A stretch of 62,656 bases of DNA from contig AJFK01000045.1 in the NCBI GenBank assembly GCA_000467715.1, positions 1-62,656 on the forward strand. The letters are read 5' to 3'. A program made the translations under genes and the position numbers. The notes beneath the pieces were generated by a model. That model did no database searches and was not told the DNA's origin. It saw nothing but the letters and a program-made list of their open reading frames with translations. Numbering within the stretch: the first letter of the stretch is position 1; each line of letters starts with the position of its first letter. The DNA comes from Hysterium pulicare CBS 123377 (taxonomy: Eukaryota; Ascomycota; Dothideomycetes; Hysteriales; Hysteriaceae). Of the stretch, positions 1 through 62,656 are shown one piece after another.

Positions 1-2622
1 CGTCTCGCCGAATAGTACACAGTGACATCAATGTCACTATCGTGTCGCATTGTGAGGTAGAGGAAAATAAGAGAACGATATTTGTTTGGAGCTCTTGTTT
101 ATGTACTCGTTTGTGTATTTGTTTGTGTTGGTCTTGGATGAACTTGGCTCCGGTGAGTGAAGCTTCCCTGCTCGGAGGTAAGTGAAGTGAAGCAGCAATG
201 GGTCCCTCAACCGAAACTGGCAGGTATAATCTTGCAACGCGTGCAAGACAGGCACCTTCACCTGAACATTAGTGCTCAAAAGAGAAATTAGCTCCAAAAT
301 TTAGAGGAGCCTGGGCCACGCCTGCTGTTTATAATTGAACAAGTATACACCTGGAGAGGTCACCACTAACGAAATGATTCATGGAATTGGAAGGTGTATA
401 CACCTGTAAAACGTGCCAAATGAGCTTTTACTAGCTTACGTAGAGGCTCTAGACCTAGTAAGAGGTAGACACGTTACGTACGCCCTTGTCTCAATGTAGA
501 AAGCAAGCATTCAATACATGCTTAGACCCCGAGGGTCTCCAGGCAGAAGAAGGATAAGCTTATCTTATAAGAACAGGACTTGTGGAATAGGTACCATTTG
601 ATAAGAACCATGGTCATCTTTGATTCAGTTTATAGCTCTAGAGTCCATCTACCTTTGATAGAACATCTTCCCTAGAACTACGCTCATAATTAACCTTGTA
701 CTAAACGCGCTTTTCCCTTTGTGGAGATGAATTGCCGGCTCCCGTAGCCCAGCCATTACTCATGAAGGGATCTGATGATTTGGCAATTTGAACCATCCGC
801 TTGATGACCTCATTGATAATCATTCCACTGTTTCAACGGTGAATGTCGCTAGGAATGCGACAGCCCGAGCCCATTATTTGCGAAGCGGGGCCTGAACGGC
901 AGAGTAGAAATATTGTTGTTCTCTAACTTGGTGATTCACATACCCAAACATTACCGAAGATGTTCGTTACCTAGGTATTCACTGCAACCACGGTTCACCA
1001 CATCTCCTCGCGCGCTCCAAAGCATCACAAAGTCTTACCACATGATTCTCCTCTAATACTACATCATTTCGAGGGTCATAATCTCCAGTTCTTGTTCTCT
1101 TTCTCATTTTCGATTCGAGATGCCGCATTCTACCGTTGGTTGAAGGACGATGAGGTTACTGGCGGGGAGGCGTCGTTGAAAGTTGCAGGTGTCTCGGCGA
1201 GGCGAATGCGCGCTTTCCCCCAACAAGCCAGAACTAGTAACTTCTCTGATCAGCAGTTTTCGACTTACTCATCTATCCAGAAACGTTAACTAACTTAGAA
1301 ACTGGTGCCTATCATATAAGTTTATCTAAATCGAGACCTGCACATTCCTCCGAGACCGCCCGGCTAAGATCCGAACAAAACCCAAGTTCAAGGCGGAATG
1401 TCGGAGAATTGGACACCAGCCCCGAATTTAAGCGGAAATTTCTTGGATACATTTCGTGGCCGTGAACTCTCCGCAGCCAAAGTCCGTTAAACGGAGCAAG
1501 AACTCCATCTGACCACACCTGGTTTCAATTCGACCAGAGAAGCTTCCCCACATGGTAATAGTGTGTTGGTAAAGCTCGGCAATGCTCATTGCTGAGCAGG
1601 GACTTCATTATACGGTGCTGGTCGCTCTTTTGGCCTGAAGTAGGAAAGGTTTTCCACGAACAACCTCTAAGGTCAGTGGACCGCATTCAGTTGTTGCTAA
1701 CCAGCGTTGAAGCCATCTGCTTTCTTGTGGGATTAATAGAGGTTTTTCAAACACGGCAATCCCTAAAAGTGGCCGGTATCTTCTGTTAGCTTGCTGCCTG
1801 CAGGTAAGGTTTTTTCCGCTTCGAGGTATATGAATTGCCGTATCTAGAATACCTCCGCTGTTCCGCCTAGCGATCAATTGAAGTCGGTTACTGACCCTGA
1901 AAGTGAAGCCAGAATTCAATCACCGTTACCTGAAAGATTCGTCTGGGCCGCCGTTTAGTTTCAAGTACGCCACTAGCTTCATCAGTCCGGGTTTCACCCG
2001 CTATGTTTTCGTTCACATCCATGAAGGACAAATATAGCTGTTGTTAGCTTGGTATACCGTCCCGCCACGGCAAAAGACAGTACTATCGATGCAGGTTAGA
2101 AGCGCAAACATGAGTATGGCGTACGCTGGCAGCTTCAAATCTCTTGTGCCGAAATTGAATGAATTCCGATCATTCGCTAGAACCCCGCTTCACACGCAGT
2201 GGGGAGCATTTCCAAGAGGACTGTGACACATGATGGACGTCCAAAGCTTCCACCACTCGTCAGTAAGGCTGCGAACATCCAGATGAAGTGGGGAAGCTAC
2301 TGCCGTGCCTGCAATGACCAAACTTTGGGGTCTCGATGTGGCATGGAACCAGGTCCACAGCAGTCTTTCGCGTTCGAATATATATAGGAGCTTCCCCTCG
2401 TCACGATGGAGAAGTATTCATCCCCTTTCTTTTGCATACGCTTTAGTGAGCAAGTAAAAAATTCCCTCGACGTCACTTTGAGCCGCAAAGGGTAACAACC
2501 CCTCTCCAATCAAGCTCCGCGGTATGATGAGTTGACTTGCGTCAGATAACTACAACTCCTGATAACGACCTCTTCTACGTACCTGAACTTCTTTTCAGCT
2601 TTCACAGCTTGCTTCATTCATC
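1..2622. other. gene-less stretch
   Basis: Both strands hold only short open frames (at most about 100 residues) of biased composition that I cannot match to a family. I see no RNA gene or clear repeat. The last few hundred bases upstream of 2623 are pyrimidine-rich and presumably contain the promoter and leader of the formate dehydrogenase gene. Confidence 0.5.
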
Positions 2623-4210
2623 ATGGTATTTATTCGCTCCGTTTCTCGCCTTGCACGCCCGGCATCCTCCATTCTCTCAGCGAAAGGTGGTCCCCGAGTT
2701 ACATCATGCGGAGCATCCTTCTTGCGCCAACCGAGCGGGGTCAGAACGCTAACAGCAACGTCACGTCAACAGGGCAAAGTTCTCCTGGTACTCTACGATG
2801 TAAGTTGCGAACATCCTCAATTGCTATCCACCTACTCAGTTCCACGGTTCGTTACTGACAACATGCACAATAATGACAGGGCCATGAACACGCCGAGCAA
2901 GAACCTCAGCTTTTGGGCACGACGGAGAACGAGCTGGGCATAAGGAAATGGCTTGAGGAGCAGGGCCATACTCTGGTCACCACATCAGACAAAGAGGGCG
3001 AAAACTCCAAGTTCGACCAGGAATTGGTTGACGCGGAGGTTATCATCACAACTCCGTATGTTGCCTACCCCGCACTTTGCGAGACTTGCATCTTGCATCA
3101 CCCCGCAGCCAGACGGCATCTCACGTCTTTCGCGACGCCCCACATCGTACAACGCCTGTCAGCATCTCCGGAAACGGACACGAACAACGCGCTGATTTGA
3201 GCTTCACTTCAATAGATTCCACCCTGGTTATCTTACCGCAGAGCGCCTCGCCAAGGCCAAGAAACTCAAGCTTGCCATCACGGCTGGTATCGGTTCCGAC
3301 CACGTAGACCTCAATGCGGCCAACAAGACCAACGGCGGCATCACCGTAGCCGAAGTGACAGGCTCCAATGTCGTCTCCGTCGCTGAGCACGTCGTTATGA
3401 CCATTCTCGTCCTCGTCCGCAACTTCGTCCCCGCACACGAGCAGATAGCTGCCGGCGATTGGAACGTCGCCGCGGTGGCCAAGAACGAATATGATCTTGA
3501 GAACAAGGTTGTGGGTACGGTAGCTGTTGGTCGTATCGGCGAGCGCGTGTTAAGGCGTCTCAAGCCATTTGACTGCAAGGAACTGCTATACTTCGACTAC
3601 CAGCCATTATCAGCTGAGAAGGAGAAGGAGATTGGTTGCCGCAGGGTGGAGAGCTTGGAGGAGATGCTTGGACAGTGCGATGTTGTCACAATCAACTGCC
3701 CGCTGCATGAGAAGACAAGAGGGCTGTTCAATAAGGAATTGATTTCCAAGATGAAGAAGGGTAAGCCGTCCTTCAGTCGCGAAGCAAGATCGTATCACTA
3801 ATAATTGCACAGGAGCATGGCTTGTTAACACTGCTCGTGGTGCCATCGTCGTGAAGGAGGATGTTGCCGAGGCTCTTAAATCCGGCCAGCTCCGTGGCTA
3901 CGGTGGTGATGTCTGGTTCCCTCAGCCAGCACCAAAAGACCACCCACTCCGCTATGCCCAGATTGGATGGGGAGGAGGCAATGCCATGGTTCCTCACATG
4001 TCTGGTACTTCCATCGATGCTCAAAAGGTATGTTGAGGCTCCGCTCGTAGTTTGGATCACGACTTAACGTTTGATTAGCGATACGCTGCTGGTACTAAGG
4101 CGATCCTTGACTCCTACTTCTCCGGACGAGAGGACTACAAACCAGAAGATCTTATCGTTCACAAGGGAGACTATGCCACGAAGGCGTACGGCCAGAGAGA
4201 GAAGAAATAG
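2623..4210 (+). CDS. fdh: NAD-dependent formate dehydrogenase, mitochondrial-type N-terminus
   Basis: The enzyme oxidises formate to CO2 with NAD+. I join five exons: 2623-2799, 2880-3055, 3216-3760, 3813-4027 and 4079-4210, giving 414 residues. All four introns are GT..AG and the frame is kept at each junction. The first 50 or so residues are rich in Arg and Ser with no acidic residues at the start, as in a mitochondrial presequence. Family hallmarks are the [12 protein letters not shown] substrate loop, the AVGRIGERV dinucleotide-binding turn, [20 protein letters not shown], the [11 protein letters not shown] segment with the catalytic-loop Gln, and [11 protein letters not shown] with the active-site His. 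Length is close to the family norm. It converges with the small membrane-protein gene that ends at 4428. I see no defect and regard the identification as very secure. Confidence 0.97.
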
Positions 4211-4427
4211 ACGAGGCAAATGCATTCGGGGATTCATGGAGGAATGCATTTTTAAGACGGATTTGTCTTGGGCAGAACAGCTGGCTGCGAACCAAAGCGA
4301 ATAAATATCATCACTAATCATGTCCCATACCGTGCGATGCTCTTGTCCAATGCCGTGTTGTACATATAAAAATATGATGAAATATGCACCAATTAAGGAT
4401 ATCACAACGAATGAATGTCTTAAGCGT

Positions 4428-5057
4428 TCACCGCACTGCTACCGTCCTCAGCTCATGTCGACCGTTATCTTCGTCATCACTATCATCCTTGAAGCCCTCT
4501 TCCAGATCTCGACTTAATCTCCTGTCCTCGTCTCCAACCATGCTCCTTCTTTGTTCCAATGCTTCCCTCCTCCTCTCATCAATGTCAAATCCCACCAGTC
4601 CCTCCCCTTCCTCATCATCGAACAATTCGTCCTCATCATGTTCGGCACCGCTCCCGTCTACGACAGTCCGGCGCCGACGTGCCCAGCTAGATGGTATAAA
4701 CAGGGAGTATACGGCGTCTGATAATCTATCCCGGAAGGAGGAGGTAGTGTTCGAGATGCCGTCGAGAGATGTGGGCATGGGGATGTATTGGTTGTAGCGG
4801 TGGCGGTGTCGGCGGATGAAAGGCAGGATGGCATATGTGAGGGAGAGGTAGAGGAGTAAGGAGAGGAGTAGAGGGACGAATATTGTCTGGAAAACGAATT
4901 AGCAAAGTCTGTAAATGTTACTTCAACCACGGAAGTAAGCGGCGGCGATGCTGTAGCTGAACCTTCACTTGTGCATCGCCCAGTCGAGCCACTTTCACAT
5001 GCGCAGGATAATGTTATGGATGTGGCGTACCTTGAGGAAGTGCACAAATCCGGACAT
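4428..5057 (-). CDS. small single-pass membrane protein with acidic, charged tail
   Basis: Two exons, 5057-5031 and 4886-4428, give 161 residues. Exon 1 encodes only nine residues (MSGFVHFLK) and is followed by a GT..AG intron of 144 nt. Residues about 10-30 form one hydrophobic helix rich in Leu, followed by a basic stretch with alternating Arg/His, so the tail is probably cytosolic. The rest is hydrophilic, with an Arg-rich patch near residue 85 and several Asp/Glu runs, and no motif I can name. The gene is divergent from the formin, with 777 bases between the starts, and convergent with formate dehydrogenase. I do not recognise a function. The frame kept across the splice and the helix argue that it is real. 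Confidence 0.7.
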
Positions 5058-5834
5058 GACAGGCACCTTTTATCCGTTGAGGTTGTTGAAGTTGGCTGCT
5101 TTCGGGGAGCGCAGTGAGCGGGTCAGGCTCCGGCGGCCGATTGCTTAGATGTAGTCGGGAGCGCCTGTTTGCTGCGCGTCGGGAGGGAACATGCAAAACA
5201 TGCAAGTCGCGTAGTAACTTTCACTGGACGGGGGCAACTATTCTAGGAACGAGGTTCAAGGAAAGCGTAGGGCGATTGAAAAGGCCATGAGGGTGGTGGC
5301 CTGGTGGTGGAGCACTTTGCACGCGGCACTTTGACGTGCGGGAGGCACGATAGAAGCCCGGCCAAGCGCGTTGTTTCAGGGGCGATTTAAGCCATGTCTC
5401 GACTCCCAACGCGGCAACTCCACACTGCGAGAACAGTCGACGTCTTTCTCACGGACCCTGAGTTCAAACACGATCATCCTCCGCACGCAATCACCTCAAT
5501 CGCCCACTTCGCTTTCACCTGGATGTGCTGATGCGCCTGTTACTTAGCCCGTGGCGCGAGCACCGACAGGACTCGGCAACACCCTTGATGCATGTGAACC
5601 GCTTCCGGCCACCTTTTGCTCGACCACGCTTGTATACACCCAGCATTATTTGATTATCCCGCTCCGCATAAGGCTGTATCAGCCAGACCTGAAACGCTGG
5701 ACTGCATATCCCGACCCTCTGCCCACCGCGGGCTCGAACAAAGACACCCTTTCTGTCCATTGGAGACCATCTCACTAGGACCCGCAACACAGCAGGCGCT
5801 GTGATTACGAACAGCACCACGTACTGCATCGTCC
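5058..5834. other. divergent promoter region between membrane protein and formin
   Basis: 777 bases without a supportable gene. It holds only antisense or out-of-frame short ORFs and must carry the 5' leaders of the two divergent genes. Confidence 0.5.
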
Positions 5835-8800
5835 ATGATGCCTTCGAGCACGTCGCAGGATGGAAAATCGAGACAGTCGTCAACAAGCAAGTTTTTTGGA
5901 AGGCGGAGGGAAAAATCGAGCAATGACACCTACCTCGCTCCCGACTCGCAAAGCCCACCTGGCAGCGCTCACGGATCGCAATCCTCTCGACATTCTCACA
6001 GAGCTTCGGTAGCGTCAATAGAAAGACCAGTGTCGATAGGAATGGAGCCGGGACTGGCTATGCAATCCGGCGTCATCACTTCGATACCCTACGATGCCAC
6101 ATCTCTAGACAGCAGATCTCCTACCCACGTGGACTACCTACCTAAAGATGGCTCCACCAGGCGCCCGGAGCCACTTCCACACCATTTGAATAAGGGAGGA
6201 GGGGATTTTCATCAATATCCCTCCTGGACCCCGCCGCCGCCAACTACTAACGGCTCAGCGGTTCCTCCGCGTCCTCCGCCTCATGGCACCGGCACAACAA
6301 TAGCGTCGAGTCAACCGGGCGACCGGGGCGTATCGATGCAACAATGGGGTTCAGGAAAAGGTGGAAGTTCAAATGGTAACCATCAAAACTACAATTCCTA
6401 CGCTGGCACCGACTCTTCTAACACTACACGCGCCTCTTCGGATCAAGCAAGCATCTACTCCAATGATTCTAAAACTCGCGGCTCGAACTTTTTCTCCGCT
6501 TCTAACAACCCTTCGCAAAGCACCTTCTCTTCCCTTGGCTTGGACAATCAGACACTTCTCCCGAGCGCCGGCGCGATGGGCGTTCACCTCCGTGAATCTA
6601 CTTCACATAAACACGGCCTCCTCCACTCAAATCATCCCTCCGCTTTCTCCTCTACCTCATCGTTCGCCCCCGAAGGATTCTCCCTACAAAAACCACCGGA
6701 TCACATTATTGAGCAGGAATTTATGAATCTGATGGTAAAGAGGGGCTGGAAAAGTCTTCCTGAACAAGCGCGTCGACAGATGGAAGCCTATAAGATTGAT
6801 AAGAAGTGGACACTCGTATATCAAGATAAGCTGGCTGAGTATCAGCACGAGCAGAAGAAAAGACAAGCGCAGCGCACTACGTACGTTGGAGGCGATGCAA
6901 TGGGTGGAATCCTTCTTCGCGCTGAAGAGGAGGGTTCTCCAGAGTGGTATGTGCGGAGAGTGATGGACAATTCGATATCGTCGAAGCAACTGCAAAGTTT
7001 ATCAGTCAGTCTGAGGACACAGCCGATCGCATGGGTTAAAGCTTTTGTTGAAGCGCAAGGACAAATCGCCCTCACAAACGTGTTAACGAAGATAAATCGA
7101 AGACAAGGACAAGGGCCCGCCCCACCGACCTCTGGGATTACCAATGCTGAAAAGGATTTGGACCGAGAATACGATATTGTCAAATGCTTGAAAGCGCTCA
7201 TGAACAACAAATATGGCGCGGACAATGCTCTTGCACATTCCCAGATTGTTATGGCCCTAGCCGGATCATTGATCTCCCCAAGATTGAATACGAGAAAATT
7301 GGTTTCCGAAGTCCTCACTTTCCTGTGCCATTGGGCAGATGGACAAGGCCACCAGAAGGTGCTGCAGGCGCTCGATTATCTTAAACAACAGCAGGGTGAA
7401 AATGGTCGCTTCGATGCATGGATGCGAATAGTGGAGGTCACCGTTGATGGCCGTGGCAAGATGGGCTCTCTTGTTGGTGCCTCAGATGAAGTCCGCAGCG
7501 GAGGCATAGGCATGGAAAATCTGCTCATGGAATACGCTGTTGCTTCGCTCTTCCTTATCAACATGATTGTCGATGCCCCTGAAAGGGATCTCCAGCTTAG
7601 AATGCACATCCGCGCACAATTCACTGGATGTGGTATCAAGCGTATTTTGACCAAAATGGAAGGTTTCCAATACGAGGTCATCGACAAACAAATCGAAAGA
7701 TACCGTAGCAACGAGGCTATTGACTATGAGGACATTCTCGAACGGGAGAATAGCTCCATGGTTGATAGCATCGAGGGCGAAATCAAAGACCTGAACGATC
7801 CTACCCAGATTACGGACGCTATCATGAGCAGAATCCAAGGGAGCCGTTCCCAGGATTACTTTATTTCTGCGATGCAGCATCTACTCCTTATCCGCGACAA
7901 CGAAGGCGAGGATCGATTACGAATGTTTCAGCTGGTGGACTCAATGTTGAGCTACGTTGCCATGGACCGTAGACTCCCCGATATGGACCTGAAACAGAGT
8001 CTTAACTTCACGGTGCAGAGTCTGCTGGACAAACTTTATACGGACTCGGAGGCCCGCCAAGCCCATGATGAAGCCGTCGAAGCACGCCAAATCGCCGACT
8101 CGGCCATCGCAGAGCGAGATGAAATGAAAGCGCAAGTCGAGCTTGGTGCAGATGGTGTAGTCAGGAAATTGCAAAGACAGCTGGAGGAGCAGGCCGCGAT
8201 TATTGAACTCCGGGGTAGGCAAGTGGAGCAGATGAAGGCTGAGCTCGCCGAAATTCAAAGGATACGAGCACAAGAACTTCAAAGGAATGAGTTAGAAACC
8301 CGCGAGCTCTATCTCATGCTTAGGGATGCCCAAGATGTTGCCGCATCAGCTGCCAGGAAGGGTGGCAAAGAGGGAGTTGTCACAAATGATCCCACGGAGA
8401 TGCGAGGTATTCTGGATCGCGAGCGGTTAATGAACAGGCTTGAAATCCAGTTGCAGAGAGCGAAGACGCAGGCTCAGCTCGAGGGTAAGAATCTCCAGCA
8501 AGTTACCCCATCTGAGAAACTTCGCGAACTTCGAGAAAAGATGGAAGGTGGTGGTATGGGCGATGCTCAAGACTTCAGCCACTTCAGTAATGGATTCCTC
8601 GGTACCGCCAGAGCCAAGAGCGCTATGCCAAGAAGGAAGCCTGTTGGGGATATCTTACCTGAAGAAGATGAAACGATGCTAGATGCGGAGGTGGATGATG
8701 ATGGTGCTATCATTGAAAAGCCCCGGATAGTCGAGCTGAGGAGGCCGAAGATGAACGCTGCACAAGCTACTGGCCTTCTTGGAGAAATAGCGTCAAAAGT

Positions 8801-11290
8801 CAAACGGTACGACGACAGTGGCGAAGAAGATGCGGAGGGCGATGGCGTTACTACTGGCCCGTCGCATCCAAGTCTCGAATCAGATTCCCCGAAGACGCCT
8901 GCGGATTCTGATATCAAGATTAATGGACAAAAGACCGAACAAGCTGCGAACATACCTCCTCCTCCTCCGCCACCGCCTGGGATGCTCGGATTTCCTTCTA
9001 ATATTCCTCCACCGCCGCCTATGCCCGGCACTAATGCTAATATTCCACCTCCACCTCCGCCTCCACCTGGAATGCTTGGATTCCCTGGCGCGCCTAATGC
9101 TCCTGGGATTCCTCCTCCGCCTCCTATGCCTAGTCAATTGGACGGATCAATACCTCCTCCACCTCCGCCTCCTGCTCCGCCTATGCCAGGTGGCAAACGT
9201 GGTCCTGGATTTCTGCCCAAACCCGGTTTCAATGCTCCTCCGACAACTGGCTTGCCTGTCGTTCGTCCAAAAAAGAAACTCAAGGCTCTTCATTGGGAGA
9301 AGGTTGACGCCCCGCAATCTACAGTTTGGGCCGCCCATGCGCCCACATCAGAGGAGAAGGAAGAGAAGTACCGAGAACTGTCTAAGAAAGGTGTACTCGA
9401 GGAAGTCGAGAAATTGTTCTTGGCTAAGGAAATCAAAGCAATCGGCAAGAAATCCTCGAAGAAGGACGAGAAGAAACAGATCATATCACGAGATCTGATA
9501 CACAATTTCCAGATCAGCATGGCCAAATACAGCCAGAAACCTGTGGAAGAGGTTGTGAATCTTATCATTCATTGCGACAAGACGCTTCTCGATGACCATG
9601 TTGTTATGGAGTTTTTGCAGAAGGGCGACTTCTGCGATATCCCCGATAACACCGCCAAGCTGATGGCTCCATACAGTAAAGACTGGACAGGAGCAAACGC
9701 TGGAGAAAGCAAGCGAGAACAAGACCCAAATGAATTGACAAGAGAAGACCAGATCTACCTGTACACCGCCTTCGAACTCCACCATTACTGGAAGAGCAGG
9801 ATGCGAGCGCTCGCCGTGACTAGGTCCTTCGAAGCAGACTACGACGAACTGACAGGCAAATTACTCGAGATCGTACGGGTTTCAGAAAGCTTACGGAGCT
9901 CGACCAGCTTGATCAGCGTTTTAGGCCTTATTCTTGATATTGGTAATTTCATGAACGACGCCAACAAGCAAGCTAATGGCTTCAAGCTGTCCACTCTCAG
10001 CCGACTCGGCATGCTGAAAGATGACAAGAACGAGTCAACATTCGCTGACGTCGTGGAGCGCATCGTTCGAAACCAATACCCGGGCTGGGAGAACTTCACT
10101 GAGGAAATCGGTGGTGTGATCACCGCGCAGAAGATCAATGTCGAGCAGCTCCAAGTCGATGCCAAGAAGTATATCGAGAACATCAAGAACGTTCAGATGA
10201 GCTTGGACGCCGGTAATCTGAGTGACCCAAGCAAGTTCCATCCGGAGGATAAGGTCAGCATTGTGGTGCAGAGGAGTATGAAAGATGCCAGACGCAAGGC
10301 AGAACAGATGCAAGTCTTCCTTGAAGATATGATGAAGACGTACGAGGACATCATGGCATTTTATGGTGAAGACCCAGCGGACGATAACGCAAGGAGGGAT
10401 TTCTTTGCAAAGTTGGCGGTCTTCGTTGTTGAGTGGAAGGTAAGCTACATATTCCCCCTTGTCTTGGACGTTTGTTGGTTGTGGAACACATTTGCTAATG
10501 TGAGAATCTATAGAAATCCAAAGAAAAGAACACCATACTCGAAGAAACCCACCGACGCAACGAAGCTTCTATGCGTCGAAAAGCCGCCGGCGCCCACCTC
10601 AAACCTCTTTCCGCCAATGCAAGCTCCCCCGACGATTCGCCCGGTCCATCATCACCCGCCTCTACCGGCGCAATGGACTCGCTTCTCGAGAAGCTACGAG
10701 CCGCAAAACCAGAAGCTAGAGATCAACGTGACCGAAGACGAAGAGCTAGGCTCAAAGACCGCCATCAAGTGCGCGTCGCCAGCGGACAGAAGATCCCAGA
10801 GTTGGGCGTTAATATGGAGGAAGGGGAGGAAGATGAGGATGGGAAGGTCGGTAGTGGGATGTTGTCTCCTAAGAGCGACGGTGGCGAAGCGTCGGATTCA
10901 ACAGCCGGAATCACCAGTCCAACAGATGCAGACACAGACGTGGCAGATCGCGCTGCTGCTATGCTAGAGGGTCTCAAGGGTGGTGTTCCTGATAACGATG
11001 GCCTTGGTGGGCTCAGTGTCCGGAGACGCAGAGAGTCAGCGGATAGTGAAAGAGAAAGGAGGAGGAGGAGACGACAGCTTGCCAGTTCCAACAAATCTGG
11101 AGATGATGGTGGATTGATGAGTCCGCCGCCTGTCATACAAGAGGAGGGAGAAGCGGATGATGAAAAGAGGAATAGTGGTGGGAGTGAGGAACAGAGAGCG
11201 CAAACACCCGTGACGATTATCAGTCCGCCCAGTCCGGAACAGTCGCAGGGGAAGAGGGAATTACCTACGCCGCCTCCGGAATCTTTATAG
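5835..11290 (+). CDS. sepA: formin (SepA/Bni1-type) actin nucleator
   Basis: Formins nucleate and elongate unbranched actin filaments for hyphal polarity and septal rings. Exons 5835-10439 and 10514-11290 give 1,793 residues. The order is: Ser/Pro-rich N-terminus; GTPase-binding and FH3 region about residues 280-700, starting near the DHIIEQEF segment; coiled coil about 740-850; FH1 about 1037-1125 with several runs of six to eight prolines; FH2 about 1148-1535, opening with LKALHWEKVD and containing an LGLILDIGNFMN-like core; and a DAD-like MDSLLEKL followed by a basic cluster at about 1589-1616. FH3 plus DAD imply Rho-controlled autoinhibition. The only intron (74 nt) lies between FH2 and DAD; reading through it leaves an open but wrong frame ending at 10967, a likely source of mis-annotation. 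Start chosen as the first ATG of the frame. Confidence 0.96.
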
Positions 11291-11915
11291 CGAGCGTGTT
11301 TGGTGTTTATTTGTATGATGAGTGTCGTCGTCGGCGGTCGTCGTTGGCTTTTGGACATGGAGTTTTGTGATAAGCTAAGCATTGCATGCATGGGACGGTT
11401 GGGTTAGGTCGTGGTGTCCCCGTTGTATAAGCTCATAACACTTAAGTTACTCGCATATTTTCCTCTTAATTATCTACTTTATTTTCGATTCTTCTCTTGG
11501 CTTTATTTGGCATAGTTTGCGATCAGTTCATCTTTTCTTCTTCTTTTCCCTGTGCAGGCGTTCTCCTCTTTGCGAAGATTGGTTTTGAGGATCGAGCAAC
11601 GGAACGTGGTCCAGTGCCTGGTGCCACCCCCTGATTCGTTTCGTAGAAATATATATATTCGGTGTATGAAAGATTTGGCCATGCGTGAGAGTATAGCGTC
11701 GAGACTGAGGTTTTGAGAGAACTTGTGTCTCGTGTGGCATGCTATGTCAGCAAAATATGAACGATTCACGTGATAAGGAAAGGCCGAGGCTTCCATTGGT
11801 CGGCGCCTCAATCTCTTCCCCGCGACTCAGTCTTACCTCAGACATCAACGAGCCATTCCTTTCTCTAACTTTCACGTTTGATGTCTACCCAGCCCCCTAA
11901 TCTCAGTTCATACGG
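11291..11915. other. formin 3' region and TF upstream region
   Basis: No gene is supported here. The first part is T-rich and likely contains the formin 3' end. A short plus-strand frame opening at 11878 is out of frame with the zinc-cluster coding frame that starts at 11916. Confidence 0.5.
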
Positions 11916-14199
11916 ATGTCTACTGAACAAAGAAACCCAATACCTCCCGCAATACGAGGAACTCGCGTCAAAGCCTGCACGGGATGCCGGCAGCAGAAGG
12001 CATGCCCCTGCTCTCAGTATTAGCTTAGCTTATACAGACTGCAATGAGTTAACCATTCGGTAGTTGAAATGTGATGCATCGAAAGATTACTCGCAGCCAT
12101 GCTCTCGCTGCCGACGAAGTGGGTTGCAGTGCATTGTTGCGAAAGAATTCCGACGGATGAAACGGCGCACGTGAGTGCCCATCAATCGTATCCACATATC
12201 TTGGACTTGTGCTAATTGAGTTTTCAGAAAATCAGAGCTTCTGGCCGAACTACATACATTAAGGGCGCAAGTCCAGCCTGGGTCGGTCATCCCTGAAGAG
12301 GATGGATCTTTAGGATCAGTACCGAGTTATCCAAGCTCCTCTTATGAAAGGTCGCCGGCTTCGGGCGGCTTGCAAATGAATCTCTCTCAAGTGCATTCGC
12401 AAGACTCAGTGCCACCTGACGTTCCGATGTCTGCCACATCGGATGCAAGCATGTTGATGAATGAAGATCACGTAACAATGGCGCAGACGTTGGACGGCCT
12501 AACTATTGGTGCTGAGGAAATTAATGACTGCTTCTCACTGTGGGACTTTTCTAGTCTTCTCCTTTTATTCAAGTTACTAATAGCTGTGTCTAGGTTTTTG
12601 AAACATCACCTAGCACATATGCCCATCGCTGACGCCACCTCGTTACGGCCCAATGTTTGTCATGAGCAATGTCGCCTTCTTTTCTGGGTGATCGCTGCAA
12701 CTGGCTCGCGTCGGTATAGCAAAGATCCAGCACTCATCATGCTGCTAGGACCGAAAGTCAATGAGCTCGCCAAGTCTGCAGTCTTCGAACGAAACTGTAT
12801 CTTACTGAATATCCAAGCCCTTCTTCTCCTTACTTCATGGCCTATGCCTTTTGACACATTGGGAAATGATATTACCCCTGTTCTTGCTGGTGCAGCTCTT
12901 CAATTAGCCTTGAGTGTTGGGCTACACACTTATGGTAACGGACAAGACTTCTCAAGGACCAAGCTTTCACACGACCAGAGACAGATTGATTTTCGAACAC
13001 GGCTATGGGCTCTTTGTATCACTACATGTCAAAGGTATATAAAACTTAACCAAGTGCACTCAGACTACTACTGATCATCTGCAGATTTAATGCTTCCAGT
13101 GGTACACCACCATTATCCGTGCCAGATGATTATAGCTATAGCGAGCATAGAGATCAAGCCATCTCTGCGTTAACCCCCAGTATGGATATTCAGAAGCGGA
13201 TCAGTCGGATGCATACCATCGCAATACTAGATCTCGAGCGGGATGCATTATCCCATCCCCCAAAAGACCGGGCTTTTTTCCTGAATTCCATAATCGACTC
13301 TTCTCTCGGAAAGCTGAGCACACTCCATTGTGAATGCTCGGATCGGCTAGGTGAGTGGTGATTTCACTCAGATTGCTGGATTCTGACAGTCCCAGATCGC
13401 TTCTACCTGATGTTTGCCCGGCTTCAAATACTCACCTTCCATCTATTTGATACGAGGGAAGCGCTGGATGATGCAAGGCTTTCTTCGCTCTACATCCAAG
13501 CTTGCGATATCATCGACTTGGTATCAGAGCTGCAGAGCACGCAGCCATTTCTGGAGTACGCCCCATTCATGGTTTCGAAGGTTCTCCACCTAGCTGCTTT
13601 AGTGATTCTCAAGGTCATTCGATCCCACCTGGGAGACATAGTGGATGCAGCGCGGGGTAAGAAAGCCTACTTCGCCGTGATCAATTCTCAGAGGCAAATA
13701 ACCGTTCGCGCCGACGACGTATCTGCCAGGTCAACAGTTATTCTTACGCAATGCTGGACCGGAACAAAGGCCTTCCGCTTTCCAGATGGCTCCTATGACA
13801 GTCTTTCTCTGCGTTGTAGGAATAGGCTCGGAATGAGTGTTATGTTCGACTGCTTTTGGTGGTGGCGTCAAGAGTTCGCCGGTCAGCCAGACCCCTACGA
13901 GGACGATGAAGGTATGGCCGCTTTTTCTCTGCATCTGATACGGACTACTCACGCTTCCTTTAGGTCGTATAGCCAATGCAGCTACTCCCAATGCCATCTC
14001 GGGCATCATTGGCGTGGAGTCTGCTCCTTTTGCTGGGATTGGATGGACCCCACAAAGTATTTCGCCTGATTTCCAGTGGCCGATGACCGCCGACATGATG
14101 GGTTTCGACTGGCTGAATCTAACGGCCGATGTGGATGCGCAGCTACAGCAATTCGACAATCATCCATCTAGCTTCGACCCAACACACATGTGGATGTGA
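11916..14199 (+). CDS. Zn2Cys6 transcription factor, Leu3/War1-like layout
   Basis: Seven exons are joined: 11916-11999, 12064-12170, 12228-12539, 12594-13034, 13085-13350, 13390-13911 and 13964-14199, giving 655 residues. The zinc cluster is at residues 21-51, C-x2-C-x6-C-x9-C-x2-C-x6-C (CTGC.. LKCD.. PCSRC.. C), and is followed by a basic RRMKRR linker. The middle homology region (INDCFSLF, SGAALQ-like and WALCITTCQR segments) matches fungal_trans proteins of the Leu3/War1 style, and the C-terminus has MSVMFDCFWWWR followed by a tail with several acidic and hydrophobic residues. Intron 1 (12000-12063) must use a GC donor, because otherwise the frame stops right after CRQQK. The 54-nt third intron is open in frame, so retention would be silent. 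The exact subfamily and target genes are inference. Confidence 0.88.
12000..12063 (+). other. GC-AG intron inside the zinc-cluster codons
   Basis: The exon ends ...CAG AAG and the intron begins GCATGC and ends in TAG at 12063. Splicing here joins CRQQK to LKCD and restores the third cysteine of the Zn2Cys6 motif. No GT donor near this point does so. Confidence 0.75.
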
Positions 14200-14364
14200 T
14201 AGGTTTGGCAGTCGAGACGCAAAGAATTCGAGATCGATACTTCAAATGGCCTGAGTCCGATGAGCTATCAAGTTATGGGTGCCATCTCAAACCAGTAGCA
14301 AAATTCATGCAGTCATTATAAGACCTCCAACTCAGTCACACAAGAGATCCAGGCCTAAGATCCA

Positions 14365-14982
14365 GTCTTTCATTAAGACAACTCATAGAGATGTCCTTTA
14401 TAGGGTCGTGCACTTTTTCGGTACCGCGCTGGAAGTGGACGACGAGGATTTCTTGCGAAGACGCATAGCTGCGAGGGTCGTGATGAGACGTGATTAAGGT
14501 ATATGAAGTGTTGCGACGAGCACACCAAGGAAAAGAAAGATTTCACCTCTCTTTCGATCCTCTTATCCCAACTTATGAGCACGCTCTAGGTGCGAGACTA
14601 CAACGACAACTCAGAACGGCATGCCGTCTTGCACGTTGCACGAGCTATCATCGTCAATGCCAGCAAGATCATGTTCTGGTGGACGGGCAACTGCTTCAAA
14701 GCCGCCATTCACCGCGTCTTCGAGCCTCATAACTGCTCCTCGGTCCTCTGCTTCGCCGTCCCCAATGATGAGGTCGTCATCAATACTTTGTTGGATCGTA
14801 GCCCATTGTTGAAGGGGAAGACATCCAGATGAGCCAGAAGCCCGATGAGGCCGCCCACGAGTAAGGAGTGGAGTCATGGTAGGATCAAGATTACGGGGAG
14901 TGCAGTGTGGGAAGGTGATGGTGCGGAGATGAAGGAGGTTGTGGAGAGGGTTGGAAAGGTCACTACAAAGTGGTTCAGATAG
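14365..14982 (+). pseudogene. broken 2-oxoglutarate/Fe(II) oxygenase (isopenicillin-N-synthase-like)
   Basis: From 14590 one frame reads to 14982 except for a TGA at 14830-14832. It carries a RDYND segment, a VNAS..WTG..KAAIHRV stretch equivalent to the metal-ligand His and following helix of this family, a FAVPNDEV segment, and a C-terminal PTSKEW..GRIKITG motif with a TTKWFR end. An upstream frame around 14370-14480 (HRDVLYRV..FGTALEVDDEDF) resembles the family's N-terminal helical part but lies in a different context with stops between. The N-terminal half, including the first His-x-Asp, is not recognisable. I conclude it is a relic with a nonsense codon and lost upstream exons. An unseen intron spanning the TGA is possible but I find no good splice pair. 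Confidence 0.6.
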
Positions 14983-17900
14983 GGGACTATCCTGGGAAGA
15001 GAGCCAGAAGAGGTTACGCTATTCAGAGAAGTTGGACTTTGACGGGAAGACTATTGATGCGATCTTACTTAGGTAACCGAGGTGCAGAATGGAACGAAGT
15101 GAACATGATACTTTGCCGTTTTTACCTTGGAGTCTGCGAAGTGTTCTTCGATATTGGCGGTTTGAGTAAGTGGTACGCGCAGTCATGAGCTGAAGCGCGG
15201 AATGGTGCCCATCCGCAACACCTAGTCGTTCGCCGATGGCCGAGAGGCGTTTCTGCAGTGAGCGAGTAGCCGTTTCATTCCAAGTGTCGCTTTTCGAATA
15301 GGAGACTTCGACTGAGCAGGCGTCGACGCAGAGTTTGGGGCGCCTGAAGATGGATGGGTTGTGAAGAAGTGCTTCAGAGATAGCAATCGACGGCACCAGT
15401 GTTGCGAACTGCTTCCTACGAGGTCTCAGTGGGTGGGGATACGTCACAATGGCATGACGAGCGACTTCAGATTGTTGGTTGTGATCACAGCGTGATTCTC
15501 TGCTGGAACTTGCAGAATGCACGTCTGGGCGGTTCTGACAGTGGTAGCGTGCTGCTTGTGGCCAGCAACAGCGAGGGACACTCGATGATATTCCATCGGC
15601 CTGCGGGGGGCGGCTCTAACCCCGATTGAGTTGGACGATGAATAATTGCCAAGGCGATCCGGCGCTGCTAGGAGTTGTGCTGTCGCTCGGTCTCGACGCA
15701 GCCAACGCGGGCTTGTCTCTTCTTGGGGAGAAAAGAGTGTTTGGAGGCAAGCACAGTCCTGACTCTTTTCTCACGTCTGCGCCGTACATGTGCCACGTTC
15801 GATATCGTGCAGCGGATGAGAGTTCCTTCGGCTATGGCTGCTCGAGGTGCGATGCTGGTGACAAGCAGGCGCCCAATCATGGCAGGCTTGTCGTAGACTT
15901 CGTCATATCATCCATCTCGCAGGGAATGGGTGGGAAGAAGCGACCGTTTCTGTGCAACAGCCCTGCCCTGCCCAAACCTGGAAGCGACACATGGGGCCTG
16001 TGCGCATTGATGACTGCGGGGTTTCCTCCGCCTTCGTCCTGGGCCGACTGGCGCGACCAGACTCCCAGCTGGTCATTGCATCACCCCGACCTGGATTCGA
16101 GTGAGCAAGTGCATGAAGCTGCACGAGCTGACTTTTGCTGCAGCGAGCTCACGGTATTGGGCATGCAACCGTTCCACCTTCGCCGACGCATGTACGGTTC
16201 TGCTTCCATGCACACCCTTTCTCCATCCAATAATCGATGCCACCAGGGTGCTGTGCGACGGTGAGTGTCTCTCTCACTCCACATGACGCTTCACACTTGG
16301 AGACTCAGCGCATGAAGGGCATCCTCATGTGGCTGCCATCATTTCCCAAGGGGAGATTGATCAACTCGCCAGAACAGCACTAGGAAACGAATCGCTCATC
16401 CACTTTATCTTTCTGCTCCATCGGTAACCCCAGACTGTGGTACGCGTCAGTGAATAGTGCGATAAGGTGGGAAGCGAATCTGAGCTGGACGACGGACCGC
16501 CTCCACTAGTGACGCCCTCATGACAAGTTCCGACACGCTTCTGGCCCAGAACCCGCGCCGTGCAGGGACACAGTTGAATTGCCCCAATTGCATCTTGTCA
16601 TCGTCCTGAAGCCAGCTGACTGCCATTGAAGCCGGACAGAGCACGCATTCTGGACGGGGACATGCAAAGCTCTTGCATGTCGGACTGCTCAACACCCTTG
16701 TGCCTTCAGCGAGAAGGATGCTGACCGTCGACCGCCAACGTCGCCAACTTCTCCCAGCCTGACTCACGACTCGGTGCGTTCCGGCTTCTCGAACCCTTCG
16801 ACATTCGACACGCATGGAGCACGCCTCTGGAGATCATACGAGTTACGCAACCCAGAGCCACAATTCCACCACCCGATCCGAAACCGAAGTACCCAAGTAC
16901 CGGTCAGACACGCTTCCGACACCCACTCGCCTACGCTTCGTTTAGCAGCTGGACCGGTGCCTGACCCGTGCCTCGGCTCCTCACCAATAAAGCACACCTC
17001 AAACCGTCTCACAAACTATATCTCCGATTGACATGACTCCTAAAACTTCCCAGTCGCAACATGGACCCCCCTTATTACTTCAGCATCCGTGCTGTCGCAA
17101 CCAGACCATAAGGTTCGGCGCTATAGTTTTCCTATCGACCTCGGGAGTCTTCGGCAGGCTGGATCAGAAACTTGACTATTCCTGTCAAGCCGTTTCTCTC
17201 AAAAGTATTGGAATGGCCAAAACGACCAGAGTGATGCCTACTTCGTCTTCAGTCCTTACTGTAAGAAGGTACTTGGGGCGTCGTAGCTGCACAGTGCCAC
17301 AGAGCTATCACGCAGCCCCGGTTCCTGCATCACGCGTGTGAGAACCGACCCGAGTAAGCAGCCAACCTCTCTTGTCGCGTGGCAGGAATGCAGAGAACCA
17401 CGGTCCTTTCCTTCTCTCTTTGTGTGAACGAAAGCAATCGTCTGCATTGTATTGGCGTAATGGAAACATTGACAGCCCTCCAGCTGCCCGGTATCGGCCC
17501 TATCGGGGTACCTCACTAGGTAGTGCGTACTACCGTCTTATCTAGGTACCTTTTAAGGTTCCGTGGTACGCATAAACAATGGATCCCTTGTATCCTTGGC
17601 AAATCATTTCAGAAATACTCTCTGGAGGATCTGCTTCGGCTAACATGTGCATCTCGTCGATCCAAAAAATAAATCGCTTTCCTGGTCGTGTTGATCACAG
17701 TTCTTTCTCATCGCCTACTCCTCAAATCCTTCAAATCCCCCGACACCTAAATTGAAATCACTTTTCAGTAGTGGCTTCTTTCGATTAGCTCAATCGGCTG
17801 TCCTTCAATCTTTTCCCCTCGGTACAAACTTTAGATTGCATGCGCACTAGAGACTAGTGGTGTCTGAGAAAGGGGAATTCTCGACCGGATACGCCATTTC

Positions 17901-18186
17901 CCTCTGCGGTACGCACACCTAGAGGGTCCAGCCTTGGGAACTATAAGCTTCCCCGTTAAGCGTTCAGGGGCCCATCAGGCACACTACTCCCCGCATGTCA
18001 AAAGTCTGACCGGGTCGCTTGCAGTGGGTTAGCTAGGATACACTTAAACCATAGGGGTTCCATCCTCCAACATATGAGACTGAAAAAAGGTATATCACTT
18101 GGCAACTCCTGTAATCAATTCCCTTCATCTGACCCTCACTTCAGTAAATTCTCCAAAGTCGATTATCAGACACGAGGTGACGAGGG
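14983..18186. other. 3.2-kb stretch without a recognisable gene
   Basis: Several overlapping frames exist on both strands (the longest is plus 15626-16264, 212 residues, and minus 15019-15522, 167 residues), but none shows a known motif, a credible intron pattern or a consistent domain. Base composition is more GC-rich around 15.6-16.9 kb than in the flanks. It may hold a decayed gene or orphan ORF. I cannot tell which. Confidence 0.4.
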
Positions 18187-19726
18187 ATGGCCCAAACTCA
18201 ATACAGTCCCGAGCAACTCGCGGCATTGAAGGCGGAGAACAAAGACGCAGTCCAATATGGAATTATCATCACCTTCACCCTTTTGTCTCTCATTTGCATC
18301 ATCCTACGCTTCTTTACACGCATCAGATACCTCAGGAATGTTGGTCTTGAAGACTACATCATTGCAGTGGCAATGGTAAGTCACTGTTTCCAAAGACAGC
18401 ATTGTATCGTATAACTGATCTTTTCTCAGTCACTCTCCATCGTCATGGGAGCGTGCCAAATCATGCGTAAGACAGCACTGACCAACTCCCAACGATATCG
18501 TACCCATCTTGCTCACCAGAAGTTAGAGGTCCGTCAGGGCAACGGCCATCATGCCATGTTCCTTTCACTTTCGCAGGCATCAGCTATACTGAAAGTAAGA
18601 AAAATACTTGAAAAGTCCCCCTTTGCATTGCAACTAACATGTTCAGTACCTCTACTGGAGCATTCCCACTTACTGCGCCAGCCTCACTCTCATCAAAATA
18701 TCGATTTTGCTCCAATACCGTCGCATATTCCCGTCGCGTCCAATGAGATGCGCCATCTATATCGCAATGGCGATTGTTATGGCCTATGGCATTGAATCTA
18801 TATGTACTAGCTTCTTCACCTGCACTCCAATCAAAGCTTTCTGGGATTTAACAATGGCGCCAACGGCAAAGAGATGCATTGATGAGCAAGCGTATGTGTC
18901 CAACCTCTCGCGAACCGAATCGCTCTTGGTTATGCTAACATCTTTTCAAAGTCTATGGTATGCCCACGCCGGATTAAACATCTCCACTGATTTATTGGTT
19001 GCGTTGTTACCTATCCGTGCCATCTGGAACTTGCAAATGGCCCAGAAGCAGAAACTAGCTGTGTGTGCTGTTCTATGCCTTGGTGTATTGTACGTAATCT
19101 CATCCCCTCCTACCTTTGCTCTCAACTCTTCGCCATCACAGGTTCACGATATAGTCCACCCACTAACTTGCGAAAACAGCGTCTGTATAGTCTCCATCCT
19201 CCGCCTAAACGCCCTCGTTATCCTCTCCCGCCACCAAGATGACCAAACCTGGTACACGCCCGAAACCGCCTTCTGGTCTAGCATCGAAGTCAACCTCGCC
19301 ATCGTGTGCGCCTGCGCACCCTCCCTAAAACCCCTTGTCATCCGCCTCTTCCCCCGCTTCGGTTCCAGCAAAAACAACACCAGTGGCGGCTACTATGGCA
19401 CCGGCTCCAAGCACTTACGAGTCGGAGGTCAGAAGTCAGACCTCTCCTCTTTCGTGGAGCTGAAAGCCAAGGGCGGTTCCAGCTCCGCCTCCTCCTCTGG
19501 CGATCCGATCCGGAACATGGAGAATGGGCATGGGCATGGTAGGGCTACGTATACGAATGTTACGGCGTTACCGACGCTGAATGCGATGGAGGGCAAGGCG
19601 AGCGATGAGATTCATGTTGTGAGGGAGATTCAGTGGAGTGAGGAGGAGAGCGGGGATTCGAATAGTGCGCATGGGAGTCAGAAGGATCTTGTTCCGTCGT
19701 TCCCCGTGCCTGCAATTCGGAAATAA
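18187..19726 (+). CDS. rhodopsin-domain integral membrane protein (PTH11-related type)
   Basis: Six exons, 18187-18375, 18430-18466, 18527-18594, 18647-18891, 18952-19089 and 19180-19726, give 407 residues. Hydrophobic helices begin at about residue 24 (IIITFTLLSLICIILRFFTR) and continue to about 270, consistent with seven spans. The LEDYIIAVAM segment after helix 1, the QVRQGNGHH loop, LTLIKISILLQYRRIF, TCTPIKAFWD and the WSSIEVNLAIVCACAPSLKP segment near the last helix are the standard landmarks of the fungal rhodopsin-like family (often annotated as integral membrane or PTH11-like). No CFEM cysteine domain precedes the helices. The tail from about 280 is Ser/Gly/His-rich and hydrophilic. 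Receptor-like role is family-level inference; no ligand is known. Confidence 0.9.
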
Positions 19727-20661
19727 AAAGGTACCGGTGGTGGGGGTTTTTCATTTCTTGTATGTACATGTACGACTTCTGCTGAACGCTGTTTGGTTTG
19801 ATGTTGTTGAACGCGATACCCGTTTCATGTTGTCCTTCCTTCCAATGTAGTGCAAAAGCAAGCGCGATACTTTCAGTTCGACTGCTGTTGGTATTGCTTT
19901 AGTAATGACTCTTCTTTGTTCGATAAATGCTTCAACACTGATTCTATTTTGTCTCTCTTCAATCAAAAGTTTGGGTTTCTTCATACCACCACCTATATCT
20001 ATCGGTTAAAGAGACATCGATATCAATATCGCGATATCCCGTTATCAGTGGTCGTCTCCACCGCCCCATAAATGATCGTCCACGAAGATGGCTGTGATCT
20101 GCATTCGACCTGTACATACACTATCACGAGTTTACACCCACAGCCGTACACCGAGGCTTCCCGCCGTATCATAATTGTAGTGGAGCTTGTGACAAACCTC
20201 TAAATTCTTGTCGTTAATCTCAATCCGTTTCTTGCCAATCAATTCTTTCGTCCTTCTAGAATTTACTGGCTCAAAATAATAGTAAAGTTGAAGGTCGGTC
20301 TAGAGCTCACTGTAAAACACCGGCCAATAGAATAAGTGGCTTGGCCCAAGCATTGATTGGTCACACTAGCTCAGCCTCAACCCTACGCCTCGGTCAGGGT
20401 TCCGAACTTCCATGTCAACGGCGACCTCTTCCAAAATTCGGACAGGACTCGGCCATCAATGAACAAGTACATTCAAGCGGAGATGAAGCTCACCCTTTCC
20501 TGACGGCCTTCGAGCTGTTGATAAGATTTCCAGCAAGTGACTTCGGAAGCAAGAGAGAATCAAAGATTCAACCGACAATGAATGGATCAAAGGAAACTGA
20601 TGTCGAAAACATCGCATCTCATACCAGCCTATTCCCCGCCACATCCAAGTGCACATAGCGC
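19727..20661. other. intergenic region
   Basis: The region between the two genes has only short frames. It includes AT-rich stretches and a short plus-strand frame (20341-20658) of no recognisable family. I see nothing further. Confidence 0.45.
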
Positions 20662-21138
20662 TTAAATCACCACCTCCCCACCCTCCGGATCCGCTCTATA
20701 CCTCTTCTGCCCACCACTCTCAAACGTACTAGCCGTACAAAAAGTATCCTCCATAAACTGCATAAACACCACCTGTCCCTTTTCCTCATCCACCCTACAC
20801 CAAATCGCAAACGGACTCGTCTTCGTGATCCCAGTGACCCGCCCCATGTACGTCATGCTGCCAAAACATGCCACATTCCCAGCATCGTCTCCAAAGATGC
20901 TTTGGATGCTGAAGTCTTTGCTCTCCCAGTGGCGGGCGACGTTGGCGAAGGTCGAGATGATTGCGGAGGGGCCGGCTGAGGCGTGGGTGCCGCACCATGG
21001 CATTATCAGTTTTAGGGAGGGGTTGGAGGGGTTCAAGGAGATGTAGGTGGCGGTTTGGTGGACGAGTTCTGTGACTATGGTGTCGTTGGAGGTGTTTGCT
21101 AGGAGTTTCTGGACTATCGAAACGGCTTTTGGAGGCAT
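20662..21138 (-). CDS. SnoaL/NTF2-fold small protein
   Basis: Single exon, 158 residues, starting at the internal ATG (MPPKAVSIV) because the upstream in-frame extension to 21330 is of low-complexity, non-conserved composition. The order IMPWCGTHASAG, FANVARHWESKDFSI, VACFGSMTY, and FMQFMEDTF is the pattern of small SnoaL-like (polyketide-cyclase/NTF2 fold) proteins common in fungi. These act as small cone-shaped isomerases or cyclases, or have unknown function. No partner is evident. It is followed upstream by an AT-rich repeat. Confidence 0.75.
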   Translation of the reverse strand: MPPKAVSIVQKLLANTSNDTIVTELVHQTATYISLNPSNPSLKLIMPWCGTHASAGPSAIISTFANVARHWESKDFSIQSIFGDDAGNVACFGSMTYMGRVTGITKTSPFAIWCRVDEEKGQVVFMQFMEDTFCTASTFESGGQKRYRADPEGGEVVI

Positions 21139-21432
21139 GTTGGAGGCTTGGTTGAACAATACTGTGAGTTGACGCTGGCAATGATTTGAGCCTGTAGATT
21201 GAGATCCAAGGAGGATATATGGACTTTCTTCTCGGGCTCGGGTACTCCGATCAGCTGGTGCATATCTACTTTGAGAAACTTGGAATCTGGATGCCATTAG
21301 GGGCGCTAAGATTCCCAGTCTCCCAGTCAAATCTGTTTCTCATGCATGACGCAGCCATTCACTAATGTGCGATATCGCCATTCATTCTCCCTGCTTTAGC
21401 TTACGGCAAGGCCCATTCGGCGCTGCATTGTG

Positions 21433-21655
21433 AAGAAGAAGAGTTTGATTAAGCCTAACCACGCGTAAGCGGTGATTATATTTAAAGCTCTCATTTATAG
21501 TTAATTTTATTTAATAACGTAACGATATTACTTTAATTTCGCGTTAAGTTCTTATTAATTTAGTTTCTTTAGTTTTAGTATACTATTATTACTATTAACG
21601 ACAAAAAGAGTTAATAAGTTAAACATAATCTCTTTAAGTCAACGTTAACTTATCG
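21433..21655 (+). repeat. dispersed repeat, AT-enriched copy (RIP-like)
   Basis: Begins with AAGAAGAGTTTGATTAAGC and continues with a CACGCGTAAGCGGTGATTAT core and ATATTTAAAGCTCTCATT. The same sequence recurs at 51171 and 62595, with a short version at 25456. Compared with the 51171 copy, this copy differs mostly by C-to-T and G-to-A changes and runs into a very AT-rich tail. It lies between the SnoaL-like gene and the DoxX-like gene. Exact ends are not visible. Confidence 0.75.
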
Positions 21656-21932
21656 CGCACCAGGTGGAAGTTAAAATGCGCTACTCTTCGATCGATCTTC
21701 CTGCAACACTCTCCAACACTCTTCTTTTATTGATACTACTACCTTCAACACCAATATGGCAAACACCTGCCCCTTGCCAATGCTAGGGACTAGCGCTGCA
21801 TTGTCCATAGTTGCACCTGAACCGCCGAACACGTGAGATTACTTCCTAGGTTGTAAATGTGCTCAGTTCTGGACACTTCACAGATCGAAGGAGTCCAATT
21901 GCTAGAATCCCCTTCCCAATGACTGTACATCC

Positions 21933-22304
21933 CTAAACCTTCCAAGCCCCCCTCTCCGCCAAAACAAGGAATCCACCCGCCATAACCAAATTCTTCAAAA
22001 ACATAATCAGTTGCGTCTGATCCGCGAACTCCGTGTGGAAAATAATGCCCGTCAACAGACACCATCCCGCCAGCATCACTCCTAATTCTCCGACTTTCCT
22101 ATCCACTAACAATAACACCCCAGCGACAATTTCGAATGCAGCGGCCGGATAGACGAGGGAACCGGGAACACCGTAGGCTTCCATGTATGCTTGGGTGTCT
22201 TTTATGCTGGTGAGTTTGCCCGAGCCGGAGACGAAAAAGATGAGGGACATTAGGATACGGGAGGGGATGTGGATGTGTTTTTTGTAGGTTCTTGTCGTGG
22301 CCAT
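21933..22304 (-). CDS. DoxX-like small membrane protein
   Basis: Single exon, 123 residues. It has a short basic N-terminus, then about four hydrophobic helices separated by short loops. The FFVSGSGKLTSIKD segment after the first helix, AYGVPGSLVYPAAAFEIVAG in the second, and a C-terminal FLKNLVMAGGFLVLAERG are the usual landmarks of the DoxX family. DoxX-type proteins are small membrane subunits, in some organisms linked to redox complexes; a function here is not inferable. It is on the minus strand with about 590 bases to the divergent SnoaL-like gene at 22895. Confidence 0.8.
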   Translation of the reverse strand: MATTRTYKKHIHIPSRILMSLIFFVSGSGKLTSIKDTQAYMEAYGVPGSLVYPAAAFEIVAGVLLLVDRKVGELGVMLAGWCLLTGIIFHTEFADQTQLIMFLKNLVMAGGFLVLAERGAWKV

Positions 22305-22894
22305 CGTGGGTGGAGGATGGTGTTTAGGCTGGAAGTGGGAGGATCTGGGAGCGTGTGAGTTGGTTTGGATTTAGGCTTCTTGTTGGATGGAGACTCGCAC
22401 ACAATGTCAAGGCTACGGCTTTATTTCCGCCGATCATGGGCGATGGCGGTCTTGTCGAGGATGCGGAGCTGAAGCAATGAAATGCTTGAAGGCTTGGTTT
22501 GCTGGAAGGTATTTGTCTGCCGAAACATTCATTTAATTCTGGCCGTGAAGAGTCTATTTCGAATCTGCCACTGAACGTTACTAAGATCTGCTTCTCGGGT
22601 TCGGGAAGCTTGCATGTACCCTGCATGCATATCTACCGACCAAGCTTAGCTGCAGAATATAGTCGTCTTTGTAATTGCAGAATGCTCAGTAAGGCGGGTC
22701 AATATTGAACCGTCTGCTAGTAGAATTGAGAATGGTTGTTTATAAGAGACTTTGAGAGAATGGTAGAGGTTGAAGGCAGACGATCATATATCTTCGAAAT
22801 CATCCAGACGCCCAAAAAGCCTCTCAACCCTTGAAATTATTATCAGTAAGTGTTCGCGGCGCACGGCTTCCATGTATATACTTACGAAGTAGAA
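22305..22894. other. divergent intergenic region
   Basis: 590 bases between the DoxX-like and SnoaL-like genes, likely with both promoters. The leader of the downstream gene contains a cag|gtaag-like stretch around 22843, so a 5' leader intron is possible. Nothing else seen. Confidence 0.4.
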
Positions 22895-23305
22895 ATGTCG
22901 TCCTCTTCCGACAACTCGGCCGTAACAAAGCTCCTCCACTCCTACGCATCAGCACTCAACGCATCTAGCGCATCTCAAGTCATGGCTCTCTACGCGAAGG
23001 ATGCAGTTTTCATGCCGCAGAACTTCCCCACCATCGAAGGCTACGATTCTATCAAGGGCACATACGAGAAGATCTTCAGCGCTATAGCTCTTCATGTTTC
23101 GATGGATGTAAAAGAGGTTGTTGTCATGCCTGAAGCGGAGTGGGCATTCGCTCGCACGACTACGGCGGGTACGCAAAAGAATCACGAGACAGGTACTGAG
23201 ACAAAGGAGGGAAACCAGGAACTGTTTGTTTGTAAGAAGGTGGACGGAGAGTGGAAATTAGCGAGATATTGCTTTTGTAGTACCAATCCCCCGAAGGGAG
23301 GTTAG
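22895..23305 (+). CDS. SnoaL/NTF2-fold (DUF4440-like) protein
   Basis: 136 residues in one exon. I use the ATG at 22895 (MSSSSDNSAV); the frame is open 15 codons further upstream without a clear start context. The pattern LLHSYASALNASSASQVMALY then DAVFMPQNFPTIEG, followed by VSMDVKEVVVMPE and KKVDGEWKLARYCF matches SnoaL/DUF4440 proteins with an N-terminal helix pair and a curved sheet. No catalytic residue can be assigned. It is the second member of this fold within 2.5 kb; a third lies at 57.9 kb. Confidence 0.8.
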   Translation: MSSSSDNSAVTKLLHSYASALNASSASQVMALYAKDAVFMPQNFPTIEGYDSIKGTYEKIFSAIALHVSMDVKEVVVMPEAEWAFARTTTAGTQKNHETGTETKEGNQELFVCKKVDGEWKLARYCFCSTNPPKGG

Positions 23306-23578
23306 GCTTGCGAATGTAGTTGGGATGATGGCTTCCTGCTTCGTATACTTGGGATTTGGATAGCTGTCTAAGCAATGTGAGAAGATAAATTAAATGGTGT
23401 CTCGGGTTTGCAAGTACGGAGTGATTACCTACCCAAAGCTTGGTTGTGATCACGTGATACTCGGGTTCGGGTTTCAACGGTAAGCAGATCCATCCAAAAC
23501 GTCTAGAGCGGTGGTATCGTAACGGAATACCTGTGTCGTAATTTGGAACAATCTATTATCCAACGCAGATGCATGTCA

Positions 23579-25281
23579 TTACATATGGCCTGCGATGGTC
23601 TCGTCCCACACAGTATGAAAAGTGTTCTCGCAAAACACGGCGTGGGATATGACCCCAACGAGGCTCCCTCTTAAGTCTTCCCAGTTTTGAATCCCAGAAT
23701 CGGAAGCTAGCGCACTAAGGTGCCCCTTGAACCATCGTTTCTCGGGCATCTGATAAGCTGATACCGCCCCCACTGCAAGAAACCAAAGCACGATCTGGTT
23801 GGGCCCCGCCACCAGCGGCAGTAAAGGATGCAACGAAGCTTTGAGCTTATGCACTAATACGCCGACAAGAAGCACAGGATCGGGGAAGAATGCCATCAAT
23901 GGGAATAGTACATGAAGCGCAGCGGCGTACCGGCAGCTTTGCGACATGTGAAATGCAAGGGGCGTATCTACGATTATCTGCATTTGGAAGAGTCGTTGTA
24001 GCAGAGACGACATCTGCTCTAAGGTTGCCAAGCTAACTTCTGCAGATGCGACTTCTGCCATGTCGGAAAATTGGTGGGTGAGCTCGTTTGCTTCGTAAAG
24101 AATATCGACGAGAGGTGGGGCGACACCGGAGTTGTAGAAGATAGTCATGTCCAGAGGTAGCGGAGGGATGATATGGTCGATCCTTGGGTGTTTGAATGTT
24201 AAGGGGAGAGAATCGGGTTCGTTGATTGATACCATCGACATCCTGGACTCATAAGTTCATCCATTCCAAAACCTAACTTCTTCGGAGATACCGAAAAAGA
24301 CTTACCAGAAGGCTATGTTTGCAGCCAGAGCATTTCCGGCAGCAATGGCGTCTAAACCGCCGCGACTTTGAACCATACGTTTCAATCCGCTTATATGGGA
24401 CGAGAGATCCTTCATGTTGCCGCGCTCATGCTATTGAATGACCAAGAGAGATAATTAGGTTGGATCACTGAGGAAGATGAGACTTCATACCTCAATTGCT
24501 ACCAGTATTGCTACTGCTACGATCAATTGATCAGGAATCTGAGCAACGGCTGCGATTTTATTCCGAAGCAAATCCAAAGCTTCCGCTCTGACTTCCAACG
24601 CTTGATAAGTCCCCGTTTCACGTTGCAAAGTTTCCAGGTTATGCGCACTGAGATGCAAAATCACATGGAAGAGTACCTGGTCAGCTCGTAGAAACGGCCA
24701 CCACAGTCGTATTACTGACTCTCCAGTATGGAAGAAAGGAAAAGAGTTATGTACGACGGACGAGAGATCTGATAATGTCAGCGATACTTAAAGCCATAGG
24801 TTCAAGTATAAGGCCTACAGTGTCGGAGTAAAACGTCGATTTTCCTTACTTTACTTGGAGGATATGTTTGGAAGGGATCAATCAATTCGTTTCCAATTGT
24901 CCCCGGTAACCGAATTGGAGGAAGTGAAGCTTGGGGAGTCGATGTCCCAGTATTACTGCTCGAAGTGGTCGCTGTATGTAAATGCCGCGATGGGCGCGAA
25001 GGTAGCGAGGAGCGCGAGGCTGTTGGTTGTGGTGTTTGTCCCGACGGAGCGGGTGGTTCTGGGTCATCGAAGCATCTCTCTAGATTGACGTAGTGGCGTT
25101 CACAATTCCGACAAAGTGGGTGTCTTTCATCGCACTAGACTCAATAAAATCAGCCTGTTATGTGTGAGAGCATGGGCCTGATCGATACCTTTACTTTCCT
25201 TCTTTTGCAGTTGTTACAACCTGCCTTCGACTTCTTGTGGGATCTCGGAGCAACAAGTTGAAGCTGGGGCTGAGAAGACAT
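23579..25281 (-). CDS. Zn2Cys6 transcription factor next to the RiPP precursor
   Basis: Five exons, 25281-25189, 25134-24855, 24768-24491, 24430-24306 and 24242-23579, give 479 residues. The zinc cluster spans residues 22-52: C-x2-C-x6-C-x6-C-x2-C-x9-C (GCNNCKRRKVK then CDERHPLCRNCERHYVNLERC), split by intron 1. A Pro/Ser/Thr-rich linker is followed by an LWWPFLRADQVLFHVILHLSA segment and a long alpha-helical regulatory region of the fungal-specific TF type. The neighbouring intron (86 nt) has a clear GCTGAC branch site, which fixed the frame. It ends about 740 bases from the precursor gene and is the most likely pathway regulator, in the way UstR sits in the ustiloxin cluster. That assignment is by position only. 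Confidence 0.85.
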
Positions 25282-26019
25282 CAAAATTGTCACAGACTAG
25301 GACGGCACATAACCTCGGCGTGTTTCTAGACAATGGCGCTTCTGACGTTAGCCGTCGATATCGACGAGAGAAGTGTTGGCAGCCGTACGGCGTTGAGGAA
25401 GCGGAAGGATGCCGTATACACGTTAAGCCTAATATAGAATGACAGCGGCACTTCCAAGCTCAACCACGCGTAAGTAGTGATTATATTCAACCATTCAATG
25501 TGCCATCCCTCGAATTGCTACGGCTTTCGTCCCTCTGACAGTGCTTTTTGAAAGCCCAGCTCTATCCAGCACGTCGTGTTGACTACTATGTGATGACGTC
25601 AGATCATGAGGTTAGTCAGCAACCGCTGTGGAGGCACTTTAGAAGGTTCAGCCTCCTGACACTCCGCTTGATTCGCTCTTTTGATCCACCAATCTCTCTT
25701 TCACGCGTACGAACGTACCGTCGACTTCTGTTTCTTGTTACCCCCTATGGATCGAATCCCCGGTTCTGAGTACGTCGAGCGACCCCAGAACGATAGCTCA
25801 GTTGGACACAGCCTTCAGGTCATTCATCACTCCTCGTACCATCATGCAGTGCGAACGAATTCCCCTTTTTACAAGCGAATGTAGTCATTGAATTTGATCA
25901 CTGGCATACAGCTATCAACGTGCTTCTGAAAGCTAACCGTGTCGATCAACGAGCGGTTTCTAAGAGATATGGCGACAAGATGTTTAGAAAAGAGTAAAGA
26001 GTGTTCCAAGCCACCACAA
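25282..26019. other. intergenic, with short repeat copy
   Basis: No gene is supported. It holds a truncated copy of the dispersed repeat near 25456 and a tRNA A-box-like string at 25792 that I rejected as a tRNA. Confidence 0.5.
25456..25490 (+). repeat. short fragment of the dispersed repeat
   Basis: A stretch AAGCTCAACCACGCGTAAG followed by TAGTGATTATATT matches the core of the 21433 and 51171 copies with one or two changes. Flanks do not match. It lies between the regulator and the precursor gene. Confidence 0.6.
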
Positions 26020-27362
26020 TTACTCATTGCTTGGAAGACAGCTCCTCGACCCATCGATGGTTTGCGGATAATCATTGAGCAGCCTTTGGTTTGCCGGTGC
26101 GAGCAAATAACTTATCGGCTGTTTCATCGTCAACTGGGGCGACAGGTACTTGAGCAGTCCTAAACAATGAATCGTATGCTTAAGGAAAAAATCATTCAAC
26201 CTCCCCTTCCCAATATCTATCGCATCCGCCACGAAATCAACGCAATGGTACTGATGCTGACCAGCGAAAGCATACCCATATCCCACCTCGTTCGTCTCTA
26301 CGAGCCCGGGCTCGTCGGCTGTTGGCGTAAAACCGAGCTCCTTTGCCGACTTGGGTTCGCGACCGGTCACCATGAGGTAGTAGTTCAGAATGCTAACGCG
26401 CTCAGCATCGGAGTCGGTGGCGTTGAAGCGCTCTTGTAGCTGGACAGGAATGTGCCATCGGTCCACTACATCGTCACGCGGCTTGGGGGTGAATTCGAAA
26501 AACGCCTTACCTCGCTCCGAGCTCTCGCGCAACGGTTTCCTGCGCATATTGTAGTAGATCCACTCGCGTAACGCCTCCTCATAGCTCTTCTTCTCCTTAT
26601 TCGTCATACCATCCCGCTTGGTGAGTGTGTTCGCCATGCCCGAGGCCGAATCGGCATACCAGTCTGTGTTTGTGTCTTCGGCCCTTTTTTTATGATCGAG
26701 TGATTCCGCCATGCCGGAAGCCGAATCAGCGTACCAGTTGCTATTTTCCACAGTCTCTCGCTCACCAATTGAATCTGCCACACCGGAGGCTGAATCCGCA
26801 TACCAATTGTTGCCTTTGGCGGGCTGCCTTTTATCAAGAGTCTCCACGATCCCGGCAGCAGAATCAGCATACCAGTTGCTATCCTTTGCGGGCTTCCGCT
26901 CGCCAAGCGAATCCGCCACCCCGGAAGCTGAATCCGCATACCAATTGGTATTCTTGGCTTGATTTCGATCTTCCAATGAGTCCGCTACTCCGCTTGCAGA
27001 GTCGGTGTACCAATTGGTCTCCTTGTCACGCTTCTCGTTCGGCAAGGATCCCGCCACTCCGCTCGCAGAATCAGAATACCAATTGGTCTCCACCCCACGT
27101 TTCTCGCCTTGTAGCGTCTCCGCTATTCCGCTTGCAGAATCGGCATACCAGTTTGTTGCATCTTCACGTCGGCCAACGGATTCAGCAACCCCGGCAGCTG
27201 AATCTGCATACCAATTTGTGGCAGCGTCTCGGCCACCTAGTAATGTCAGTCTTCTCTTTCTGTTTGGCCTTAATCGTTGGTCTTACTTGATGCTTTGGTT
27301 GGCAAGCATGAAGCTTTCAACGTCAAGATACCGGCTGCAAAGATCCATAGGTTCTGACCCAT
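26020..27362 (-). CDS. repeat-containing RiPP precursor with C-terminal HxxHC-pair domain
   Basis: Exons 27362-27287 and 27236-26020 give 430 residues. The 50-nt intron has a CTGAC branch site. Residues 1-20 form a secretory signal (MGQNLWIFAAGILTL..). From residue 33 there are nine repeats of 21-25 residues, each with N-W-Y-[A/S/T]-D-S-A-[A/S]-G (the ninth has D for N). About nine residues after the Gly a basic site follows: RR, KR, KR, then weaker single-Arg sites in repeats 4, 5 and 7, with KR/KKR in 6, 8, 9. This is the layout of Kex2-processed dikaritin precursors such as UstA. In the same exon the protein continues about 190 residues to a region with HQYHC at 353-357 and HTIHC at 379-383, as in UstYa/DUF3328, but lacking the later Cys-rich end. 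Family role is inference; the repeats and motifs are read directly. Confidence 0.85.
26625..27290 (-). repeat. nine tandem NWYADSASG-type coding repeats
   Basis: The repeat block lies within the precursor gene. Units are 63-75 nt (mostly 69 nt). The WY dipeptide and the D-S-A core are invariant; the position after Y is A, S or T, and the residue before G is S or A. Between cores the sequence varies apart from a conserved VA[D/E]SL-like helix and the basic site. The antisense strand also looks repetitive and open, which is a mirror effect. Confidence 0.85.
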
Positions 27363-28019
27363 TTTGCGTGGGATGTTAAAGATGAAATGAATCAAGTACT
27401 TGATAAGAACATGCAGTCGGGTTTGATCGACTGGATGCCAGAGAAGTTGCTTCTATCTACGAGAGTCTTGATCCTATTTATCTTTCTCTGCACTTACTAT
27501 GGTCAGCCCGCATCTGTGCCAGCAACAATAGCCAATGGATGTAACTACTACTGCAGGGCATCACATATGCATCCATTTATGCAGCATGATAAGCTCCTCT
27601 GTCTTCTTTCGCATTTCAAGTAGGTGCCAGCCATGTCCAATGCATATAGCCGGACAACTACCTCTCTTTGCATTGGAGGGTCATCACACCAACATATCCG
27701 CCGAGGATGACATCGGTATTTATTTTTCTTGGTTCCAGCCAGGCTGATAGCTAACCAACCGCTTCTTTCTGGATCACCGGATACAGGTTCTCCGTTCTGG
27801 AAAAGGCCGAGCTGTTTTGGGCAGGTGATCGAATCAACCGCAAGCTACTGATACCAGTCACAATAGATGCACCAACTGCATTCCTCCATGCATCACTCAT
27901 CACATATCATAAAATCATTTTCAATCACTTCGCGCTGTTATTTACGACTAGGTTAATCCTCTTCCTGCCTGTAGACTTTCAGAGCCAACCTTACTTTTGC
28001 AATTCTGTTTCGACATACA
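27363..28019. other. shared divergent promoter of precursor and UstYa
   Basis: 657 bases between two start codons on opposite strands, without an ORF I can support. It is the natural place for pathway-specific binding sites. I could not identify a palindromic CGG pair with confidence. Confidence 0.5.
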
Positions 28020-29052
28020 ATGTCTCACCTCAACGAGCCCCTCTTGACTCCCTTCCTTAAAACGGAGGAGTGGAACAATGAGGCTAGAAGCTCTACCGAA
28101 AGCCAGTACCAGGCCCTACCTCGCTCACAACCTCGTCGACACCACAGCCGCACATATCAAAGTTTGGTTGCTGTCGGTATTTTGGTGGTTCTTCTCTTTG
28201 GTTTTGGGGTTGGTTACTACCTGCGAGACCTGATCTCGGCGTATACGCACGTACCCTGGTCAGGATCTGCCGGACCGTCCGATGGTAGGGCTCCGTCCCG
28301 CAATCTGATGCAGAACGATCACGAAACTGACCAATCAATGTGAAACCATAGTGTCGCTTGTCTCTCAGACATTCGAAGAGCAGCCAGTTTACTCAAGGCC
28401 CCCGTCGAATGCATCCGACGCTGCTTGGGCCGCTATGATTCCCAGTCCGTCTCCGTTGCATATGCAAAATATTTATTTGCTTACATCGACAGAGGGACGA
28501 GGCTTTGTGAAAGTCAAGGATAGCGATCCTGATGAAGGCACCGACGGTCTCTATTGCGTTTCCGTCTTTCATCAACTGCACTGCTTGGTACGCTCTCCCT
28601 TCGCGCTTCCTGCTTCTTTTCAGGAGGATTCCCGTACATGCATAGCGGACTTCGCTTGAGATTAAAGAGGATCTCGTTCCTGACCCCTCGGCTGATATCT
28701 ATCCCCACAGGATATGCTTCGTCATGGATATTATGCCGCAGTTAACAGGGCGAATGCAAAGCCTACACCTGTGGCCCCAGACGGTGGTCCAGTGTCGCCC
28801 GTGCCGGGAGATTTTGCTCACCATTCCACGGCTAAAATTCATTATGAGCAGGGTGCCAGTCACATGGAGCATTGCTTTGATTACCTCAGACAAGCTCTAG
28901 CATGTGCAGCTGACTCCACGCTAGAGAAAAGGAATGATACCATCAGTGGAGTTAGAGGCTGGGGTACTACCCACCAATGCCGTAATTTTGAAGGCTTGAA
29001 AAAATGGACTGAAGATCACAGGTACAGTGATGATAACGGTATTTCCAACTAG
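28020..29052 (+). CDS. UstYa-family (DUF3328) oxidase
   Basis: Exons 28020-28284, 28352-28587 and 28711-29052 give 280 residues. A hydrophilic N-terminus with Arg/His is followed by one membrane helix at about 48-68, so the catalytic part is lumenal, as in UstYa. HQLHC is at 162-166 and HMEHC at 218-222, followed by FDYLRQALACAADSTLE, the two metal-binding motifs and downstream Cys/Asp segment that define the family. UstYa-type proteins install the oxidative crosslinks in dikaritin RiPPs, and some act in other pathways. Its start is divergent from the precursor gene, and it converges with the P450 (stops 95 bases apart). The intron after CL of HQLHCL is typical of the family. I rate the family call as secure and the substrate as inferred. 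Confidence 0.93.
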
Positions 29053-29147
29053 ATGGTCGAACTTCGGGCTTAGCTCTTGCGCTGTCCTCTAAGCTTTGGA
29101 TATACTGGACGTCAATTGCTTAAATGTCATGTATCTAGAGTATCTGG

Positions 29148-31065
29148 TTATGCTAAATCCTTTGGGTAGGCAGCTCTCATGCCTTCAGGAATGTTTTTCC
29201 ATTGCATGGTTTCAGGGTCCAGTTGCTCTCTTATAGCATCGTCCCATTCTTGGCACACCATTTCTGCCCTCTTGTCGTCTCTGGGGGTAATGATGGCATC
29301 GAAAGGCACCGGTGCACACACAAACCCTTGTGTGACCTTTTCAGGATCTGGTACAATCTCATTCCCCGCCTCATCACTGGTTCTCTTGAGGTCGAAAGCC
29401 CAAAGCATCCTAGCAATGCCCAGAAACAAGCTCCGCTCCGCTACATGCATGCCAGGACATATGCGCCTCCCAGCACCAAATGTAAAATGGTCCCGTTTGG
29501 TCACATCCGGATTTAGCGCAGCATCAAATGCGGACTGGCTGTCGTCCCTGAACCGTTCGGGCTCAAACCGCCGAGGCTCTGGATATCGCAACGGATCATT
29601 GTGGATCGCGTAAACGTTGTTCAATATGCCGGCGCCCTTCGGCAGACGGTAGCCCATGTATTCGTCATCCCTCATCAGAGCATGTGGAACAGCGCCTAGA
29701 ATGGTGGTCGGCATCCAACGCAACGACTCCTTTACGCAGCCACGGATATAGGGCAATTGAGCCTCATCATTTGTTGTTGGCATTCTGCCCGAGCCAACGA
29801 TACGATCCAACTCCTCCTGCGCCCGTTTCTGCACTTCCGGAAAGACAAGCATCGCGCATACAAATCCGACGAGCGTGTTCGCAGTCGTATCGCTTCCAGC
29901 CTCCAATAGTGTGCCAGTTATGTACGCTGCTTGGTCGTCTGAGAAGCGATGCATGGCCTGCTCCCGTGCTAGACCGACGCTGAAGCTAGGGTTGGCGCGG
30001 AGTATCGCAGATGAGATGGTGGCCTTGGCCTTGTCCCAGTGGTATCGGTAGAGAGCCTTTTCTCGCAGGTGCAGCGCTTTGGCGCGGCGCTTGGGGGGAA
30101 GCATCCATGATGGGAGGATGCGGAGTGCGGGCAGGTAGTCAAGTAGGGCAGCGGTGCCGGTTTGAGCGAGGAGAGTGAATTCGCCGAAGATGCTGAAGAG
30201 AGCTTGGAGGTGTATATCTTCATAGGTTGGAGTGCGGAAGCTAAAGAGATGAATGAGCACTTTGGCTAAGCAGTGGTAGATAGTAGAGAATGTGCTTACC
30301 CAAATGTTGTTGCAGTAGTTAGCGAGTTGGCGTAGCGGCGGACGGGTTTTTTGAAGTTCTCAGGGTCCTTCAAGATGTCGTACATCATTTGTTTGTTCTC
30401 GAGGAGTTGATAGGGCTCAAACGAGCGGGCAGCGTGGATATTCAGGAGATTATGGACGATTCGTCGAATCTATTCTGTTCGTAAGTTCCTATTTCTCAGG
30501 GCTATTGCAACTTGGTCCAGACATACCATTCGCCATGTTTGCCCGTATCGCTTGTTAACAAGTCATTTCAGTGATCAGTTCATCTCTGGCATCTACCCTT
30601 TCATGTTCGTTGTTCTTACCATCATGAGAATCCTCAATCCTCCACTTAGGAGTGTCTGACCCATATACAAATCCATTCTATCACTATATATGGCGCTTCT
30701 GCGGTCCAAGAGATCTTTGATAGCTTGGTCGCTCGATAAGACAACCATCGTTTTGCTCCCTAACATCAAGCTGTACACTGGTCCATATTCCCGCGCCCAC
30801 TTCTGAAATTGCAGATGCACATCTTCTTTCGGAATCTGAAGACTAGTCAACGTGACATTCGAACTCCAGAAAATAGCCCTTCATCTCTCCGAAAGGGTAC
30901 ATGTTCCAAGCCCCTCACCTGATGAATGTTTCCTAGTATCGGTATAGTTGGCGGACCTGGAGGGAAATCTTGAGGCCGCCGCCCAACTTGCAGCAGTCGC
31001 CAAACTTGATACAATAATGAGACCAGCAGCAGGGCCAGGATTGTGAAGTTGATGGGATTCTCCAT
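29148..31065 (-). CDS. cytochrome P450, membrane anchored
   Basis: Five exons, 31065-30919, 30835-30620, 30550-30527, 30469-30300 and 30240-29148, give 549 residues. An N-terminal helix (about residues 5-22) is followed by the Pro-rich PPGPPTIPILGNIHQ hinge. The I-helix has EAGSDTT at about 299-305, the ExxR motif is KESLRW at about 355-360, and the heme loop FTFGAGRRICPG has its Cys near residue 447. One exon is only 24 nt. It resembles class II fungal P450s of the O-methylsterigmatocystin-oxidoreductase style, and the ustiloxin cluster has a P450 (UstC) at a comparable place. It converges with UstYa. Oxidation of the peptide product is the likely role but inferred from the neighbourhood. 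Confidence 0.93.
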
Positions 31066-31908
31066 TGTCCTTTGTCCTGTGCGCTGCTGAAAATTTGCTA
31101 AACGAATCGAAAGAGCACATTCACTGTGAAAAGAATCCCTTGCATGGACATAACCTCCAATTTAGAAATATCAGGAGATGCCATGCCGATCAATTTTTCA
31201 AATTCGAATGGGACGTTTCGATAGACTGTAGTGCTTGGACCTGTGGGTAGGGCAGGACAGGACCGTGCTGCATGTAGGATCCCGCTCGCCGGACTTTCCT
31301 GTTATCAAACTCATGCGACCACGGCATCTCCTTACCCTCAGCATGCATGTGAGACTTTCGGTTACAGTATAGCTGCAATGGACAAGAAGTGCATAGAACG
31401 GTGCAATTGACCCAATTAGGTCCGAGTATCCTTATGATGAACTCCGATGCATCATGCAGCGGCTGTAAGAAATGCCGTCTCTAAGGCACCAACGGGATTT
31501 GTTATTTAGATTGCCAGAATCCAAAGCTATGTTTCCGGCAAAATAAATCCGTATGAGGGCTGAGGGATTTCATACCCCAGACGCCGTCAGCAGCGAACCT
31601 AGCTAATACCCCAGTATCAAAAGAACGGGCGATTTATATGCAAGGCGCAAGGCAAACGCATATGCGGGCTGACTGGAATGGAACTCTGAGACTTTTTGTC
31701 ATTTATGGTTATTGCAAATTCTGTTGCGGAATTATGTGAACGCCCAAGACCAAGATTGAAACGGGATGCAATCCAACAAATATGCTTAAACGGTGCCAAG
31801 ATGTCACGAGCTCTATTTGACTTCCAGGATTGAGGGCAACATGGCCTACGCTGTGTCGAAACTGAATAGGAAACGATGATCAGAACCTCGGGTGCCGCCC
31901 TTGTGTTC
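31066..31908. other. region between P450 and MFS
   Basis: 843 bases with only short frames on both strands, none recognisable. Contains the P450 promoter and the MFS 3' end. Confidence 0.45.
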
Positions 31909-33622
31909 CTAATTTGTCTGGAATTTGAGTCTTCCACTCCATATCCTCATTCGCTTGCCCCACACTTGGAGTATCAAAACCAGTGCAAATGCGCCAGCTA
32001 CAATGGCCGCCTGAACACCAAAGCTATTTTTTGGACCCATGGCCTTTGCCCACTTCACTTGCTCATACGTGACCACAAACCCGCCCGTGGTTCTGGCGAA
32101 GTTCAACCACGCCGACACTTCGCCAGAGGCCTCGGGATAGGAGTCGAGCACATAGGCGTTAAGTCCCACAGTACTGACCATAATTCCGAAAACGTAGAGA
32201 CCCCATGCAAGAGCGCACACCATGTAATGGTAGGCGTTCTGCAGCGAGAAACCAAGCAAAACAAGGCCGGCAATCATGAAGGGAGTCGCGAGCCAGATGA
32301 CCCAGAGGCGAGCCTCGGGCTCAAGGGAGCCCTTGTTGCGGCCCATCCAGAATGTTGCATTTGCGTCATGGAGCCAGTGACCCGATACTTCTCCCAATAT
32401 CGTCGCGACGATGGGAGTGAAGTAGAAGTAGCCTGTACTTGCGTTAGTTATTGGCCCAGCTGGTATGTATCATTGTAGTCAGACTTACCAATTTGAGTTG
32501 GGCCAAAGTTATACAATGGCTGGAGGAAGATGCTGAGAGTGGTGTTGATACCTATGATTGATCAGCTTCGGACTTCGAGCAAACGAACTGGCCTAAGACT
32601 TACCTACGACCCAAGCGAAGATGAAGACATAGTAAGCAGTGCTGATCAAAACGACTGGCTTGCATATTGCCTTGGCAGGACGGGATATGGCACCTATGAA
32701 TGAGTTGCGCTGATGACGGGACTTCCACTGCTCAATGCCAATCAAGCGTTGGATGCGTGACTTGCGAACTGGTTGCTCGTTCTCAGGAATTCGCCTATCA
32801 TAATATGTTTCCTCCGCGACCAAAATAATGGCGATGAGGCAGAGGCCGTGAAGGAGGGTCGACAGCCAGAAAGCCCAGTTCCATTTATACTTCGCAATGA
32901 TGAACGCAGTAAGAAGTGGACCAAGATACGGCGACAGAACAATGAAGAATGACCAGATGTTGATTTTCCGCGCGTGTTCGTGGACGAAAAACATGTCATT
33001 GATGAAGATCAGACCGCCTCCTTGCGCAACGGTCGAGAAGAACCCGCCAAGGATACGCGCAGTCATGAACTGTTCGAATGTTGCTGGTGCCGCACACCAG
33101 GCAATCGACCAAAGTGCCATGACGATAAACCAAAAGAGTACAGGTAGACGCCCGAAATAGGCCATCAAGGCGACGACGACTACGCCACCGGCGCCCAACA
33201 TGAACAGGTTCCCTACCAGGGCTTCGAGCATGCCATCTTGTGTCTTGCCGAACTCTATCGATTGAGGGATCAGAGTCACAGCGCCGATGGACGACGAGAA
33301 ATCTGGGAGGAACGCTGCCGCCGAGATAACGAACAGGATCGAATTTTTCTTGAATCTGGACCAGTTCAGGGGATCATCCTTCGCATCACTTGGTTGAGGT
33401 ATTCTGCATGGCTATGAGCATAACAAACGTGGTCCGGCATGGGCATTGTCTCACATACAGGACTGTCTTCCCATCTGGGGTCGTCTTCAGGTGCTCAGCA
33501 CCGCTTCTCGACGCATCCAAGGCATACCCAGAGAGCGACTGAAGGGACCTTTCGCTTGATACGAGTGTAGAGGCAACTTCGGTAGTCGCAATCTTCTCAT
33601 CGCCTGCTGCGGAGAAAGACAT
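31909..33622 (-). CDS. MFS transporter (DHA1-like)
   Basis: Exons 33622-33459, 33403-32604, 32551-32489 and 32432-31909 give 516 residues. A hydrophilic N-terminus is followed by DDPLNWSRFKKN, then about 12 hydrophobic spans. The GALVxNLFMLGAGGVV, ARILGGFFSTVAQGGG and FFIVLSPYLGPLLTAFI segments are drug:H+ antiporter-like landmarks, and NWAFWLSTLLHG is typical of the region after the fifth helix. It runs in the same direction as the P450, and neighbouring transporter genes are common in peptide clusters. The substrate is not determined by sequence. I chose the internal ATG at 33622, since the further upstream frame is a different composition. Confidence 0.9.
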
Positions 33623-35364
33623 GGCCTTGCCTCGGGGTTCGAAGAAAAGGTAAGTTGGTGGTGTGAAAAAAGGAAAGCAATTAAGCAGACATGCATCTGA
33701 CTGTGATACCAACTGTGCAGGTCACAAGGAAGATAAATTTACTCGAGCAAGCATGTACTGCACTACATACCTTTGATGTTGGTAAGCCGGCTCCACCGAC
33801 GTACTGATGCAAATTCGGCAATGCAACGTACGGGCACGGTGCTTTTTTCACATGGCGAACGACTCCACCATAGGCTCTAGGTCGCCTTTTCTGACATGGT
33901 TAACAAGCCAAAAGGATTGCGGAAATAGGCCGACTAACCGACTTATTTGGTGGCTGGCATATGAACCCTGGAAACAATACGCATCCCGCGCTCTCGAACT
34001 CCGTAGTTTGTAAGCCGAATAATAATAAAATAAGAAGCCCCTCGAGGTTGCCCAAGGGTACGTAGATTGCCCCTGCAAACCAAGGGCGGCCCGCACACTT
34101 AATTCGACCCACCCGGCCCGTGCCGTTTTGGCGCCCCACTAAGAGGTTGTCTTAACTTCCAGGTGGTGAATAGACATTATAAACATTTCCATGTATTTTA
34201 TCGTCAATGTGATAGCTAGAGAGGTGCCCGTCAACTCAAAAGAGGTTTCTTGGGGTGGCTTGAAGCCTGGAGCGCCAATGCGGCACAGTAAACGTAACAG
34301 CTGTCCGAAGGATTCTCTCGCAATGTACTCAAACCAATCTCACTGAGACCCCGAGTGAACGTGGGGGAGAGAGGATCTCAATCCTTGCCCAAGCCTGAGG
34401 TTAGCTCTCCGAGGGAATGGCACTGGCTTGGAGTCAGACAGACGTGAATGGAACGGAGCCATTAGAAGGTGGAGCCTTGGAGGGTCAACCCTAGGAGGAA
34501 GGTGGTGGGCTTGCATAGTGAGTGGGCTTGCCCTCCAACATCGGTTCCACTCCCTTGGGATAATTGCCGAGACAAATGCTTTCTGGCACATAGTCGCCGA
34601 TGCACAACGCTGGAAGTGGTACACAAGAACCACCTAGTTGGAGTGACTCCACAAAAGAATAGCGGTGAGACGTGGACCCAACCCCCCAATACTTCGGGAA
34701 TTGCGTGCTTCTCAAGCATGACTTCCTGGTCGTATAACACTCCTTGTTTAGAGAGCCTAAATGCTGAGATATTGCAGTGCCTAGATATATCACTCTACCC
34801 TTCGCGCTTTCTCGTATTTGCAGTCTCATGCATACGTCACAGAGGTCTAGAATGACTTCGATACCCCAATAGAAGCGCAAAGGATGCTGCGGTGAGAGCC
34901 TCAAGCTTTGCAAGGAAATGAGCGGGACGGCAAGGGACATTGGTTACGAGCCGTTCCCCCTTCGAACCCCTGATGAACTGATAACTACGTTGGCCTCAAT
35001 TGGAATTCTCACGCTTGGCTTGACTGCAGGATGACAACACCATGCAAGGCTTATCACAATCTTCGCTTATTGGGAATGGGACGGACCGCATCTGAGTATC
35101 GTCGTAGATGATCAGGGTTTGGAAGATCCCGTAATGTAAGGGTTAGGGTATCATGACAAAGAACATAGTCAATTATGAGAGTCCAAAGTCCAGATAAACT
35201 TTTTCCGAGGAAACTAGGCGTACAAGATCGCTGCCATCAGTTTACACAAGAGTTCTGTCCCATTTCGTGACTTTTTGGCCATTCGCTCGAGTGTCACAGT
35301 GATTGAAAGTGACTCAAACTAGTCAGCCCGGCTGGTAACCCTGCGGTTAGGAAAGATATGACAA
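33623..35364. other. 1.7-kb stretch with no recognisable gene
   Basis: Short frames on both strands around 34.3-34.9 kb overlap one another and show no motif. I see no tRNA or rRNA. This could be an old transposon remnant, but I have no direct evidence. Confidence 0.4.
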
Positions 35365-36706
35365 TTAGAAGTCTTCCCGCCGCTGCGAAACCCCATCCAT
35401 GATGTTCACCGAGACATCTACCGTTTTCCGGATTTCTCCCTCCTCGTTCATATCGGAGATTCCTAGAATTTTCGTTTGGCTGGAACCATCGTCGACAACA
35501 GAGGATGACGGGAAGTGGTCGGGAAGTTGCGTTGTGGTTGAGGTGTAACCTCGCGCTCGGCGCGAATTGAATGACTTCATGCCGTACGAGCCGCCAATAT
35601 TGCCGCTACTGCCACGAGTAGTATTGCTGCGCTTTGGGATCAGCGGCTTTAGCGTGGCAATAGAGGCGGCGATTATGACAAGGTAAAGCTCGATTCTCAG
35701 GAGATATTAGTATAGCTACGCAAGGTAGCCAAGGGACTGGACACTTACGTCCACCAGATGATGAGGAAAGATGTGTTGTAAGTGTAGTCGTTGTTGCTTC
35801 CAACGGATTTTAAAAGAACCGTCTTGACGATCGATCCAACCATGGCGCTCGCACGGAGTTAATTTTGGTTCCATGGGACACAGAAAGCGACTGGGCACTT
35901 ACAAGATACCAAGACCCATTAGACAGATCAAGGAGATCTTCATTGAAAGCTTCATGTTGAGATTCCAAACGATCAAAGCCGGAGATATCGCAAGAATTAG
36001 GTCCGTAACCGAGTTGAAAGCTGCAAATCAAGTTGGCTTTGATAAAATTGGAAGGCATCGCGAGCTACTGACAGCCTTGAAAAAATCCAAAATACTCCTG
36101 CACTCTCAAGTCCCAACAGGAACCTGTCAAGTCTTTATTCCAGAGCAGCTGGATCGGCTTGCACTGAACCAGAATGAAGATGAAAGTCAAGCTATTCACA
36201 ATGAATTGCGTGACCATAATTCCATAGAGAAACCAGCGTCGAGATGACTTCTTCCCTATGATATTAAACAGCAGCAGCGCAAATGAAATGCGCCCAATCG
36301 CAGGCGCCATGATAGCCGTTGGTTGTGCGAGGTAGTCCCACTTGATGGCATTCATTGCATCAAGAGGGTTGAGCGTGCGAATGTGGCGACCCAGGCCAAA
36401 GCTGATTGAGACCTGGACAAAGGCTGTATTAATGATTCCGAGGATCTATATCAACGTTGTGATCTGCTTAGCGGATCCCTCGGGCACGACCATAGAAGAC
36501 CTTACCAGTGAAAGCAACATTGTCCAGTCATCCCATCGCACTCGGCGTACGATAAATAGGCGCACGTAGAATCGCATAGCCACGATTATGATTGAGATGA
36601 CTGCCAGCGTCCATGCCAACCCCTTGAGGGCTGGCCCAACGTTTTGATCCTCGTGGTTTTCTCTTGCCAATATTCTTATAGCCGGCATCTTGAGTCGATC
36701 AAGCAA
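35365..36706 (-). CDS. rhodopsin-domain integral membrane protein within the cluster
   Basis: Five exons, 36706-36506, 36445-36073, 36020-35903, 35847-35749 and 35695-35365, give 373 residues (367 if the Met at codon 7 is used). Landmarks: WTLAVISIIIVAMRFYVR helix, VRWDDWTMLLSL, VSISFGLGRHIRTL, QPTAIMAPAIGRISFALLLF, VQCKPIQLLWNK, AISPALIVWNLNMKLSMK and IELYLVIIAASIATLKPLIP. The tail from about 270 is Ser/Thr/Arg-rich. It resembles the 18187 protein but is not a close copy. A cluster role, such as sensing, is speculative; it sits between the MFS and the methyltransferase. Confidence 0.88.
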
Positions 36707-37537
36707 ATCGGGACCTTGAGTCTGACGGTGTCGACCCTGTCTTCGACTTTTTCACGGAAGACAGAGGCCTGAGGTTGTAGGAATAAGAGCGATATAAATC
36801 AAGAACAAAAGTAGGAACAGGTGAAGGTGAAGCAAAGACAATCCACAAGTCCGTGTAATATGGCTGATAGGTATCGTGACAAAGAGTAGGCAGGCCCGCA
36901 AAAAATGCGGTCATCATTGGAGCCCGCCATAGAAGTATAAGCGTTCGTCGTTCTGGATGGTGGCTGGCCCCCACACGGTAGCGCCGATGTGAATGGCATG
37001 GATTTCGTGCCTCAGACGGGTTCAGGAACCGCGACCTTGGGTCTGCCAAGTCCGGAGTTGAAGAGAACATATTTGAAAAAGAATGGAGAGTGTCGGCAGT
37101 TTCATCGGACGCGCTATGCATCGATGAGATGGCGCGAATTTTTCAAGCTTCCTCTTTCGCATGTGTTGCAATGCTACCTTTGTACCGACTGTGTGGAAAA
37201 TCCTTCATTTTGAATTGGGAGTAAGAACCGTGCGTATATCCTGATGCATGCCCCAGCCCTTGACCTACGCTTCAGGAACACACTATATGGGAGTGCTTGG
37301 CATGGATATTGTGCAAGTACAAGGCTCCAACCGTGTGTAGGAGGTTGATCGTGGAAGGATGCGATCGGGCATTCTTCGACGAACGCCAAGGTGCTAAGGT
37401 AATTGCATAACCAGGACAGCTTACATCTCCATTCTCAAGTGCCTTCTCAATTGTCTATCTAGCAATTTGCAAATACTGCTACTGAAGCAGAGATTGATAC
37501 GACCCAAATCCAAATCAGATACGCTTCCATTTCAAAT
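36707..37537. other. divergent intergenic region
   Basis: 831 bases between the rhodopsin-domain protein and the methyltransferase. Short frames only. Nothing recognisable. Confidence 0.45.
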
Positions 37538-38964
37538 ATGTCGTCTGAAGCCGTTTCGCTCATTGACGAGCTCTCGTCCCTCTCAAAGCAACCAGACTTC
37601 GAGTCCGATGTTGCGGCGCAAGCAAAAGCGCTACATCTAAGCAAGCAGATTACTGGCAAGCTTCAGAAGCCGGAGGATGCGGCGATTGAGCTATGCTTCT
37701 ATGTACGATTGAACCGCAATACGCTTTTCATAAAACCACGACTAAGATTTTGTAACCGCAGCCAACATTCGCGCTCGCCGCTCGTATCGCCATTGACATG
37801 AAACTATTCAACTTGATAGCGGCCACTTCAAGCCCAATGTCAGCTGCTGACCTTGCGGCCGAGTCGGGCGGGGCAGATTCTCTGATAAGTGCGGCACAGT
37901 ACCTTCTCACTTATCGAGCCGGGGATGAGCAGAACTGACAATTCTCAACCGACACAGCCCGCATCTTACGACCTCTCGCAACTCTAGGCTTCGTGAACGA
38001 AGTCAGCGAAAACAGATGGACTGCGACTCCGATTACCAAAGTCATGAGCGCCCCACCTATCCAAGCCGCTCACATTCACTTGTTAGTAATTCATGTTGTC
38101 TACCTAGATTGTCTCTTCTGAAATCGATTCCTTAGCTGGGACCAGGGCAATAGAGCCATGGTCCAGATGCCCTCGTTCTTTAAGGAACGTGGCTACCGCC
38201 AGCCCGAAGACCCGATGAAGGGCGTACTGCAATACGCTTTTGGCACCGACAAGGAGGCCTTCGACTACTGGCACAATACGCCTGAGATCCTAGACAACTT
38301 CAACACATTCATGACGGGGAACCGGGGGTCGCGGCCTAGCTGGGTCGAGTGGTGGCCGGTTGAAAAGCAGCTCTTCGAAGGCGTGGAGCTAGAGGAGAAT
38401 GGGGTTTTACTAGTGGATGTGGCAGGTGGCCGTGGACACGATGTCCAGTCTTTCAAGAAAAGATTCCCGAATAAGAACGGAAAACTGGTGGTGGAAGATT
38501 TGCCGGTAGTTATTGACGATATCAACGAGTTGGATGAAGGGATTGAAAGGGTCAAGTACGACTTTTTCACACCGCAGCCCATCAAAGGTAGGCAAGGAAA
38601 GCTTCCACTCCTGAGGCTATTACGGGCTTGCTTATATCAGTTATGAACAGGCGCCCGGATTTACTTCTTCCACTTCATTATGCATGACTGGTCCGATGAT
38701 GTTTGCCTCAAAATCATAACTCAAACCACCATGGCTATGAGAAAGGGGTATTCCAAGCTCTTGCTCAACGAGTTCATTCTTCCCAACCAGGGCTGTCCGT
38801 TGTTCCCATCCGGGATGGATCTCGAGATGATGACCATGCACGCTGGACAAGAGAGGACGGAAAGTCAATGGAAGGGGTTGTTGAACAAGGCAGGCTTGAA
38901 AGTTAACAGGTTCTGGATCCCCGAGAGTGGAGGCGAAGGCATTGTGGAAACTGAGTTAATGTAG
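37538..38964 (+). CDS. SAM-dependent O-methyltransferase (fungal OMT type)
   Basis: Exons 37538-37702, 37762-37888, 37958-38081, 38136-38587 and 38651-38964 give 393 residues. An N-terminal helical dimerisation part (about 50-140, with ILRPLATLGFVNEV) precedes the SAM-binding loop VDVAGGRG at about 232-239 and VVEDLPVVI. The IYFFHFIMHDWSDD segment has the catalytic-base His at about 301, followed by LLNEFILP and the GMDLEMMTMHAGQERTESQW stretch. This is the plant COMT-like fold used for small phenolic or peptide products. In the cluster it could methylate a phenol or carboxylate after cross-linking, but its membership is inferred from position. The Tyr ending exon 1 leads into PTFALAAR, a typical splice position in this family. 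Confidence 0.92.
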
Positions 38965-41188
38965 ATAGTGACGTCAAACTCATTGTTGAGGATGGGGTGG
39001 AGAAACTTTGTTGCAAGCGGCAGATGGAGAAACCCTATTGCTATTGACCGCCGTCCCTGGGTGGATTTGAGCTAGATGTATAAAATGACGATCTAGATTC
39101 CGTCTGTGTGATCATCAGCTTCGTGAATTAGTGCCGCAGATACAAAAAGGTGATCCTATACAGGATTAAGAAAAAGGAAATGTGGGTTGGCTAGGAGACT
39201 TTTCCGTAGAGTATCAAACACGCCTAACCCATCTTCACCCTTTCCCAGTCGGGGATTAAGTCTCGAAAACATTACTAGCTGCTGGAGCCATAGTATAAAG
39301 CAAATAAGCATCCATAGCAATCCGAGTGTCTCCTTGAGCGAAAAGAGAGGTAGAGCTATCGCTAATGCTGGCATTTCCGGTAACGAGGACCGAGCCCCCA
39401 ATCTGCCTTTGCATACTTATGGCCCTAGCATATGGAGTCTGAGGAACATAAAAGACAATCGTTACGAAGGATGTTCGCCGACGTTCAGCAGCCTCGACGA
39501 ATTGACGCTCGTGGACGGCCAAGTTGGGCTCATGGCTAGGAGGACTGTAACCTAGGTAATGGCTTAGAGGCTAGGTGACACGCTCCAAGTGAGGTGCAAG
39601 TGGTTTTGACATTCCGCCTGAATACTCGAGTAAGTCTATATCTTGTCATGAAGCTATTCCAGGACATATCTCTGTGGCCTGTGGGTTGGAACCTTTGCCA
39701 AGGAGCGGAATTATTCCGTGGAGTTGCCATTCAATGCCTCGACCAGGTACTCGGTTGGTAGGTAGTAGATACGCCCATAGGTGGCTAATGATCTGCTTGT
39801 CCGTCATGGTAGGGCGGCATCGTTTGGTCGCTTTGGCAGTCTACCCGCATCCGGAGCAGGAAAATCTGCGTTTCTTACAACGTCATCGAAGAGATTGTCG
39901 ACATCTTGACCGCTGAATGGAGGGGTCTCATTCTTCCAAGTTTATTTAAGCCCGGAATTGACAATAATTTCAAAGCTCATTAGTATGGCTGTTTAGAAAT
40001 CTGCTTTATCGAAAGGTACTGGAGACGTCTTTGGGTTTTCTCTGCGGAGGACCCACGTGCTTTACGATGGATGATGAGGCTTCCGATACGCTTATTCAGA
40101 GTTTGAGCTGGGATGTTGTCGTGTACCGCAATCAGGAGACTAGCGCGATCTTCCCAATCGAAGGGTACGGATAAGTAGGCGCATTGGGAGCTTGATGGAT
40201 TCGTAGGAAAGGCGGAGCAGTTCGTCCAAGAGAGGTGATAGACGAAGTAGAATCTGCAGCGAACCGATGAATAAAGCCACTAATGGCAGCCTCGTGTGCT
40301 CGTATGGCTGGCATCGCGGAAATTGGCTGCTGAAGCCGTTCGGTTGAAGGGGTTTCGACACTCTGACCAAAGGAAGTATTATTAGGGGAACAATGACTGG
40401 ACTGACGGGCCAAAAAGAACCAAAAAAATCCAATCCGGAGAGGTGCCTTCATTAGGCGATGCTCGCAAGCGCTCGTGGTGTTGTTAGTAACTGTGCTGTG
40501 GATGGGTTGGTGAAGGGCGGCAGAGCAAGTACCGAAAGTCGTAGCCGACCTCAGACCGATGATGCCGCTCTGCTTGCGTCGAGCCTTAGTCGCGGCGGGA
40601 GTCTGTGCTGAAACGCGGACCTGGGGCGAACCTGGGGCCCCGCACATGGCAGTTGCGACGGCGACGTTGATTTGCGCGAGCCGTGGAGCACATGCCCATC
40701 GTCTCCCCGGCTCACCTTGACGGCTTGCCGTGGCGCTGGTAGCTGGATTGGATCGTCTTTGGAATAAAATGATCGCGTCTGTCTTTGTTGGTTCGGCATG
40801 CTTACCTGTACCGTCTTTCCTGTCCTGCCGGCGGTCGTTTACTAACACAGCAGGGCATCGTCTGACGTGCAGAACGAGCTCCCTAGGTACTCCAGCTTAC
40901 CTGTATTGATTTGATTACTTGCCGTTCTTTCTCATATCTCACCTCCCGAATCTGTTTGGTTCGACCGTGGACAGCCCGTCGACCATTGGACAGGCGATCT
41001 AGACACCAGTCGACCTTTGCTTCACCCCTGTCCCAGCCCACACCAGTCCGCACCAGTCCCCTGGTACCGAGGTCTTCTACGCATAAAACATCGCTGACGT
41101 CTGCTTGTTTCTTGCCTCTCTTCACCTCACCCCTTCTGCCTTGCCATCCTTCTTTCTCCGGAGGCATCCTCATTGCGTCTTGCCCGCC
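38965..41188. other. 2.2-kb stretch without a recognisable gene
   Basis: The longest frame is minus 40132-40848 (238 residues), low in hydrophobic periodicity and rich in Arg/Ala/Thr, with no motif. Other frames overlap it on the plus strand. I do not support a gene, though a small orphan cannot be excluded. Confidence 0.4.
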
Positions 41189-43142
41189 ATGGAGATGAAC
41201 TATGATGATCGCGTAAGTCTACCGCCTGCCGCGCACCACTTCCACCCTAACACCACAACAGGAGATCCGCGAGATTGAGAAGGAACTCCATACCGAGATC
41301 CTCCCTGGCACGGAGATCATGACCGACGTAGGTGCCCATCACTTCGTCAAAGGGGCAGGAAAGACTGTCCTCGTCCCCCAACCTAGCGACGATCCCCACG
41401 ACCCTCTTAACTGGTCTATGGGATGGAAAGTCGCCGCCATCACCGCTTCCACAATGGTTTCTTTCAGTCAAGGATTCGGACCTCTTGCTCTGGCCCCTAT
41501 GTTTCCGTATTATATCGAGGACTTTCACTGCACTCTCGCCCAGGCCGTACAATTTACCGGAGTTTGTATCTTGGTGCTAGGATTCAGCAATTTCATATGG
41601 TGAGATGATCCCCTTTTTCAAGCATGTCACCCGCTAACATGCCCACTATCAGGGTCCCAATCAGCACTTCATTTGGCCGCAGACCAGTCTATCTGCTTTC
41701 TACACTCATTTGCTTCGCATCTTCAATCTGGCGTGCCAAAGCTCAGACCTACGGAAGCTTCATGGGAGCATGCGTGTACGTTCGCCTTTCTCAACATATT
41801 GCCGACTTTTCGCTCGTGCTAATGGTATTGTAGCGTGAACGGCATCGGTGCAGGACCAGCAGAAACGATTCAGCCAGCTGTTATTGCCGACATCTTTTTC
41901 CTGCACAGCCGAGGCAAATGGAACACTCTCTACTGGGTTTTCTACATGGGCTCCTTGATGGTTGGCCCCATCATCTCCGGCCCAATGTCCAACCACGCGG
42001 GCTGGCGTAGTTTCTGGTGGTTCAACACCGGACTTCTCGGTCTCTGTTTCCTCATGGTCTTATTTATGTTTCCGGAAACAAGATACCACCGACTCCACCC
42101 GAGCGAGATACACCACGATTCTCCTGCTTCTTCGATTGAGAAAATGCAAAGCTCTGAGATCGAGAAAACCAATCCCAGAACCGAAGGCGGTGGCGAGATT
42201 CAGCAAGTTCCCACATCGAATTCAGCATTTCCGAATGCTGCTGCTTTGACTAAAGAGGAGACTTTGGTGAGAGATCCATATCTTGGGAAGGGCCGTCCGA
42301 GCAAGAAACAGTGGGCTTTGTTTCAATCCAATGCACACCCATTCAAGAGTATCTTCCTCGATCTGTGGATTCCCTGGAAGTTATTCGCTTTTCCCATCGT
42401 AGAGTTTGCTAGCTTCGTCGTTTCTTGGAGTTGCAGCTCGTTCTTAACTCTCAACCTCACGCAAAGTCAGAATTTTGCCGCGCCACCGTATGGTTTTAGC
42501 TCACAATCTATTGGTCTGTACACCTTCACCTAAACTATACCGTTGTGCTGACAATATTAGGCTTCATGAACTTCGCCATCCTGGTCGGCGCCATGATCGG
42601 CCTCGCAACGGCGGGTCCCCTCTCTGACTGGGTCGCCGCGCGCCTTACCAAACGAAACGGCGGCATTCGCGAGCCTGAGATGCGTCTCCCAGCCATGATC
42701 CCTTATGTCATCATAATGTACCTAGGCAACATCGTCGTGTCCGTTGGTTATCAGAAGAAGTGGCCGTGGGAAGCCATCGTCCTCATTGGATTTACATGCG
42801 CTGGCATCCAAGTTGCGGCCTTGCCTTCAATCTCCAGCACATATGCGGTGGATAGTTACAAGCCTGTTGCAGGAAGCTTGTTTGTGAGTATCACGGTCAA
42901 TAAGAACGTTTGGGGATATGGGTTTAGTAAATTTATTACGCCGTGGACTGAAAAGAATGGGTGAGTCGAACTCTTATTTTATATTACCGACCGCGGAGTG
43001 CTGACACATCCGTAGATTCATCCCTCCCATCATGACCAACGCTTCCTTAATCTTGCTGTGGTGTCTCTTCGGTATTCTTTTCTACTACAAGGGAAAGACG
43101 TTCAGGCGATGGAGCAAGAATAGCACCGTTCATTACATGTAA
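41189..43142 (+). CDS. MFS transporter with long central loop
   Basis: Exons 41189-41212, 41262-41599, 41653-41775, 41834-42513, 42561-42960 and 43016-43142 give 563 residues. The N-terminus is hydrophilic and acidic; DDPHDPLNWSMGWKV starts the first helix. FGRRPVYLLSTLICF marks the helix 2-3 loop, AGPAETIQPAVIADIFFLHSRGKWNT the fourth region, and a polar loop at about 250-320 separates the two six-helix halves. The signature WGYGFSKFITPWTEKNG comes near the last helices. This is the DHA1-like layout common among fungal facilitators. It lies 2.2 kb from the methyltransferase; whether it belongs to the cluster is open. The first exon encodes just eight residues. Confidence 0.88.
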
Positions 43143-43470
43143 GGCTGAACGCCTTGGTATTCCTATTAGCATTATATTAAATTAGCTGAGTTGAATGCTC
43201 TTAATTCCCAAAACACCTTACGCACTAAATTCTTTCGCTCGCTTTGATGTCCCTCGCTCCGCCTGCTTCAGCCTGCGTCCCCTCATCGAAGGCGATCTTC
43301 CTGAACCAACTCGCATTCCCAATTATGTTACCCTTCCGTACTCTTGGTCAGCAGCCGGGCTTCATACCCATCTTCAGAACGAACGAGGGTGCACGTGACC
43401 CATTAGATGCGACGCTTCCTGCCATTCGGAAGAAGCTTGGCTACAACGTATCAAACCCACGCTTCTTCAA

Positions 43471-45259
43471 CTAATCCTCCACGGCTCCTTCGGGGACTCT
43501 TCTGCTGCCGTCCTCGCCGTCCTCGCCATGTTTCCCAATGAGTGCACTTTCCATCTCCACATGACCAATATGCTTCCTTGGAACCCAGCACAATTGCACA
43601 ATCCCCAACACTGCGACACCAGCACAGCTGAACCACGCGGCAGCTGACCCGCCTGCACTGTAAATAATGCCAACCAAGGGCGGCGACACCGTCCTTGCAA
43701 GACAACAAGCCGACATGGCTAGTCCATTCACCTTCCCCAGCATCAATGGTGAAGGTGTTGCATCCTTGAGCAAAATCAACGCACAAGGCACGACGATGAT
43801 TCCGAAGAAGCTCTGGAGTATAAGAGAGATGTAGATTCCAGGAGATATCAGTCCCTCTGGGAGGGCAGAGAGCAATGGCATCACAACATACGAAATAGGA
43901 TATAGCAATATCATTGAAACGAAAGACTTCCAAATGCCGACTTTATCTACGTAGATTGGAAAGACGACGCCTTGAATGAAGAGGGCAATGACTCCATTTA
44001 CGGCGAGGTAGGTCCCCACATCGTGGACCGTATAGCCCAGACCACCGGTCAGGTCGAGATGTCCCTGGGAGGAGGTGGGCTTGTCGAGGAGGTGGGTAGG
44101 AAGGATGGTGACGAAGGCCATTTGGTGGTATGACACTAGAACCAATGCAATGGTGAGCATGATTATTGTGTAGTTGAACGTTCGTCCTTGGGGCCCGGCC
44201 ACTCTGTTACTGACATAGCTCTGGCTTTGTCGTGGCACTTTTATGGAATGGATCGTCCCAAACGACGTCCGCCGGAGGTCGAATCTCTGCTCAAATGGCA
44301 TAGGAAGACCTTCTTCCATGAACGAGGCCCGTTTGCGAACTTGTCGAGTACTATCAACTACTGATCTCGATCGTTGGGTAGAGATCGAGCGTTGGCGAGC
44401 AGATTCTCCTCGTCCTGGATGCCGAAGCGGCGTCCTTTCATCAGCAAAGTCATCTTCTTCGATGGCTTGGTCATGGGTAGCTCCATGGGTATTCGTTTCC
44501 TCGAGAAAAAAGATACCTTGGACGATGGCTAATACGATGGCTACAACCGCGACGAGGTTGGGCAACAGGTATGGATACCTTCCAAATAGACCATCGGCAG
44601 GGAATATAGAAGGATAGAAGCGTGCTGGCTGAGCGAGATACCCTCCCATGGCCGACCCTATAATACCGCCCAGTGTCCATACAAAAGGTTGAACGGCGTA
44701 TGCCTTCGCTATCACCCTTCACGTCAGCATCCCAAGCTTAAACCCCCAGGCCTAGTTCCACACATTTCAGAACTCACGCTCATGCTCTGGCACCTTCACC
44801 ATCTCCGCAACCATGGTCTGCATAACAGCCACATTCCCATTCAAAGCACCCCCGACAAACCTCGCCAAAAGCGCAACCCAATACTTCGTGGCCAGTCCGA
44901 AGAGCAAACTTGATAGTGCTACTCCTCCGAGCCCAATCAAGACTACGGGTTTCCGCCCGTACCGGTCCGAGAGCGCGCCCCAGAACATGGCCGTCATTGC
45001 CTCGGCGACAGCGTACGCCGAAACGAGTAGGCCGGCGTAAAACGATGCATCCGTGTCGTCGCCATTGTGAAGGTCTTGAACCATTACATAGGTGTAGGCG
45101 AGGATGGAATTGAAAGCGATTGGTTCGGAGAATCGACATATTGCTGTGATTGGGCGTTAGTGGGGGTATGAAAGTGCGCAGAATTGGGAAAGTATAACCG
45201 AGGATTGTGAGTTGTCGAGTGGGAAAGGCGTGAGGGTTTTGCACTCTATTTGGAGGCAT
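43471..45259 (-). CDS. MFS transporter of the yeast YCR023C / ZIF-like group
   Basis: Exons 45259-45199, 45143-44778 and 44708-43471 give 554 residues. It starts MPPNRVQNPHAFPTRQLTIL and continues into ICRFSEPIAFNSILAYTYVM. SDRYGRKPVVLIGLGG is the MFS helix 2-3 motif. GGALNGNVAVMQTMVAE and KAYAVQPFVWTLGGIIGSAMGG are typical of this group, which usually has a long charged loop (here about 230-310, with many Arg and Ser). A later LLKDATPSPLMLGKVNGLAMSA and CLARTVSPPLVGIIYS are further landmarks. It converges with the preceding MFS gene. This subfamily is widespread and conserved, so it is probably not specific to the peptide cluster. Confidence 0.9.
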
Positions 45260-46563
45260 GACAGTGAAGGGGCGAGCAAGGCTGATTGTACGAAGGGCTT
45301 CAATGCAAATCGGCTTTGTGGAGTTTGACGTTGGCTTACCACCTTATAGTTGTGCGGGGTTTGCATATCTAGTGCGGCGGCAGGGGCGGTTGGAGGTCGT
45401 TGAGGATTCTCACTCAACGCATATTTATGTACTTACAACTACCACTCAGAAAGCATTCAGACCTGTCGTGGTACAGTTCGGAAGACGCTCGTACACCGCC
45501 ACGCAAAGACTTAGATGAAGTTGCGGCAACCAGCTTCGTGAACTCACGTGACACATTGAAAACGGCGAAAGGTCATGTATCATCCTTCATCTTATGTGTG
45601 CCATTCTCACCAAAACGGCTTCTTTGCAATCCTTACTCGGACTGGCACTTCAGATGCGGGCTGATTACTTGATAGGGACCCGCGATACTTGATTGGACTC
45701 CGGTTCTTTATTATTCCGATCTCCGCTTTGAGTGGTTGACGCTTCACCATGCACCATCATCCACCTGTTGCTGGTTTTTCTTTCATCTCTTCGACGTCAG
45801 GTCTTTCACGTTACTGTGATATGCGTCGGAAGTAGGATTCATTTCTTCAGTTTCCTGAACGTGAAGGACCGCACTCTTCTCCGATTGCTCTCTGCTTTTT
45901 CAGCCCCTAGCTTCTGCACGCATGTTCATATATCTTCCTCTGATTGACTCATTGAACAGTTCGTGGCACTCTATCTGGTAGGCATTTGTTCATTTGTACC
46001 ACCAAAGTGTATGCAAAAAACTAAGGACCCTGTACTCGAGTCCGTACCGGCGATGCGCCGAACTCAGCCTTACACGAATTTCCATTATGTAGTTATGACT
46101 CTCATCCTGCTCTGGGATCGAAGCAAGCGGAGACAGGATGCTGAGTGGGCTGTAAATCATTGAAGGATTCTGCGCTGTACCGCAATAGGCAACACCCTGA
46201 CTTCTCCGTCTCACCTCCGCAGTCGCAACTCCCATCAACTCTTTGTGTTTCAGAGCCTTCTGGATAATAATTGACCTGCACACCATCATTCGCAAGTTTT
46301 CCGGTCTGAACGGACGCTTTAATCGGTCGCATTACCCTGACAGGTTCCACAGTCCATGCGTGATCAATCTGCTCCTTGATCGAATCAGAGACCTCATGTG
46401 GGAAGGCATATCCTCGCGAGTTCTTATTATTACCATTCAACCAATTCTCCATTTTGCTATAGGGGGTACATTGGCTTCACGAGCCTCGATGGCACCAGGA
46501 CAGATTCACTGCGAATACAATCACTTCACCCTCAAACACCACACCATCTATAAGATTTTGAAA
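45260..46563. other. upstream region of MFS and DUF7730 relic
   Basis: About 1.3 kb with short overlapping frames on both strands. Nothing recognisable. The open frame running from 46243 into the DUF7730 relic probably includes non-coding codons before the Met at about 46564. Confidence 0.4.
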
Positions 46564-47560
46564 ATGGCCGGTTTGATACTGTTATGTCCACTAGGTCCCA
46601 TCTTATGTTCGCTCTGCTGCCGCTTGTTTTGCACGACTTCCCTGTGCGGTGACATGACTTCCACGGACAAGGAGCAGAAACGGCTTGGAGCAGTAACGGC
46701 TGAATACAACCATCGGGCGCGAATGAATCGTAATCGCAAGCGAAGATTGAGCCTCGACTCTTGCGAACTCTCTATAGCTAGAACATGGTTCACCACGCGA
46801 AGAATTTGCGAACAGTCCCTATCACCGTTCTTCACTAAGCTACCACTGGAATTGCGCCTCATAATGTACGAATGAGTACTTTTCTCTCGTAGGCCACTTT
46901 ATATCCAGCTGACCATAAGCGGTTATCGCCTTGGCTACGATCTCTGCTAGCGGGTCTCTCCGGCCAATCCCCTTGCCCACCTCGAGTCTTTCCATACGGA
47001 TGACGGCCTGTTTCGCATTTCGCTCTCTCTTCTGAGGACATGTCGCGCTATTGAGTCAGAAACGAGGCAGCTAGATGAACATCGTGCTGACGAAATGTGC
47101 AGCTATACCGAAGCCATTGACATACTCTATTCAGGTAATACTTTTTGAAGTTTCGGAAGCCGAAGATCTATAGTTCTTTTCCAAAGCAATACTCCCGCAT
47201 CGCCTCAACTCCATGCGTTCAATAACGTATCGCTTGTCATGGACAGCTTTCAACCTCAGGTGCTCCTCTCCTATGAAGGAATGGGAGGAAATATATGGCA
47301 TTATGGCAAGACCTTCAAACTTGAGGGAGTTACGTTTTATCAATGAACTATACTTACATGGTCACACTCCAGAGCAGGCGCTCCGACTAGGCAATTCGTA
47401 TGTTGAATCGCTGAGGAAGGTTGAAAGCAATGGGTCTCTCGCCATAGATTTACACTTGATACACAAAGCCGACGAGGATGGTAACGAGGACGTGATCAGG
47501 AAGTGGACCCTGTATGAGTCGTCGAGCATTGCTATAACTACCTTTGAAGGGAAGCAATGA
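46564..47560 (+). pseudogene. decayed DUF7730-like gene
   Basis: The segment SPFFTKLPLELRLIMYE at about 46830-46872 is the start of a DUF7730-type domain, after a basic low-complexity N-terminus. The frame then stops at TGA 46873-46875 and again at a TAG near 46950, and continues as the conserved LFRISLSLLRTCRAI and YTEAIDILYSGNTF segments. A one-base shift at the T-run near 47145 and an in-frame TAG near 47170 precede FFSKAILPHRLNSMRSITYRL and the C-terminal part, ending at 47560. A 48-nt intron before YTEAI is plausible; introns cannot explain all the stops. It is a relic of a gene whose intact relative is at 49353. Confidence 0.6.
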
Positions 47561-47832
47561 GCCCTCGAAAAACATCGCCCGAAGCTAGAGGTTCCTTTTC
47601 TTGTGCGTATTGTAGCCTGCAGTTTACCCCACACACTTGTATGTGGGGCTCGGTTAATAAATAGAGACGAACCCAAAAGGAAATGCATGAACACATCCAC
47701 GCAGCCCTACCTACCAATTGCTCATAGAGCCTCAATATTATAAATCAAACACCAGTGCGGCTAGAAAGCTTTGTAGCTAATATATCTTTGCCTACTTACT
47801 CCATTTTCTCTCGATACGAAAGTGTAGACTCG

Positions 47833-49098
47833 ATGGATCCCGCCGAATTTGGAACATCCACCCTTCCTCTCCAGCACGCCCCTTATCCTGCCATCTCTCC
47901 AGAGACCCTCACCGGCGCCAATGCTGGCAAAGTTGCCGTCGTGACAGGGGCCGGAAGAGGCATTGGTGCGGCAATTGCGGAGTCACTTGCACGCTCTGGT
48001 GCCAACGTCGCGATCCTTGATCTTAATATCGAACGTCAAAACGAGACCAAGACTGCATGCGAAGGCTACGGAGTAAAAGCTAAAGCCTACGTTTGCGATG
48101 TTTCGGACGAGAAGAATGTGATCGAAATCCTTGACCAGGTCGAGAAAGAATTGGGACCAATTGAGTAAATCCTCAGATTATACTCACGATCGTCTGGTCT
48201 TCTCTAATCAATGCCGCCCTTATCTAGCATTCTCGTGAATAACGCGGGAATCCTCGACCAACGGCCACTACTAATGTCTACATTCGAAGGATTTTGGAGA
48301 CAGATTGAAGTTAACTTTAAAGGCGTAGGCAACTCACGTCCATTCCTCCTGTAACACCACCGCTAATCTTTGTTGCGCCCCACAGCCTTTGATAGCTATA
48401 CATACCATGCTCCCACGAATGCAAAAGCGCGGTGGCGGATGCATTATCAACATCGCTTCTCGGAGCGGCACCGTTGATGTACCTATGACACTGGGCTACG
48501 TAAGTTTTTTTTTGCCATCAGCTTCAACATCAGATTTACTTACACGAACGAATCTCAGGTAACGTCGAAAGCTGCTTTGATACGTGCCACGCATACCTTA
48601 CAGCGCGAATTGGCTCTCGACAACCTCGATCCGGCTATTCACATGTACGCCCTTCATCCAGGGGGAGTATATAGCGATATGGGAGCCAGTATGTCAACCC
48701 TTTCTTCTCCGTCATCAGCTTTTGCAACAATCCGTCAGTCTCCTAACCAAGCATGGTTGCCATGCTGACATCTGCACTTTAGCCGCAGCGAAACCAGATG
48801 TTACTGCCAAATATGGCGATGTACGTGATGAAGCTTTTTTCCTAGACCTGTTCAAGGACCCACCCTCTCTATGCGGCCAAACGTGTGCATTCCTAGCAAC
48901 GGGCCGAGGGAAAGAACTCCGCGGCCTATACTTGGGTACGTCCTTCCCGCTGTTTCGATGAATAGTTGCTTACTCGTGCAAATAGATTGTCGCCAGGATG
49001 TCACCAAACTCCTCGAAAAGGGCAGGGATGCACTGCTCAAGGAAAAGATTAACGTTTTGGGGGTGAAATTCCTGGATGGGTATGCGAATGAACCGTAA
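47833..49098 (+). CDS. short-chain dehydrogenase/reductase
   Basis: Six exons, 47833-48164, 48228-48324, 48386-48499, 48559-48688, 48783-48935 and 48986-49098, give 312 residues. TGAGRGIG at 38-45 is the nucleotide-binding motif, NNAG at 115-118 follows, a Ser-containing IASRSG is near 168, and the catalytic YVTSK is at 181-185, made by joining exons 3 and 4. This is the classical SDR pattern of 250-310 residues with an extra 30-residue N-terminus that has no obvious function. A C-terminal VLGVKFLDGYANEP end is seen in cofactor-dependent fungal SDRs. The substrate is not predictable. Confidence 0.92.
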
Positions 49099-49352
49099 CG
49101 CTGGAGTTTGAAACGTTCGAATAGCAACTGTTGAGGCTGACAGAACGCAAAGATCGTCTGGGTTTGAAGTTCCGCATTGCTGCCTGGCACTAGTAGTGCT
49201 CCGCCACGATTCTGCCTAACGCTGGTGTGTCGCTGGAGACAACGCTCTCAAGTCTTGCCACACGAGATCCTTATTTAAATAAACATGATTTCGCGTTCCA
49301 GTCGTGTTACCGTATTACCTTGAACTGCAATACGCGTTGATCACCACACATA

Positions 49353-50429
49353 ATGCGTTCTCACATTCAATCCATGACCTCGCGTCTTAAGACGCCATTG
49401 GATAGCTTACCCAGACGCTATCCGAAGCGGAAGCGTGCCGAAGTGGACTATTATGATTCCGAAGTCGAATCGGATGACTCCTCTTATTCAGATACAAAGG
49501 TTTCAGCACTCAAAAAGGTCGGGTCACAGTCTCTACGTTGTAAGTTCATTAAGCTCACACCACCATAGCGCGCTCGGACAGCTCGAGACTCAAAACCTTT
49601 ACCAAAGCGCAAAATATTTCCATTCCTCTTACTGCCAGCCGAAATACGCAACCAAGTCTACGCGGAGTGCCTGCTAAGTTCCCAGCACGACAAGGACGCC
49701 ATTTGGCTTCGTCCAAAGCAGAAGTCTTACCGTCGAGGCGTTGAGCGATTCGTGCCAGATACGACCGAGTTCGAGGACTTTCGCAGCTACCACCGTCATC
49801 ATTACTACAATGAACAGTCTGAATTAGAAAGGCAGTCTCTCGCCCCACAGCCCCTCACAACCAATATCCTAGCAGTATGTAAGCAAATGTACGAAGAAGC
49901 AGCACCGATGCTTTATAGTCAACGTCTCATCTTCGTCGACACAAGTGCTCTACTCGGCTTCATGACTGAAGTAACACCGGGCACGGCCAAACTACTACGC
50001 CATATCGAGATCCGATGCTGGAATCTAACGCGCTCGCGCAAAAATGTGAGCTTCCTTGCCATGGCTCTACTCGCTGCGAAAAGCGCAACCAACATTGAAA
50101 AATTGCATCTCAATTGCGAGATTGGCCGTTTTTTCTCCTGGGCTGGGCGAAACAAAGAAAGAGCGCAACCTGTACCGAAACGAGTGGCTAGAAAGGTCTA
50201 TCGGGACTGTTATCTTTGGCTTGAGGCTGTGAGAACAGCCCAAACAGCCACGAAAGAAATGAAAAAGAATGGGCTGTTTGTGGGCATCGATGTGATAGAA
50301 CTTCATGCGAGAAATTTTCAGGAGTGGGTGCATAGTAAGTATCCCGCCCAGAACGAAGAAGAGGCGTTGGAAGAGGGAGTAAGGCTTTACAAAGAAGAAC
50401 TGGTGAGACTTTTGAAAGTCAATTCATAG
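49353..50429 (+). CDS. DUF7730-like protein
   Basis: Exons 49353-49539 and 49582-50429 give 344 residues. The short first intron is 42 nt; the acceptor was chosen because it keeps the frame into SRDSKPLPKRKIFPFLLLPAEIRNQVYAEC. That PAEIRNxVY segment is the hallmark of fungal DUF7730/F-box-like proteins. It is followed by NILAVCKQMYEEAAPMLYSQRLIFVDT and a helical C-terminal part. The first 60 residues are basic and acidic alternately, including PRRYPKRKR, a plausible nuclear signal. No function is known for this family. It is the nearest intact relative of the decayed gene at 46.6 kb. Confidence 0.75.
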
Positions 50430-51054
50430 ATGTATTTTGTTTCAATGATAAATATGGAGCTTTTGCTACGTCCGCCGATTCAAACTTCGTATGAGCGATT
50501 TTCCACGCTGCAAAGTAAGCGAAAATAGCATCTTAAAAACAGAAAGTAATATACCGTGAGAGACTATAAATGAGCTCTGAATGAGTAGTGCCTGCCTAGT
50601 CATTGGTTGTAGAGAGGGTAGACATCATGTGGACTATAGACTCAGGTGATTAAGGCTATTGCAGTATAAATGGTACTCTATATAGTCAGGTAGCGACTTA
50701 TATCTCTACAATACACTCTATCTATTTATTATCTATATCTAAGCTTTATTACTGTCGTCCGGCCGGATACTCAGCCTTTTTGAAGGACAGTTGATGCATC
50801 ATGCGAAGAAAACCAATAGTGGAATGCGACATCACTACGGCGAAACGACAGTGATTTATTCTACGTAGGCTTCTTACTCAAGGTGTAGTACATTGTTGTA
50901 GCTGACTAACCTGAGTGTCAGAGTGACGATTGAATTTGGGGCGCTTTTCTTCAAACCCTAACCTGACCACTTCTCGTTCAACATCCACTCAACTCCTTCA
51001 TCTCATTCAATGCCAACCTTTCCTCATTCTTCTCTTGACACTTCATATTAGAAC
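50430..51054. other. intergenic, AT-rich simple-sequence stretch
   Basis: Includes a stretch of TCTATCTATTTATTATCTATA simple-sequence character near 50708-50745. No gene. Confidence 0.5.
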
Positions 51055-53611
51055 ATGCTTCCCAGCTTTCTTTACGGTAGCTACAAGCGCTATAAATCCG
51101 ACACGGACCGCTTTACCAAATGGCTGGTCGAGACTGTGGAGAAGTGTGGCTCTAAGCCTAAGCTGATCTCGAAGAAGAGTTTGATTAAGCTCAACCACAC
51201 GTAAGCGGTGATTATATTTAAAGCTCTCATTCATGGTTGATTTCATTGAATAATGTAACGGTGTTGCTTTGATTTTAAGCTGCTCTTATTAACACTAAAT
51301 GACCAGAAGAAAAAGAAAAAATAAACTGAAAAGGCCCTTCCAAGTATAAGGTTTTCCTTAAAGACTTCAGTGGCTTAGCTGAAGCTATCGCCGCGTCTGC
51401 TGCTTACATTCCGCCTCCTATGCTCTCAACGGCCAAGCGAGCATTATCATTGCGAAAACATTGTATGGCTTGGTTCTTGGGACAAGACGGACCTAATCTG
51501 AACACTCAAAACCATGCACATTTTATCATGGTCATGGTAGGTGTTTGTGAGCTGCTAGAGCGCAAAGTAAACAATAACGTAAAGGAAGGTACTGAGCCAC
51601 CTCGGTCGAACCTGGAGACGTGGACTCAGAGAAAATGCCAGCATGGCTGAGCAACCGATTTGCAGCACTAGAGAACCAGAGGACAAGATCGAATCGCAAA
51701 CGAATGTCCAGCCTATCGTGGAGTATGAGGTGGAAGAGTATGATGACGACGAGCAAGAAGACTATATGTCTCTTAGTTCTTCAATTTATTTTGTATCTTT
51801 GAAGACCTGCACAATATGAGGGAATTTATTCTTCAGACGTGGTCAGGATATCGAGATAGTAAGATTGATCTCATGAATGCTGCCGTCATCACGGACACTG
51901 CTCTGCAGCTTGCGAAACAGTTAGTTGAGGACGTAGTAAACAATTTGATTGAGGTTAAGGACGAGACAGTGATTCAGGAATTGGTCTACATAATGAGCGG
52001 TTGTGCCCGGGGAAAAAAATCCAGACTACCACCCGGACCCAACCTTACCGCACAACTCGGATTTGGCGGATTTCGCAGAGTGGTGCTATCTCCCTATTTC
52101 CCTTCTTTTGGTGGCTTTTCTGGACGTCCTAGAGCCAGGCAAAATCCCGGTCTACAAGGACGGCTATTTCGGAGTGTACGAGCCAAGAAGCAACCAGGAG
52201 AAAATGAGAGCGAGTCAGCGCTTCCACGAGAATAGGTTAATTATGCTGCAAATCCTGCCACATTTCTGTTTTCTGCGACAAATGAAAATTAATGTCCCTG
52301 CTGCGGACGAAATCACAAATGGCCTTATCGACTTTGTCCAGAACCGAAAGGTACCGGTAAGGCTCTCATATGCGACCCAAATACTCCTAGACGTACATCA
52401 CACAATGCGACACAACAACGCTAAAGCGTTTGGTGACCTTCGTACTTCTGGTCTACGCATCACGAAAACCATTGAAGCGTACTGGGACTTCTCGAAAGCT
52501 TTTTCAGATATACAGTTCTGGCCAAAAGAGGGTGAATTGAAAATTAAGCAAATTCATGTCGCCGTGGAGTCGTGGGTAGTCAAAGATGCTGTATTCGAGC
52601 TCAAGAATTTTGGTTTTCCGGCCCCATATCTACAGGGACTTGAAAAGCACGAGCTTTTTAAGCAACACTCGATTCTTTGTGGGTTGAGAATGTTTCACCT
52701 CAATCTCCGAATGTAAGAGATTGGCTTGTACCTCACCAACCAACGGTACGATGTCATACAAATGGCCTTCTTGTACAACCTAGTACAGCATGAACCAGCC
52801 ATCAGTCTTGAACGGCCAGATATGGACGTCTTCATCTGGATCCACGGCGAGAAGCATATTTTCATCGATGCCAAACCAGACAACGTCGACCAGTAACACC
52901 AACGGCTTTCGATGGTAGCGGGCGTAAAGAGTGTCAGCAATTTCGCTCGCGATGCAAGGAATCATGGTCGCTCGCCTCGTCGCCCAGACGGAAAGGCAAG
53001 GCTTATGGAACCCACCACCGCCGTTGCTAATATGTTTCGGAGTCGTTATTGGGAGGGTGGTCGGACTAAAATCTCCATTGCGAGTATTGACAGCCTTTTG
53101 GATGAAATTTCACCACGTCAGCGAAGAAGGATGAAATGACGCCCTCACGCCTTCTGCGCCGAAAGTGGACGGCCTCCCATCGAATTGGGGCACTACAGCT
53201 CCTGGCAGTGGTCAAAGATGCGCTTTATGTGGAGGAACCAATGCTTCTCCTTAACTATTTTGGCATGCACAAACGCTGCATCGAGATACTGCACTTGATC
53301 AAGGCAAAAGAACATCACAAGTTTGTACAATATTTCACCGAGAGATATCGCCAGACGAATCTTTCATGCCGAAGCTAGTCTTGCTCGTGCACCATGTTGC
53401 GGAGGGATCCACACTTGCTAGCCGTCAGATGAATAAACCGTCGGGCACTCAAAGAGGCAGTCGGATCGTCCTCAGTTGCGGAGAGGTAATGAAGGAATAC
53501 TTAGCAAGGAACGGTGATATTGCTTGCAAGGAGTTGAGAGTATTTTGTAAAAACAACAGTTTGGGTGAGATCCAGGAACCGTTGGAGCAGGCGAAGGAGT
53601 ATGCATACTGA
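51055..53611 (+). pseudogene. DUF6604-family gene, heavily decayed and repeat-interrupted
   Basis: The 5' part (51055-51170) encodes MLPSFLYGSYKRYKSDTDRF, the DUF6604 N-terminus, then runs into the dispersed repeat at 51171 and stops at TAA 51202-51204. Family sequence resumes at about 51345 (VFLKDFSGLAEAIAAS), breaks by a frame change near 51790 (FEDLHNMREFILQTWSGYRD in a shifted frame), and continues 52003-52716. Stops in the same frame are TAA at 52714-52716 and TAA at 52894-52896, both possible C-to-T changes from CAA. Further shifts occur near 53130 (GALQLLAVVKDALYVEEPMLLL) and about 53365 (DESFMPKLVLLVHHVAEG). The end is at 53611. Function of the family is unknown. Confidence 0.85.
51171..51300 (+). 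repeat. dispersed repeat copy inside the DUF6604 gene
   Basis: Starts GAAGAAGAGTTTGATTAAGC, continues CACACGTAAGCGGTGATTAT and CTCTCATTCATGGTTGATTT. It aligns to the 21433 copy over at least 120 bases. Compared with that copy it keeps more C and G, so it has been less mutated. It begins right after the codons for the DUF6604 N-terminal segment and ends near the place where family sequence resumes. Confidence 0.8.
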
Positions 53612-54269
53612 TTCTCCGTGGAGGATGTGATTGATCCAAAGGTACTGGCTTCGCGTATGGCTGGAATCCGAATGTAAGGTCTTTGGCGGTGCTACGGTCG
53701 CTTAATCAAATGCAAGATATATCATAAACGACGATTTCGATAGCAGAGATGCCGAGCTTCGTTACCTCAATGACTACTACACCTTCGGTCTTAGATCATC
53801 GCGAATCGACCATGATGAAGTTCCATGAGGCGCGTTATTTCTATTGACATCTCACCGTGAGTGTTTAACAACCCGTGCGAGAGGATTGTGATTGTGGTGT
53901 GTCACTTTCCTTTGAAGAATTCAAAAACGTTGAGGACTGCAGGAACCTCCTCAACATCGTCCATTTTGATAAAAGAGAGGAGCCTTAATGCGAAAGAATT
54001 GAAAATGGGTTCTAGTCCTTAATGATCCCAATCAGAAATCACCGTGAGAAATTCACCACCCATATCCCTCCATAAGGTAATCACGATCTGATTGGCAGTT
54101 GCTCGGAGTTGGCGACCATCAATGGTTACCGTACGCCGCCAACTCCGTATTCATCTAGGGACTGATTCCAATGATTCCTCGCATTTCAACAGCTCATCAT
54201 CCCTACGCATACGAAGTGGATCAACCGACTTCTCTAACAACATGGGTGGTGTCAAGGCTGGCCGCTATA
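53612..54269. other. gene-less region before the SET gene
   Basis: Short frames only. Nothing recognisable. Confidence 0.45.
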
Positions 54270-55654
54270 CTACCACATCGATCTTTTCCCCCAACTCCAA
54301 TGACTGCGCGGATCCCTCTGTAGCAATCTCATAGCTTCAACATCTTCCCCGTTCTCCCCAAATGCCAGAGATCCATACTTGATCGCCATACCCGCATATT
54401 TCTTTGCCTTGTTCCCATCCATGACGGCGCTATTCTCCTGCGCGGCTAAGCCATATGGGCGCACTGATAACGAATGCAAATTTTCCTTGTCATATAGATC
54501 AATCAATTTCTTGGCCATGTCCGGGCCACTTCTTTCTCTCGTTGCATCTGAATACTGTGACCAATCGTTCAATAACCTTTCAATTCTTTCTATCTCGGCT
54601 AGCCGGCTGTCCGACGCTGGATCCGTACAGCGGTTGCAGCTGCAAGTGAAGTGATGCGAGCCATAAATCCTTTCAATTCTTTCTTTGCGCGGCATTAATG
54701 GAAGGAAGTCTATTAATTCATCAGCCTGTACTCGTCTCCATCATTCCAGATAGCATTGCTTACAGCTAATAGTGATCTCCTCTCCTGGCGCTATCGAACG
54801 TGAAGCATGAACGTGCTGGGTTAATGTTGATGCGTTGAAAAAGTATTGCGCGCTTTTGATTGTACCAATGATTAGTGAGAATAGGCTTGCCTGCGGAGAT
54901 GAACAAAGACGTACTTGGGGCCGCAGTCATGGTTCATTCTTGCCACCTCCGGGATCAGAATAGAGTGCTCATCTCCGACTATGTTGACCTCAAAGCAATT
55001 TGTGTGCACAGTGTCTTGAATTTTAAACTCGTCCTGATCGAAGCTCCGCGCAAGACTCAGGGCCCCATCACGTGATGATGGAGGTAGCTGCTCCACTGCT
55101 TTGTTGAAGAGCCACTCTCGATTCGGAGCGTCAAAATAATTTATAGACCGGCTGTAGATAAGCACGGGCGTTTTGCTCATGATACTCTCGCCAAGTTGCA
55201 GGCGTTTTGTGGACAGCAAGCTAGTTCCACGGCCTGGCATTCGTGCCGTCTGCCATGGACGTTGGGAATCGTCGCTAGTAGCTGGAATAGAAGCTGCATC
55301 CTTAAAAGCTGGTAACTGGAAAATCTTATTGGCAATTGAAGGCCGGGTAATGATGGAAATCCCGCGGCCTGAAGCGAATGTGGTGCTGGTATAAATGCAG
55401 AGAGATTCGCCAAGAGTTTCGAGGGGCTGGGTGCAGATTGGAGTGTAGGTCCACGGCTTCGCGGGGATAGTTGAAAAGTTTGCAATGGGAAAAGTATTTT
55501 GAGTTGCAAATGATGCTTGTTCGTCACCTTCTAGATTGCAAGAGAGTGTTGCGGAGAGGGGGATTGTGGGGTGAAAGCATTGACTCGGCGATGTAAGAAT
55601 CTCCGAACTCGTTACAACGGAAATGAGAAACAGATAGAGGGAACAAATCCTCAT
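54270..55654 (-). CDS. SET-domain protein with N-terminal signal peptide
   Basis: Exons 55654-54915, 54852-54764 and 54709-54270 give 422 residues. The first 16 residues are hydrophobic, a likely secretory signal. The SET core is split: RGTSLLSTKRLQLGESIMS at about residue 140, then VARMNHDCGPNAQYFFNAS across intron 1, and HASRSIAPGEEITISYF across intron 2, followed by a Cys-rich post-SET-like CSCNRC. The NHxCxPN motif is the cofactor- and substrate-binding site of the lysine methyltransferase fold. The central Asp (NHDC) is unusual, since Ser is common there. The tail ends 110 residues after the last motif. Many fungal relatives of this type are annotated only as SET-domain proteins. Confidence 0.85.
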
Positions 55655-56819
55655 ACTTGATAATACAACAGAACGCTTGGATGACTAGCAATTTCAGTCT
55701 CCTCGAAATACTGAGAGGGAAAGTTGCGCTTTTCGTAGGTGTTTGCTAGGAGGCGGCCCCAAGCTGAAACGCGGACTGCGACAGCAATGTCGCCGGATTA
55801 CGCCACCTCTGAAGAGCAACCAAATGGCTTACATCTCAATCTTTCTAGCTGTCATCCAAAATAAAGCATACTCTAATAGTCCACGGTGGTGTCATTCATT
55901 CATTGTGCTGCGGATCTCTACTATTCCATGAAGACTTAGTGTGTTCGCCAGTCAGGTAGTCCTAGACTCTTACTAGTTGCAGAACTAATTAAGGGAAGGA
56001 CTCCTAAAGCTAATTAACGACTGCTTAAAGGATGGTCAACGCCTAGCAGGCGGCCTAACAGCGTCTGCCAAGACCTACTTGCTAGTGGAAAAAACATGGT
56101 AGTGGAAGAAAGGGTAAGTAAGATATCATGTCTATACCTATCGCACATTAGCGTATACGAATCCAGCGACTAATCCCAGATGGGCAAGTAGGCTCAATGT
56201 TGTGGTAGCCATCGCGTTCGTATTACGGACTTCCACAGCCGCAAGAAGTCTGGATAGATTCTATTCTGTAAGCTACTTTCTGAAAGATGGTAATATCTGC
56301 ACGGGAAGAGACTATGCGCGACAGGTCGAAGGAACATGAGGATTCGATCGGCTCGTGGTCATCTGAAATTGTCGATGTGTTGAATCACTGAGTATCTTAT
56401 CGTGATTTCGGTATGTGCAAGGTTCGACACGCAAGGGAAGTTCGTGGTCAATCTCGAGAGGTGAGATAATTGGTGGCGAGGTAACCGGATAGCTGAAAGA
56501 AGTTGGCAGAAATACCGTGGGGAGGCTCCATCCATATCGATGCAAATGAGGCTAAGACAATACAGGAAACGTCTGATGGGACTCACCGAGAGTGGATACG
56601 ACGTGTTCAGGCCGTCGGAGAAGCGTCGGAGAGATTTCAGGGGATGGTTCTGAGCTAGCGGCTAGCTGTCGATTGTCAACAACGAGAATCAACTGCTGTT
56701 CTGCATCCTTAAGCTACTTCGTTGAGAATACGTGCCATTATGGAAAGGCAGAGTTGCTGTCAAGAACACGCAGGAAAGCAACTCGTGGGCTGACGAATCA
56801 TTTCAGAACCGCCAAGACT
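55655..56819. other. gene-less region
   Basis: No supportable gene; short minus frames at 56312-56586 only. It includes a somewhat AT-rich block near 55990-56060 that may be an old repeat. Confidence 0.45.
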
Positions 56820-57600
56820 AAAGGCGGCGGGTCGACTGGGCAAACGTGTTTGAATAGCAGTTTTGGGTTCTGCGGTAGCTCATCGGCGTACTGCGGCAGT
56901 GGCTGTCAATCGGGGTTTGGTCAATGTACTGGAGGATCGTCATCCAGCTCTGCTTCGCGCGGAACACTCTGTCAACGTCAATCAGATCTTCGGCATCTAC
57001 TAGCTTAGTAGCACTCGGTCAACATCCATCCCGTCTTCGACATTGACTGGGTCTAGCACTTCGGCGTCTCCATCCTCCACGCAACCGGTCTTTATGAATG
57101 CCCGCTGCAGGAAGAACTTCGGCGGTCAGACGTGTCTTGGAACCAATGCGGCAACTTCTGCTCGCAGTATTTCTACTACGGAAGCACCGTCGATGATTGC
57201 GGGCCGCAAAGCTGTCAGGCTGGGTATGAATAGTCGCCGCATACTTCATCGACAGTAGCGAGCAGCACAGGCTCAAGTGTATTTATCTCGCCTTCAACAG
57301 TTCCGACAAGTACCTCTCTTTTATCGTCGTCCAGCACGTCCTCGGCCACCCCAACCCCATCTGCAACTTTCTGCCCAGAACAGGGCGGAAGAACAGGACG
57401 GAACAACAAACGCTTACGGTGGCGAACCTTTCCAGATCGTCTGCAATGCCATTTATAGCCTTTATACCAACTCCTATACTCCCGTAGCTTCATTCGACGC
57501 ATGTCTACAAAACTGCATCAACTTCGCTGGCTGCTTAGACATAGTTTATCTTCCCTCTACAAACGGGTGTTATCTCATGACAACACTTTACGCAAACTAA
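56820..57600 (+). pseudogene. broken chitin-binding (CBM18-like) plus PAN-like protein
   Basis: The order is a cysteine-rich segment CLNSSFGFCGSSSAYCGSGC (about 56845-56930), a Ser/Thr linker, a second segment in another frame (NFGGQTCLGT then NQCGNFCSQYFYYG), a Ser/Thr linker, and a C-terminal PAN-like part with FDACLQNCINFAGC ending at 57600. Hevein-type CBM18 modules are about 40 residues with eight Cys, which fits the spacing. Frame changes occur near 57140 and again between the linker and the last part, and a TAG follows CQAGYE at about 57231. A secreted chitin-binding protein or effector was probably encoded once. I cannot identify a signal peptide. Confidence 0.6.
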
Positions 57601-57868
57601 ACTTTGAGCGGGTATTGGCCAGCGAAGATAATTAGTTGATAGACATATGGTGGCTTAGAGGCGGACTTTGCAGTCGGTGTCGTTTTGTTAACGTCACGTT
57701 CAAATCCTTCATTTCTCAACCATATTAGTTTACTGGAGGGTTCAAGTTGTAAGATATTTATTTGTGCTTCATAGCCTTCCTACCAACAAAGTTGACGACT
57801 TTGAGCTTTCAGTCACACCATATGTATAAGACTGCGAGTATCTGATACACCATGCTCCCGTAGCGCCT

Positions 57869-58540
57869 TTACGCTTTTGCGCTCCTTGCCTTTTCAGGAT
57901 TCGCCAACATCTCCCTATTCCACCGGGGATCTTGACTTTCATTGACAGGCGCCCAACCGAGTTGTATCTAAACCGGTCAGCCCGAGGAGTTCTTGTGCCG
58001 ATTTCCGCAGCCTCCACAATCAATAGCTTACCTGCATAACCTTCTGATCCCAGTCCTTCGTAAAGCTCTTCAGTTTACCGTTTTCGATCTCAAAAATCGC
58101 AGCTGCACTCCATCTCGCTTTCTTCGGTGGATCTGACTTTTCGATTCCATGATACGGCTTGCCCGAATGAGAGCCCTCGGCCGTATACCGCAGCAGGACA
58201 TGGCTGTCTTTCGCCCAAGCCTGATCATACCGTACGATATGCAGGTCATTTACGGATGCCATGACATTCGAATGCGACTCGGCATAGTCCATTGGCGTTG
58301 TACATCCGGGGAAGGTTGACGGACTCCAGAACCAGTTATCGGGAGTGCACAGATGCCGGACTGATTCTGCTCCTTTGTTTTGGCTGGGAGAATACGCGAT
58401 GGACATGTATTGTTTCGCTGTGGTTATATTGCGCTACACGAAGTAAGTACAAGGTCGGGTAGGTTCCTGAGACGGGCTGGGTCAGCAATCAACGGACTCC
58501 GCCGGCTTACTGCTTCTTCGGACGTTTGGGCCGTCGACAT
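57869..58540 (-). CDS. SnoaL-like protein
   Basis: Exons 58540-58440, 58383-58032 and 57967-57869 give 183 residues. MDYAESHSNVMASVNDLHIV, WAKDSHVLLRYTAEGSHSG, ARWSAAAIFEIENGKLKSFTKDWD and the end VNESQDPRWNREML are the landmarks of a polyketide-cyclase-like SnoaL family found in fungi. Exon 1 is short and the C-terminal exon encodes 33 residues, so a single-exon prediction would lose both ends. The acceptors have a TAG/CAG with a CTGAC branch in intron 2. No catalytic residue assigned. Confidence 0.75.
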
Positions 58541-59298
58541 TATTGTCGGAGGCTCCTTATAAGCTGACATCTTTCTTGTAAGGCTTTTAAGTCCGGTATC
58601 CACCAATTTGCAACGAGAGTAGAGGATAGAGCTCGGGGTTCGTTAAGGTTAGGAGGGCTTAGTCGAAAGCGGGGCGCATCAACGTCAACATGACATCAAG
58701 CACGCTATGCTCATCGGTTCCGGTCGACCTCTGAGCTACAATCGTATTTCTTCGCTTGATATACACCAAATACAATTGCGAGAGGTTAATCGATGTGGAT
58801 GCGCGCGTGAAATGAACACCCCTCTTTCATCGTTAGGCAGCGCGTCCCCTCGCGAGGAAGATACATCACTCGATATCCGTTCCTTTGGGCTTCAAGTTTT
58901 TCAAAAGTATCGTGCTGATTACATAGGTTTTTTCCGAAGAAGAAGAGCCCCGTGGTTTTTATTTTTGTTTGCGGGACTCTTACGCGGAGCCAGACATGCT
59001 ATTCAACAATAGTTAAGGAAAGTCTCGGGGATAATGATTGGAAAGAAAAATCGATGATACAGTAAACATTAAAATAACAAGAGAACAAGTACAATGACGC
59101 GTTGTTTTGTATGGACGTCAGAGATAATACTGCGGTTTTGCTACGGCAATGCTGCAGCAGTACTATGCTAATCATCAGCTGTAGGTCTACGGAGCTTTGT
59201 AGGTTGAAGTGTGGAGGCTCTAGACTCAGTCTCTAGAAACGAGTTGCTAATAGATTATACATAGAAGCCTTCTTATCCTGCCCTCGTAAAATAGTCCT
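58541..59298. other. intergenic region
   Basis: About 760 bases, only short frames. Nothing seen. Confidence 0.45.
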
Positions 59299-60492
59299 TC
59301 AGCTCCGGGCTGTGGCTCTCGGAGTCCTCCCACTGCTTTTAGTACTTCCGATCTCATCGTACGATTCATAAAAACCCTCCATTTGCCATCTAACTCTTAC
59401 AAAGTATTCCTTCATTTTCTCGCTATGGCTTATAGGCTCATCCCACCACTTTTGGTGCATGCTCGCGAGCCCTTTCTCAATGTCATTGTCATTAGCTTCT
59501 TTAATATTCCACTCCGTAGGAATCTCCTTCCAGGGCATTGGACCATTCCACCCTGGTACCTTAGTACATGCATATAGCCTTATTTATCCGATTAGGGATG
59601 ACTTACGGTGAGCGTAGTTGAGTAGACCTTGTTCAGGGTACATCGGATCAAATCGGCCTTCCTTATCCAACAAAGATTTGTAGTAATCAAAAATAACCTT
59701 ATCTGGCTGAAGAATAAAAAAGCCAGCATTCATAAGCCCGTATTTCTTTAAGCCATGGGACCACGTTGGGGGATAATCGTGGTTATCCGGTTCTACCTCC
59801 GCGACACTAGCAAAAAGGTACCGAGGAGGAAGTCCAGGTTCGTCGTCTCTGTAATCGTTGCTGTCAGCTAGTCGGACAGGCTTAGCATTAGGATCATCGA
59901 AAACACCGTCCAATGGTCGATTCAATATTGTATCGCTGTCCAGCATCAAGATTCGTGAGTACTTCGTCATCTCCCAGACCCGCAATTTGGACATAACATC
60001 TTTCCATCGAGATTCTGAGCCTTGGATCCATCCATCGTTTTCTCCATGTACAAAATCGACTGGCCATACGATAGCTCCATCTTTCTTCAAGCGGGCTTTT
60101 CGCTCGTCACTGACGTCGGGAGTAACCACAACGATGACATCAATTCCTTTCTGTGTACGGGTATGGGGCGCATGAAGAAGCTGGTACACTAGCATGCGGG
60201 TACCAATGAAATATTTATCTTCCTCAAGCTTTTCACTTTGGACGGTATTCGAGAGCCATGTCACGTATGCCAGCCTTTCCTTGCGCGAATGTCCAGATAG
60301 AGAAAGCCCTGTAGGCTTTGCATGTGAGTTTTTGTGTGGTTTGGCCGTGGATACCATGTGTACGGGGTGCTTTCCAGTCTGCTTTACTAGCGCGAGCGGC
60401 TTATGGTGCTTCCATCCCACAAAAGTGATAGAAAGTGCGAAGATTGCGATAACAAAAATGGCGATTTTGGGATACTGGGCTCGGCCAATCAT
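59299..60492 (-). CDS. glycosyltransferase, family 8 (glycogenin-like), type II membrane
   Basis: Exons 60492-59607 and 59552-59299 give 379 residues. A membrane anchor is at residues about 9-27, after a short basic N-terminus; a linker rich in Lys/His precedes the catalytic part. LMLDSDT has the DxD motif at 185-187. The segment GLMNAGFFILQPD and YPEQGLLNYAHR are typical of GT8/glycogenin-like proteins, which transfer a sugar from a nucleotide donor. The exon junction joins AHR to WNGPMPWKEIP, as expected in the family. The start at 60492 is preferred since the longer frame begins with a different hydrophobic composition. Golgi or ER location is likely. Confidence 0.9.
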
Positions 60493-61839
60493 GACAAGAA
60501 GATTGGCGTGGGTACTATATAAATCTGTGTCGAAGAACTGGAAGAGAGGAAATATATTTAGGAGACGTATCAACGAGCATATGGGGCATTTCCCGCCTAG
60601 CGTTAAGGGCCTATTATAAAAAATGGCTGTTCCAGCATTTTCACACTGGTATGTAACGGATTCAAGGACAGGCTGCTTATCTCCTTATACGAGGGACAGA
60701 ACATTCCTTTCCTCATGGAAGAAAGGGATGATGTGCTGAGACTAAGAATGCGCAGTGTAGCCGAAGGAATGAACGAGAGCGAGAATTGCCCCAGGCTGTG
60801 CCCTCGCAATCAAGAAGATCACGACCTTCCACTCAAGATAGAAATTTCGAATAAAATACGATTTACCTTGACAATGACTAAGATCTGGAGGATTCTAGCT
60901 GGTAGACTAAGCCCTGACGATTATGTTGACGTGCAACTTCGTAGTCCCGTTCCTCCAAATTGAGTGGTTGGGCAATTGCAGATGCCATATTGAAGGTAGG
61001 AAGTTCGAGCGCACGGAGTAAAAAGAGCCAATCTTGACAGGCTTCCGATAGCGCATGCATGGGACAGTTCATGACGGGAATCATCGGAATGATGCAGTAG
61101 CGATGGAATGGATGTCCCTAAGGAAGTAAAGTATCCATAACTTCGGTTATGCTTTCCAGTTGACATGTTTTACTGTTGCTGAGCAAGGGAGGGTCGTCAC
61201 TCTGCACTCTGGAATCGAGGTCAAAGCAATTTTGTTCAGCCTCGGTAACGCACCCTTGCATTCGCCTTCTCAATGCAACGGTTATGAAAACCATCATCAT
61301 ATGCGGAGAACCTTGTGTCACGGTCGAAAGAACAATCTCACGTTCGACGAACGTAGCAGGTAATATCGGCCGTGGGAAAATACGGGCGGTATTGGCCTGG
61401 ACGCGACAATGATGCCCGAGCCCTTCGTCGCGAATGAAGTTCTTCTGGTGGGTAACAGTCTTTGCATGGAGAGTAAAAGCATGACTACAGCTGGGTCGCA
61501 GGTGAGGTCCAGCGTTTGAAGCGGCGAAGATCATAGAATCATATGGGAGGGCGCCAAGTACGAGGCAGGCCCAACACCATGGAGAAGGGCATTAACGTGG
61601 TGGGCACACAGTACGAGCACAGACTCCTGTAAACTGCCAACAGACGAAGGTGTCTACCGTCTTAAGTGGTGGCCCGTAGTGGCGTGTATTGCTGTACGTA
61701 TGAGGCGCTATCCCCGCTTTTTAAGTAAGCCACATGCTCGCTTGCATAGGTACCCAACTACATCATCCATCTTGCGCGCAGTCTTCTAGACGACGCATCA
61801 CAACTCTTCTGCAACTAAGAACACCACGAAATAGAAGCG
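60493..61839. other. gene-less region
   Basis: About 1.3 kb with short frames on both strands. None recognisable. Nothing further seen. Confidence 0.4.
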
Positions 61840-62158
61840 ATGCCGCCGGTCCGAACAGCCAGAAAGATCAAATCAGCCACCCCACCTAGAACACTTTCCG
61901 CGTACGAGGACCAGGATGAAGCCGTAACCAGTTCTTTAGCCGAGCCGGCGGCTCTTGCTGGTCAGATCGTTCCCGCTGCTCCAATACCTAGCGCTCCGAA
62001 TGCTGCCGAGCTCTCGAAGTGCGAGTTGCCGAAGCCCGTTGTTAAAGGAGAGAAAGCTGCCGAATTCATCGACAGCAGGCGAGATTGGGGCGGCAATATC
62101 ATCAGAAGATTGGGACATCCACAAGGAAAATCACCGTTGGATACGGATTCGTCTTGAA
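61840..62158 (+). CDS. possible N-terminal exon of an LRR/Rad7-like protein
   Basis: An open frame of 105 residues starts MPPVRTARKIKSATPPRTLS and is Ala/Pro/Glu-rich, then ends. It lies just upstream of a short DHIDDILAIGPQ segment (about 62230-62270) in another frame that resembles the start of a Rad7-like or F-box/LRR protein. No continuous splicing path through this was found, so it may be a real small protein, or the front of a broken gene. I do not recognise a function. Confidence 0.35.
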
Positions 62159-62407
62159 AGAGTACGCTTGCTTCCCGCGATACAGCCCTTCAACTTAAGC
62201 TGTTGACACTAATGCATTAGTTCAAGTGATCACATCGACGACATCTTGGCTATAGGACCCCAGGTCTGCGAATCTAAATTATCCTCACTTACCCTCTCTT
62301 CCACTATATCTGCTACCACAATGTTTTTTCTACGTTCGCGTTGTGAAGGGAGTGAGAGGACTGACCGTACGATCTATCCCATCTAATCCTAGCGCCGACT
62401 CAGGTAT

Positions 62408-62656
62408 ATTTAGAGTAAAATACACCATGTGGACTTCGTTTTCCGATTCAGTGATGTCAGCTATACTGCGCATAACAATGCGGAAGAGTTGACAAACGAG
62501 GCCATTATTCGCCTAGTCCAGGCATGTCCTAAGCTACAGAAATTCCAACTCCAAGCCACCTCCCATCTTAGTAACGAGGCTTTACTAGTCTTCTTAAAGA
62601 AGAGTTTAATTAAGCTCAACTACGCGCAAGCGGCAATTATATTTAAAGCTCTTATT
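62408..62656 (+). pseudogene. LRR-type protein fragment running into repeat
   Basis: The frame at about 62428-62596 reads VDFVFRFSDVSY, then LTNEAIIRLVQACPKLQKF and ATSHLSNEALLVFL, two leucine-rich-repeat units of an AMN1/Rad7-like protein. It goes on in frame into the dispersed repeat (KKSLIKLNYAQAAIIFKALI) to the end of the window. The upstream part of the protein is not recoverable. It is a partial gene, either broken or continued beyond the window. Confidence 0.5.
62595..62656 (+). repeat. dispersed repeat copy at window end
   Basis: AAAGAAGAGTTTAATTAAGC, then a TACGCGCAAGCGGCAATTAT core and TATTTAAAGCTCTTATT, cut by the window end. It has CGCAAGCGG where the other copies have CGTAAGCGG, so it keeps the unmutated C. 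The frame through it is open. Confidence 0.75.

Follow-up and report, generated by a model that had tools for sequence, protein, structure and literature searches.

The repeat precursors of the dikaritins (Kex2 repeat precursors) and the DUF3328 enzymes have been described as products of separate, neighboring genes (PMC7329392, PMC12048977), with a mean precursor–DUF3328 distance of 3.09 genes in one of these accounts (PMC7329392). CctR, a DUF3328 enzyme, was measured to carry two coppers per monomer; it needs O2, and its activity is reported as lost when conserved His and Cys residues are replaced by alanine (PMC12435403). An AlphaFold model of CctR has the HxxHC motifs on adjacent helices, and the enzyme acts as a dimer that is held by C-terminal disulfides, with the lumen of an organelle as its proposed location (PMC12435403). 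ApnU and AprY are likewise described as copper-, O2- and dimer-dependent (PMC12435403), and copper use by DUF3328 enzymes is also stated in PMC12874468. CctR and similar enzymes are membrane proteins and hard to purify; ApnU and AprY needed refolding (PMC12435403). In plants, both fused and split copper cyclases are described for the burpitides (PMC12186524).

Here we analyzed a gene of Hysterium pulicare CBS 123377 that joins a repeat precursor to a domain with two HxxHC motifs. The window is the whole stretch of DNA under analysis, 62,656 nt of contig AJFK01000045.1 read on the forward strand, and all coordinates are positions in it. Like the described dikaritins (ustiloxin, phomopsin, asperipin-2a), the protein has a signal-peptide-like start, repeated aromatic cores, dibasic linkers and a UstYa gene next door; unlike them, it carries the DUF3328-like domain inside the precursor rather than on a separate gene (PMC7329392, PMC12048977). 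The domain shares with CctR, AprY and ApnU an HxxHC(x)nHxxHC pair, a presumed lumenal placement and motifs modeled on two successive helices, and differs from them in having no transmembrane anchor and no C-terminal Cys part, in scoring below the Pfam cut-off, and in lying behind repeats (PMC12435403). A precursor and a copper cyclase in one polypeptide, often multicore, are also described for plant AhyBURP and KjaBURP, which are called autocatalytic (PMC12186524). The BURP cyclases differ in that they are plant proteins with another domain, which has its own CH-repeat motif (PMC12874468).

Among fungal RiPPs, the borosins, such as omphalotin, are described as having enzyme and core in one protein. 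There the N-methyltransferase stands ahead of the core, and Kex2 repeats and an HxxHC pair are absent. We read the H. pulicare protein as a dikaritin-type precursor with its own DUF3328/UstYa-like copper domain, which would modify the attached repeats in cis before their release by Kex2, and we hold the chances of this reading to be about evenly balanced.

The fused gene and its repeat array

The gene lies on the minus strand (26020..27362), and its model has an ATG at 27362-27360 and two exons encoding 430 aa. Exon 1 (27287..27362, minus strand) encodes the signal-peptide-like N-terminus MGQNLWIFAAGILTLKASCLPTKAS. The window protein and nine relatives have hydrophobic 11-mers close to the N-terminus, in a count made without a control comparison. 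This hydrophobic start may be a signal peptide, and the product would be a secreted-type protein. An intron of 50 nt inferred from the sequence (27237..27286, minus strand; GTAAGA...CTGAC...TTACTAG) has GT-AG ends and a CTGAC branch-like site. Exon 2 of the model (26020..27236, minus strand) is open throughout its 1,217 nt, across both array and domain, in agreement with the uninterrupted exon of about 1.2 kb proposed earlier. It encodes a nine-repeat array of the form [N/D]WYxDSA[S/A]G (aa 33-233; 26614..27216, minus strand), which ends in a KR site (aa 232-233), and then the conserved, UstYa-like C-terminal domain of ~197 residues (aa 234-430; 26023..26613, minus strand). Within the domain lie motif 1, HQYHC (aa 353-357; 26242..26256, minus strand), and motif 2, HTIHC (aa 379-383; 26164..26178, minus strand). 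The original prediction had the nine repeats, the invariant WY and both motifs exactly in place. Its main claim, that repeats and an HxxHC-pair domain occupy one polypeptide, is confirmed from the gene model, and the architecture recurs in other fungi. A protein search of the H. pulicare assembly found a single copy of the C-terminal domain.

The nine repeats start at aa 33, 54, 77, 100, 123, 146, 169, 192 and 217, all contain WY, and read [N/D]WY(A/S/T)DSA(S/A)G... in the window. The asperipin-2a core is FYYTGY. The WYxDSA core also differs from the YXIX given in PMC7329392. Comparison of the WYxDSA codons among the nine repeats gave a mean difference of 80% at synonymous sites versus 3% at non-synonymous sites, which argues that the array is old, translated and under selection. 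KR or RR is found in 6/9 linkers, so the description of the repeats as kexin-type holds for these six and fails for the other three. The linkers without KR/RR are those after repeats 4, 5 and 7 (array 26614-27216, minus strand), and some cores may therefore leave as linked units or via another protease.

A total of 165 repeats were counted in 31 members of the family described below. Because these repeats were mostly chosen by the WY pattern itself, the constancy of WY is partly by construction. This does not apply to the residues after WY, where D is present in 158/165 repeats, S in 160/165 and A in 151/165. KR or RR stands at the boundary between array and domain in 29 of the 31 members, as compared with 90 of 134 internal linkers; the boundary KR of four terminal linkers was read by eye, since the script did not find the linker end. 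Core sequence varies by clade, with PWYRDSA and IWYKTAPA, for example, in diverged members that have the same domain behind the repeats. Cores including IWYKTAPAA, PWYRDSA and similar ones were seen in the relatives P0116, P0118, P0119, P0023 and P0126. These differing core types on one domain hint at a diversified product family.

The conserved family and its UstYa neighbor

A search with the C-terminal part as query returned 22 proteins with identities of 57-87%, some from Dothideomycetes such as Zopfia and Trypethelium, others from Sordariomycetes such as Biscogniauxia. Every one of them has one or more WY repeats ahead of the domain (23/23 with the window protein included). A profile search added 26 further relatives, with identity down to 43-48% over the aligned part, for a family of 49 members (the window protein and 48 relatives). 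In-frame WY repeats are present in 30 of these, the other 19 being predicted proteins without one. The two motifs, HQxHC and HxxHC, are exactly 26 residues apart in 45/49 members, and the remaining four are incomplete at that place. Identity to the window protein is 57-86% for the domain versus 40-64% for the rest of the protein, the domain being the higher in 22/22 relatives. These data show that the fused architecture is a conserved family in other fungi. They also speak against the earlier suggestion that the domain is degenerate or non-catalytic. Degeneration is unlikely because the motifs are intact in 45 of 49 members, their spacing is fixed and the domain is better conserved than its surroundings; moreover, the family keeps exactly those HxxHC His and Cys residues that CctR needs, which makes loss of function unlikely.

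Next to the fused gene, and divergently transcribed from it, is a stand-alone UstYa gene (28020..29052, plus strand; 280 aa), with a shared upstream region of 657 bp between the two (27363..28019). Its exons (about 28020-28284, 28352-28587 and 28711-29052) depend on splice sites picked by eye among several in-frame options. The UstYa protein has an N-terminal TM-like stretch and the motifs HQLHC and HMEHC, and scored 92.3 bits to PF11807 in a search of its own genome. At least 43 exon-level PF11807 (UstYa) matches, on many contigs, were seen in the whole assembly, which suggests a large DUF3328 repertoire in H. pulicare.

Three further genes are presumed to belong to the cluster. A cytochrome P450 gene (29148..31065, minus strand) matches PF00067 (E 6.3e-53 on 29148-30359); its 5' exons were placed by eye, and exon 30847-31161 alone had no Pfam match. 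An MFS transporter gene (31909..33411, minus strand) matches PF07690 (E 2e-20 on 32593-33411), with no Pfam match for exon 31909-32469 alone. On the other side lies a gene for a Zn2Cys6 transcription factor (23579..25281, minus strand; PF00172, E 3.1e-7), for which the N-terminus was spliced by hand with the start at 25281; exons 23579-24256 and 24802-25134 alone gave no Pfam match. Elsewhere in the window are a fungal rhodopsin-domain membrane protein (18638-19726, plus strand; PF20684, E 7.6e-49), a small SnoaL-like protein near the cluster (22850-23305, plus strand; PF13577, E 1.7e-8) and an O-methyltransferase-like fragment (38122-38646, plus strand; PF00891) that falls just below the Pfam cut-off (22.1 versus 22.3 bits).

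In eight named fungi, the fusion and a relative of the neighboring UstYa are on the same contigs, as judged by contigs of identical size. These pairs represent 8/22 fusion matches, 8/11 of those on contigs >100 kb, and 8/15 of the best UstYa relatives. The two locus tags of a pair differ by one or two numbers in three cases, and in the other five they are widely separated. There is good support for the fusion and UstYa genes being carried together, with gene order read in the window only.

The fused domain and UstYa differ after motif 2. We compared the family with 87 UstYa relatives, 81 of which have both motifs. A Cys follows motif 2 by 5-15 residues in all 81, whereas 38 of 45 family members lack Cys altogether beyond motif 2. 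Six of the other seven have Cys only at least 20 residues past motif 2, and P0131 has one at 15 in a tail that is otherwise diverged. The Cys/Asp end noted as missing from the window protein is thus missing from most of the family. Given that CctR, ApnU and AprY are described as needing dimerization (PMC12435403), a domain without these cysteines could be a non- or half-catalytic partner, which docks or heterodimerizes with the stand-alone UstYa and brings it the repeats, while the trans enzyme does the chemistry. The divergent UstYa gene next door and the eight UstYa relatives that share contigs with the fusion are consistent with this idea, and since a trans-acting UstYa is present, catalysis by the fused domain is not required. 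Yet the 45 members with both motifs covered retain the full set of four His and two Cys, which would be needless for pure docking, and 3/11 fusion matches on large contigs have no UstYa partner among the matches listed, in a search that was not exhaustive. We judge a partner role of this kind to be unlikely, if well worth considering. The complete motif pair favors a tethered oxidase, and the missing C-terminal Cys and the linked UstYa favor a partner; both readings fit the data.

Relationship of the C-terminal domain to UstYa

The recurrent Pfam match of the family was PF11807 (UstYa/DUF3328), for which the Pfam cut-off is 25 bits. It was found in 14/23 members at E<=1 (best E 1.6e-4), and at E<=0.1 in 9/10 and 5/6 further members in two sets; P0120 and P0118 had no UstYa match in Pfam at E<=0.1. 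The window protein and its domain scored 12.4-14.3 bits and matched relatives 13.1-21.4 bits, below the cut-off in every row with bits shown. The match to DUF3328/UstYa anticipated in the original prediction therefore recurs across the family at sub-threshold strength. DUF6348 (11/23 members, best 1.3e-9) was tentatively put down to repetitive sequence and in P0001 falls on the repeats; DUF7462 and DUF7178, which ranked above UstYa in P0119, were set aside on the same grounds.

Could the HxxHC pair be a look-alike? The domain might then be an unrelated metal-binding or metal-structured one, such as a zinc-stabilized follower or chaperone. Several comparisons leave room for this. A family-versus-UstYa alignment by hhalign was weak (P about 0.002; probability 12-13% local and 0.1% global), the Pfam scores are below the cut-off, and no positive UstYa HMM score remained for the family once the motif residues were masked. 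With motifs in place, the local UstYa HMM gave a family mean of 3.8 bits (44/49 members), and single motif-keeping shuffles reached up to 16.8 bits versus 12.5 for the best real sequence. When columns were shuffled with the motifs kept, 5/300 and 12/300 shuffles were at or above the real family mean (44/49 members), a result that marks similarity beyond the motifs as marginal and yet also speaks against a mere look-alike. Other observations argue for kinship. Motif 1 has the UstYa form HQxHC, the Gln being common to both, and the hhalign alignment also pairs GF and a Tyr ahead of motif 1. The window protein's PF11807 match spans only the surroundings of motif 1; in 8/9 matched members of the ten-member set, the UstYa match is co-linear to profile position 170-173, past motif 2. 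In addition, a true UstYa is part of the same presumed cluster as the fused gene. On balance, an unrelated domain appears improbable.

Motif spacing is compatible with UstYa. From start to start, the motifs are 26 residues apart in the fused domain and 56 in the neighboring UstYa, so the spacing is indeed the shorter, as first noted. Its reading as a sign of decay is not upheld, since spacing ranges from 24 to 106 in the 81 UstYa relatives and 26 lies within this range.

The AlphaFold model of the fused domain is of low confidence (pLDDT 52.6, pTM 0.35), perhaps because it was built from 23 similar sequences, out of 49 members known. In this weak model, one helix has motif 1 close to its start, and the following helix has motif 2 a few residues in. 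The stand-alone UstYa model (pLDDT 74.4) also has its motifs on two successive helices, preceded by strands that the domain model lacks, a difference that would fit an unrelated domain. At this confidence, any resemblance to the fold of the UstYa at 28020 would extend to the placement of the motifs and not to the strands before motif 1. A search of the PDB with the UstYa model yielded no structural match at E<=0.001, so a solved counterpart might be missing even for a good domain model; by sequence, the UstYa profile matched nothing in the PDB below E 0.37 and the fused profile nothing below 0.4.

We consider the domain likely, not proven, to be homologous to UstYa, because the similarity is driven mainly by the motifs; the link is suggestive. 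In view of the sub-cut-off scores, the motif-driven similarity, the loss of Cys and the weak model, we call the domain UstYa-like without assigning it to the family. What stands of the proposed UstYa-like HxxHC-pair domain is both motifs and a recurrent PF11807 match; what is missing is a score above the cut-off and the C-terminal Cys, and similarity beyond the motifs is marginal. That the fusion is a gene-prediction artifact or hides a missed intron, with array and domain as separate proteins, is highly improbable: the 19 predicted proteins without an in-frame WY repeat would fit it, but the raw DNA of the gene has one open exon through array and domain, the same single protein is found in relatives from several species and annotation sources, and the boundary residues between array and domain align and are conserved across relatives.

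Proposed action and significance of the fused precursor

For a precursor that oxidizes its own repeats, we infer the following course, in which copper, catalysis in cis, the type of reaction and the order of steps are all provisional. The precursor would enter the ER via its putative signal peptide. There, the two HxxHC motifs on successive helices would coordinate a copper centre like that of DUF3328 enzymes. In the ER/Golgi, the domain would oxidatively modify the tethered WYxDSA cores while they are still attached, the most likely reaction being a cross-link or C-H oxidation at the Trp-Tyr pair. The trans-acting UstYa and the neighboring P450 may add further oxidations. Kex2 would then cut the conserved KR between array and domain as well as the dibasic linkers, and the peptides would exit by the secretory pathway or the MFS transporter. 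More broadly, there may be a widespread, so far undescribed class of self-modifying fungal RiPPs, in which the substrate repeats are followed by a soluble dicopper domain that is DUF3328-like but has none of the usual C-terminal Cys; Kex2 would remove this domain once it has acted, and a separate membrane UstYa would work next to it. This generalization is tentative, with doubt slightly to the fore.

In the literature, covered incompletely and largely at title and abstract level, we found no description of a repeat-precursor/DUF3328-like fusion, and a search with the letters of the core sequence gave only matches unrelated by title. In one survey of repeat proteins, the initial analysis did not include their C-terminal part (PMC6339444). 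Because of that initial omission, and because UstYa matches fall below the cut-off in every row with bits shown, this class would be one that genome mining can miss. If the proposed reading is correct, the family would be to fungi what the fused BURP cyclases are to plants, which would suggest that the two groups arrived at fused precursors independently. With its DUF3328-like domain soluble and built in, such a precursor would also provide a self-contained system for studying copper peptide oxidation.
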